Source: Monosporascus cannonballus (lineage: Eukaryota; Ascomycota; Sordariomycetes; Xylariales). Taken from it: a stretch of DNA of 64,000 nucleotides. The notes under the pieces were generated by a model. It made no database searches. It was not told the origin of the DNA and was given only the letters and a program-made list of their open reading frames with translations. The stretch covers positions 66,899-130,898 of the forward strand of contig QJNS01000035.1 of assembly GCA_004154925.1 (NCBI GenBank), in the 5' to 3' direction. The position numbers were made by a program, and so were the translations under genes. Positions 1 through 64,000 of the stretch are shown in pieces. How positions within the stretch are numbered: the first letter of the stretch is position 1; every line of letters starts with the position of its first letter.

Positions 1-1
1 G

Positions 2-1255
2 GGCGTGAACCTCGGCGGCTGGCTGTCGCTGGAGCCCTTCATCACGCCGTCGCTCTTCGCCTACGACAGCAAGCTCGGCATCATCGACGAGTGGACGCTG
101 TGCCGGCACCTGGGGCCGCGCAAGGCGGCCGAGACGCTCGAGGAGCACTACGCGACCTTCGTGACGAAACAGACGTTCGCGGAGATCCGCGCCGCCGGGC
201 TCGACCACGTGCGCATCCCCTACTCGTACTGGGCCGTCGAGGTCTACGACGACGAGCCCTACGTGTTCCGCACGTCGTGGCGGTATCTGCTGCGCGCCAT
301 CGAGTGGGCGCGCCAGCACGGCCTGCGCGTCAAGCTCGACCTGCACGGCATCCCGGGGTCGCAAAACGGCTGGAACCACAGCGGGCGCTGGGGCGCTGTC
401 GGCTGGCTCAACGGCACCGACGGCGAGCTCAACCGGGCCCGCAGCCTCGAGGTGCACGACCGCCTCTCGAAGTTCTTCGCGCAGGACCGGTACCGCAACA
501 TCCTGGCCTTCTACGGGCTCGCCAACGAGCCCCGCATGGTGGACCTCCCCGCCGACGCCGTCGTGCGCTGGACGACCGAGGCCTACGACCTCGTGCGCGG
601 CAACGGTATCGGGGCGTACGTGGTGTTCGGGGACGGCTTCATGGGGCTCGGCAACTGGCAGGGGCTGATCCCCGCGGGGAGCTACGAGGGCCTCGTGCTC
701 GACGTGCACCAGTACGTCATCTTCAACAACGGCCAGATCGTCTTCACGCACCGCGACAAAGTGCGGTACGCGTGCGAGGGCTGGACAGCGCAGGCGCTCC
801 AGAGCCTCGACCCGGCCACGGGCTTCGGCCCCACCATGTTCGCCGAGTGGAGCCAGGCCGACACGGACTGCGCGCTGCACCTGACCAACGTGGGCTGGGG
901 CAACCGCTGGGAGGGCACCTACGCCACCGGCAACGCGTCCACGCAGGCGCTGGAGCCGCGCTGCCCGACGCGCGACGACAGCTGCTCCTGCGACGCCGCC
1001 AACGAGCCCGACGTCTCCCGCTACTCGGAGCCCTACCGCCGCTTCCTGCGCATGTTCGCCGAGGCCCAGATGCACTCGTTCGAGAAGGGCTGGGGCTGGT
1101 GGTACTGGACCTGGGACACCGAGAGCGCGCCCCTCTGGAGCTACAAGAAGGGCCTCGCCGCCGGCATCCTGCCCGAGAAGGCCTACGAGCGCGACTTCAA
1201 CTGCGACGCTGACGTGCCCGAGTTCGGCGACGAGGGACTCAGCGAGACGTACTGA
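2..1255 (+). CDS. Exo-beta-1,3-glucanase, GH5 family (5'-partial)
   Basis: Secreted or cell-surface glucan 1,3-beta-glucosidase that hydrolyses beta-1,3-glucan from its ends during wall remodelling. The frame is open from the window edge and starts with GVNLGGWL, the usual beginning of the fungal GH5_9 catalytic domain, so the N-terminus (signal peptide or membrane anchor) lies outside the window. Counting the first visible GTG codon (base 5) as residue 1, the acid/base Glu is E175 in ANEP, the nucleophile is E281 in FAEWS, and HVRIPYSYW (68-76) and LDLHGIPGSQNGWNHSG (111-127) are conserved active-site segments. The C-terminal part has WGWWYWTWDTE and a normal stop at 1253-1255. About 417 residues are visible, a complete catalytic domain. 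I see no intron here. Strong G/C preference at third positions supports coding. Family assignment is confident; the exact paralogue is not. Confidence 0.93.
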   Translation, partial: GVNLGGWLSLEPFITPSLFAYDSKLGIIDEWTLCRHLGPRKAAETLEEHYATFVTKQTFAEIRAAGLDHVRIPYSYWAVEVYDDEPYVFRTSWRYLLRAIEWARQHGLRVKLDLHGIPGSQNGWNHSGRWGAVGWLNGTDGELNRARSLEVHDRLSKFFAQDRYRNILAFYGLANEPRMVDLPADAVVRWTTEAYDLVRGNGIGAYVVFGDGFMGLGNWQGLIPAGSYEGLVLDVHQYVIFNNGQIVFTHRDKVRYACEGWTAQALQSLDPATGFGPTMFAEWSQADTDCALHLTNVGWGNRWEGTYATGNASTQALEPRCPTRDDSCSCDAANEPDVSRYSEPYRRFLRMFAEAQMHSFEKGWGWWYWTWDTESAPLWSYKKGLAAGILPEKAYERDFNCDADVPEFGDEGLSETY

Positions 1256-1304
1256 CCGGTCGGTCGATCCGCCCGCGGGGGTTGCGCGCGTGGGGGGCCC
1301 CCAT

Positions 1305-1440
1305 ACATTGACTGATCGACTGGATGACTGGATGACTGACTTACGCGAGGTGTGAATGAATGAGGGGCTACACGGTGGATGGACGGATGGATGGATGGGT
1401 GGTGGGTGGGTCGATTTGGAAAAAAAAAGGGGGGGGGGGC
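1305..1440. repeat. Microsatellite and homopolymer tract 3' of the glucanase
   Basis: Imperfect tandem GACTGGAT units (about 1310-1340) are followed by GGAT-type tetranucleotide repeats (1374-1410), then an A-run and a G-run of about 10 bases ending at 1440. This is simple-sequence DNA in the presumed 3' flank. The adjoining A and G homopolymers may be imperfectly sequenced. Confidence 0.7.
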
Positions 1441-4400
1441 CACACTCTGTCGTGTGAGGGTTGCAAGCCGGCTTGCTGTTCCAAGATCCATCAGGATATG
1501 GGGTAGCATTGGTGGCGACGGCGGGGCTCCTGATAATGTGCTCGACGACGGAGAAGGGCCCCCGGGCTGTTCACTGTTCCTGTCCGGGTGGGGGTAGACC
1601 AGTACATGTGTGTACGTGTTGTTTGGCATGGCGCAGGCGTCGGCGTCCTGAAGGTTCTCCGGCGGGCTTCCTTCCCCTTTCGAGGAGACGGGGAGGAGCC
1701 CGGATGACGAAGGGCGTGTCCTCGATGTCACGCTCGTGCATGGTGTATGATAGGTCCTAGACGTATTATGATCGAGGCCCGCCCATGGGCAGCATCTTGC
1801 ATTTCCTTTGAGGCTAAATCGAAGCCGATGTACCCCACCCGACCACTCCACGATTCCAGGAACTATCTGTGCTGAGATGTATGCTCGTATTTGTGCTGGT
1901 GTCTGTTCTTGTCTCTCATCTGTTCGCGATTGGCAGTAAGTGCCTTTGGAGTCAATCTCCGACAAGATCCAAGACCGAGGATCCCAGCGAATATTCAAAG
2001 ACGCATTGCCGGTCATCACCGCTTAATCATTTACGGAGTCTAGTGTTTAACCTCTGTGGGCGGCCTGGCCGGCGATGATGGATGAATAGGCATGTTTGCT
2101 CCTTCCTTTCGAAGCTACCAAAGACGGCGGGGACGGCCAGGGGCGGCGAGGCTAGGCCTCTGATCGGTCGAATATTACATGTCACTTTGAGGCGCCTTGC
2201 ACAAGATAGGCACAATAGCCGGGATGCACAACGGTTGTTGGGTTGCATTCGGCTAGCTCCTCAGGGCAGGGGCATCCTAATTTGTGGAAGAATCCCATGT
2301 CTGCTTCTGGAAAGGAAGGTAGCAAAAACGCAGAGATATTCCTGATCTTCCGCATGCTTAACCCTGACTATGTTCGCCGAGTATATCCGCAGTGCGTGCG
2401 TGCACACGCGTATATGTACGCATAAGGGTATGATCCTGTTCAGCGTTTTTGAAAGGCGGCCAAAACGGCTGCAGCGGCTCAACCTCGCATCTAGCTAGGG
2501 GCACCTGGCATGATGATAAGCAGTCGGGATGCGTTTATATGGAAGCAGAGAGATATGCGTTCCAGTGAGGCCCTTATGTCATCGGAATGCTAATAGCACG
2601 GCCTATAGCCCTAGATCCGGATGTGGGGTCGATCCGATGAGATATGATCGACATGATTCCAAGAACCCGGAAGGTCCCCTGGTATACGGTCCGGTCCGCG
2701 CTTCCGTGATGGCTGTCAGCTAAAGTTCGCTACGGTAGCAAATGGGCAACGTCCGCTGTACTTAGTAGAGCTTTATCCACAGATCCACTATCTCGGTGGG
2801 CCTCAACGACATAGTCACTGACAGGTCTAGTTATACCTGCTCAAGCGACCACCGAGAACATGGGGCGACGAATCCTTGCGATTGGTGCAGAGAGTCGTAG
2901 TGAAGAGCACTTAATCCATTTGGGGAGGGGATGGCCAGAGCGGCACCGACTGCAAGTCACACTTTGAATATCACAGAAAGGGCCGACAAGGTTCTTGGCG
3001 AAGGCTGCATCACCGACCTTTCCCTTTGCCTTCGTAACTGAAGGCAGAGGCTTTGGGTGTAGGAGTCCGGGGGCTATCGATAACTAGTAGGGGCTCCGAA
3101 TTATTCGCGGTCAGGAATATGGACACTCTACAAGAGCTGACAGAGAGTGTCAGGGGTTCGCATGAGAAAAGAAAAGAAAGACGCTCCTAGGAGGATCCAG
3201 ATTGGCGGCCTCGGTTGCGCTTGGCCACCGCCTAGGGCTGAACCAGAAAGCCGATATCCGGTGCTTAACCTGACTCTCGTGAAGGCGAGTTCCAACGCAC
3301 CGGAGGGTCATAGGTCGCGACGGCTGGGTTTCATGGTAAGCACTAGATGATGACTCCAAGGCGTGACAACACGAACAGGAAACGTAGGCTCATGGGCGTC
3401 CTAGCAAGTACCTTTATTATCGGTTCCGACCTCGCAATCCAGACCTGGGCGATGCTGACACGAGCATGTACTATCGAGTGATACAGCGTAAGGCAACTAT
3501 GCCAACAGACCCCTTTCGAGATGTGTAATAGCTTTGTAAAAGTTCCTGGTGCTTCTTGTGATCTTGCATATCCGGAGTATGCACCAACCACGTCGCTAAC
3601 CGATTGGAATGAGTTGCACCAGTCGTCTATCAAACACGATCATCATATTCTGGGGATCTCGAACGGGTGCTCTCCAGGCATTTGGCATCATGGTGGGTCG
3701 TGGATTTCGGCAGAGGCAATACTATATGTAAATGTACGCATACGACTCATGCACCTTATGCATACACCCTTTCTATTGCATGGTGCCTAGCAGCATATTC
3801 CTTGAGGCAGCATGCATTCGGAGTTGGCCCCCCCTAGGTCATACAATTCTAGCAGCTCAGCCAGCCCTCCAAAGTCGATTGTTGCTAATTCAGGACTAAC
3901 ATGAACAGCACGTACCCATATATCGCATTAGATTCGAGCATTCGGGAACCAATGGTTAGACGGCAAGCGGTTCTGACCCCTTAAGAGCTGCCTTGCCATG
4001 GTCTTCGTAACTCGTCTCGTGCTTCGCGAGAGAAGTGAGGCGTGCAGAGAGGTCGGACACAAGGGACCGGCACCTGATGTCTCAGGTACCTGGATAACGA
4101 GACGATCATTATACGGCTATGCAGCTGTTGAGGGGAGCCATTGGCACGAGTCGAAGCTCCAGAGGCCGGATATCGGACGGATGTTGATCTAGTCCGCGGA
4201 AAGAGCAAGGAGACGATAGCATTCCCCAGTGGACAGAACCAGGACCGCTGTGGATCTCACCACCTGAGATAATAGGAGACAGCTGCTTGACTGTCATAGC
4301 TAGTAACGTTCCCCCAGCCTTGGGTGGGTAGTTGGAGCATTCAGTACATGCCGCGTAATAGATCGACGTTTGGAGTTAAGTGAAGGCATTGATCCCACCG

Positions 4401-6900
4401 CCATGCAAGCCCCTGTGGCAGCAGATGAGTGGCGCTGGCGACTGCACTCGAGTGAGCGATCTGGCGATGGGGTAGATTGGAGTCTATGCAAACATCCTAA
4501 CCTGTGCGTTCTATCTCATCGAGATAATGCCGAATGGAAGCCTGGGTCAGAGGAAAAATATTGATACGAGATATTGCCTGGTACCTATGACTACCAATAA
4601 CGCTCTAGACACGAGATAGCGTCCTCTCCGTGCGGCAGTCTAGGTCGGCGGAGCGATTGGTTTGAAAGCAGCCAAGACCTTCAGGTACTTCGGGAACAAC
4701 GGGAGGGCAAGCGAATTACGCAGCCAAGACACCACGCAGAGGACCCAAGCGGTTGCAGTTGCAAGCCGACAGGGCAGGCGGCAGGCAAGGCAGGCCTGGC
4801 TACCCAATGATATCGTCACCTCAATATATTGAGCTTGGTGCATAGCGATGGACCAATAGATCGAAACAGGCAGGAGGGTTATCCTCATCCAGGTACGGCA
4901 TCCGTCGCTGTTCACATGGGATGTGCTACGGTGGTGATGTCAACTCAGGCTTCCTCCCCTATCTGGACGAACGCTTTTTTGCTGCTCGACAAGCCCGCGG
5001 GTAAAGCCCTGTCTTATCTGGGTTCGGCAGCATCATCCATGATGCAGCATCTTATTGCATGCATATCCTCAGGTGGGATAATAGATTGTGGACCTGTCTC
5101 ATCAGATAGGCAGGCAGGTTGGGAAGAGAGGGTTCCATTGGGCTAATTAAGAAAGGGTATTGCGGCTCGGATCTTGCATGGTCCAAGGAATCTTGACTCT
5201 CTGCCGAAGCCTTCCAATTATAGACATTCCGCCTAATGAATGGACGGGCCAGACTTAACCTTAAATCGTCGTCTTTTCGGCTAATATGTACCTATCCATA
5301 ACGTTCACCTAAAGTTACTCACTTAGCCAGAACTACAATCCGGAGTGGTCGTTATTAGCTTCGAAGACCGACAGTGAGACAGTGAAACAGCGAGATTTAT
5401 CGTCGAGGTGTCCACGTATTCCGTATGAGACAAGTACATAAGTATATAGTATACAAAATGCAGGTGCAATAGAGCCAAGAAATCTGCAAGGATGAATGAC
5501 TATACATACATAATATTTTACGTACGTGCTGAATCATAGAGGCCGGGACGATGTCAACAACTGGTTGAGTAGTACGAGTTTCGAGTAGCGGCTGAATTGC
5601 TATAATGTAGCAGTGTAGAAGGATACCTTACCCTTACCTGCATGGATTGAAGTGATTTTCCCCCTTGTTGTCCGAAAAGGTGGCTTGGGCTTCTCTCCTC
5701 CCCAGCTGGCCCCCTTCCCCCCCGCCTCATGCGAGCCATAAGTGCAAGGTATTTTCCATCTCTAAATCGATGATTTCTGATTGGCTCAATTGCTCCCTCT
5801 ATCCAGCCTGTTTCTCTCTGTTAAGGGACTCTCCTCCTCTCTCCAATTCGAACCCCGCAGCTGAATTATATCGAAACAAACTGATTCCATTCGTCCTTTT
5901 TTAGCGTCTTTCTCCTCTGTATAGTACAGTATTGCTCTCTTGATGTGTATATGCAGGTGCTACTATATTGATGTGTCTTCTTAGCTCTAAACCCTACCAA
6001 TCACTCAAGGTTGCGCTTGGGTTATCATCGAAACCGACTCATTACTCACGAGGTTCAGGCTACACAAGTTTTGTTGGTCTTTTGTGCTACTACTCAATAA
6101 TTTCCTCCCAAGTATGATGGAGCGGGCAAGGATTAATTAGCCCTTTTCTGTGAGAGTTGCAACGTAAAAAACTGGGGCTCCTTACTAAGGGTCAATTATC
6201 TATTATCTATTGATATGCTAATTTTGTCGGAATTTTCAATGCCGATGCTGACTTTTCGACTCCAGTATTGCTCTATTTCAGGCAGTTATGTCGAGACTTC
6301 AAGCCTCAAAGCCGTAACCCATACTTCCCTATCGTATATCTATACCCCCATACTGCTAGTTGATGGCGCGACTGCCGAAGCATCAACAACAATCGCCGAA
6401 TCCCACTCCGCCCTCATGTACACCGGGCTTGCCCACCTCCATACATCCTAGGTAGGTAAGCTACGAAAGTATTACAGTACCTACCTACCTTAACGTTACA
6501 AATGCCCTCTACATAAACTTCTTTCTCCACTCATATAGGGTCGCACAGATATACTCTAGGTATATACAGATACAGATACATATACATACCACATCATACA
6601 TGCGTCCGCGTCTAGATATCTCATCGTACCTACATTGCGTATACGGACGACCACAAGCGACCGCGCCTTCGCCCACATACGTAGACACCGGTATATGATA
6701 GCAATACGCATACATACCACTTACTGTGCATTCGCCTCTGTCTGCGCATGTGTACGTATTTGCACGTGTGTGCGCGCGCTCTTCGCTTTCGTGTGCAATT
6801 AATTCTCCTGTCCCCTTCTATCCGAAAATCACCGATAGTCCCCTGTGCGCATCCAGTGTCACATGCGAACCGGTCCCAGGAGTCCTTGCGGGTGGCTGCA
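1441..6900. other. Long spacer without a supportable gene
   Basis: Only short open frames occur here, with no recognisable motif, no coherent codon bias and no paired splice sites joining them. The longest, a minus-strand frame at 1183-2019, overlaps the glucanase 3' end and is low-complexity Pro/Ser-rich. Composition is near-balanced and unlike the RIP-mutated half of the window. I see no inverted or long terminal repeats. The stretch could hold UTRs, a non-coding RNA or very old decayed repeats, but nothing in it shows this. TATA/GATACA-like simple sequence lies at about 6540-6600. Confidence 0.5.
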
Positions 6901-6929
6901 GAAAACATCGACCGTCGCATCTCGAACTT

Positions 6930-6930
<1 letters not shown>

Positions 6931-6964
<34 letters not shown>

Positions 6965-6999
6965 NNNNNNNNNNCATCTCGAACTTCTCCCCCCCCCCC
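6931..6999. other. Assembly gap (10 N) inside a G-run
   Basis: A run of 34 G (6931-6964) is followed by 10 N (6965-6974). The 13-mer CATCTCGAACTTC then appears again (6975-6987), having already occurred just before the G-run (6918-6930), and is followed by a T and a C-run (6989-6999). The repeated anchor on both sides suggests that the two contig ends overlap and were not merged. The true sequence here is uncertain and translations across it are meaningless. Confidence 0.95.
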
Positions 7000-7797
7000 T
7001 CCCTGGTCTCAAAGTCACCCTCCAGTGCCTTATCCGCCGCCGCATGACTAGTTTATAGGTAGCTCCCCGGGGGTGGCCGGCGTTACGGGCTTTTGTTGCT
7101 GTTGTTGATCTCTTTCCCCTCGTCGACGTCGAGAAACACATATCCCCGCGATCGTGCTCCCTTTACGGATAGAACCGTTCGTCGAATCGGCCGTCTTGTC
7201 ACACAGGAAACGCCTCCTTGGGTACGGGGAGAAGCCCATTGGCGTCTTGACTTCCAGTCTATATCTGAATACGAGCGCGCGCCCTGGCCTTGTGCTCGCT
7301 TTCTTGTATGCTCAACGCTAGAACACACATACACGCATATATACCTTAAAAAGATCATTGGAACCGTACGGCGCCGTACAAGGCTCCGTCGCACCACACG
7401 GACGGTCACAGCACCGCGCAGCCCGCCCCTAGGCTGTTCCCGTTTCCCAGTTTTATTTTATTTTTATTTTTAATTTTTTTTTGGATACACGCTCCTCTGA
7501 GGCTTAATTGGCCTGCGTGCGTTAGACGTCAGCTGCTACTGGTCCACGATTCATACCAAGAACAAGGGATCCCAAGCAACACCCAAAGGGCGGTGGAGGA
7601 GTGCCCTACCGCTCGGCCATTGTTAGACGTCATCCCCCTCCCCTGGCCCTATCGCTGGCGCTCCTGCAGGCGTTCGCAAGATACACACGCTTTCAGTGAG
7701 GTGTGGTTGCGCCGGGGGTCGACAAGGGCCTTGCACTCCCGTGTCCTCTGGCGCGGGTCCGGGGTTGAGGAGGTGGAATATAAAAAACTAAGACAAG
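7000..7797. promoter_or_regulatory. 5' flank of the AcuK/ERT1-type regulator gene
   Basis: No gene recognised. The region has pyrimidine-rich tracts (about 7100-7135), a T-rich tract at 7440-7482, and an AATATAAAAAAC stretch ending shortly before the start codon. It probably contains the promoter and 5' leader of the downstream gene. No individual factor site can be assigned with confidence. Confidence 0.3.
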
Positions 7798-10108
7798 ATG
7801 CCGGAAGACGTGGAGGCAAATGGGACAGAGGTCTCAGATGTCATGTCTGAGAATGAGAATGAGTACGACGATCGCGAACAACCGAACAAAGACGACGAAG
7901 ACGACAAGATGGCTGGGCACAATACGTCACCCGACACTGCCGCCGAAAGCTCCGCCGACGTGAAGAAGAAGTACGACCCTAAAGACCCTCACCGGCCCAG
8001 GAGGAAGAAGGCGAGGCGTGCTTGTTATGCTTGTCAGAGAGCTCATCTTACTTGCGGTGAGTACCTTGGGATTTAAACTACGTGCCACTTCGATCTGCAA
8101 TTCGAACCCCACATAGACAGACAGACTACTTGTGACGAATACTCCAGCGCCCCCGCTTCGCGTGCCTCAGATGATTATATCGGTGCTGATATTCTGCGAC
8201 AGGAGACGAGAGGCCTTGCCAGAGATGCATAAAACGTGGTTTGGCTGATGCCTGCCAGGACGGAGTCCGCAAGAAGGCCAAGTATTTGCACGACGCTCCG
8301 CCGGAAGCCTTGCGGCCGGTCCTTGGCCCAACTTACAATCCGGACGCTGTTACCAAGTCTTCAGGTGGAAGGCATCCGTCTAATGTGTCTTCAGACTCCC
8401 CATACTATCAGCAGGCAACCGGCTCGCCCTATTCCATGTACCCTGGCGGCGCTCAGGGCCAGGTGGGTGGCATGTCGGAAGGTCTCCCTTTCGGAAGCCG
8501 GCAGTCCCCGGTATCCTCGGGGTTTCAGCCGCCCAACACGTCGAGGCCTGGGCACATGAGCAACCTGGTAGTGCCCCAGGCGTCGAGCGAGATGCCCGGG
8601 TTCTCCTCGGCGCTGTTCGACCCGAGCAACCCGGCACTCTTCAACTTCGACCTCGATGCCCTGAACTTCGGGTCTCACTACGGTGCCCTTGAGTTTGGCA
8701 TGCTGGGCCACATGTCGTCGGGCGCTGCGGAGACGCCTCCCAGGGAGGGTTCCATGTCTCAGTCAACCGGGGCCGATGTGAACTACACGGCGACGCCGAT
8801 GTACTCGAACGGCGGAGGCCACTATAACCAGCAGCTCTACGAGAACGGCATGGTGGATAACTACATGAACGTGGACCAGAACCACAGCGGCATCTATGCC
8901 CAGGGCAATCTCCAGCACGGATTGCCTCACGCGTATGCGGTTGCCGCGGCTGGCCCAACGCCAAATAGTTTGGCGAGTCCGGGCACAGACAATACGGCAA
9001 GTCCACAACCCACGAATTACGGGTTCGACAGCTCACCAAAGACGGGTGGTAGCTACATGCCTACCAACTCTCAGCAGCCTATAGCACAGCCGCCGAGACC
9101 GAAGCCCACGACGTCGAATACGAACAACACCAGCAGGCTCGGGCCGCAATCTATGCTGGCCAGACGCCGCGATCCGTCTTCCATCTACGAGACGGTCAAG
9201 GAACCTTACCCGTATCTGACGGGGTTTCACAACCTGATCGCCTTCGTCCAGAGAAGGTTTTCTGCTAACAAGACGTTACGAATCGCGAAGTCGCTAGCCA
9301 GCATACGACCCTCCTTTATCGCCTGTACGAGGACGCTGGGCCGGCAAGATCTGATATTCATGGAGAAGTGTCTGCAGCGCACGCTGTTCGAGTATGAGGA
9401 TTTCATGGGTCACTGCTCGGCGCCGACGATCGTGTGCCGGAGGACGGGGGAGGTGGCTGCTGTTAATAAGGAGTTTATTGCGCTAACGGGGTGGCCAAAG
9501 GACGTCTTGCTGGGCAAGGAGCCGAATCTGAATGTGAACACTGGTGGGTCGGGAACCCCATCGAGCAGCCTCGGCGGTTCGGGCAAATCCGGGCTGACTA
9601 CGCCGCGGCTCCAAAACATCCAATCCAGCACGGGCAAGCCGGCGAATTTCAAGCAGCCGGTTTACATGGCCGAATTCATGGACGACGACAGCGTTATTCA
9701 ATTCTACGAAGACTACGCCCAGCTCGCATTTGGAGATAGCCGAGGCCACGTGACCAGGAAATGTCGGCTGCTCAAGTACCGCACCAAGGAGGCGGCCAAG
9801 AACTTGGCCGGCGAGGAGTCGGCTCCTCAGAGGGACCCGCGCAGCAGCATTCTCAGCAACAGGGTCACGAGGATAGACGGCGAACACGGCATCTCCAAAA
9901 TCGAGAAGGATGGTAGGATCGACTGCTCGTATTGCTGGACCATCAAGCGCGACGTCTTCGACATCCCGATGCTGATCGTCATGAATGTAAGTCGTCGTCG
10001 TCCGCACCGGCCCCGGCGGGTGATGGCTGCCACTCACGCACAGTTCACTGACTGAGCACACAGTTCTTGCCTTGCTACCAACGTGATCATGATCAACTGG
10101 CCGTATAG
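7798..10108 (+). CDS. ERT1: Zn2Cys6-PAS transcription activator of gluconeogenesis (AcuK/ERT1 type)
   Basis: Nuclear regulator that, in characterised relatives, activates PCK1- and FBP-type gluconeogenic genes during growth on non-fermentable carbon. Exons are 7798-8056, 8203-9986 and 10064-10108 (695 residues). Intron 1 (146 bp) is GTGAGT..CAG with CTGAT as branch site; intron 2 (77 bp) is GTAAGT..CAG. The acidic N-terminus is followed by a basic RPRRKKARR and a binuclear zinc cluster C76-x2-C-x6-C-x5-C-x2-C-x8-C104, split by intron 1 inside CGDERPC. The middle (about 130-400) is low-complexity Gly/Ser/Asn/Pro. A conserved block starts near residue 420 ([16 protein letters not shown]) and leads into a PAS domain (about 490-600). 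The last exon restores the family's C-terminal FLPCYQR. The start was chosen because this ATG has A at -3 and opens the frame leading into the zinc cluster. AcuK and AcuM paralogues are hard to separate by eye, so the symbol follows general usage. Confidence 0.92.
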
Positions 10109-10705
10109 GGAACGGCGGTTTTGGGGATGGGCGGCGGGTCACGCGACATGGACGCACAGGAAAGATTCGGCGGTTCTGTTTTCAAACTCTTATGGTATGG
10201 CAGGGAGGGTTGCAATGGGCGGCGTTCTGGATGGGGCTCGCGGTTTAGAGCCCTTCTCCCCGACATTGGGAGCTGGTCATATATGCCTTTTTTTGGTTGT
10301 TATGCATCTGAGAACGCTACATACCTACACAGAGACGGCGTTAGGCCTGTGGTCTACATCGGTCGGTTATGAAACCGCGGAATATTTACGACGACGGATC
10401 GTCGTCGAGTTCTGCCTTTGCGACGTGCTTGTCTAACCAGTCTAACCAGTGGCCTCTCTATTGTCCTATTTTGTCCAAACGCCTAACTGACAACACCTAA
10501 AGTCTACTACGGGTCCCTTTTGAGTATACCGTCAAGGTAAGCCAGAACATACTATGTAGATCCCCAATCTCAGCTCATAGCAGGTGATCTACCTGTCTCT
10601 TCTCGTCCAACCTCCAGTCACCTGCATCTCCACCAATCAACTCTGCGTATATACATCAAGCGCCCTAAGCTCCTCATCAAACTCCTCCGCCCACTCTTCC
10701 TCTTC
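10109..10705. other. Convergent intergenic region with a perfect hairpin
   Basis: This lies between the 3' ends of two convergent genes. It contains CGACGACG-GAT-CGTCGTCG (10389-10407), an 8-bp perfect stem with a 3-base loop, and a tandem TCTAACCAG duplication (about 10433-10450). The rest shows no coding potential and is presumably 3' UTR on both sides. Confidence 0.45.
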
Positions 10706-11523
10706 CTACCCCTCCCGCACAAGCCAACCAGCATCCAGGGTTCCCGTCCCCTGCCCGTCCCCCTCCCCCTCCTTCCCATCCCCATCCGCCGCCCCTCCCC
10801 GCAACACGGTAACGCCCGGGCGCGGCGTCCAGGCCGGGCGCGCGAGGCTGCGCCGCGCCACGGCGCAGTCGAAGCGGATGTCGGCGACGAGGTCCTCGAG
10901 CCCGGCGTAGTCGCCGCGCTCCTCGCGCACGAAGCCCAGGATCAGCAGCCGCAGGTCCGCGCCGTAGAAGTCGGCCGCGAACCCGTGCAGCACGTGCACC
11001 TCGGCCGACCGCGCCCGGTTCCCGTAGAACGGGTTGTACCCGATCGACATCACCATCGGGTACACGTGCCACGAGGCGGGGGAGGAGGTCGAGGATGGGG
11101 GCTGTGGCGCGGAAGAGGAGGCGGTGGCGGGGTGAGATGACGGGGGAGCCGCGTAGTCCGGGTGCGCCGAGGGCAGCGCCAGCGACGCGTAGCCGAAGTA
11201 GACCCCGGACTTGATGTCCCCGATCCAGGGCGTCGCGGTCGCGTCGACGGGCAGGTTCGCGGTCGGGATCCCGAGCTGTTGGCGTGAGCTTTGGGCCGCG
11301 ACCTCTGGCAACACGTATACATATATATATAGAAAATATAGCCGAAAAAGGGACGGGATCGAGCAGGGGATAGCTAGCGATGACGAACCTGCTTGGACCC
11401 GCGCCCGAACCCGGATATCACCTTCCCTTCCATGCGCAGGGGGTACGGCGGTTCCGGTCCCGAGTCGGGACACACGATCTCCGGGCGCGGCCGCGGCGGC
11501 GCCGGCGTCGGTGCCGTTGTCAT
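10706..11523 (-). CDS. FMN1: Riboflavin kinase
   Basis: Phosphorylates riboflavin to FMN with ATP, the first step to FMN and FAD. Exon 1 is 11389-11523 (45 codons) and exon 2 is 10706-11275, giving 234 residues. The intron (11276-11388, 113 bp) has a GTTCGT donor and CAACAG acceptor. Exon 1 encodes a Pro-rich leader, then [22 protein letters not shown]; exon 2 continues with [12 protein letters not shown], the nucleotide-binding motif of the family. Further conserved blocks are [23 protein letters not shown] and [16 protein letters not shown], followed by [15 protein letters not shown] near the C-terminus. A Ser/Pro-rich insert after PSAHPDY is typical of filamentous fungi. The C-terminal tail is Gly/Asp-rich. 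The longer single-exon frame reading through the intron should not be used: its upstream part loses the conserved N-terminal motif. Confidence 0.95.
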
Positions 11524-13635
11524 ATTATGTGTGTTCGTTGTATCCGGTTGAATGGCTGCCCCTCGAGGCTGATGCTACAAAGGGATGATGGATGGCCCTT
11601 CTGCGGGGTAGGTTGCGCCGGCAGTATATCGTTCTAGAACGGCAAGTTTGATATTATGGTTTACTAGTTGGTATGATCTAGGCTGTTATTGAGCAGTGGA
11701 AAGAATCGGGTCTAATATTACTTGAGACAATCACATATAGTGCTGAATATGGATGACAGTCGGAAGTGCGTATATAACTAGAGGCTTATTAAGAAACTTC
11801 TATGGTTATCGATGGTGGGGTTTGGATGGCGGGGCCTATCCGCTGCTTATCAGGCCTATACAGTACCCCAACGTAAGTGCAATAAGAACTAGCCGAGGCA
11901 CGCCCTAAGTTAGACTTTCAAGGGTTCAAGGGGTACGCTGCTATTAATAGACCAACCTCTTTCATAGGGGATTTTTGACTACACGCATCCGCGAGGCTCA
12001 ATATCTTCACGGAGAATTCGCCTCGCCGAACTATGAATCTCAACCTTATTTGATGCACTACTAATAAGAATATTCCTTCACCAGAAAGCACGGCCGCTAG
12101 GCCGATGGCTTTTATCTCCTCTAGCCCAATACTCTATCTGTATGGCAAAATCTAAGGGAGCGGCTCCAAGATCAGAAGGTTTAGCTACCTTTTGTTGCCT
12201 ACAGCTATCTCGGCCTGGGCGGTAGAGCGAATGGTACGTCTCTCGTGATAGTCACTACACGGTACTAATGCTATTGTTATTAGAATACGTAGTGTCGGTT
12301 AAATGACCCTAGCGCGGGCTGGTCCGCGCGGCGCAGAGTATTATACTCCGCTGTTGTCCCACTATGAGCCTGTGGTGTGGTCTTTCACTGCACCGCACTG
12401 ATAAGTTTATTATGTACGTACTAAGCCAATAGCTCCAGATCTCCCCAAGAGACGGTCCTTCCCTGGCATGCAACTTCGGATCCTGAAAGTTGTGAGCTGT
12501 CCGCATCATAGGCGCATGGCGGTTGTCAGCCAGGCAAGAGAAAGAGGGGGGGGATCCTTTTCAGGAGAGACGCTCCTGGGGACGGTTATTTTATATCCGC
12601 CGCAGCAATATAGCCTCGCATTCTGTTGGATCTATTAGGCAATAAAGCATGATTATATACACATGCTAATAGGTAGCCAACGGAGCCGACCATTCGGAAG
12701 CATTGATACCACCATTCTCGGTGCTTCTTAAGTTTGTTCGACAGTCTACAGATACGTGTCCAGTTGTAATCGGTGTTGGCGGGTATCTACACGTGGCTCT
12801 TAGGCGTCGCTAGCAAAGATTGACCACCAGTAGTCCAACTGATTGCTGGCATGCTGGTCGATTTTTCATGATACTCGCCTAATAGCCTAGTAGTGCTTAT
12901 CGCTCCACGCGTCTCTAGAGAGGGCTCTCCCTGAGTTGGAAGCCGTGAGTGGAGCAGTCTCATTGTTCCTATAATGCAACTCGGACTGCGTGCGCACACC
13001 GCACCCAGACATCTTCCACGACCTCCGTATAAAAACGATGATCGAAACCACCTCAGTCCCCTGGAACAATATCATTTAGGAGCATATATATATTGTACGT
13101 TATTAAGGCAAAGCCGGAACCCCGGCATGGAAATTCTTTCTCAGTGCACAGTAGGTTTTACATGAAGCTTCTATGACTGTAAACCTCCTTTCCTGCTCAG
13201 ATCAGCGTACAGAGGAACGGTATACCTCGTCTTAGGGAGTGAGCGCTTGGGCATGTTAAGGGGAAAACTTTAAATCCATTAGGTGTGGCAACCCTACTAC
13301 GGAAGGCTATTCTATGATTAGAAACAACGCTCTGGTTAGAGGACGTTCTACTCCGAGGAGAAAACGTATTTATTCAAGTCCCGGCCCAAAAATTTCTTGC
13401 TCTCTTCTCTTCTTACAACTCAACCCCGGTGCTCCCAACTCTCGCTCTCCATCGCTCGCTACTGATTCCCTTTATCATCATATCTATTCCTCTAGATATC
13501 TCTCTCGTTTTCATCCAGATATCACACTCGCTGGTGTTCCCATTTGTTTCCGAGCCCCCCCGGGCCTCTAAGTACCCAGCAACGTTCATATCTCACTTTC
13601 GCCACCTTTCCCAGTCTCTCATCCACGTAGTCGCC
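11524..13635. promoter_or_regulatory. Divergent intergenic region (about 2.1 kb)
   Basis: It separates the 5' ends of FMN1 (-) and the MazF-like gene (+). No gene recognised. The final 250 bases (about 13390-13635) are strongly pyrimidine-rich on the plus strand (CTCTTCTCTTCTT, CTCTCGTTTTC), a usual feature of fungal core promoters and transcription starts. The remainder is unremarkable; short open frames have no motif. Confidence 0.4.
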
Positions 13636-14874
13636 ATGGCTTCGACTTCGAGACCAGCCACAGTCTCTCACAAGAAGGGCCAGCGGCACGAGTGGAAAGA
13701 GGGCGAGATTGCATATTTGAAACCTGCCTCCGAGTTCAAGGCCGAGGATTATAGGTCCTGTATCGAGTCCGAAGAGGTAGAAGAGGGAGCAACGGGGCAC
13801 CCCGTCATCGTCCTCAAGCGGCGTTCGCCCGCCGCGACCCACGTGATCGTCACGCCGGTCACGGCTTTCTGTTCCGGCCCGGAGAATCACTTCCTGCCAC
13901 CTGTAAGTAATATTCGTGATTATTTCCTCGCCCTCCCCTTATTTCGTGGTCCAGGAGCGCCGTGTTCCACACAGACACTCCCAGGGGCTTGTAGCTCCCG
14001 AGACGTGCCTTGTGACCCCCACCCACTCCCTTGGTTAACTAGAACTAAACAATTACTAACTCCTGATGTGCAGTGGAAGCAGCCCTGGCACGCCAGAAAG
14101 GCTCGCGATGACTTCCGCGCGTTCCTCGGCTGCGCACGGCCGACGGACAAGCGCGCCCACCTCCTGCTGGAGGCTGGCAGCATGCCCAAACCTAAGACCA
14201 GCTGGGTCTACGTCCAGAGCGTGTACCTGGTCCCCGTCTGGACGCTCCGGTTCTTCACCAAGGTCGACGTCGTTCTCCGCAGTAAGTACTTTTCCCAGTC
14301 GTTCCTCTCCCCCTTTCCCCTAGTTCACAGACCCAAATGTCCAAGAGAGGCCTGTAGGAGTCTCTGATTCCCAAGACACATCTTGTAGACCCCCTCCGCT
14401 ACTCATGTTATCAGCTAGAACAAACGATTACTGACACCTTGCATTACAGTGAAGCAGGAGAGTTTCGCCGACCTGCGGTCGCACATCTACGAGAGGAGCC
14501 CAACAAAAATCGGCCGCCTCCTCAACGACCCGAGGCTCAGGCTCGAGTTCAAGAGGCCTGCTGCTGCTGCTGCCGTCAATGCCGCACAGCCCGTGTCCGC
14601 GCGTCGGCAGACCTGGGGGTTCCTCGACCAACAGGACCGTCCGAGGTCTGCTGCATCCACGTCTTCCGGCGCTGTGTCTTCTGTTCCCTCCCTGGCGTCA
14701 TCCGGTGCGTCGACAGCGCCCTCGAGCAGACCGTCAACGCCGGCTTCCTCGCCGCCTGGCAGCCCGGTGTTGAAGGCTTCGACGCCCGCCGTCCCCTACA
14801 AGAGCGCGCCCATCCCCGCGACACCGCTGTACAGCAGTGTTGTCAAGGGCAGAGCAATCCGAGCCGTCGGTTAG
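13636..14874 (+). CDS. Hypothetical protein with possible MazF/PemK-like fold
   Basis: Function unknown. Exons are 13636-13902, 14074-14281 and 14450-14874, giving 299 residues. The start ATG has an ideal context (GCCATGG). Both introns have GTAAGT donors, CAG acceptors and ACTAAC/ACTGAC-like branch sites. Residues 17-160 show the strand order of MazF/PemK proteins: EWKEGEIAYLKP (opening strand), GHPVIVLKRR, HVIVTPVTAF, then a basic linker and KTSWVYVQSVYLVPVWTLRFF, which resembles the SYV..dQ.rtv..erL segment of that fold. Residues after about 200 are Ala/Ser/Pro-rich and probably disordered. The fold call is an inference from pattern only. I see no partner antitoxin gene, and a housekeeping or nucleic-acid-binding role is just as possible. 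The existence of the gene is more certain than its nature. Both introns belong to the repeat family described separately. Confidence 0.8.
13903..14073 (+). repeat. Introner-like intron, copy 1
   Basis: 171-bp intron 1 of the MazF-like gene (phase 0). It shares blocks along its length with copies 2 and 3, notably TAGCTCCCGAGAC..CTTGTGACCCCC, CTAGAAC..AACAATTACTAACTCC and TG.GCAG at the 3' end. It is a multiple of three and has no stop in the reading frame of the gene, so retention would insert 57 residues. Confidence 0.75.
14282..14449 (+). repeat. Introner-like intron, copy 2
   Basis: 168-bp intron 2 of the same gene (phase 1). It shares TTCCCCTAGTTCA with copy 3 and CTAGAACAAACGATTACTGAC with the 3' part of copy 1. 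Its middle (TGATTCCCAAGACACATCTTGTAGACC) lines up with TAGCTCCCGAGACGTGCCTTGTGACC of copy 1. Confidence 0.75.
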
Positions 14875-15915
14875 CGGGCGATCGAGCTCTGAAGATGGAA
14901 GGTCGTCGCGCGATGACAGACTGCGTAGAAGGATATTCGAATTAAGATGTGGATGCTTCCGAGCCTACCTGCAACGAGCGATGACTCATTCAGATATCCG
15001 GGATGCTAGTCCTCCGCTCACGATGCGTCACGTTGTATATATTACGAGAAAGGATATTTAGTATCCGAGGTGGAATCGTGGGCGTGGAGGACATAGGAGC
15101 TTTTGAGACGGCGGAGTTTTATGGGCGTTTATTTGGTGTGGATTTAAATCGTACACACTTGGATATGCGTCACATCGAACGCCTTTGCCGTGTCAATTGC
15201 TTAGCGGGCCTTGGATCTAGTAGCTCAAACATGAGAATAGAATACGAAGCTTTGGCCTGTGATCACATTTAACTATTTTAGCGCGTGATGATAAAACCCC
15301 TGATTATTCCCATTTTATTAAACGAAGGTCCCGGCAGCGATAAGAGACACCGATATACATATGCTACCCCTTAACCGAACAATCCATGTTAATAAACCGT
15401 TAGTCCTGCTATTATATAGTCGACAGTAAGCCCTAGATGTCCAATAGATCCTGGCTATACCAACTCGTTGTGTATTTTGAAGTTCAGGGGCAGTTGGAGT
15501 CGATATGCCGAACGGCTATTCGTTCCGTGATTCTCAGGGGCATGACATACTATTGACCAAGTTCCCTTCCGATCATTGAAGGTTTCAGAATAATGCACCA
15601 CTTATTGAATCGCAGCAGGACCCGATCACCGATATTGAAAATCTGGACGTGTCACCGGAAGCCTCTGTGTCACACTCTCGGTTACCTGTCACAGCACCCA
15701 CCGTCGAAACGATCCACCCTTTTACGCGGGCAACCTCACGGCATTACCAGCGGAAATCACATCTGAAGTCCAAGCAGACAGGGACTAGTGGCTAGAAATC
15801 AAGAGCACTAGGGCAGTGACTCGAGAGCGGCGAGGTCTAGGATCCGGCCACTATTGAGGATCCCGAAGGCTTTGGCGCATTGCTCTCGAGCAATCTTCAG
15901 CATATAATTCTTGTC
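14875..15915. other. Spacer, nothing recognised
   Basis: 3' flank of the MazF-like gene followed by moderately AT-rich DNA. No coding motif or repeat boundary seen. It may be part of the decayed retroelement that begins just downstream. Confidence 0.4.
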
Positions 15916-16462
15916 TCAATGCCTCATCCATGCCGGACAATCGATTTTGTTCATTTCCGGCGGTTCTTGCTGGACTCGTTCCCATTGCCAGAAGAATAAC
16001 TCATTCGCTCTGGCGGCCGACCACGCCATCTCTGCGCCGATAAGGGCGTTGATGAACTTAGACGTCTTGCAGGATAGGACAAGTATGGCACTGTGTTCCG
16101 GTTTAGAAAAGGGAAGTCCCACGATGAAATCGAGGCACATCGTGGCTAACATTGGCGTCTTGTCGGCCTCTGGACACCGTTCACCGCCAAGTCAAAGCAG
16201 TCGAAGACAAACCCGATAATCCAGAGCGACATGCCACCTCCGACATTCGCGATTTCTAGCCAGTGATCGTCGTCTGCACCTTGTACGTATGTCGTGGATC
16301 GTAGTGTCGTTTGACGATCATTGCCGCCAGTGACAAGCCACCGTGGGCCTCGACTAGTGCCAGCAGACGCGTCTGGTACTGTGTATGATGTAGACGACGG
16401 CGGAGAGGCCTAAAACGATCAAGAATTGTCCATTCTAGAGACCCTAAAAAAGGTTGAGACAT
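15916..16462 (-). pseudogene. Ty3/Gypsy integrase remnant
   Basis: The minus-strand frame at 15916-16152 reads TMCLDFIVGLPFSK, then SAILVLSCKTSKFINAL and WSAA, matching the beginning of the retroviral-type integrase catalytic core (DFIVGLP..AILVL..L.K). Upstream on the same strand, 16256-16462 contains LVEAHGGLSLAAMIVKRHYDP, resembling the HHCC region (H.GH.G..KT...I...YYWP). The frame is interrupted between the two and the catalytic residues after the first Asp are missing. It is an old fragment without visible LTRs, only mildly AT-enriched compared with the elements after 31.7 kb. Confidence 0.6.
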
Positions 16463-16760
16463 TTATCGGCATAAAGGCATACATGAAGGGCGGCGTGCCA
16501 ATGTACGCCGCTCTAATACAGCCCCTTGAGGATCGAAAGACGCAATTGTTCGTCCGGAGAGATCTATCCTTTCGATTGACGGGTGAAGGAAATCGAAAGG
16601 ATTGGGCCAACACATGGCCTTTGCTTACCCTAGAGCAAAAGACCGAGCGTCGTTTGAAGCTGTCAAGGACGCCTTATCGAAGCATGTTCTCCATGCCCAA
16701 AGTGGAATAGGAAGTCTGGTTCGAAATGCTACTCCTATCTATGTTGCTAAGCCGGTGGGA
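16426..16760 (+). pseudogene. Ty3/Gypsy reverse transcriptase/RNase H remnant
   Basis: Plus-strand frame with LKKVETFIGIKAYMKGGVPMYAALIQPLEDRKTQL, corresponding to the stretch after the RT active site (YLG..GY.R..IP.YA....PL..RKT.L). After a frameshift near 16630 the sequence continues as DRASFEAVKDALSKHVLH, the beginning of the RNase H domain. Two frames and a nearby stop show it is dead. It meets the integrase remnant on the opposite strand at about 16430, so the two pieces are not in their original arrangement. Confidence 0.6.
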
Positions 16761-17507
16761 GTAGAGTATAGTAATTGATGAACCTGACTAGACAGTTTTA
16801 TGGCATTATTGTTTCGTGGTTGCTTTTTGGATGTGACGACCTTGTGATATCCGGAACCCAAAGGATGGTTATGGAGAAGATGGAAAGGGGTAAAGAGAGC
16901 AACGGGATCCAGGAAATAAAGTTTAGCTAAACAGGGTTGCAGGAGCGGTGGCGTGAACAAAGGTGTCTCGTAGTAAGCAGCCATTTCCTTGGTACCTCCA
17001 CCAACCTTCCTTCCCTTTTAACTTCTTCAGAATGGTTCGCGCCTTGAATGTTTTCTGTCGTAGTGATTTCCCATTTTGACCCCTTCCCCTTAATAAACCC
17101 CCACTGTTACGGCCAATGCCTGTGGCACTGGCGTTCCTGTCAATAAGTTTGCCCCTAAAGAGACCGACGCTTAGTTTTACGTCTTGTGTATAATTGATGC
17201 CCGCGCAGGAATTGGGACTCTGTACGAAACGCAACTACATTCACAACAGCCATCACAACCAGGCCCCACGGACGGGTTGGTACAGGCGAGATAGGGCTCT
17301 AACCAGGCACAAGGCTCCGGGGATGAAATGGGAAACGAGGTCTGAAACTAGTTTTATTATGATAACAGCCTCTTCAGCCGTGAACTCGAAAGCTCACAAA
17401 TATCATGCCAGCCATTGGATATTAAGTATTAAAAGGATATATGCAGTCCGAGATGTCGACTCCCCCTATCCCGTAAGCGCAAACCTAGAGACATCAGAGA
17501 CTCTTGT
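16761..17507. other. Spacer downstream of retroelement debris
   Basis: No recognisable coding sequence. Probably partly decayed retroelement and partly the 3' flank of the minus-strand GPI-protein gene. Confidence 0.4.
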
Positions 17508-18341
17508 CTAGAGGAACAGAACCGCGGCGGCGACCACGCCAGCGGCGATCTTGCCATCAGGGGTAAATCGGCCACCGGCACCCGGGAGAACGGTAAAAGG
17601 GGGTGGTGTGGTGGTAGCGGAGCCCGGGGTGGTCGATACCGTTTCGTCGGTCTCGGTCGGGTCCGACGAGGTGTTGCCCGCGGTGTCGCCCGTGGTGGTG
17701 GGCTCAGGGCCCGAGGTGGGGAAGATAGGGAAATCGTCGTCGTTGTCCGTCGTCGTGGTCTCGCTGGTGGTGGTGGTAGTGCTGTCACCTGCGCTCGTGG
17801 GTGAGAAGCCGCCCCCCGTCGTCGTGGCCCTAGGTGTAGTGGTGAAGATGAAGTCCTCCGTCGTGCTAGTGGGAAAGGGATCATCCGGAAAATCCCCCGG
17901 ATCGTCGCTGCAGGATTCGCCGGCGGGGCAGCACTGGTTGTTCGCGAGGCAGGTCCCGAAATCAGGGCAGTACGACCCGCCGGAGTCGCAGCAGGTGCCG
18001 GTGGAGGGCATGCATAGGCTGCCGCATTCGACTTGCCCAACCTCGCAGGTCGCGGGGCCGGCGTCGCCGGTGCAGAGTTCGCCGTCCGGGCAGCATCCCG
18101 TCGCCGTGCAGTAGTAGCCGTCGTAACAGTAGGTGCTGTCGCCGCTGTAGCAGCAGTTATCGCCGAGTGGCATGCAGCCCTCCTCGCAGACCTCTTTGCC
18201 GGCCCCGCACGTGGCAAGCACGTTGGTCAGCTTGCTGTAACCCGGAAGGTGCAGGTCGTCGGGGCGCGCTCGCGCCATCTCCCTCCCTTGGGCGGCCGCC
18301 GCCAGGAGGATGAGACCGAAGGCTTGGGCTTGAACCTGCAT
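17508..18341 (-). CDS. Secreted Cys-rich GPI-anchored protein
   Basis: 277 residues, single exon. Residues 1-20 form a signal peptide (MQVQAQAFGLILLAAAAQGR). Residues about 40-150 are cysteine-rich with repeated CC and CxxG patterns (DNCCYSGDSTYCYDGYYC, TGCCPDGELC, GTCCDSGGSYCPDFGTC, NQCCPAGESC), suggesting several small disulfide-bonded modules. Residues about 155-260 are Ser/Thr/Pro-rich with runs of Thr, a probable O-glycosylated stalk. The C-terminus is a short hydrophobic tail (KIAAGVVAAAVLFL) after a small-residue region, as expected for GPI attachment. The likely location is plasma membrane or wall. No enzyme motif is visible. Similar granulin-like or EGF-like Cys modules occur in many fungal surface proteins of unknown role. 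Confidence 0.85.
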   Translation of the reverse strand: MQVQAQAFGLILLAAAAQGREMARARPDDLHLPGYSKLTNVLATCGAGKEVCEEGCMPLGDNCCYSGDSTYCYDGYYCTATGCCPDGELCTGDAGPATCEVGQVECGSLCMPSTGTCCDSGGSYCPDFGTCLANNQCCPAGESCSDDPGDFPDDPFPTSTTEDFIFTTTPRATTTGGGFSPTSAGDSTTTTTSETTTTDNDDDFPIFPTSGPEPTTTGDTAGNTSSDPTETDETVSTTPGSATTTPPPFTVLPGAGGRFTPDGKIAAGVVAAAVLFL

Positions 18342-20879
18342 TGCGTGTCTTGTTACGGGGGTAACGCCTGGTAAGGGTGATATGGTCTAAATGACCTTTT
18401 ATGCCAATCGAACGAGCGTGGAGAATTGGCCTTGGGCACAGGAGTGAGGCAGCACTTGCTGACTCTGTGCGTAGCTAGCCAGGCGCGAAGCTCTTCTCTT
18501 ATACCAAGAGCAGGACTCCATTTAGACGGTAGAGGGACCCCATGGGGCAGCGGACGCACTCGAGAAATGGCCATAGGCCCTACGGGGCTTCTGGGATCGA
18601 GTCGTGTCCCTCCTGCTCGGGTATCTAGCCAAGGCTTACTTGGCTAGGGTCTGGGCTGCTTTTATCCCTGGCCGCATAACTAATTTAGCGAAGCTGAAAT
18701 ATCACATCGTGGATGTCTTGGCAAGTTGGAGACTATTCGGCTGAATTCGAGCCCGTATTACCAGACAGCATCTGGAAGGCCTTCTCTAACTCCTGAAACA
18801 CCTGCCACCTTCCCTCTCGAGTATGAAGTCCATCATAAGTGGTAGAGCTTCTGTATGAACGCTTGTCAAACCTGTTCAGCGCACCGCGTCCGTCTTGAGT
18901 CAATGCCGGTTTTACCGCAACGAGATATGGCCAGTGATACCGGGCGGTTAGTCTTGGGCTCTCACACATGAAAAACCCATGCTGAATCTCCAACCAGCTT
19001 GCACCACGGCAGACACTGGGATCCATAACCTAATCGGGTTACCAAAACTAGCGTGATGTGGTCCTTGCCCTATATTGGGTGCATTTTCGGGAGCGCCTCT
19101 TCCCGGAGATAGGTACGCGATCCGATATCAAGAGAAACCAACCGTGTTCCCATGAATATGGAAGCAGGTAGCGGTAACCCAATATATAGCGATGAATGTT
19201 CGATTCCAAGCTCATGGGAACTATGTGTAGCTGAGATCCTTTAGTCTCGGAGAGTTGATGTCGCGGTCGACAGCGCACTCGTGAAGGGCAGCCAAAATGA
19301 AGCTGTCCTGGTATTGTTTGGGAACAATGCCAAGGACAGCTGAAAAGGAACCCTGTGGTTTGAAGGGGAGCTACTAGACTTTAATGCCCAGTAAGGCGGC
19401 AAAGACCCCATACAATTGGAGCGGGCTGATGACTCTAACTGTTTCTTAGGTAAGAGAGTGACGAGACTACTGCCGCATTCGGGGTGCATCCTGCATCCCC
19501 TATCTCGGTCAGAGGAACGCAAGGAGCATAATGTTCGCATTATTTTTAGAGTCACACAATAGTGGCGATGAGTCAAAAGTCACGCGGCGCTGCTGGTGTC
19601 TGGCCAAGCAATTAGCCCTGCCATATCTGGTCATGGAGATGAAAGGAAAGGGAGGTGGCCGCTGCTGCGAGGTTCCCTTGTTGTTGCCATCACGAAGGAT
19701 AGATCCTTATTTCGACGCCGCCTCAAGCCCCCATTGTTTCTGGGCTGAAAACGGACGGGATCGGTGGAAAAGCTTAAATGAATCCCAGCCACAGGTATGG
19801 GGCTGGGGCAGATTTTGGAAATCCATGAGCTCCGTAGATTCCCAAACCCTTGATATCAGTTCTCCGAGCCTGCACGATGTAACGTACTTATGTACCGGGC
19901 TCATCCAGATCCAACCGTAGGTCGATGCTCAAGTAGGGGTTCAAGTGCAATTTATATTAGCTTTGTTGCCTATTTCTCGGTATTTTGAACTCCTGGTGTA
20001 GTAGCATCTTTTCCCTTCTGCAAAGATAATCGATGTCTTGGAGCAATTCCTCTGCCGGCAGGGAGACCTGTGCGCAATTTGCCTACAGACATAGGTATGC
20101 CAACCTACCCATACAACTACACCTACTCCGTATGCTACATAATCGCGTGCTCATGAGTTAGCTCTTCAATGGGTCCTGAATTTCCATCGGTAATAATTGA
20201 GCTGTGCGCCAACCGAAGAGTATTGAGTGGCTGCTATTCAACAGTTCAACATCTTCGAGATGCATCAGCAGCGCTTACCAGAATAGGGAAACGAGGATTT
20301 TGGGCGATTGAGTCGCCTAACCTATGCCACGACCGTCTACTACCTAATAACGACAGTATGGCGGTTTGGAGATTTAGCCTCTTAGCAGGAAGAGGACCTT
20401 TATTTGGTTGTGACTCTGGATGAGCGCTTCATGAAGGCTTTCCAGTTTTGCTATGCCTGATAAATCTCTAGAAGACCCCGGCTTCCTGTAGTAGCCAATA
20501 AGATAGGCAAGGCTACCGTCACAATGCGCCTATCAATCACCTGTCGATCAATACTGAGCTTTAGACCCAACCACGTCGGGGTCTACCTAAAGGTGAATTT
20601 GCGAATGGTAAGATAGGTCTCCCAGGAAAGCTCTTGGTATCTGTCCCTAAGCACCAGTAAGTATTCCAAAAAGGGATTCAACTGGAATACTTCGTAGTGA
20701 TTGAGGGAGCACTCTCTAAGCGCAGTCTCGGCGAAAGTGGAGCTCCCTGACTAAGTTAGGCACTTACCTTGAGACATTGACTTACGTGCGAAACAAACCC
20801 CACGGTTTCACAAATTTTACTTACCTCATAAGTCGTCCGGAGCAGAGAGTATTGGGGAATGGAATAGGGTATACAGAAG
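18342..20879. promoter_or_regulatory. Divergent spacer between GPI-protein and histidine kinase genes
   Basis: About 2.5 kb containing both promoters. Short open frames here have no motif and no consistent codon bias. I see no tRNA, no long repeat and no clear core promoter element. Confidence 0.4.
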
Positions 20880-20924
20880 GTGAAGTTGAGGTTGTCCAAC
20901 AAATCACCTTGCACGCCATTCGAT

Positions 20925-23900
20925 ATGGTCGAATCTGTCCCGCTGGTAAGGCTCGCCCGCCGGACCTCTCGGGAAGGAATCCCCCTTGACCCGGATCAGC
21001 GAAATTCGCGCAAAGAGTTCGATACGCTCAGTATCACCGAGGTCCTGGACCAGGACCCTCGCCCTATCTTTGCTATTGATCTGGACCCTGATGAGAGCAT
21101 CACCATCGGTTCCAAGAGGGTCTCTCCCATATTTTGTAATTCTGCGCTCCGACTCCACGAGCGATTGCTGGAGGCCGTTGTTGGCAGTGCTTCCGATCCC
21201 TCACAAGCCGCCTACGAAGAGTTCAGCACGTGGGTCACAGGAACCACTCAGTTCGACGATTCCTGGGATGTCTTCCCGAATCCTTTCCTGTTCTCTGATC
21301 TGCTCTGGACTGGCAGTACTGTCAGAAAACGATGGAGGTTAATCTCTGGCAACCTCTGGAGCGGCGGAATTCCCGCTCGTGATCTGTCAATGGTTTCCGG
21401 CGGGGCCGTTCCTGGAGATCGGTCCTGCGAAAAGCAAAGTCAAAAGCCCTCCCAGACGCGAAGACGCTCTATCTCTCCGACGGGGATTAGCTCGAACACG
21501 GGAAGGACGACTCTTGTATCCTCGGAACCGGCTCAACCACCTCGGTTATCGGGCACAAGCTCGAATGCCACAAGCTGTTCCTCGGAAAGCAACAAACTGA
21601 CCCTTTCCACTCCGGAAAAAGCTGTCGCGGATTGGACAGTGCCTAAACCTCAAGGAGTGTTATCGCCACATATCGCCTTCGCCAGGACAGTCCGCTGGGA
21701 AAATACTCCCCTAGGACCTATGAAAATGTGGTCGAGGGAATTCCGTCAGACCGTAAATCTCGTGATGTCGAACCCTCGTAAGTGGTTCTTCGAATCTTTG
21801 TATCCGTATCGGCTTCCCTCATGGCCTACCGCCTTGCTTATTGCCTTCTCCGCATTGCAGCTTTCTGGGCGCCCTTGGAAGTCAGCACGTCGGTCAAACG
21901 GGTGAATACTAACATCGAGTCGCAGATCCCGCCGCTCTATTCTGGGGTAGCGACTTGACAATGTTATATAACGAAGCTTACGCTGTGGAGGTGGCCGGCC
22001 GAAAACACCCGAACCTCATGGGCACAGGATTCTCCGGCCCCTTCTGTAAGCAGTTTCTGGAGTTGCTTCTTCTCCGTTATTCCCCTAGTTCAGGAGTGCA
22101 AATTCTCCAATGGAGACGCTGAGGAGTCGATAGCTCCCGAAACCTGTCTTATAACACCCGATTATTCGCCTAATTAGCCAGGACGACAATTGCTGACTCC
22201 GAATGTTGCAGCGGAGCTGTGGGATTCCGTTAAGGATATCTTCGCTGAGTGCGCGCGGACGGGTATCAGTATCCGAAAGGATGATGATTATTTGCCAATC
22301 GAGCGCCGTGGATTCCTCGAGGAGACGTTCTACTCATGGTCGTGGACGCCTTTGTATGGGGGAACCAGCCAGATCCTAGGGTTTTATAACGCCCCCTTTG
22401 AGGCAACGCAGTCCGTACTAAGGCAGCGGAGGATGCACACCATTCATAAGATAGGGGAAAACCTCTCACGTGCACAGACGAAAAAGCACTTCTGGAAGTT
22501 GCTACTCGAAGGTCTTGAACACAACCACTTCGATGTGCCTTTTGCTCTTCTGTACTCTGTGGGAGAGAACGAAGACGCGGGTCGGTCTTCTGCTTCTTCC
22601 GAGAGCACAAGCACAATATCGACGCGGACGTGTTTTCTTGAAGGCTCCATCGCGGTCCCCGATGGTCATGTTGCGGCTCCTACCCGGATTGATTTGAGCA
22701 GGAGCCCCGAGGGATTCATACCCTCCTTTCGGGAGGCGATGCGCACGAGAGAACCGACTCTGCTGCATACTAGAAATGGGTCGCTTCCCGAGGAACTTCT
22801 GAAGGGAATCGCCTTCCGTGGTTTCGGAGACCCGTGCCGGCAAGCCATCATATTTCCGGTGCGACCTACAAATAGCGAATCTGTCTTGGCGTTCCTTTTG
22901 ATCGGTGTCAACCCCCGCCGCCCATACGACGATGGATATAAGGCATTCACGGCGATGCTGAATAGGCAGTTAGCTACTTCCTTGGCGTCGTATATGCTGT
23001 ACGAAGACGAGGTCCGCCGCAGTCATGATGTAGCCGAGACTGCAGCACTCGAACAACAGCAGCTTTCGCAGCAATTAGCTCTGCAAACTAGCCGTTTGAA
23101 GCGAATGACAGAACTATCGCCCCTCGGGATGTTCCTCCTCAGTCCGGAGGGCATCTTAAGAGAAGGTAACGATCGCTACTTCGAAGTGACTGGCCACCCG
23201 AGGGGGGAGAGCTTCGCAATGTCCTGGATGGAGCAAGTTGAAGATACCAGCAAGAAAACGATGGAAGAGGGGTGGCATCAGCTGATCGTGGATAACATTC
23301 CGTGGACTGGCGAGGTTCAGCTCAAGAGATTAACTGTCCAGCCCACTGGTCTGGATGGTGAAGCCATCGACTATTGGGTGCTCATCTCTGCACAACCGGA
23401 GTTCGCAGAGGACGGTTCCGTGCGTGCTATAATGGGATCGATTACGGACATTTCACATCTGAAATGGGCTCAAGGCTTGCAGAATCGTAGGCTTCAGGAG
23501 GCGGAGGAAACAAGAAGGCACCAGAACGAGTTTATCGATATTACTTCACATGAGATGAGGAACCCTCTAAGTGCCATCCTTCAATGTGCGGACGACATCT
23601 TGTCGACTTTGAAGGAGCACCAGTCGAAAGATCAGGCGCCACCCCCAGAAGCCGTGGAAAGTTGCATTGAGGCAGCCCGGACCATCTCCTTATGCGTGCA
23701 GTTCCAAAAATCCATCGTGGATGACATCCTTACCGTCTCGAAGCTTGACTCCAATCTCCTAGCACTCGCTCCTACGATAGCACAGCCGACCGACGTTGTA
23801 AGCCGCGTCGTGCGAATGTTCGAGCCCGAGCTGCAAGCTAAAGATATCGAAATGACCTGCGAGGTGGAACCAACTTTTACGACACTGGCGGTCGATTGGA

Positions 23901-24979
23901 TGACGCTAGATCCGAGTCGTGTACTTCAGATCCTCATTAACCTTGTTACGAATGCTATCAAATTCACAGCGAGTTCTGCCGAACGGAAGATCACTTTGTC
24001 CACGGGCGTCTCCCGCGATCCGCCGCTATTCCTTGACACCTCGGGTTTCCGATACATTCCGAGGAGGATCCCCAACGCCGGCGTGCTTACGGGTGATGGC
24101 TGGGGAGAGGGTGAGCCACTTTATGTTCGGTTCCAGGTAGAGGACACCGGCTGTGGTCTTACGTCGGACGAGGTCAAGGTCTTGTTTAAACGATTCTCCC
24201 AAGCCTCTCCGCGGACGCACGCCCAATACGGCGGCAGCGGTCTTGGTCTATTCATTTCTCGTCAGCTGGCAGAACTGCACGGCGGTCAGATCGGGGTCTC
24301 ATCCGAGGCCGGGCGTGGCAGCACTTTCGGGTTCTTCATCCAGGCCAGGAGGTCGGCGCCGCCAGACAGCGCGACGACCGGTGATGCCTTCGCGATCGAG
24401 CAGGATCTCGTAGGAGACGACACCCTCTCCCAGCCCATAGCGCCTCAGCGGCAAGATCTGGCGTCGCCGGGCCCCGCATCGGACCTGGTTGCGACCAAAG
24501 CCGTCGCCAGGAAAGAGGCGCAGAAATTCGACCGGCGCGCGCTCGAGGTCCTCGTCGTCGAGGACAACCTCGTGAACCAGAACGTCCTCGTCCGACAGCT
24601 CAAAAAGGTTGGCATGGGCGTCAGCGTCGCCAACGACGGGCTCGAGGCGCTCGACTTTCTCGAGGGGACGGCGTTCTGCCGCGGCGAGGGCGTCGGGCGC
24701 CCGCTCTCGGTCGTCCTAATGGACCTCGAGATGCCCAACATGGACGGGCTCACGTGCGTGCGCGAGATCCGAGCCATGCAGGCGCGCGGCGCCATCGTCG
24801 GCGGCGCCCACGTTCCCGTCATCGCCGTCACGGCCAACGTGCGCGAGGAGCAAATCGCCGCGGCCCGGAGGAGCGGCATGGACGACGTCGTCTCCAAGCC
24901 CTTCCGCATCCCCGACCTCATAGCCAAGATTGAGTCCCTGCTCGTGGGGCTCGGTCTGGCTTCCCCGGCAGAGACGTGA
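20925..24979 (+). CDS. Hybrid histidine kinase (PAS, HisKA, HATPase_c, REC)
   Basis: Sensor kinase of a fungal phosphorelay: it autophosphorylates a His, passes phosphate to its own receiver, then to a YPD1-type transfer protein. Exons are 20925-21777, 21926-22045 and 22212-24979, giving 1,246 residues. Intron 1 (148 bp) has the branch site ACTAAC; intron 2 (166 bp) is introner-like. Visible domains: a Ser/Thr-rich N-terminus with FARTVRWENTPLGP; PAS from about 285 (HPAALFWGSDLTMLYNEAY); a GAF-like region about 385-555; a coiled segment; a second PAS about 620-735; HisKA with H771 in TSHEMRNPLSAI; HATPase with N901 in NLVTNAIKF, DTGCGL (969-974) and GGSGLGLFIS; REC with the ED pair in VVVEDN, acceptor D1162 in LMDLEMPNMDG, and Lys in VSKPF. 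All catalytic residues are present. An in-frame ATG at 20880 would add 15 residues; 20925 gives a more typical start. The ligand is unknown. Confidence 0.92.
22046..22211 (+). repeat. Introner-like intron, copy 3
   Basis: 166-bp second intron of the histidine kinase gene (phase 1, GTAAGC..GCAG). It shares ATTCCCCTAGTTCAGGAG with copies 1 and 2, GATAGCTCCCGAAACCTGTC with copy 1 and GACAATTGCTGACTCCGAATG with both. The other intron of this gene (21778-21925) does not show these blocks. Confidence 0.75.
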
Positions 24980-26509
24980 TGATGGTCCTCGGATCGATTG
25001 TTCGTGGGTATGCATCTATTATGGTCGGACCGACGCGGCAGCGCGTTGTGGCTTAGATATCTCAGAGCGTCGTCACGTCGCTGCTTTGGGCCCACCTGTC
25101 CCGGCAGCTCTAGTCTTCGGCGCGGTGGTGCCGTAGCGCCTGCCTTGGGCGCAGTCCTCGTCAGTTGAGGGGGTGGTTGAAATCATTGGTTAGGCCGGAG
25201 CCAACGGGTACCTGTTGACACCACCAGCGCTGCGGTGGTTCTGCGTCGCCGTGAGCCACTTAGCATTAGTTGTGTTGGAGCTCGGCAACCTGGAACGGTT
25301 GTTTATTTTCACGATTGCGCCCGCTATCACAGGAATAGACGGCAAATGGACATAAGTAGTGGTTCCTCTGAACGACCGCCGCCGTCACCATCGCGTCCTG
25401 TGTTTCTCCGCTCCGGGATGGCTACTCATGCTGGATAGCGGGCCAAGGGTTGCTATCCGCTGGTTCCTAATCGCATGTCCGCATAGGCCGGGGACGACGG
25501 CCGGGGCGGGGTTCTTGGCCGTCAGGGCTGCTCCCTGGGGCCAACTTTTCTCGCATCCGCCGGTTCTCGAGGCGCGGTCAACGTGCAATGAGCTCTTCCG
25601 GGAGCCGGGAGGTGCGCGCGCTTCAACGCCCGTCGCGCATGAGGCATCCTAGACCGACCATTATCGGATCGAAAGCCGCCGCGTTCCGAACTTAAGACTC
25701 AGGGCCTCGGTGGTGTCAACAGGGGCAATATTCCAGTCGGGAATTGCGCCAGGCGGTCAGGGGTTATCGACGGGCTCTTCCGGTCTGTTATTAGCTACTA
25801 TGTATTATGTAGAATTCGTACGACACGTGGACCCTAGGAGCTTGGGAGAGGTTAAAACGTAGGTTCTCCAGCGTAGACGCCGGTACTCACCCTCCATCTA
25901 TCTGTCTACGACACGTAGACCGCAGCGTCGCAGCAACGGTTGCGGAACGAGACCTCCCCTCACGCTGATTATTCCAGTGACTTGGTCGCGTAGCACGCTT
26001 ACGTAGCGCAGAGCCCCTGTCATAGAAGACGAACTTTAGATATAGGTAATAAATCGAACACGACGCCGCTTTTGAAATTCGTCCAACTCTTTGGCATGTA
26101 AAGGGCCGCCTGTGCTGCCCTTTTATCGTCTACACCTTCTGAAATAGAGGCTGACACCATGCTCTACAATGCTTCGCTATATGGCAATCAGATGCTGAGG
26201 CCGGTATGCAATGCCAGCCATAGCTAGCCAGTACATGTAACTAAATTCACCGCGCATACGACTCGTCCCCTACCATTCACTCCAGATAGAGCCGCAGCAT
26301 CACATGACACCGTCCACGCACAAAGCCGAAAGCAAAAGATGTACAACAAACATAGGCTTTCGCCAAGGGGAGCGACAAGAGTTCTCGCCAGATCGAAGAA
26401 CCAAGTTGCTCAACATCACCCGCAGTGGCTTGTCTGAACACTCATCAGCCGAGAACATGTCGGACCCAGTCCAGCCCGGCCCGACCCCGCGACGGCTGTC
26501 GCCCGCGGG
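24980..26509. other. Convergent intergenic region
   Basis: This lies between the 3' ends of the histidine kinase (+) and Argonaute (-) genes. No coding region recognised. It contains a 15-bp inverted repeat pair bounding about 513 bp (entered separately) and two ACGACACGT-G/A-GACC sites near 25820 and 25908. Confidence 0.4.
25211..25723. repeat. Possible short inverted-repeat element
   Basis: CCTGTTGACACCACC at 25211-25225 is found as its perfect reverse complement at 25709-25723. The 513-bp interval could be a MITE-like element, but no target duplication is evident at its edges and the internal sequence has no recognised coding region. The match is long for chance within 500 bp but not conclusive. 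Confidence 0.35.
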
Positions 26510-29500
26510 TTAGATGTAGTACATGGTATCCTTGAGTTTCGGGTGGATGCGGGCGCCCATGAGGCGCGCGCGGCTGTCGCTCGAGACGGACTGGTTGTCG
26601 TCGGCGCGCTCGAAGAGGTCGGCCATGTAGACGCGCTGGCGCGTGCACAGGATGTCAGCGTAGTAGGCGGGTGGGCAGATGCTGACGGCCTTGGTTGCGC
26701 GGCCGAACAGGTAGCACATCTCGTGCGTCACCCGCTCCAGCGCGTTGGCCGCGTCCGCCCCAACCATACTGCGGAAGATCTCGTCTAAGAGAACCGTGTA
26801 GTGCGCCGGGCGTGCAGTTCCTGTGGGCGGTGAGAAATTATGCTAGTCAATGTACATCCGTAAGAAAAGGAGGGTGGGCTCTCGCAACTGGGCCGAACGG
26901 AAAGAAAGGGGGGGAGGCTTACCCTGGAGCGCTTGGTGCGCCGTTAGAAAGAAATCCCAGATGTGGGCTTGCGTGACGCCGCGGTCCACCACGGTGCCGT
27001 TGGTGATGTTGCGCGAGTTCGTCATATGGTTCTTGTCAGTAGGGTAGAAGCGTGTCTGGTGGCGCTTGACCGACACGACCAAGGAGATCTTAGGCGACGC
27101 CTTGGCCGGATACGTGCTCTTGCAGGCGGCCCGCATGTAGGGGAGCTCCTTCTGCAGGACCTGTTCGAACTGGCCCTCGGAGACGCCGTCTCGGAATATG
27201 ATGATGTTCTCCGGGAGACGGTTCTGGTTGTGTCGCTGCCAGAGCCTGAGCCTCTCGACGAACGCATCCTCGAGGCTCTTGTCGAGCATTTCGACCCTAC
27301 CGGCTTGCGCCCATGCTGAGGCTGGCCACTGTCCGAGGTCCTTATCTATGCTCGCCACGAGTCCGACCAGACTGGGCAAGTTGTCCGCGTTGCCGGAAAG
27401 GTTCGTCGGGTGCGTCACGTCGTAACCGACGACCATGGTCTTACCGTCTTTGATAATACTGATGTCGTCTCCCAACTTATGGTTCGTCCCGCCCATCTTG
27501 AGGTTAACCTTGAGGGCGACGTTGGCGAAGTATTGGGGTGAGCCTCCGTTCTTAATCAGATTCCTGCGCACCACACAGACCGTAGGATAGCCGAACTCAA
27601 CGTCTCCCAGTGTCTTGACCACGTTATAAATGGGTTTATCCTGTTTCGGCAGCACAACGAAGACAAAGTCCGGGTTTTGCGCATTAAGCCCCTGGAACGC
27701 CTGTCTGAGGTTGCTAATGAACTGTCCTCTAGTTGAGACATTAATGCCCCTAGCGTTTAGAGACCTAGACTCGATAGCGACGCCCATGCTTTGCATGAAA
27801 GCCACCCATTTTCCCACGACGTTGACGACCTCATCATCATCGCGCGGGTCGATGTGGATGAAGGACCACTTAGTAATCTTCCTCCCAGACTTAACCACGC
27901 GGACGTTTCGCATATTCCACGAGCCCTGGTTGACAGGGGCTTCCTGTTTCCCGGAGTACATGACCCTCGGCTGGACGAGCTCGCGGCCTTTCACAGTCAA
28001 CAGCTGCTTGTCCACCGATATGCCAAATTCATTCTAGATACTGTAAGCATTCACACCGGCTGAAATTAGCCAGGACAAGTCACTCACAAGCTTCGGGTTT
28101 GCGTCAAGCTGCAGACACATGCGACCGATGGTGGCCAGCGACGTCGCGTTCGCAAAAGGTGATCGACAAGCGGAAAGAATCATTTGTGCCGTCTCGGCCG
28201 GATTTGTCTTGCGCCGAAGCGGTTGGCCTGGAATAACTTCAACCAACTCGGCAGGCATGTAAACGGGTCTCGTCGGTGACCCGACATTGATGACTGGGAG
28301 GTTTCGGTCCACTTGCATTCCGTATCCTATCGACCTGAGTCAGAATGTGTTACGAGTTCGCGGCGTAATGACGTACTCTTCTCGAAGTAATCGGCAACGC
28401 TGATGTAGGCATCCGCCGGGAGGCCAGCCGGGGCCGGTGCTCTCAAATAGAATTGCACCTCGTGAGGTCTAGCGCCCGAATATGCAATCTTAGGTTTCGG
28501 CTCACCCGAAGAACCGTCATATTTAGTAGCTAGTCCAGTAATGGTTTTCTCCCCTGTTCGGGCCACCCCGGATGGTTTTTTACCCTTCTTCCCAGATGTG
28601 CCCTTCTCGGGTAAGTATGTAACTCGCGCTCGGAGCTTGGACAAGGATTTGTGCAAGTTCTGGAGGGAACCGCTATCCCTGAGATCGTAGTCCTTCATCA
28701 AGTCGCTCACTCGGCCGGCAGAGCGGAAGACTCCGTGAGTCACGTTGGCATTGAGAAGTAGCCGGCCGGTCGCTGGACGGGCACTTTGAAAATAGCCACG
28801 AATGAGTGTGTTGAAGTCGATCGGACCGAGGCTGAACTTTTGGTCGTCGCGGTCCAAGGGGAAATACCGGCTTCGACCGATGGAAGCGACGGCGGCGCTT
28901 GCTCGAGCGCTATGGCCAATAATAACGCTAACGGCATCAACTGCAGACGTAAACTTGGGAAACGAGGTGCCGCCGGTGGGATCCCGCATGGTACGGAGGT
29001 AATTTAACAGCTGAGACATGTCGATAAACGTAGGCCCGTTGAACTTAACATTATACTGGTCGTCCTTGTTCTCGATGGTGTAGTTGACAGTAACCATATT
29101 GTCTTTGGGAAGAGAAAGCGGTTTAAGCGAGACCACCTGGCTCTTGAACTCCGAGACTAAGGGCACCCCTTTGCCGATCCGCTCAAGGGCCACGTTGACG
29201 ATGTAATGTAGCTTTCTACCTTTGGCATCTCGTGGCTGGGCTTTCGTGCCTTCCTTCTTGACGGGTGTGACCTCAATTGCATATTGGTAAAGCTCATTCG
29301 CAGGGACATCAAGTTTGAAATAATTGGCCCAGAGGATGACTTCCTTCCCATTGGTGCCAAACGCGGGGCGACAGGGGAAGTAGCTGTCGGATGACGGTTC
29401 GTTGCTCTTGGTTGCCGAGACCTTTAGCTTCGACATCTTGCCTGTAACAGCAAGCGTTCCAAGATGTTCTTTCAGGATCTTATCTTCAAGGTCCGTGATT

Positions 29501-29872
29501 GCTTTCTCAGGGGCCGGTACGGTCGCACCCTGTCTAAGAGTCTTATCAGTTGAGCTGTAAGACACCAGTGGAGATGGCAACATACCCGAAAACGTCAGAC
29601 TCGCCGACGAACTTTCCGCCACCGAAACCACCGCCACGGCCTCCGCGTCCACCACGGAAGTCACCTCCGCGCCCCCCACGATAGTCACCTCCGCCTCGTC
29701 CGCCCCGGTATTCACCTCCACCGCGTCCGCCCCGAAAGTCGCCGCCACCCCGAGGTCCGGAGAACGCGCTACCACCGCGGCCGCCCTGATAATCACCGCC
29801 ACCACGCCCACCGCGGGGTCCGCCGCGGTCACCACGCCCTCCGCGGGATTGACCTCGTCCTCGGTCTGCCAT
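26510..29872 (-). CDS. Argonaute (QDE-2/AGO-like) small-RNA effector
   Basis: Binds small RNAs and cleaves or silences complementary transcripts (quelling/RNAi). Exons, 5' to 3' on the minus strand: 29613-29872, 28377-29554, 28088-28326, 26923-28033, 26510-26820; 1,032 residues. The N-terminal 85 residues are RGG/GGDYRGG repeats, as in QDE-2. Then come the N domain, L1 with YFQSARPATGRLLLNANVTHGVF, PAZ (about 380-490), MID and PIWI. Slicer residues by alignment to human AGO2 are D764 (GYDVTHP), E807 (RVEML), D841 (FRDGVSEGQF) and H936 (TARPAHY): a complete DEDH set. It ends in MYYI, as Argonautes do. Introns 2 and 3 use TAG acceptors (50 and 54 bp); the frames force this. Intron 1 is 58 bp if GTTCGT is the donor; the alternative GTATGT donor would leave only 31 bp, so the exon 1 end is the least certain point. 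It probably acts against transposons like those next door. Confidence 0.93.
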
Positions 29873-30102
29873 TCCGCGATCGATTCCGTTACGAGCCAGG
29901 CCCAAGCATTTAAAGCTGTGGCAGAGCTCGTTGCTGATTAAGAAAATACCGGGGAAATATGCAGAGAACGGCGACAAGGAAGCTATTGGGCGAGGTGAGT
30001 AGCAGAACTAAATGAGGCCAGCAACGAAAGAAAGGGGCCGGCGGCAAAGGGGAGGAACGTGAGCAAGGATGGAGTCTGAAGCTGCAGCATGTATATATGC
30101 GC

Positions 30103-30113
30103 GTATATATAGG
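30103..30113 (-). promoter_or_regulatory. TATA-like element upstream of the Argonaute gene
   Basis: CTATATATAC read on the minus strand, followed by a pyrimidine-rich stretch (CCTTTGCCGCCGGCCCCTTT region at about 30030-30050) before the ATG at 29872. Placement about 235 bp upstream is plausible for a core promoter. No experimental evidence. Confidence 0.3.
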
Positions 30114-30119
30114 CACAGG

Positions 30120-31719
30120 TATCTCTGGCTTGTCAATCAGAGGCAGACATGATTAGAATGGAACAGAGTAGGGCTCTGCTAAGTGGGTCACAATCCAACC
30201 CCCTTTATCGGCGCGATGTGGGCAGTCTAATACTGGAAAACAACTTACATATGGCAAAGGTGGAAGCGATAAACCGTATACAACGGAGCTCAAAGGAAAA
30301 GAAATGGGATAACAATGCAATGGACAAGTGTGCGGGGTTATAATGTAGGCATATGGTGATGGCGCTTGTCCGGGGATTGGAGCTCCAAGGCAACTAAACC
30401 AACGGCTTCGATACCCGATTAGCCAGCCGACATTGAGCCGCAATATTTAGGTTTGTACGAATATCGGCATAACCCAAAGGAAAGAAGAAACCATAAGAAT
30501 GAGCATCCTAGGATCAGCTGGAGTAGGCAGCTTTTATGCTTCTTGTGTGATAATGGTACTGAAGTATGAACTACTGGGCTTAAGAGGCGAAGAAGGGATA
30601 GCATCGACCAACAAGCACTCAGGGATGAGGGAGGCGAGATCCGCCTACTGTTATGCCCATGGCGGGGTCAAGTCACGGCTGCCACGGCAGCTGTGAAACC
30701 ACGCGCCAAAAACATCGTCACTGTATTGCAATGCAGACATCATAGTTCGCCTTCGACACACTTCTAATGGCACGTCGTATCTGTTTTCCGAAATACAAAA
30801 CTTATACAATGCAACAGAGGACATTGGCAGTAGGAGGGAGGAATAGCGGTTCGGCGGATATCTATTACCCGGTGACTCAACTACTAGGTAACCAGTATAT
30901 ACCTTCCTGCAGAAGGCCTCCAGCTAGCCTCGCTGGCACTTAACCCACACAACAGTGCACGCAACTACACGCCTGGAAGAATCAAGACTGTACCTGTCTC
31001 CCCTCTTCTCTTGTCCGGACGATAAAGAGAGTGTTCTCAGCTTTCCTCGTTTATGATAAGAAAAGTCAGAGAGAAGATACGTGAACTGCTGTCTGGCCAC
31101 AATTAATACCCTAGCTCCCGGTGGAATTCGTCCTGTCGTACCCGCGAACTATAGCCCTCCAGCACAGAGCATCCTCTGCCGAGACTCACACCGCCAATCA
31201 TTGCTTTTCCCTAGGGAACCGGGATAAGAAGATCGTCTACGCAGCTGTGTGCCGATCACGCCAATCGGGCATGCTGCTTCGGCCCAAAAATCCTGCCAAG
31301 CTCTGCCAGCACAGTTTCCTCCATTGGGCACAATGTAATCCCGCGAAAAAGTATTAGTTGGAAATAACAACTTCACCGTTTCCGATCTGTAACGGATACC
31401 GACAGATTCCGATTGCAATCAGTGGTAATTGCTTATGAACGCAGACGCTCCCATCGACATGGGTTTGCAGCATACCTACCCAGTGGTACCGTACCCTCTC
31501 ATGCAAAGTCAACCGGGGAGAAGACGACGGTTGGACAAGGCGGTACAGTGCAGTCATCTCTCGGATCACTACGGATACATCCTAGTGGCGGGCCTCCCGC
31601 GTTACTAACCTAGCCCAGATGTCCTATCGTCAATGATGTATGGGACTCGCTTGAGATCTAGCCGCTAGGTGGCTGACGCAAATCCGCGCCCCATGGATTA
31701 TGCATGATTGCTTGCAGCC
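30120..31719. other. Spacer between Argonaute gene and transposon island
   Basis: No gene recognised. Base composition is normal and the reading frames carry no motif. The region ends abruptly at the TA target site of the first Fot1-type element. Confidence 0.45.
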
Positions 31720-31721
31720 TA

Positions 31722-31761
31722 ACCTCGGACACCACCTAATGCATAGCCCTAGCAATGCATA
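31722..31761. repeat. Left TIR of the first Fot1-type element
   Basis: 40 bp, identical to the reverse complement of 40814-40853. It contains the motif ATGCATA twice (direct, spaced by GCCCTAGCA). The identity actually extends 3 bp outwards over the TA and one more base. Confidence 0.92.
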
Positions 31762-32611
31762 GCCAAAATACACACAAATTGATAATTACCTACACATTTC
31801 AAAGCCTTTTAACAACGTAACAACGTATTTCTTGATAAAATGAAGTTATTTAGGCTATTTAGATTTGCGCTGCCTTTTTTTAGCAGGTTACTTTTCAGTA
31901 TAACTGTTAATTATGACCTGATCACCAGCTTTTATAGGCTTTAAATGCTTAATAACTTTGTTTTCAGCCGATCTGATATCTAATAAATTCGTAAAAATCT
32001 TATTCGGTTGCTTAATAACAATTTGGCGTTTGCGACCTTCGTATTTCTCAAGTTTCGTTTGCAAAAGCTGATTATTATGGCAGAAAATGGCGTTTTTGGT
32101 ATTAAAATTATTAAGCCTTTTGGCAGCTTTAGTTATTACCTTCCGTATATCGCAAAACGTTTCCGCCTGATTACGTAAGGCCGTTCGCATGTTTTTCCGT
32201 AGTTTTAGGACCTTGTAAAAATATATATGATTTCGTTTTAGCTGTTAATTATTTGTTCCGGGGGTGTTTTCGACTTAAAGGCCGGCTGGGGTGCTATTTC
32301 GGGATCTTTTAATACCATTTCGGATTTAAAAAGAAATAAACCGGTATAACGTTATCCAGATTTAATGTTTTTGTCGGTAAAGGTAATTTCAGTAATTTCG
32401 CGATACGTTTTTAACATATAACGTTTATATTCGGAAATTATTATAAGTAATTTGTTAATTTTTCGCAAAATAGTACGATATTTTTTTTAAATACGAAAAA
32501 TACGATAACGTTAAATAATTAAAAATTATTATTTAAATAAGATAAAAGATATATAAAAGCAACTTTATTTTTAAAGTATTTTTATATAAAAATAAAAAAT
32601 ACATATATAAT

Positions 32612-33025
32612 TATAATAAACTTATTATATATTTATTTAAAAATATAAGTAATATCTGAAAAAAGTTTTAATTTATAAATAATAATAAGGCGAAAAATAA
32701 TTTAATATATTTGTTAAAAAAATTTTACGGTATTTTTTTTTATTAAAAATAATATAATTATTTTTAATTAAAAATTTAAATTAATAATTAAGGAATAAAA
32801 TTAAATAAATATTATTTATACAAAAAACCGATTTATTATATATCCTAATTCTTAAAATGAATATGTCGTAAATCTGTTAAATCTGTATAATCTGGTCCCC
32901 AGATTACCCAGATTAACCAGATTACCTTAGGAGCTAAGCCCTTCGCCCGGAGTTCAGCCGTGGCAGGTCCGCGCTAGGCCTTAAAGGTTAATTTTCTCGA
33001 AACAGGAACCCCTGTTCCTATAACA
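32612..33025 (-). repeat. 3' LTR of the Gypsy element
   Basis: 414 bp, matching 39493-39906 throughout with mostly C/T and G/A differences (for example TATAATAAAC versus TATAACGAAC at the start). The last 150 bp keep a GC-richer core (TCCGCGCTAGGCCTTAAAGG). Confidence 0.9.
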
Positions 33026-33029
33026 CTAT

Positions 33030-33870
33030 TTCCCCTTTTTAAAAATTTTTGTTCCAAAGATAAGAACCGTAAATCGCTACTTTGTTTTTGTTGGAGGGAG
33101 TTAGAGATGTCCTAGTTAATTTTACCATGATAGGTCGTATCCAAAAAAAAAAGAGAAAACCTTGGTTGAATTAACGCAGCTCCCGCGATATTCGTACTAA
33201 TTTAATTAAAAAATTTGGCATTAAGGCTTTTCCTTATTCGAATTATGTCTAACTTAACGAAATTAACTGTTTTTACGTTCCGGAATACCTAAGTTGCAAT
33301 TATTATATTCGTCGGTAACGTTTTTTTTACGACGTTTTAATTATGAATTCGCTATAGAAAATAAACGAAATATAAGACCGTTTATTACGCAAATAACGTA
33401 AAATTAAAGATAATTTTTTGGCGTATTAGGAAGTTGCGAAAAGGGAATAAGAGGCGGTAAAAAGAAGGTTAGCTAAGTTACGTCGTTAACAGGACGAAAA
33501 GTCGAAAAAATTTGTTGAAAAGTTAAGGCGCTTACGCCTTTAACAAAACTTTTTCAAAAAAAAGGCGGTAAAATTATTAAAAAAAGGTTTAAAGCTGGAT
33601 TAGTTAAAAAACGAGAAAAAATAAAAAAAAAAGCGGCGTCGCGTAAACGTAAAGCAAACGCAGTTTATATCTAAAATGGGCGCCGTTTTGAAGGCGTTTA
33701 TTTCTTTCGACTGGAACGCCGAAGGTTTGGATTTAAATAGGGGACTGTTATCGCCTGCGACTTTGGCCGCATTAGAAACGATCGGTCAGGATTCTGGTGG
33801 TAGAACGTCTTAACCAGGTTTATCGTATTCGTCAAATAGTTAAATAGTTTCTATGTATTTTCTTTATATA
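33030..33870. other. Non-coding 3' part of the Gypsy element
   Basis: Lies between the chromodomain and the 3' LTR. On the plus strand it has a lysine-rich open stretch (about 33560-33670, KKAVKLLKKGLKAGLVKKREKIKKK). It is ambiguous whether this is an extra coding region or debris. Confidence 0.3.
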
Positions 33871-33879
33871 AGTATTCTT

Positions 33880-36800
33880 TTTATTTAATTAGGTACTGGA
33901 TTTTGTTTTTAATTATTCTGGAATTTAGTATTTTTTCGATTTCGTATTCGTTAAAGTCTTTTTCAAGTTCCAGGCTTATTTTTAACGGGGCGTTCTTAGG
34001 TACTGGTTTAAGTAAAGAAATGTGGAAAATAAGGTATATTTTTATGTTTTTGGGTAATAATAATTTGTAATTATTTTTGGAAATAACCTTATTAATTTTG
34101 AATGAACCAAATTTTTTAAAATTAAGCTTGTCGTTAAGTTTTTTTATTTTGATTTATAAAATATTCGAAATTACGTTTTATTTTTGGCGTAACAAGTAAA
34201 CCTTATTTCCTTTTGTTAGAATTAATCCTTTAATTTTTTTCTTATTATAATATTAGGTTATCCATTATTAAAAAAATCGTAATTTATTTTGGAAACGGGC
34301 TTAGATCGTTTTAATTTTTATAGTTAATATTTTTGCTTTTGGGGCAATCGTAATAATTTTTGGTACTTTATTAAGGGGTTATTTAGGTCGTTTTATTTTT
34401 ACATTATATTTATACATAGTTATATAGGGAAATATGCCCATATTTTCGTTAATAAATATATTGTAAGCAATTTATACCAGCGGTAAAAATTTTACCCAGT
34501 TATTTTGCTGGTAATTAACGTAATTTCGCAAATATTATTCCAGGGTTTAGTTCAGTTTTTCGGTTTAGTTATCTATTTAAAGATAATATATTATTAAGAA
34601 CTTAAGTTTAATACCAATTTATTTAAAGAAATTAATGCTGAATTTTAAAATAAATAACGTATCTTAATTTGAAACGATTTTTTTAAATATCTTATGTTTA
34701 TTAAGGTATTATTTGATAAAGGCGTAAGCTAGTTATTTTGCCGTTATATTTCTTTTAAAAGGTAAGAAATACCCATATTTGGTGAATTTATTAATAATTA
34801 CCCATATTTTGTCGTATTCGACTCTAGTAACTAGGTTTTTAAATAAAGGTAAGTTAATAATAAAATCCCAAGTTATAATATTCTATACCTTATTAGAAAT
34901 ATCGGTGGGTTATAGTAGTCCGTAAGGCTTATGGCGTATTACTTTAGCTTTGTTATAAATATTATAATCTTTAATTATTTTCTTGACGGTATAGCGTAAT
35001 TCCGGAAAATTGTATTATTTTTATAATCGTTAAATGGTTTTGAAAATCCCTTAGTATCCGTACAACGGGTTTTTATGGAATTCCTTTACGAATTATTTTT
35101 ATTAATTTTTAGGAACGTAAATTTTGCCATAATATAGTAATTAATCTTTAGGTTATTTTTTTAGTTATTAAACTTTTTTTTATTTTTTTATCGTAGGAAT
35201 TCCGGAACCGTATTAAGAGTTCGGTAGTTGGTTTTTTTATTATCTTATATAAATGTATAATTTTATCTTTGTTGTATTATAATATTTATATATTTTTTTG
35301 AGAATTTTAAAATCGTAATTTTCTTTACGATTGAGAATATCCGCTTAGATATTTTTTTCCTTTGATATAATATATCTTAAAGTTAAATCTGGATAAAAAA
35401 AATCTATTATTTCTTATATTATTTATTTAGCTTTTAGATTTTCATAAATCGTATAAGGTTTTTGTGGTTAAAGTAAACGTCGAAAGGTTCTTTTACGCCA
35501 TTGAAAAAAGGTTTTTATTTTTTAAAAACGTTAATAATTGCTAATAGCTTTTTGTCGTAAATCTGGTATTTAAGTTCTGCATTTCGAAGTGCTTTCGAAT
35601 AATACGTTATTAGGTACCATTTGCCGTTATTTTTTATTGTTCCAAAATTACGCCCAGGGCGTACTTTAAAATATCTGTTTTTAATCGTTTCGTTTTATCT
35701 AAATTTGGCATCCTTACGATAAATCTGTTGGTAATTGCCTTTTTTAATTCCCGGAATACTTTTTTTGTTTTTTCTGGAAGTTTGAATTTTTTTCTAACGT
35801 ATTCCTTGGTAATAAGTTTCGTTAAAGGTTTAATTATATCTTTATATCCCTTAATTAGGCCGCGTACGTAATCCGTAAATCCTAAGATCTGTCGGATATC
35901 TGTAATAGTCGCCTTATCAGAAATGGGCCAGTTTTTAACTGCTTCTAATTTAGAACATTAAATTTGAATTTGGCCTGATATAAAAGTAAATCCCAAAAAA
36001 TCCAATTTCTAGATGTGCCATACATTTTTGGTAAGATTAATTCGAATGTTAGTTTCGTCTAAAGTTCTAAGCATTTAAACGATATGCTTTTTATGTTCCT
36101 TTAAAGTTTTGGAATAGATAAGGATGTCGTCGAGGTAGACAAACATAAATTTGTTTAAGAATTATCGGAAAGTAATTATGACCAAATTTTGGAAATTAAC
36201 GGGGGCGTTAATAAGTTCTATGGGCATTATTCGGTATTCGTAAAATCTATATATTATTTTAAATACCGTTTTTTATTTTTTTTTAACCATTTTAATACGG
36301 TAATAATTATTACGAAAGTTAAATACCGTAAACTATTTAATTTTATTAATATTTTCTTTCAAAGTATTTATAAATATCAGGGGGTATTTATTTTTAATTG
36401 TAATATCGTTTAACTATCTGTAATTAATTATTTTTCGGTAAATAGAGTTTTTGTTTTTATCGATTTTTTATTTGTTATTTTTAGTTTTTAATACTATAAG
36501 AACTAAATATCCAGTAAGGGAATTAAAAAGTTAAATATATTTTTTTTAGGTCCAATTATATATTTCTTTATAGAACTTTTAATTTTTTTAAGTTTATATG
36601 GTAAATCTTGTGAAATTTAAAGTAATATCTTTTTTTAATGGGTATCCGATAATCCCATTAACCATATGGCAGTAGTTCATAATTTTCTTTGTCCTTAAAT
36701 AATTTCTTAAATTTTTAATATTCCGGTAATACTGTAAAGATTTAATTAGGAATCCGTATTTCTTTAATAATATAATAAATTTTTTAATTATCCTTTTTTG

Positions 36801-38900
36801 ATATTTTATCTTAAGAAAATATTTATTTTTTTCAATTAATCCGTAAATTACTAAAACAAAGCCAAAGTATTCCCAGGATAATATCGTATCCGGAAATATC
36901 GGCGATATCCAACAAAATATATTTTTAATATCCTTATATTTATACCGGGAATTTTTCCGTTTTTCGAAAAACTATTTTTCTTTCGTAAATAAATAAACTG
37001 CCATTTACCGTACGTAATTTATAAAACTTTAATTTATATCTCTAGAAAATTTAATATTTTTTTGCTATAATAAAAGAAATAAAATTACTTTTTGCGCCGG
37101 AATTAATTATTGTTTTAAACGTTTTATTATGGCATTAAAAAGAAATTTTAATTTAATTGCGTATTTTTTTTGTTACCTTATATAAGGTTTTATCGATTAG
37201 GGCTCCTTATCGCCTTATTTTCGAAGGCCTTTATAATTTTTTAATTTTTGTTAATTTCCGGTTTAAGCGAACCTCCATTCGCGAACTTTCTTAATAGCAT
37301 ATTTAATGTATTAATCGTTCTTGTACCGGAACCATATTTTCTTGCCGTATTTGCATTAAGGCTTTAAAACCTAATTTTTTTCCTGGCTTACCTTTTTGTT
37401 CCGTATTTTCCGAATTATAAAATTAAAAAGGTAAATTTCCGAAAGAAGTATTCCCATATCTAGGAATTCGTATTAAATGCAAAATATCGGGAAATAACAT
37501 AAATATCCTTACGATATAGCTTTTTAACTCCGTTCTAATTCGGGGTATAAGTAATAAGACTTAAGGTATTCTGACTATCGGGAAATTTCAGTACATTGGT
37601 ATTTATCGTCTAATTCAATAGGAATTTTATCGTTCCATCCAGGACAAAAATTATTATCTTTTTTAGTTTTAAAATAAATAAAATAATCGTCCTAATAACA
37701 AGTAATAAAATATAATAAGTTATAAGGGTTTACCGATAATATCTTCTGATAAATAATATATTCTGGAAATTCGCAAAGTTCTAAAGATAATTATCCGTAA
37801 TTATTAATATTTAATCGAAATTAACCGTCCTTTATATATATCTTACATTTTTGGGAATCAAAGTAACATTAATATTTTAGCTTTATGGCTATCCTGGAAA
37901 CCGTTTGTCCGGAATAATATTCATAGGCCTTAACTTTAAAGTTTTGGCAGATAGGATAATTTTCGCACTCTGGGTTATCGTTCTAAATTTGAATAATTAT
38001 GGCAATAATGAATTTTGGCTGGAAAAAAATCGAATTAATTTCTTTTTTTTCCTTTTCTGCCTTATTATCGGTTTTTTGTTTAACTGTTCTAGCTTTTTTT
38101 TGGGGTTAAGAAATCCTTCCCTTTTTGGAATTCCTTTTGGCGGGAAAACGACATTCGTTTTTAAAATACCCCTTTTTGCCATAATTAAAACATTTTATTT
38201 TGGATTTATCTTTCTTAGGCTCCTTTAAAGCGGAACTCGTTTCCTTTTAAGACTTGCCCTTATCTTTCTTAATTTAGTTATTAAAGCTCTTATCGTTATT
38301 TCGTTTGCCGGTTCCCTTTTTTTCGAAGTACCGATTTAAAGTTCGTCGGTTGGCAATAATAACTTTATTTATATATTTTGTAAAAAATCCAGTTTTAAGT
38401 TCTATATATAGTTCGTTTTTAATCTGAAATTTCAGGCCATCGTAATAAAAATAAAATAATACGCTTTTTAATAAATTTAAAATAACGGCCAAACGGTTAA
38501 AATTAATTATATATTCGGACGTTAACTTAATCTGGCGGAAAAAATAAAATTACTTAATTACATATTATTCCTTATTTGGATTTCCGAATAAAACGCGCAT
38601 TTTTTCCTTAAAGTTCTCGTAATTATTAAAGATATAATTAATAAAATCCGAAAATTCTTTTGGGTATCGTTTAAAGTAATCCGTTAAAATAAATTCGAAT
38701 TATAAACGAATTTATTCGATTAATAATTAAAAAATAACTATTACCTTTTGATATTTTTCTGGTAAGGAATTTTCATAAAACTTAAGGTAAAATCTGGCTT
38801 AAACCAAAAATCCATTAAAGTTCTCTAATTTATCATAAAGTTTTGGAGGAATTAGCTTATAGCCCTTAACGTCTGGCATTCCGTAATAACTTGGAGGCGG
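33880..38900 (-). pseudogene. gag-pol remnant of the Gypsy element
   Basis: Readable pieces on the minus strand: a zinc knuckle at about 38140-38200 (KCFNYGKKGYFKNECRF, with the metal-binding His changed to Tyr as a C-to-T change would do); RT active site VYLDD at 36126-36140 followed by ILIYSKTLKEH, LDFLGF and LGFTDYVRGLIKGY to about 35650; integrase at about 34430-34880 with KFTKYGYFLPFK, IVSN.DTLF and a downstream AYN motif; and a chromodomain at about 33890-34010 (EYEIEKILNSRIIKNKIQYLIK followed by a stop where W of the WKGY motif is expected). Many Gln, Arg and Trp codons have become stops. Not functional. Confidence 0.85.
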
Positions 38901-39492
38901 AATAATTCCTTTTCGTATCCGGTTAACGCCGAACAATAACAAAATCAAAGTTCTTATTTACGTTCGTTCTGGGTCCAGCGTAAATAATCGGTAACCAGCC
39001 CCTTGGCTTCGTCCCCTGGGAAAGCCAAACTGTGAAAAGGCCGGTTTTTTTCCCTTTAATTGGGCATTTTCTTCTTTCAAAATCTGGACTTCTACTTTTA
39101 AAGCGCCTAATTTTTCTTTTACGGAGGATTTCTTCTTTTAGCTTCCTACCTTATATTCCTTTTCTCTTTCCTTGACCTCCTTTTATTTAGGCTTTTAAAT
39201 TTCAATAATATCCTGCGAAATCAAAAAAAATTGTTATTAAAGCTGGAAAAAAAATTTCCTTAAAATCAAGTTATAAAAGGTGCCATATTATTAATCAATT
39301 AAAAAATTTCCTTAATAAAAAGTAAATCGTTAAATTTTATTAATAACATTTTATTAACTAATAACGGAAATTGTATATATTATTTATTTTTTAAACATTA
39401 TCTTATATTATTATTTATATTAAATTTAAGAAAATTTATATCCTAATTAGGCAATAAATTATTTATTAATTATTAATTAAAAATTATTAAAA

Positions 39493-39906
39493 TATAACGA
39501 ACTTATTATATATTTACTTAAAAATATAAATAATATTCAAAAAAAATTTTAATTTATAAATAATAATAAGGCGAAAAATAATTTAATATATTCGTTAAAA
39601 AATTTTTACGGTATTTTTTTAATTAAAAAATAATATAATTATTTTTAATTAAAAACTTAAATTAATAACTAAAAAACAAAATTAAATAAATATTATTTAT
39701 ACGAAAAACTGATTTATTATATATTCTAATTCTTAAAATGAATGTATTGTAAATTTATTAAATCTATATAATCTGGTCCCCAGATCACCTAAATTAACCA
39801 GATTACCTTAAGAGCTAAGCCCCTCGCCCGGAGTTCAGCCATGGCAGGTCCGCGCTAGGCCTTAAAGGTTGGTCTCCTCGAGACAGAAACCCCTATTCCT
39901 GTAACA
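39493..39906 (-). repeat. 5' LTR of the Gypsy element
   Basis: 414 bp, the same length as the other LTR. It is the 5' LTR because gag and pol read on the minus strand. Immediately outside lies the ATAAT duplication. Confidence 0.9.
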
Positions 39907-40813
39907 ATAATATAGTTATTTAAGATAAATAACTGTTATTTATTATAAAAACAAAGCTTAATTTTCGGAAAAAAAATAAATTTTAATTATTTTAACATAA
40001 TAATATTATTAATTTACCTTTTCGGAATTAACGTATATTTGGTTTTTACGATATTTTCGGATAATTATTATTTTTAAACGGTAAAACCATTAAAAATATA
40101 TACGGCCGTACTTTTTCCGTATATAAAGCCGATATACTTAAAGATAAATACTTATAACGTTACCTCCGATTCCTTAAACCTTACGCGAACCGTTTTCGAA
40201 AATCCTATAACTGTTTTATTAACTTATTCCCTTTTTTGGACATCCGTTTTATCCATATTATATTTATTCGTAAGCTTAATCTTATATTTAGTTCGGACGG
40301 CGGCAAGAAAAAGGAAAAATTTGCGGATATCGTCGCAAATACATATTTTTAGGCGGTCCTAAGACATAATTCGTCCTTTTTTCGTATATATTTTGTCGTA
40401 ATATACGATAAAACGATGAATTTAATTCTTTTTAACGGTTTTTTAAGGCCTAATAAGGCTTTTACCATTTAACGGATCTGGATTTTTATAAGGGCGCGGC
40501 CGTATACTTTTTTATACAATATCCAGTTAATAAATTTATCCTTTTTTTAATCCGATAATTTACGCGCATTATTTTGGGTTTCGGAACGCGGTTTAATGCT
40601 ATGGACGCGGCGTAACAGGGTCGATTAGGGTATGCCGAATCGCGCGTTCGTAAGGGTTTCGAAATTACCTTTCGCAATAAATTCCTTGGTATCCCGAATT
40701 CTGCGCTTACGGTCGATATTAACCATTTTAATCCGAAATCAATTAACTAAAGGGTTATGGAGTTATCGCGAAGTGTTGTTATAAGGGGTGGTTGTTGTTG
40801 TGGAGAAAAGTCT

Positions 40814-40853
40814 TATGCATTGCTAGGGCTATGCATTAGGTGGTGTCCGAGGT
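40814..40853. repeat. Right TIR of the first Fot1-type element
   Basis: Exact inverted partner of 31722-31761, followed by the TA duplication and then by non-AT-rich unique DNA. Confidence 0.92.
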
Positions 40854-40856
40854 TAG

Positions 40857-41164
40857 CATGGCCATCAGAGCAACAAATGGGGACTATTCCAACCGTTAAC
40901 TTGCCCGCGACATATACTGTCTCTGAGGAGTAACAAACCCTCGTTTAGAGGGGAGGCATTGCTACTATTACCTCGAGTCTACTACCAACTTGACGCGGGA
41001 GCTTGAGATTGAGGGGTTGGTTTTATTTGTCGACAAATGCTACTCACCCCACCCCAACAACACACAGCGCCACCATCATCCAACCCAGACGCTGATTCAT
41101 TCCGATAATTTCATTCGATGACTCAGCAACAAACAGCTAGCTGACACTTTCCGTGTCGGAAAAC
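40857..41164. other. Non-AT-rich island between transposons
   Basis: About 300 bp of ordinary composition with CpA dinucleotides intact, including CCCCACCCCAACAACACACA. It separates the first transposon complex from the next AT-rich block and is presumably original host sequence that escaped RIP. No gene recognised. Confidence 0.6.
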
Positions 41165-44100
41165 AATGGGCTTTTGCTTAATATTATTCCTAAAAACGGA
41201 TTATATCGTATCGTTAAATATTTATAGTTTTATACGTTTATAATACGTTGTTATTTTTTATTAGTATTTTAACTTATATTTGACATTTAAAATCGAATTT
41301 TTTAAAAATATTTAATATATTATATAAGCTTTCCGAATATATAAGTTTTTCGAATAGATTTTAATATTGTGCAATAATTAATTCAAATAACTTAATTATA
41401 ATAAATGTAATTAATCGACGGCATTCTTTCTTGCTAATTATATTTACAGTTTTTAAACTAATATACGCATTATATTAAGGCATGTTACAGATGCCATATT
41501 ATTATTTCTTTTTATTAATCTATATGCGACCGACTAATCTCAAATGCGTTTAAACTAATATTATCCTTATTTCGAAAGTATTAAAGCCGACCGACAGAAA
41601 TACGATTACCGACCGAATTCCTAACCCGTATATGTAAACGTTTTTTGGTACGGCTTTAATACGTGAAAGATATATCGTATTAAAAGGTTATAAAGCTTTG
41701 TTATTAGACGCGTTATAAGACTGCGAGGTAAGTTACCTCAGCTAGCTCAGGCCTTTCTGGCTCGTTTTCTCAATTTCTTCAAAGTCACTCAAGTATCGCT
41801 CTATAACGCTAAATATTAACCAATTAAATCCCAAATCCCTGTAACGAACTAGCGAGGCCTAAGTTGTAATTACGTAAAAACGGCTTTATTTAGTGCATTT
41901 GCTTTTTTAAAAAATATAAAAATCCGTAATAACTTAATAATAAAACGGGGTTTTAAAAATATATATATTATTATTTTTATTATAACTTATTTTTAATATT
42001 ATTTTAATCCTAATTAGGACTTATTTATTATTTTTAGATCTTAATGCGTATAACAGTTGTAGCCCGAATTTATTACGTTATTTTCTCTCTTTTTAAAATA
42101 CGATAAATCCGAATTTATCTAGTTTTACCGGGTTACGCCTTTAAAACAAAATATACGTACGCGTACCTTAAATTTCTGATATTAATATAAAAAAACTAAT
42201 ATAATATTTGAAAATTGTATTTATAATTAGGTTTTTTATAATGATTTAGGCCGAATTACTAATTTAACCGCTTAGATTAATTAATTAATTATCGTATTAA
42301 AAAAACAAATACGTAAAAAATTATTAATATACGAAAATTAATAAAAGTTTTTAATTTTTATTAATTAGGATTCCGTTATATAAAATATTATAATATATTA
42401 TACGGAAAATCTATAATTTTTATAAAAAGGCCTAAATTTTACCGTTTATTAGAAAAATTATTATTCGAAATTAATATAATTTAGATTATTTTAAACGAAA
42501 ATTAATGCGTTATAAAAACGTTTACCTTTAATAATTTGTAATTTTTAAATTAAGTAATTATATATTTAAGAAAAAATAATAATTATATAATACGAAATAA
42601 AAAACAAAACGAGTTCGTAATAATAATAATCCGGAGATTTTTATATATCTTTTTTTTATAATTTTAATTATTATAGTTAAAATAATCTTTAAAATTAACG
42701 GCAATTATTTACCTTATTTATTAAATAGGTTTTTAATATTTTCGAGTTTATTACGAAATAACATCAATATATTAAGAGGATAAAATATTAACGAAAATTA
42801 TTATACGTTAAATAAAAACATAATTCGGTTAATAAAAAAGTTAAAGTATTTATATTAATTCCTTTATAATAATATAATTTTAATTAAAATATTTTACATT
42901 TTATAACTAAATATAATAAAATAATATCGTATTTTATTGCGATAATTTTAATTTTTAAAATTATATTCGTAATACAACGTTTCGATATAATACTAATATA
43001 CGAAATATTATTATTATTATTACCCGTTATTATAATCGTATCCTTTTAAAAAGTTAAAATAATTTAAATTTCGGCTTATTTAACATTATAAAATAAAATA
43101 AAATTATATAATATTATAATAATATTTAATATTACTTAATAGTTTTTATGAATTTGTAATTAATATTATTCGCATTTAATTTCCGGCTTTTATAAATATA
43201 TTATATAAATATAATAAATAAAAGTTTCCCGGTTTTTTTAAGTTAAAACGTATATCGTATAATAAGCGCCGTTCGATTTCGTTAAATATAATTAACGAAA
43301 ATAATAATACTATTAACAATATTTATAACGTTTATTAAAAGCTTTTTTAAAAAATATATGGATTTAAAGAAAATAATCTTGTTGGTTTTTAAAACGTTTT
43401 TATCTTATGTAAAAAAATTAGAAAATAATTAGTTATATTCGGAAAATATAGGTTAATCAAGTCGAAATAGCCGATTTATACGATAAAAAACGGTAATTCC
43501 TTTTTATTTTTACTTTATTTTATATATAAATGAATTTCTTGCTTATAAATATACATATTTATTAACCCGATAATATAACTAGGACGTATAAAATACAAGT
43601 AACCGTAAAAATAAATCGTTAATTTTTAAATAAAATAATATAATTATATTAAAAATTATTATATTTTTACTTTTTTAAACCTTGTATTTTATATATATAT
43701 AATATTTGCATATTTGCGTTATTTTTATAAAAATTACGTATTTAATATAAACTATTTATAACAAATATATTTAATATATATAGAATTTCTTAAACTATTT
43801 TAATCCAAAATCTTTTTTCGAAAATCGAATTTACCAAATTTATAAAATATATATGCTCCCGGTTAACTATCGCCAAATTTGAATCTGTTTTGTATAATAT
43901 AATTTCTAAATATCTTAATCGTATCGGATAAATAAGAAAAATATTATAAGATTTTAATTAAAACCTATTAATAAATAAAGATTTTTTAACAAAAATTTTC
44001 TATTATTATTTATTAATAATACGTTATTTGGTAATATAAATAATTTAGCGGATAATTTGTAAATATTTTATTTTTTATTTTGAAAATATAATTCGTTTAT

Positions 44101-47100
44101 ATTATTTATTAAGCGGCGTAATTCTAATTAAAACGTAGCGAATAAAGCCCTTTTATTAAATAACTATAAAGCCGGAAATATTTTTAATATAGCTGATATT
44201 TTACAAAGTAATAACTTTTTTAACATTATTAAAAATAATAATTAATTATCGATCGATATTATTTTTATTAATAAAGAATTGTAAAGTTATTATTGTTTTT
44301 TTGAAAAGCCTAAGATTATTTATATTTTATATATATAATACGATATAATCACGTTAATTATATTAAGCGGTTAATACCGATATTAGTTTTATATAGGGCC
44401 GGTTAATTTAATTACAGTAAAAAATTATTTTAATGAAATATTACGTTTTGCAACATTAAGTTAAGTCTTTATTAATTCGATTTTAATATTAAGTTTAATT
44501 TTAATAAAATTTAGGGAAAAAATATAAAAAATATTTAATCGAAAAGGCGAATATCATAATTTGTAACTTGTTAACGAATTCCGCCGGTCGAAAAATAATA
44601 TATATAACGTTAATATTATTTTTTTCCGAAATTCGTTTTTAATTAGGTACCGTATATCCTTATAACGGAAATTTTATATCCATTATGCTTTTTCGCAAAA
44701 TAAGCGTTATGTTATTCGAGATTTTCGTAACGAAATTTTTAAACGTATTTATTTTTTATATCGGAATTTTTGTTTTATTAAAAGATATTTATTTTGAATT
44801 AAAAAATAATTAAAAATCCGAAAATATTTTGGCCGCGGATTGTAAAGTTATAAAAATTAAATTTATTAATTTCAATAATATCGTACTTATTATTAACGAT
44901 ATAAATAAGTATAACTAACTAAATACGGCAGCGGACAAAAATTAATTTATAAATAATTTTAACGTAATTACCTGAAAAGCTTTTAATATTAAATTTATTA
45001 AAAATAATTTAATTCAAAACGACCGTAATATTCCGTATACGGAAAAAATTAGAATTCTATAATACAAATTATCGATAGTTTAATTAATAATTTTAATTAA
45101 AGTAATTTGTTATCGTTATTATTAAATAAGCAAAATAAAGATTTATTAAACGAAAACAAACCGTTAACATAATTTTTTATATTTATAATATTTTATAATA
45201 TATTTTGATACATATTATATAATACTTATATTATTATTTTAATATTAATAAAACTTTATTACTTACATAATCCTAATTAATTAATTTCAGAATTATTTTA
45301 TATATTAATATAATTATTTAGTTATTATATTAACGTAACTTATTTGTTTCTGGTAATAAAATTGCAAATAAAAGAAATAATACTTTACGATATAATATAT
45401 GGTATAATTATTAACAAAATTAATATAAGTAATTAAATTTATAATTTATGTAATTTTAATTAATTATATTCTGTTTAAATAGTTTATTTTTCGCAAGGTT
45501 ATATAAAAATATCGTTTTATTTTAATTAAATATAACGCATAATTTCGAATTAATCCGTATATTCTATTTGGAATTAATTTACCAATTAACGTTTTTAAGT
45601 ATTTTTTGAATTTGTTTTGTTTTACTTTTTTTCATACGTTATTATAATTTATATATTAATCATTTTTTTATGTTTTCGAATTCCAAAATCTTATTTATTT
45701 GAGGCCTAATATTTACGTTTAAATCCTTTTAAAAGTTTTATTCGGATTATATAATATTGCCGAATATTTAAGGATTACGTATAAATATTTTTTGTCGTAT
45801 TTTTATACGTAATATATATATTTATTATTTATATAATTTCGTAATTTATAATTTCCGCATAATAGTTATATAATATGTACTTTTTAATTATGCGGCCCGG
45901 TTTATAAATTATAAACTTTTTTTCGTATCGTGTATAGAATATCCGATTTATATAACTTTTTTAATTAAATTACAAAAGCCGTAATTAATCGAAAATTCGT
46001 AATTAATTTGGTAATTTAATAACTTATGGGGCCGGCATAATCCGTTATAACGTAAATCTTATTTTGCCGGTTATTATTACTGAAAATATTCCGAATTACA
46101 TTATTAATATTTAATAATTATATAAATACTATATTTTTTGGTAATAAAAAAGCTTATTCATAATATAAATCTTTGCTAATATTACCGAACTTATAAATAT
46201 TTAAGAATTTAAGATTTTCCTAATTAATATATATTTATATTAATATTATCACGTAAAGTATCTTATTTTTTTAACTTTTCGTTATATTAATATAATTTTA
46301 TAGCATATATTTGGTATTTGGAATTAAATATATATAATATATATTTTCCATAAAGAATATGTTATATTGTAAAATAATCGAATATTATTTATTTAATAAG
46401 AAATGTCTTAATTAAAATTATGTTATTAGTTTCGCCTTATTGCAAGTTGTTTTAATACTAGTTTCGGCTGTTTTTTAATTAAGGATTTATTACTTGTTTT
46501 TAAAGTTGTTTTTCGGATGAAGATTATTTTAATATTTATTCCGGTTATTTTTTAGTCCGAGATTTTGTTATTTGTTTTTAAATTTGTTTTTTGGAAGTAA
46601 ATTATTTTTTCGAAAACAGGCTATGTTTTTGGAAGGAAATTATTTTTCGGGAATATTATTAATGAATTTAACTTTTTTATCCGGGCGAATAAAGTTTCTT
46701 AGGTTCATTCGGAATACATTATCGGGAATTATAGCGGAAATTACTTTTATTATATCGGTAAACAATTTATTTACATTTTATAATATTGTAAAATATATAA
46801 AGATATATATTATAATATAGATTTCGGGTATTAAATAAAACAAGAATTGAATTTTATTTATTATATCGTAAATAACATAATTTTATATATTAAGATATAA
46901 TAAATATTTAGAATTATAAAAAATTAAGATTAAATAAATAATATTATTTATATATTAAAAATAATAATAATTATATTTAATATGTATTTAATTAAAATAC
47001 TTATATATATGATTTTAAAAAATGTATAATAAAATATAGTTTTTGTATAATTTGTATATAGTTATTAGGTTTTTTTATATATTATTATTTTGTTATAAAA

Positions 47101-50100
47101 AGAAATAATGTTAATTTTTTATTTATATTTAACAACACATTTAAATCTAATAATTTATATATTTATAAATATATAATCCTGAAATTTACATATATTTTAA
47201 TTTTGATTATATATATTGCTTTAAGATATTTTTATATTTTATTAATTATCGGTATGTTTTATTCCTATATTACAAGAATTTATATATTTTTTATTAATAT
47301 TAATAACATATTCGGTAATTATTTAATATACGAATTTTATTTTATATTTTATATTTTATATTTTTTAATTATATATTTAGTCTAATTTGAGCCGAAGTTA
47401 TATCGGTGAACTTATAATATTACTAAATCTTCTAATTATAATTACCTATTTATATATGCTTAATATTATGTAATTGTTATAATAATATTACCGCCGTTTA
47501 ATAAAATATAATAATCTTATTTGGAAAATATATAACGACTTAACAAAAAATTAAAATATATATAAAGATCGTAATAACGTTAAGCTGGTTTTCGATACGA
47601 ATTATATTAATTACGGCGTCATTTTGCGTATTTTATTTTTTATTATATATACCGTTTTTTTAAACCTCATTTTAATTTATAAAGAAAATATTTTTAAACT
47701 ACACGATTATTTGACAAAATCCTAATATTATAAGGTTTTCATAAGGTGGATTTTATTATTATATATTAAAAAACATAAGTTATTTATCATTATATATATA
47801 TATTAATATATATTTTAGTTACAATAATCTCAGAATAATATTTAAATAAATATTCAGAGATTTTAATTATATATATATAACTTATAAATGATTAATAACA
47901 AATGTATTTATATATTTTAATAATTTTCAAACTTTGGTTTTATTGGATTTTTAAATAGTTATTAAATAATATATTATATTATTCGTTTTTTCTCTTATAC
48001 TAGAATATAATAATAAAATTACTAAACTAAATAATAAAGATTATTAAATAATAAGTTTTTGGAACTGTAAAATAAATATTCTCCATATTACAAATTCAAC
48101 CGGCTCAAATTTTTTAAAAGACCGTATAATTTAAACTATTAACTATTTTCGAGAATTTATAATTTATAACGATTTATATAATATGGATAATATCAGAAAT
48201 ATAATTATCTTATGATTTCGACTAAAACAAATATAAAACCGCGATATATGTTATAATATATATTGTATGAATATTATTTTTATAATATTAAACGAAATAA
48301 AAGTTTGTAATTATATGCAGTTAATTATTAAATAAATAATTTTATATAAAAATTAGACTTTTACATATTACGGTATAATCGGTATTAAATATAAGGATTT
48401 TGACGGTTAACCGAAGTATTCGATTATTATTATATATGTATAGGATTTTAATATAAAGATATTTTTAGGACTAATTAAAAAAATAATAGAATCTTTAAAA
48501 CCAGCCAGGAACTTAATTACGCCAACAAAAAAAACCGCGATAAGTGAAAAGAAGCTAAATCCGGCCGTTAACCTTTATTAAGAGAATTACAAAACCTTAA
48601 TTTGAAAAAAAATAATTATTAAACTTTTTAAATAAAATAATAACAAAATATACGAACAATTCCGAAAAATATTAATTAAAGCCGTACGCCGACAAATTTT
48701 AATTTTAATTATAGGCAAATAAAGTTATAAAACGTAATTAATAAAAATATATTATAAACCCGAAATTTTAAATATTTCAAATTAGTATTTGGAAAAAAGC
48801 AATTATCGGAATAACTATATTAATAAAGAAAAAATGGCCTTTTTAATATTGGCGATAAATTATTTATATTATTTAATTATCCGTATAATTGATTTTTTAC
48901 TTTAATTATTTAACCCGAACCAAGGTATTTTATGGGTTAAAAAAGATAAAAACGTTTTAAAAGCTAATATAACAAATTCAAAAAAAAGAACCGGAAAATA
49001 AGATTTAAAAATTTTAATTCGGTATTATAAATTAAGGGCTATAAATTAAAAAAAAGTTTATTTATAACCGTAATATATTAAAGTTCGAATTACGTAATAT
49101 AACATTTCGTTAATCCTTTTAATTAAATAATTTATTATATATTTATTAAAACAAACTAATAATCCGGATTAAGATAAATTAATATTTGGTATAAAGCTTA
49201 ACATATTAAAAATTAATAAATTTAATGAATTTAATATATATATAACATATTAATGGCTTTAATTAATATTATATAAATATTTATAATAATTACGTTTTAT
49301 AACCGCGATATTATGTCGAAATCGAATGCGTTTTTTGTTATCGACTTTAATTAAAACCGGTAAAATTTCGTTTTTTATTTTTTAATTTAATTTCGCGATT
49401 ATTTTGTAATTTGTTATTAATATTATTATTTAATAAGTACCGTTTATTTTTAACGTACGATATTTTAACTTTAATAAGGATTATTATTTTGATTTCCTTT
49501 TTCGATATATTATTTATAACGTTAAACTATAGATTATTACGTTTTAACAACACAGGTGATTTCGGTAACGATATAAAAATAAACGAATTATGCGAATATG
49601 GGTACGGTAACGAAAATGGGATTAAAAAATTAAAAATATTTAGGAACGATAGGTTTTATATTAACATTATAAATAAAAAGCATAAACGAAATTCCTAATT
49701 AAAATTATTTAATATATTACAAATTATACGTATAAATATAGGGGTTACCATAACCGAAATTGCGATTTTAAATTAGGAAAATATATAAATTATTTGCTAA
49801 TTTAATATTTAAATTATTAGGATTACAGTTAAACCGTTAATTATTAGTTTAAACCGAACGACCGTATATAATATATTTTAATTATAATAAAACGCGATGT
49901 AAAATAACCTTATAATTTTTTCCGATATTTATTAAATTTATAACGTAAAAATAATCCATAACTTATATAAATCGATTTACAGTATAAAAATATAATGCCG
50001 TTATTTCCGATTAAACGAATTTTATTATTTGTAAAAACTTACTTATATTCTTTGTAAAATCGAAAATATAGCTTTTTTATATATTATACATAATGCAGAA

Positions 50101-52620
50101 AATAGGTAATTTTTTAAAATGTCTTAATATTGCTCTTTATCGAAATCGGGAATTATCTTAAATAATTTGATTATATTTTAAATTAAATATAGATTTTTAT
50201 TTTTGTTTCATTTATTCGAAAATTTATTAAAAAGTTTTCTTTAAGTTTAATTAAAATAAATATTTATTTTACCTTTTTACTGTTAAATAGAAACGATTAT
50301 ATAAAAAATAATTCATTCGCCCGTTATTTATATTAGGATTTTATTATTTCTTATATAATCGCCTTTACGGAAGCGGTTTTTAATTATTTTTACGTAAATA
50401 TTTTAGAATTTAAAAGTTTGAATATATAAAAAAATTAAACGTATATATATTATAACAAAACCCAGCCGGAATAAAATTATTACGATTTTTTAACGTAATA
50501 ACTATATTTTTTTAATATAACAAAATCGCCTTCCGTACATATTTGCCGTTAAATAATACGTATTATTAAGGCCTTATTTGTATCCGATACCGTAAGTTAA
50601 AATTGCTTTATTTTAAAGATTTAAAAGTAATATTTCAACTGGCCGAAAATTAAGATTAAAATTCAATAATTATTTTGTCTTAATTGGTTTTATTTGCAAT
50701 AAATTACATATTGTTTTCTTTATTATTTAAGTTCGTTACGTTATGTTTTGTTATAACTTTTATATTTTTATAAGTAATACGGTTTTTAACTTGCCGGGTT
50801 TGGAATTTGTTTATTATTTTATTTTTTTAAAGTAAATAATTTGGTTTTATATTTATCGAACGGTTAATAAAGTACAAATTATATGATTTATTTATAATTA
50901 ATTTTATAAAATTGCTTATAATTACGAACCTCTTAATTAAATTATTATTATAAATCTTTAATCGAAATATTTTATAGTATATTTTATAATATTATTTAAT
51001 TAATATTTATCATATTTATATTTAATTTAAAAAAAGTAATAAATATAACGATATAAATAAAATAATCTAATTATTTTAAATTATTATATATATAAATTTA
51101 ATTTTCGCAAAATATTTCAAAATTATAAAACTTAATAATTTCTTTTATAATTTTCGATAAATACCTCCGGTTTATTATAATTTTAATTAGGTAATTACAG
51201 ATATCTATAATTTTCGCCTTATTATTAATATAAATAATAAATTTAATAATAAAACGTAAATTATTAAATTAAATTAAAAATTCTTATTTAATAACTTAAA
51301 TTTATTAATTATTAAGAAATCTAAATACTTTAATTCGAACATTAATTTTTAAGTATAAGGAAAATAATAATATCGATTTCGGAATAATTAATATTAAAGT
51401 ACCGGATTTCCGCCTTATAACTATATATAATTAGGCCGCCGATTTAACGAAAACCGCTATATTTTACAATTTTCTTTTATAATATTATAAGTAATTGATA
51501 TATACGTAAAGTAATATATATACATAAAAAAATAAGACACAAGTTGCGAATATTAATATATTTAGGCCGGAAATATTTTTATTTCGATAAAAAATATATT
51601 TCGTCGATAATAACCAAATTATATTATCGTTCGAAAATAAGATTTAATATGGTAATTTGACATTAACCGTTTAATAAATATTTAAAATTAAAAATAATAT
51701 AATTATATCGTTCGGCAATTATGCGGTCGAATATTTTTAGGTTAAGTTTTTTCGAATCCGCAAATATCAAAATAAAAACAAAATATAAAAGTACTAATGT
51801 AAAAATTTATTATTTTTCAGTTAATTTAATTAATAATACGATTTGGATAATAATTAAATCGGTTATTAAAAAAAGTTTTAAATAATTAAAAACTTTTCGA
51901 AACTTATTTTAATAACGAAAAAATATTAAGTTTTCTGAAAACCAGATTATATATCGTATTAACTTATTTTTTCCGTAAAATACGGCCTTACTTGCTAAAT
52001 ATAACGCCTAATATAAGGCGAACAAACCGATGGCGCAGGGTTTCCGTATAGTTATCGGTTATATATATAACGTTAGCATATAAGTTAATTACGTTTGTAT
52101 CGGCAAAAAACCGGTAAAGGTTTCGGATAAAAATAAACGTTTTATTTTAAAAAGTTAAATATTTGAAAATTTAAAATATTTATGTTAAATTTTCGAATAT
52201 ATTACCCTTATTTAATTAATTAGGAAAAAAATATATTTCGGAGTTTATTACGCACGATTTTAAACCTTATATATTATTATTTTAGCTTATAGGGTTATAT
52301 TGTTATCGTACTGGCTTAAAAAAGATAAAAGGTTATAACATATATTAATCGAGATTTTGGGTTATTTTTTATTATAATAATTTTTACTTTGTATTAATTA
52401 GAACTATTATTATATTAGGAAATAAAAATTTTAATTTTGCATTAAATTATATAAATTAAAATACTGGGAGTTTCGTAATTCATATATATTGTTAAAGTTA
52501 ATAATAATAATTTGGGCGAATTAATATAAGAACGTAATAAATGGAACGAAAAAATTATAATTTGTTATCAGGTCTTATTTTGGAGATTTTGTTATTTTTA
52601 TAGGTATTGTTTTTAAAGGA
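41165..52620. other. AT-rich RIP-mutated block, unassigned
   Basis: About 11.5 kb of very AT-rich DNA, rich in TA, with CpG still frequent and CpA scarce. No open frame exceeds about 95 codons, and I found no clear RT, integrase or transposase motif or terminal repeats. A short GC-richer patch at about 41720-41860 contains the near-perfect palindrome GAGGTAAGTTACCTC (41731-41745) and, at 41838, TGTAACGAAC, which resembles the ancestral LTR start of the nearby Gypsy family. A weakly repeated segment lies at about 46480-46620. The block is most likely one or more dead transposable elements. Confidence 0.6.
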
Positions 52621-52629
52621 GTTTAGCTG

Positions 52630-52822
52630 ATATATTGGACCCCTAACCAATACTTCTTGATTAAAAGCTATAGCTGTGGCTGCGACTGCTGCGCCGCAGG
52701 CTCAGCCACAACCTCTAAAATGGGGTCCCGATCACGATGAGGCAAGAAGTAAGGTCGTAAGGCGCGTCGAAGGACGTATCGCAGGACTTGTCGGAGCAGC
52801 AATTCGATTTTACGTATATAAA
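52630..52822 (+). other. GC-richer island in AT-rich DNA, with hairpin
   Basis: Abrupt return to normal composition for about 190 bp. It contains a hairpin with arms TGTGGCTG (52675-52682) and CAGCCACA (52703-52710). A frame open from 52676 reads TAAPQAQPQPLKWGPDHDEA and on to an arginine-rich segment before running into AT-rich DNA at about 52,810. No family recognised. It could be an unmutated gene fragment, the gag start of an element, or a short late insertion. Confidence 0.4.
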
Positions 52823-54087
52823 ATTGTTAAAATAAAAATTTCAATTAAAAACAATATTTGCTATATATGATAAACAAGTTTTTTTAGCTAATAAAAAGTT
52901 TATAGCAAAGAATTGCTACTAATAGCTATTAGGATTAGTCGATTGTAATCGACTTAAAAAGAAGAAATAACAATGTAACGTCCGCAATAAGCCTTAATAC
53001 AATGCGTATATTGGTATAAAGACTGTAGATATAGTTAGCGAAAAAGAATACTATGGGTTGAATTAATTAGATCTATTATAATTAAGTTATTTAGATTAGT
53101 TGTTACGAGGTATTAAAATCTATCTAAAATACTAATATATTCGAAAAGCTTATATAGTACGTTAACTATTTATCGATTCGTTTTTAAAACTATTATAGTA
53201 TTTACGTTCAAATTTCTAAACTAAAATTCTAACATTATTCGATTTTTAATAACATTTCTTTTTTTCTTTCGATTAATTTTATTTAATAGGCGAAGCCAAA
53301 AACGCAGTTAATATTTTCCGTCTAAGTTATAAAAAATGCATTAAAAAGCAATATTATAAATAGAAACTTAATTTTTCAAATATTCTAACCTAGAATAAAG
53401 CGAAATTACAACAAAATAATACAAATATAACTTAGATACATGCGTTTACGTTTTTTATTTACGTATTAATAATTAATTAAACTGTCTAAATACTGAAAAT
53501 AAAGTTTTAAGGCTTTATAACATAACTTGGAATTTCTAAAACATTTTATAAAAATAATAGCTTATAACATTAATAGTAAAGTTATCGAAAATCAAAAATT
53601 TAATATTTATAACTAGAAAATTATACGAAAATATTAAAACGTATTTATAACAGCCTAGCAACGAACTAATCCTATTAAATTAATACTACTTGGTATAATA
53701 TAATCGCTAATAGAAATAAATATTTTAATCCTAACGTACAACTAGATTTTTTAAAAGGTTAACTTTGTTATTAGTTCTTTAATAGATTTTTGACAGAAAA
53801 AATAGATATGGTAAAATATAAAAGAAGTCGTAGATTCGTTATAAAAAGTGTTATATTTATTTACGCGAAATAGTTTTGAGTAATGGATTAAGTTAAGCAT
53901 AAACGATTAGTAACTCCCGTTAATAAATATAGCTTTTTATTTAGAAATACTAATTTCTAATTTCGAATTAGAAAATATATCGAATTTAACTGCCGCGCGG
54001 ACATTAGCCAAGGTTTTTACTTTAAGATAACGATAAATGTATTCGAATTAATAGCTTAAATATATATTAATTGCGCTAAAAATCTTA
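52823..54087. other. AT-rich spacer before the second Fot1-type element
   Basis: RIP-like DNA without open frames or recognised motifs. Confidence 0.5.
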
Positions 54088-54089
54088 TA

Positions 54090-54132
54090 ACGTAATCCAC
54101 AAGCGAAGCGCCCACATAAGCGAAGCGCTCAC
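54090..54132. repeat. Left TIR of the second Fot1-type element
   Basis: Contains the unit AAGCGAAGCGC twice (54101-54111 and 54118-54128), a subterminal direct repeat within the TIR. Confidence 0.9.
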
Positions 54133-54249
54133 CTAGATTTAACTTTTCAATTATCTTATTTTATTTATATATTTTTAAATATAATAATATATTTGGGCTT
54201 TTAAAAAAAGCACGATTAAACCCTGTTATTTAGGCCAAAAAACGCGACC

Positions 54250-55850
54250 TTCGTAGTAGTTATCAAAAGCTTATAATTATATATACTATTCTGAAAATAA
54301 CTTTTGGCGAACGAATTTAAGACAAACTTGCACAACGCGATATACCGCCCAATTCGCGAAAATTAACCGATTCCGAAAAGCAAATTATTATTAAACATAT
54401 TTTCGATTTCAATTTACGAATGTTTGTTTTCCGATTTAAAAATGTTAAAAATATGGCCAATATACTTTTATATAAATGTAATACGGGACGCGTTGGCGTT
54501 AACTGGACGTCGAATTTCGTTAAACGGCAAAATAAGTTAAAAATGCGTTTAAATCGAAAAATTAATTATAAAAAGGTTATGTATAAAGATTTAAAAATAT
54601 TTTATAAATAATTCGAATTAGTACGTAATATAATTGCGAAACACGGCATTTCGGAGAAGAATATATATAATTTCGACGAAATTAACTTTTTAATAAGGCT
54701 AATAACGGCATCGGGTATAATAATTATAAGCGCCGAAAGGCGTAAAAGGCCCAGGTAGGCCTAATAAGGCAGTAAAAAATGGGTTACGGTTATTTAAGCC
54801 GTTAATTTTTAAAGCTGGGCCTTCTTTTTATATATTATCGTGGCGGGCAAAAATTATTTTACTTTCTAGTACTATAATAATTCCATATTATGCGATTGGA
54901 AAATTGCCGTAAGTAATACCAGTTAAACGACAAACGTTTTAAATCTAAATTAGGTTAAATATTTCGACAAACATACCAAAACGCGTATAAAAAATATTAA
55001 ACGTTTTTTTATCTTTGACGGTTACGAAAATTATTATTCGATAAAATTTGAAGAATATTACAAAAAATACGATATTATTACGTTTTGTATATTTTTTTAT
55101 TCCTTTTATAAGTTTTAGTTTTTTGATATAACATATTCTTTTTTATTAAAACGGGCTTATAGTTGTTATATCAAGAACTTTATAAGGTGTTATAATATAT
55201 ATATCGTTAAAAAAGATTTTTTTATCGGCTTTTACGAAACGTTTAAAATATTTATAACCTCCGAAAATATTAAGGCCGATTTTTGCGGTACTGGCCTTAT
55301 TTTATTAACTTCCGAATATATTATTTCGTAATTAAATATCCGATAATCTTTTCGAATACCGACCGTTTCCTTTTTATTTTCACTTTTTTATTTTAAACGA
55401 AAAATACTTAAAATTTTCGAAAAAATAGTTTCGCAATTTAATTATTTAAAAAATAAAATTGTAAATTATTAAGATAATTCGCCGACAATTATAATCGAAA
55501 CATTAAATTATTTGGCCAAAGGTACAAATTATTTATTGTATAAAGTCGTTTTTCTTAATGATAAGGTTGGCTATTTTCGCGAAACCAATTACATTCTTAA
55601 CAAGCGCCGGAAAACCAAAAATAAACATTTCCAAAAAGGAGGATTATTTATTTTTCAGAAGGGGGAGGCTTTCCGGGCCGAAAAAAAGGGTGATGGCGAA
55701 CTAACATAGAAAATAATGGCGGAAGGTAATCGTCGTAAAAGGGTTACAAAGAAAGAACGATGCTGTGGCATTTGGGGTAAGCCCGGACACAATACGTATA
55801 CTTATTAGGAAGTAATAAATACGTTTGATGAAAATTATTCCGAATAATTT
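54250..55850 (+). pseudogene. Fot1/pogo transposase, RIP-inactivated
   Basis: Plus-strand reading (with stops) shows the DDE transposase pattern: AKHGISEKNIYNFDEINF, matching the GI...IYNFDE.GF block with the first catalytic Asp (about 54640-54690); SAERRKR..; KKWVTVI; DWKIAVS; IFDGYENYYS, corresponding to the DGHGSH segment with the second Asp (His changed to Tyr, Gly changed to Glu); then YDIITFCIFFYSF, corresponding to NDIIP...P.HSSH; and LKRAYS and ENIKADF. The C-terminus has KERCCGIWGKPGHNTYTY, a degraded zinc knuckle as found in some Fot families. About ten stops interrupt it. An internal 66-codon open frame at 55512-55709 is part of this pseudogene. Confidence 0.85.
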
Positions 55851-55911
55851 TAATTGATTTAAGTATGGTATGGCTATTAAGAAACTAAATATGTGCAATA
55901 AGGTGGTTAAA

Positions 55912-55954
55912 GTGGGCGCTTTGCTTATGTAGACGCTTCGCTTGTAGATTACGT
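55912..55954. repeat. Right TIR of the second Fot1-type element
   Basis: Inverted partner of 54090-54132, differing only by transitions. Confidence 0.9.
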
Positions 55955-55956
55955 TA

Positions 55957-56900
55957 TGTATTATTTTTATTAACGAAATAAAGACGTCGAAGTTTGCTAT
56001 TTAGTTTATCCGCAATACTAAAAACGTTATATAAACGCCTGATAAAAGATAAGAATTATAATTTAATTTTTAATATTTTAAATTACAATAGGCTTTAAAC
56101 TAAAGAATTAAGTTTAAACGTTTTTGTTTTAATTTTATACCTTTTTAGCCAGATTTTTAATATATAAAGTATTTAAAAAATACAATATTACTAACGACCT
56201 TTTGGTAATCGTATTATCAAAAGGTAAAATATTAGTAATATAATGAAAAGACTTTTTTCTTAAAACGCTATTTTTAAAGTTAGTTAAAAGAGGATATTAA
56301 AATGGTAAATGTTTTTAGTTATCGGCTGCAATTATTAGGTTTACGAGCGGAATTCCTAAAACTACTAAGACATTACGACATTACAATAAAGAGTTTCCAT
56401 TTAATGAATACGTATATATCGTTTTCTAAAGTATTTTTCTTATTAACCTGATTTATTCGATAAATTAATTTAAATTCGAAGCTATGCAGATTGTATATAC
56501 TGGACATATTAACTTAAATACACTTCTAATATATTACTTACTTCGGAACAGCGAGAATAGTTAATTAACCCATTACGATCGGAAAAAATATATTATAGTT
56601 TTCAACTTTTCTATAGATTAATAATATTTCGTAACTCAAAGATTTAAAAATATTTACTAACAAACAAATAATATAACTATAAAAGTGGTTTTAAAATGAT
56701 GCGTATTAATTAGGAAGTTCTTATATAATAGGGCAAAACCGATAGCAAATTTTTAATAAAATGTAAATAGTTTTATACGAAAAAGAAGTAGTTCGTTATC
56801 AAAAAATTGTAAAAATAGCAAAAAAAGAAAATCAATTAATTAAGTATAATAATAAGCTAGAATATTATAAGGCAATATTCGACCGTATTCGATTTTTGTG
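55957..56900. other. AT-rich spacer
   Basis: RIP-like DNA with no recognised element boundaries or motifs. Confidence 0.45.
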
Positions 56901-58891
56901 TAAGATAATGGATAGCTGTAAGCTGAGATAAGGTGATCTTCGACCAGTCGCAAAGCGTATTCTAAGAAGTGAATATATTAGGTTACTTCCATCTGGCGTT
57001 TTTTATTAGCTGCTAAATAGTTATCTATACTAGCGCGTAGATCTGTAATTGGCCGAATATTAACCGTAACTATATAAAAATTATATTCTTAAAATAATCC
57101 CTCTTTTTAATTTTATCAATTTTTAAGAACATTAATAAATTAATATAATTCGATTATAAATTAAATTATATACAATAATCGAAGAGGATTTAAATATAAA
57201 TACGTAAATTGTATGATATTATAGGCAATTATCACCATAATTAATATATATTATATTAAGCAATTGATTAAGTTCCGCTTAAAGTTTTATTTTTATTTGT
57301 TTTTTATTCTTATTTTATTTGTTTTATTTATTTCTTCTTATATTTTTATTTTTATTCTTTTCTATACTGTTTCTATATTATTTTTATGCATTATATTTAT
57401 TTTGTATATATAATTTTATAAAAGTAATATTTTTACACTGATAATGATTAAAGGTTTTTTAAGTGTTACCTTTTTAATGTCGACGATACGCCGGACCCTA
57501 AATGTATTATACGCTATAATAAATTATATTATAGTTACGTAATATAAGAGTTTTTCGATTATTATATAGTTTATATTTAAATTCAGAACGTTTTAAATTA
57601 TATTGTAATTAATTATTATTATAATCTTTTCGTACGATAAATATTTATTTTTATTATTATTAACATGATCATTTAAGTTTTATTTAAATACCGGTTATTT
57701 TTAAGGGTATTATTTATATTATTGCTTATTTTGTTATCGAAAGCTAAAAGTTAATCGAGAAACTAAAAATAATTTATATTATAAGTACCAAATTCGTACG
57801 TAATAACGTGTTTGTAATCAGTCGCTAAACCGATATTTTTCGTAAAGCTAAATTCGCCCTTAAAGCGGTTATTATTAAGGAATATCGTTTTTTTTTGCGT
57901 CGAAAATCGATTTTCAGTTATTTGTTATATTTGCGGCAATCCAGTTTTAATATAATTTTATAAGTTTGCAAATTTCGATTACATTTCTAAATATCATAAT
58001 TTCTTTCTTATTATTTTACGAATAATCTTTAATTAGGCATAATTCTATAATATTCTTATAAATAAAGGAATTTTCGAAAATTATTATACCGTTACGTTCC
58101 TCGTTTACGAATATTTCCCGCCTGTTTTTTAACGTTTTAATCCAGCTCAAATATTTATTATTAACTATAATCAAAAAAAGTGTTTACTTGACAAAGCCGT
58201 TATTTAATTTAGGTATCTTAAACGCTTTAAAAGCGCCAACTTATTTCCAATTAGTAATTAATTCTATTCCAATTATATTGTCTCTGTTTTTTGTAAAAAG
58301 TAAAATACTTCCGAATTTATTTCGAGTTTTGTAACTAACAAAATTAATAAAAGTACTTGCCTTTTACTGCTATATATTTTCGGATCTTTTACGATATTTC
58401 TATATGAATTTCTTTAATATGCTTATTTTAGGTTAATTAACGTAAAACTTAATAACTAAATACGATATTCTATTTTTAAAATATAAATTAAAACTGTTTT
58501 AAGTTACTTCTAGGTTTTCGTTCACCTTGTATTTTATTTGCGAAAAAATTATAGTTATTTAATCGGTTATTTTCCGACCAGTATATAACATAATAATTAT
58601 TTACTGGGAACTCTAAAGTAATTATATAATTAATAATTTAAGTTTAATATCTTAATTTTGTTTTAAATTTTTTTTTATCATTTTATATTTATTAAGCGGC
58701 CGGTTTTCGATAACATTATTATTACTTTATTACCTTTAAGTTTTTTTATTTTTTATATACAATTTAACTTCTTTCTATAACATTATAATATTTTAAATAA
58801 GTATTTAAAATATATTCGAAGCTTTTACGTATTATATTTAGCGGATTAATATTTTTATTTAATTAGATATTTGCGTTACTCTTGATTATCT
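56901..58891 (-). repeat. Direct repeat copy 1 (3' end of a Gypsy element)
   Basis: About 1,991 bp starting TAAGATAATGGATAGCTGTAAG, collinear with 58893-60840 over the full length, with many C/T and G/A differences. The high-coordinate end on the minus strand encodes a chromodomain-like fragment (RKYLIK followed by a stop), so the unit is the 3' portion of a minus-strand Ty3/Gypsy element. A shared plus-strand reading (VRNNVFVISR.TDIFRKAKFALKA) occurs in the middle; its meaning is unknown. Confidence 0.7.
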
Positions 58892-58892
58892 A

Positions 58893-60840
58893 TAAGATAA
58901 TAGACAGCTATAAGCTGGGGTAAGGTGATCTCCAACCTGTGGTAAATCGTATTCTAAGAAATAAATGTATTAGGTTATTTCTATTTGGCGTTTTTAATTA
59001 GTTGTCAGATAGTTATTTGTACTAGCGCGTAAGTTTATAACTGGTCGGCTATTAGCCGTAACTTTATAAAAATTATATTTTTATAATTATTTCCTTTTTC
59101 AAGTTATTGATTTTTAAGAATAATAATAAATTAAAATACGTGTAATAACCGAAACCTCTTCGTAAATAAATACGTAAAATATATTATATTACGTACGGTT
59201 ATTATAATAATTAATATACATTGCGTTAAGTAATTAATTATATTCTGTTTAAATTTTTATTTTTTATTTATCTTTTTAGGGTTTTTTCGTATTTTTATTT
59301 TCGTTTTCTTTTGCGTACGGTTTCCGTTTTATTTTTATTCATTATATCCATTTTTCGTAAATAATTTTATAAAAAACACTATTTTTATATCGAAAACAGC
59401 GGGATATTCTCTAAGTGTTACCTTTTTAACACTAATAATAAGCTGAATTTCAATTATATTATAAATGGTATTAAGCCGTATTATATTTATATAATATAAT
59501 ATTATTTTAATTATTATACGGTTTATATATAAGTTTTAAATACTTTGAATTATATTGTAATTAATTATTATTATAAGACTTTTTGTATGATAAATATTTA
59601 TATTTATTATTACTAATATTGCCATTTAACTTCCGTGCAAATTCTAGTTATTTTTAAGGGCGTTATCCAGATTATCGTTTATTTTGTTATTAAAAATTAG
59701 GAGTTAATCGACGAACTTAAGGCGGTTCGTATTACGAGTACCGAATCCGCGCGTAACGACGTATTTGTGATTGGTTGCCGAATTAACGTTTTTCGCAGAG
59801 CCGAATTTGCCTTTATAGTAATTATTATTAAGGAATATCGGTTTTTTTTACGTTGAAAATAGATTTTCGATCGTTTATTATATTTAGAAATGTTTAATTT
59901 TAACGTTATTTTATAGGTTTATAGATTTAGATTATATTTGTAAATAGTTTAATCTTTTTTTAATATTGTACGATTAATTTCCGATTAGATATTATCTTAT
60001 AATACTTTTATAGACAACGAAATTTTCGAAAGTTATTATACCGTTACGCTCCTTATTTATAAATATTTTTCGCTCGTTTTCTAACGTTTCGACGAAGCCT
60101 TAATATTTATTAATAACTACAATTAATTTTTTTTACTCGGTAAAGCCGTTATTAAACATAAGTACTTTAAATGTTTTAAGAGCGGTAATCTGTTTTCGAC
60201 AAGCAACTAACTGTATTCCGGTTATCTGGCCTTTATTTTTCGTAAGAAATAAAACGTTCTCGAATTTCTTTCGGGTTTTACAACTAATAAGATTAACAAG
60301 CATATCCGCCTTTTATTATCGTATATTTTTCGATCTTTGTTTCTGATATTCTTATCTTAATTTTTCTAATAAGCATATTAAAAATTAATTAACGTGAAGC
60401 TTAATAACTAAATACAAAATTTTGTTTTCGAAATAAAAATTCGATTTTTTTATATTACTTATTAGTTTCCGTCTGCCCTTTATTTTATTTGTAAAGATAT
60501 TATAGTTATATCATCTGTCGATTTTTAATTAATATACGATAAGGTAATTATTTGCCAAAACTTTAAAATAATTATATTATTAATATTTTAAATTTAATAC
60601 TTTAATTTTATTTAAAATTACTTTTTATAATTTTATATTTATTCAGCGTCTAAATTCTAATACAGTTATTATTATTCTACGATTTTTAGATCGTTTATTT
60701 TTTGTATACGTATTTAACTTTTTTAATAACGTTATAATATTTTAAGCGCGTATTTAAAATATTTTTAGAGCTTTTACGTATTATACTTAGCGGTTTAACT
60801 TTCTCATTTAATTAGATATTCGCGTTTCTCTCGATTATCT
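58893..60840 (-). repeat. Direct repeat copy 2 (3' end of a Gypsy element)
   Basis: About 1,948 bp, adjoining copy 1 head-to-tail. In this copy the chromodomain continues into the integrase region, so it is attached to the parent element. Confidence 0.7.
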
Positions 60841-62190
60841 CGGTAACGAACGATATCTTTTACCATTTATTCTTTTTATTTTTTATCAGGTCCGGTAACG
60901 TTATCTAGATATCGCCCGGTTCTCGGTTATATTACGATTTTAGCAAAGATATTAAAAATATATTATATATCCGATAATATTTAGTACAAAAATATTTTTC
61001 ACATTTGAGAATTTATTCGCTTTTTATTATAACTTGGACATAAATAAGTATTAACTTTCTAGTTTTAAGCTTCAAGTTTTTGGTTAAAAAATTTACTTAT
61101 TATCTTAATTGAAATTTTATAAGCGTATAGCGTTAATTATAATAGTTTTTTTTTGAGCTGCCATTATATTTTTTTAATGTTTATATATTGTTCGACAAAT
61201 AGCCGTTATTCTTTTTTAAAACGTTTCTTAATTTCTTATATTTATCCTTTAAACTTTTATAGAAGATATTTTATTATCTTTGAATAATATTTCTAAAGGG
61301 CTTTAAACGGAAAGCGGCCGATAAATACGTTTCGCGTATTATTATATACGAAATCTATATTTCGTAACAGCTTTATTTAAATATCTTAATGCTTATTAAT
61401 ATAATTACGGAAATAATAGTTTATGATCTAATAAGTACGTTTTATTTATCTATCGGTTTGCCAATAATCATTGATTAATATTTGTTATATTATATTATTT
61501 TATTTTATTTTATGTAATCTTTTGCAAAATTCCACCTAGAATTCGTTCGTTAACAGTTTATTTTCATTGCTTCTAATTCCGGTTGGCGCATCGAATTTAC
61601 ATTTAATTTCGTCGTAAAATAATTAAAGCCATTTAGTTACGGTTAAGGTTTTAATTATAAAGATAAATAATTTTAATTTCGTAAAAGAGTTGACGATTAC
61701 TAGGATTACCTCGTATTTTAACCCGTTTGCACTTAGGTTTTTAAAAAGTTTCGTAATAAAATTTAACGAAACTTTTTGAAAAAGTTATCTAGATAACGGC
61801 AGAGGTTATAATTATTCATATAGTTTATGGCGTAACTCTATTATACCTTAATAATTCGGATATTATTTGGTATATTTTCGGATATCGTTCCCTATATTTT
61901 CTAATAAAACTTTTTAGTTATTAATTTTAACGTACGGATATATCTTATCTATTTTGTCTTTGAAATATTATAGTATTAATTAATAGTTTTTGCAAAACGC
62001 CTTATATCGGAAATACGAATTTATCTTAATAATATAAAACCTTATTTAGGTCCAGAAAATATCCCTTTTTTATACCGGCTTGGCATTTAGCTATTCGTAT
62101 CAACTTTATAATATTTAGATCTTTGATTTGTGTTACGGCGCTGTATATCTCCTCGGTTTCTAGAAGGTATTCTATTGTTGTACAAGGAAG
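60760..62190 (-). pseudogene. Ty3/Gypsy integrase-chromodomain remnant
   Basis: Minus-strand reading from about 62190: IEYLLETEEIYSAVTQIKDL, a spacer resembling the HHCC region (KVLYY.DKFVFPI.GVL), then the catalytic core LKYEVILVIVNSFTKLKLF, KTLTVTKWL.LFYDEI, CKFDAPTGI.S at about 61500-61700, and SPLEILF near 61310. A chromodomain at about 60770-60900 (MVKDIVRYRDNREKREYLIK then a stop) closes it. Stops replace Trp and Gln. The element is cut off at about 62190, and its RT and gag are not visible in the window beyond that point. Confidence 0.78.
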
Positions 62191-62194
62191 AAAA

Positions 62195-62480
62195 AAGAGA
62201 GCTATTTAGCAAACGTGTAATGCTTGCGTATATATAGCGAAACGGCGGCTTAAATAAACCGCTTTGTTAATGACGTAAGAGTAGCCCTCTTTTCTTAAGG
62301 TAGTTATCTCTACTTTCATAAAAGAAAAAATGAAAAATATAAATGCCTTTTCCCGGATTCGAACCTTAGCTAGTTAATGGGGTATTAGGTGTTATAAAGC
62401 ATTATGGCGTTGATATAGCGTACGCGCGGTATAGTCGAAATGGGGCCGCGTTAATAGCCGAGTAACGAAATGTTATATAA
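62195..62480. other. Patch with a tRNA-like B box
   Basis: Slightly GC-richer sequence. GGTTCGAATCC on the minus strand (62355-62365) is an exact RNA polymerase III B-box/T-loop match followed by GGGAAAAGGCA. I could not fold a full cloverleaf: the T-stem partner does not pair. It may be a mutated tRNA gene or pseudogene, a SINE-like tRNA-derived repeat, or a primer-binding site. Confidence 0.3.
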
Positions 62481-64000
62481 AAAATATATAATGCCAGTTC
62501 CGGTACGAAAGTGGTAATATCGTCGTACGGGATATTATTAGCCCGATTGGATTTTGCCGCATATCTGTTTTTACCGTTTTCGCAATATAAATATTAAGTT
62601 TTCCCTTTAATTTTTGTTCCTTATTTTTTTATTATTTTTATAATGCTTTTTTGTTTTTTATTTTGTAATTCGTTTTTATTACCGTAATAATATTTTCCCG
62701 GCTTTATATTACTTACGTAAAGTCGGTTTACGCCAAACGGTTATATATAATTTATTTTAAATATATTTTTTAAAATTATAATTCCGATATTAAAAACCTT
62801 TTTCGGTTATTATTTTATATTAGCTATAATAACAAAATATATATTTTGCATTAAACGCCAAAAGGTATATTAATTAATAAATTATACGTATAATAATATT
62901 AACGTTATGCTTACGGGGTATTATTATTATGTTAACGTTTTAATATATAACCGGCGAAAAACGTCGAGGGCGATTTCCTAAACTTAAATACCTTTTTCCA
63001 TTAAATAGATTTTTATTTTAACGTTAACCTCGACGACGATAACGAGCCGATCCTCGACGATAACGGGAACGAGATGTACTTATATTTTGACGATTTTCGT
63101 CAAGAATTTTACAAAGCGGTATTCCGATTTTATACCGTTTTTAAAACGGCCGAAAAAATTTACCGTATTACGTTCGGTATAACGGACGTTAAAAAATTAA
63201 TATTATTTTTTAGTTATAGTTATGCATTTAATATTATGTATAAAAAGGCAAAATTAATTACTTTACGTAAGTAACCGCCAAATAGGCCTTAATATAAATT
63301 TATAATTCCTATTTTAGGGATAATATCGTAAATATATCGAAATATATATTTCGTAATAATACGATATTAATTTTCTGGTAATAAAGCAATAATTAAATTA
63401 CTGCTTAAAAAAAGTAATCAAATATTTTTTAGTTACTGGTGACGAAAAATATTAATTATAAACGTAGATTAAATACGTTTTCGATAATAAAATATAAGTT
63501 ATTATATTTGTAATTTTAGTTTCGATTAGGCGGATATTAATATTATAATATTTTCTTTGCGTTTTAACCATTTTAAATTATTACATTATTATTTTAAAAC
63601 CGTATTTTTTAAAATTAAGTTATTTTATATTACGTAATCGTTATAATAATATACCGCTATTTAATTGTTAATTCTCAGAATTTGATTATTTATAATATTA
63701 ATGGAATTAATGCTTATTTTTATTAATTTTCATATAATATAGATTTTATCGTAACGGTATTACGGTATCGCTTTAATAAAATATATATATTTTTTGCGTA
63801 TATTTCGAATTATCTCTTATTATTATTTTAATAATATGTGGTATTAATCGGGTGGTTTAAATTTATTAAAATTATTTTTTAAAATTCCTAACCATTTCTT
63901 CATTAAGGCAGTATAATTTTAATTATTTTACCTTATATTTCAAGCTATTTGTAACATTTTTAAAACTTAAGATTTTCTTAGAATATCTTTTTAATATTTT
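62481..64000. other. AT-rich block to the window end
   Basis: RIP-like DNA. The plus-strand stretch at about 63015-63274 is unusually open: an acidic run (LDDDNEPILDDNGNEMYLYF) then FRQEFYKAVFRFYTVFKTAEKIYRITF, ending at 63272-63274. It may be a piece of a dead element's gag or transposase. No family recognised. Confidence 0.4.

Follow-up and report, generated by a model that had tools for sequence, protein, structure and literature searches.

How can three introns in two unrelated genes carry the same sequence? The question arises in a stretch of 64,000 nucleotides from Monosporascus cannonballus, here called the window. The initial annotation interpreted the introns as introner-like elements. 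Copy A (13903..14073, 171 nt), copy B (14282..14449, 168 nt) and copy C (22046..22211, 166 nt) lie on the plus strand exactly where they were predicted, and each begins with GTAAGT or GTAAGC and ends with CAG. Putative branch-point motifs are CTAAC in copy A (14056..14060), whose function is inferred from the fungal consensus, and CTGAC in copies B (14431..14435) and C (22193..22197), all on the same strand. Of two motifs said to be common to the trio, TTCCCCTAGTTCA is exact in copies B and C but does not occur as such in copy A, and TAGCTCCCGA.AC.TGYCTT fits copies A and C but not copy B.

Global alignment of the three pairs gives 108 identities in 163 aligned columns, 110 in 162 and 110 in 162. 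When each pair was compared with 1000 dinucleotide shuffles in which the splice ends were held fixed, the z scores were 6.1, 8.2 and 9.0. The observed global score was reached by none of the 1000 shuffles of any pair, so the introns do align better than shuffled ones. Local scores are weaker: in one pair the best shuffle equals the observed score (33 versus 33), and in another it falls 1 point short (35 versus 36). A profile scan of the window recovers copies A, B and C, and the next match (E=3) is on the opposite strand. As a search query, copy A matches only itself at E≤1e-3.

Copies A and B interrupt a plus-strand gene at 13636..14874 (start to stop codon). Spliced at both copies, it encodes a 299-amino-acid protein that is 100% identical over its full length to the public protein DL766_006609, which thus agrees with splicing at either site. 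The description of this host as MazF-like is not confirmed: there is no Pfam match at E≤1e-3. Copy C resides in a gene for a hybrid histidine kinase (plus strand, approximately 20868..24979, a span taken from two long open frames); here the assigned identity is borne out by HATPase_c and response-regulator domains, and a HisKA match falls under the cut-off. The exon junctions are CCT|TGG (phase 0) for copy A, GCA|TGA (phase 1) for copy B and TCT|CGG (phase 1) for copy C. Related proteins run without a gap across junction A in 18 of 19 cases and across junction B in 17 of 19. At junction C the protein is gapless in all 118 covering relatives among the matches listed. Continuity across site C is also found in 58 of 59 histidine kinase entries known only from environmental data (best 120 of 769; protein entries alone).

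The 88.8 Mb genome contains 61 full-length copies, the window trio included, and 6 additional near-full-length ones. Excluded from the counts of 61 are profile matches above 1e-3 and six partial copies (C200, C423, C173:18608, C286:61360, C29 and C145); retained are two copies whose automatic ends are not GT...AG (C173:18537 at the donor, C246 at the acceptor). A 3'-end pattern hits 61 genomic sites, versus 0 for its reversed control, and the profile does not match 11 of these 61 sites at 1e-3. Full-length copies have a median length of 166 nt and none exceeds 201 nt; a cropped copy of 53 nt is present on contig C145. The initial annotation proposed a search for further copies, and tens of them, of the length expected and in unrelated genes, were thus found.

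In PMC9860276, introners are defined as four or more alike introns whose similarity extends to near the splice sites and not past them. The 61 full-length introns are alike in this sense, and their similarity is bounded by the splice sites: pairwise identity is 0.67-0.68 at the element ends and 0.27 in the exon flanks past two bases. Identity to the family consensus averages 79%, or 81% for a subfamily of 13 copies, and copies share 60% with one another on average and 88.7% at most. Conservation peaks at the splice signals. The donor is GTAAGC or GTAAGT in 51/61 copies, the acceptor is CAG or TAG in 60/61, and the most conserved internal columns are those of the branch-point motif. Each copy appears to bring its own donor, branch point and acceptor, a complete set of predicted splice signals. 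The family is old and has no near-identical copies, and its tree suggests at least two waves of spread. Many similar introns, unrelated hosts and sense coding flanks support the introner-like reading, and copies A, B and C are almost certainly decayed members of one introner family.

Some hosts are misread when the frame is taken from their longest open stretch, so orientation and phase were determined again with a codon-usage model trained on 16 Pfam-supported hosts. Longest-span translations that are apparently out of frame occur, for example, at C99, C15, C585 and C255:37924. By codon usage, the sense frame is preferred at 59 of the 61 copies, in keeping with the same orientation foreseen for all of them; both flanks separately pick one frame across the junction in 53/61, and phase 1 accounts for 40/59. 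At least 30 open codons are found on either side of 57/61 copies at the exact boundary, versus 38-46 after a shift of 1 or 2 nt. Open frames by themselves are a weaker guide to orientation. With 15 open codons required on either side, the sense strand is open at 60/61 copies; the antisense strand is open too in 45, and its frame is the longer in 9.

Twenty of the 61 joined flanks, hand-picked as promising, were scanned against Pfam, and in 16 of them a domain spans the junction. The hosts, which include laccase, TOR, ATP-citrate lyase and RNase T2, belong to varied families and are not paralogous among these 20; two share the enoyl-CoA hydratase superfamily, with junctions at different profile positions. 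In 8 of 9 junctions (six PDB comparisons and three in the window), the best relative shows neither gain nor loss of a residue. At the ninth, in Dak1, the best match has one residue more and the second-best is gapless. A junction duplication of k=2 is present in 0/61 copies, versus 2.2 in shuffles. Target-site duplication was also considered on account of frequent offset matches and was rejected, because conserved splice letters and a preferred T account for them. As judged from the sequence, insertion is seamless between N and TG, with zero target bases duplicated.

Insertion is also non-random, showing a YN|TG target preference that was absent from the initial annotation. The next exon starts with TG in 46/61 copies, versus 5/47 ordinary-intron candidates. 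These controls are predicted introns, comprising a strict set of 11 (TG in 0) and relaxed sets of 47 (TG in 5) and 34 (TG in 2). Enriched bases are T at +1 (54/61, p 3e-32), G at +2 (47/61, p 2e-13) and C at -2 (40/61, p 4e-8); A is found at -1 in 24/61, G at -1 in 12/61 and G at +1 in 1/61. The commonest site is the palindromic CA|TG (12/61). T at +1 is found in younger and older copies alike (12/13 and 42/48). Six copies added later were read by eye and gave TG three times, TA once, GG once and an indistinct acceptor once. The exon after copy C begins with CG, which departs from YN|TG. The possibility that the element carries TG in with it is rejected, because relatives have the residue gaplessly at the TG junctions of laccase, Dak1 (second match) and copies A and B.

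The family consensus folds with a near-terminal stem of 15 pairs. Its 5' end, CAATTTCTGGAGTTA, matches the reverse complement of its 3' end, CAACATCTGGAGTCA, at 12 of 15 bases. The inverted repeats are near-terminal and imperfect (terminal complementarity, p 0.0006). In copy C, the consensus fold places the arms at 22050..22065 and 22194..22209 on the plus strand (consensus positions 5-20 and 149-164). Stable hairpins were anticipated for the family. The consensus does fold better than shuffles (z -3.17), but for copy C, the one copy that was folded alone, z is no lower than -1.66 and the near-terminal stem does not form. Stem covariation within copies does not exceed that of shuffles (paired 82.9% versus 82.9%), and for this reason we make no claim that the stem is retained after insertion.

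These features suggest that the family probably spread via an RNA intermediate that had stem-held ends and preferred YN|TG targets, followed by decay. The mobile form would be the excised intron RNA, with the near-terminal stem tying its two ends to each other. Either reverse splicing or nick-primed reverse transcription might return it to a gene. In the latter version, a bottom-strand cut would leave a CA-3' end that turns into the exon TG, and target information mostly on the 3' side would follow from that end. We know of no feature of reverse splicing that predicts TG after the insertion point. Copies would subsequently decay to ordinary-looking introns. A more specific proposal, which we offer tentatively, is that sequence-specific, RNA-mediated intron gain occurred repeatedly in Monosporascus, with stem-closed RNA entering genic YN|TG sites, most simply through reverse transcription that starts at a CA-3' nick in the non-coding strand. 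If true, this would be a fungal introner machinery whose target code can be read. Inverted near-terminal repeats are equally expected of a DNA transposon, which counts against the RNA reading, as do the lack of stem covariation, the lone fold of copy C and the CG that follows this copy.

The family might accordingly be a non-autonomous, MITE-like DNA transposon that has CA...TG as its terminal inverted repeats and integrates bluntly without a duplication, and whose insertions outside sense exons were purged by selection or missed by the search. We consider this unlikely, although the terminal complementarity and 12/15 end match described above, and the palindromic CA|TG as commonest site, would fit it, and introners with terminal inverted repeats and without target-site duplications are illustrated for Acanthoeca in PMC9860276 (Fig. 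2D legend). If any base were duplicated, frame-keeping splicing would require G at -1 or +1, present in only 12 and 1 of 61 copies. Moreover, none of the 61 full-length copies has flanks below 40% GC, versus 80/160 window bins, although RIP could have erased copies there. Nor does any full-length copy exceed the 201-nt maximum; at the 11 of 61 3'-pattern sites without a profile match, however, the reading covered just a few hundred upstream bases, and a longer element may exist.

Less probable still is chance ligation of intact intron RNA into double-strand breaks, as Fekete and colleagues propose for stwintrons of Xylariales. The order in common, complementary near-terminal arms and seamless insertion without target-site duplication agree with it (PMC8469720, PMC12403724). 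However, it predicts random sites, and the YN|TG bias argues against it, as the family shows T at +1 in 54/61 copies and phase 1 in 40/59.

It is very improbable that the shared sequence is due not to mobility but to chance, to gene duplication or to a conserved intronic RNA such as a snoRNA. Conserved folds such as that of the consensus may be functional, but positions 13600-22400 match nothing in Rfam at E≤1, hosts vary, flanks are dissimilar, and with 60% mean pairwise identity conservation is strongest at the splice signals. Gene duplication and chance as sources of the shared sequence are refuted. Helitrons insert at A|T, start with TC and end with CTRR; a Helitron is rejected since A at -1 occurs in only 24/61 copies and the ends are those of the donor (51/61) and acceptor (60/61) given above. 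Viral carriage is dismissed as well: an exact 20-mer in one IMG/VR contig extends to a profile match of just 22 bases, which we attribute to chance.

An RNA-mediated, targeted origin would bear on the unsettled question of how new introns arise, in which ascomycete introners are the outlier; PMC9860276 reports no marks of DNA transposition for them. In the Monosporascus family, insertion is both seamless, with nothing duplicated, and strongly selective for its target, in younger and older copies alike. Such targeted seamless insertion would be predicted by an enzymatic step but not by random break repair. Ten Monosporascus genomes, three of them from strains of M. cannonballus, are published (PMC7407469), and empty and filled sites are therefore directly comparable.

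Among known intron-creating systems, the introner-like elements of Dothideomycetes (Fulvia fulva, Zymoseptoria tritici, Dothistroma; PMC4457414) are likewise repeated canonical introns that lie in unrelated genes and decay. Monosporascus belongs to another class (Sordariomycetes, Xylariales), and its family has no near-identical copies. The main text of Collemare et al. 2015 (PMC4457414) does not contain the terms 'insertion site', 'motif', 'target' or 'secondary structure'. The sister [D1,2] stwintrons and type-2 cropped introns of Hypoxylaceae/Xylariaceae (Fekete et al. 2021, 2025; PMC8469720, PMC12403724) come from the same order. They share with the Monosporascus family near-terminal complementary arms with G-U pairs, seamless insertion, no target-site duplication and a cropped copy. 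However, the Monosporascus element consists of one canonical intron and lacks the nested-pair structure, and its consensus, compared by eye with the paper text, is unlike the stwintron NTIRE-10 arms GUAUAAAAAC. The stwintron donor is split after G1 (G|GU...), whereas G at -1 is found in only 12/61 copies here. Stwintron insertions are reported as random, without exon or phase bias (PMC8469720, PMC12403724); the exon borders here are biased (T at +1 in 54/61, G at +2 in 47/61). Introners in general (Gozashti et al. 2022, PMC9860276) are genic introns that are similar from end to end, as here. That paper states that ascomycete families lack terminal inverted repeats and target-site duplications, whereas the Monosporascus family has near-terminal inverted repeats. 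DNA-transposon introners of the Huff type, as outlined in PMC12403724 and PMC9860276, have inverted ends, are short and create introns. The Monosporascus family is likewise short and intron-creating, with inverted repeats that are near-terminal and imperfect, and differs from them in inserting without target-site duplication and without a co-opted splice site.

The three introns at 13903-14073 (A), 14282-14449 (B) and 22046-22211 (C) of the window, all on the plus strand, were described in the initial annotation as similar from end to end, and alignments bear this out, with relatedness covering the whole length. Introns A and B interrupt the gene for a 299-aa protein identical to DL766_006609, listed by NCBI under Monosporascus sp. 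MC13-8B, and C lies in a hybrid histidine kinase gene. The genus paper (PMC7407469) gives MC13-8B as a M. cannonballus strain isolated from melon. It is the probable strain here, as the gene for this protein occurs on three contigs and three M. cannonballus strains appear in that paper. Monosporascus belongs to the Xylariales (Sordariomycetes), and the assembly comprises 88.8 Mb in 618 contigs.

Genome searches, whose counts are lower bounds, reveal a dispersed family of introners. Copy C as query gave 13 matches including itself (E ≤ 10), a younger-type copy gave 16 (E ≤ 0.1), and the family consensus gave 38 (E ≤ 0.01). A profile search of the retrieved genome DNA produced 67 hits at E ≤ 1e-3, 61 of them full-length by a set criterion. 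A pattern for the 3' end, allowing ≤3 mismatches, matched 61 genome sites versus 0 for its reversed control; corresponding counts were 31 versus 6 for the 5' end and 9 versus 0 for the middle. The 3'-pattern sites consist of 45 full-length copies, 5 partial copies and 11 sites without a profile hit at 1e-3, a few of which may be chance matches; because of this split, the equal totals of 61 are a coincidence. Six of the consensus hits added copies of almost full length. Since the other 32 of 38 were already known, a simple recapture calculation estimates the detectable copies at about 80. A density of 67 copies in 88.8 Mb would lead one to expect ~0.05 per 64 kb; the window, with three copies within 8.3 kb (13903-22211), was picked for them. 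A pair resembling A and B occurs on contig C286 (60400-61360), where two copies lie ~800 bases apart, one a partial match only.

The 61 full-length copies have a median length of 166 nt and a mean identity of 79% to the consensus. Their best-conserved columns are the donor (GTAAGC in 42/61, GTAAGT in 9/61), the branch-point motif CTRAC, and the acceptor (CAG in 38/61, TAG in 22/61). A partial tandem copy lies on contig C173. Folding of the consensus (z -3.17, matched by 1 of 200 shuffles) pairs positions 5-20 with 149-164 in a near-terminal stem of 15 pairs, and the terminal complementarity of the consensus exceeds that of shuffled ends (p 0.0006, or 0.0007 with splice motifs fixed). Pairing persists in 82.9% of stem cells across the 61 copies, which is exactly the shuffle value; thus, the stem is a feature of the founder sequence without visible maintenance. 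Copy C folded alone adopts a structure that differs from it.

Judged by codon usage and domain matches, the copies reside in sense orientation within coding sequence. A codon-usage model, trained on 16 hosts in which a Pfam domain spans the junction and with the tested copy left out, favors the sense frame in 59/61 copies and antisense, with weak scores, in two. When upstream and downstream flanks are scored separately, both select the same continuing frame in 53/61. By open frames alone, at least 15 open codons on both sides are found in sense for 60/61 copies and also in antisense for 45; the antisense frame is longer in 9/61 and equal in 5/61. With a 30-codon limit, 57/61 qualify when the boundary is exact; moving it by three leaves 54-55, and moving it by one or two leaves 38-46. 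Left unspliced, 55/61 copies would introduce an in-frame stop. Of 20 joined flanks hand-picked from the 61, 16 have a Pfam domain that crosses the junction. Flank GC is at least 50% for every copy; half of the window bins fall below 40%.

Insertion appears to be seamless. The best PDB hit is gapless at the junction for laccase, TOR, ATP-citrate lyase (which has a six-residue gap ~ten residues upstream), enoyl-CoA isomerase and RNase T2. The top Dak1 hit shows one extra residue, and the second-ranking hit aligns without a gap. Junctions A and B are gapless in 18/19 and 17/19 relatives. Of 120 listed kinase relatives (769 found), 118 cover junction C, and none of these has a gap within six residues of it. 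Among the same 120, 58 of 59 environmental-only entries run through the site. These protein entries suggest that site C may be empty in other fungi.

Flanks of different copies share no similarity beyond two bases from the junction. Within this limit, and with search patterns that contained no flank bases, a target preference is evident (T+1 54/61, G+2 47/61, C-2 40/61, Y-2 51/61, A-1 24/61). The next exon opens with TG in 46/61 introners versus 5/47 ordinary-intron candidates, and by eye in 3/6 later copies. A young clade of 13 copies (mean identity 81%, FastTree support 0.989) shares the preference with the remaining 48. Phases 0/1/2 of TG copies are 12/30/4 by longest frame, against shares of 23/45/31% expected from TG frequencies in the flanks (p 0.003), and 13/31/2 by codon usage. 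Codon context accounts for part of the phase 1 excess.

These features favor an RNA intermediate for the spread of the family, because its ends are splice sites and its copies are placed in sense in coding sequence without duplication. Target information sits mostly 3' of the insertion point, from which we infer that a nick on the non-coding strand might expose CA-3' to prime reverse transcription. Alternatively, an RNA intermediate could be reverse spliced into RNA and then reverse transcribed. Ordinary cut-and-paste transposition with duplication is disfavored, since frame-keeping splicing would demand G at -1 or +1 for any duplicated target base, and G occupies these positions in 12/61 and 1/61.

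The window has two other features. An Argonaute gene (26846-29937, minus strand; Piwi, Mid, linker and N domains) adjoins the histidine kinase gene. An AT-rich block (~32000-64000, GC 17-27%) carries a RIP-like dinucleotide skew: TpA/ApT is 1.10 and (CpA+TpG)/(ApC+GpT) is 0.58, whereas the GC-rich half has values of 0.82 and 1.09.

None of the papers listed by our literature searches ties Monosporascus to introners. The word "intron" is absent from the main text of the genus paper (PMC7407469), as is "Monosporascus" from the main texts of PMC9860276 and PMC12403724. Gozashti and colleagues state that ascomycete introner families have neither TIRs nor TSDs (PMC9860276); their families may include Monosporascus. 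Fekete and colleagues describe symmetrical stwintrons, with seamless insertion at unbiased sites, in the Xylariales (PMC8469720, PMC12403724), the order to which Monosporascus also belongs. An intron-like copy on contig C145 (136289-136341), cropped to 53 nt and retaining two near-terminal arms with little between them, recalls the cropped introns of Hypoxylon.
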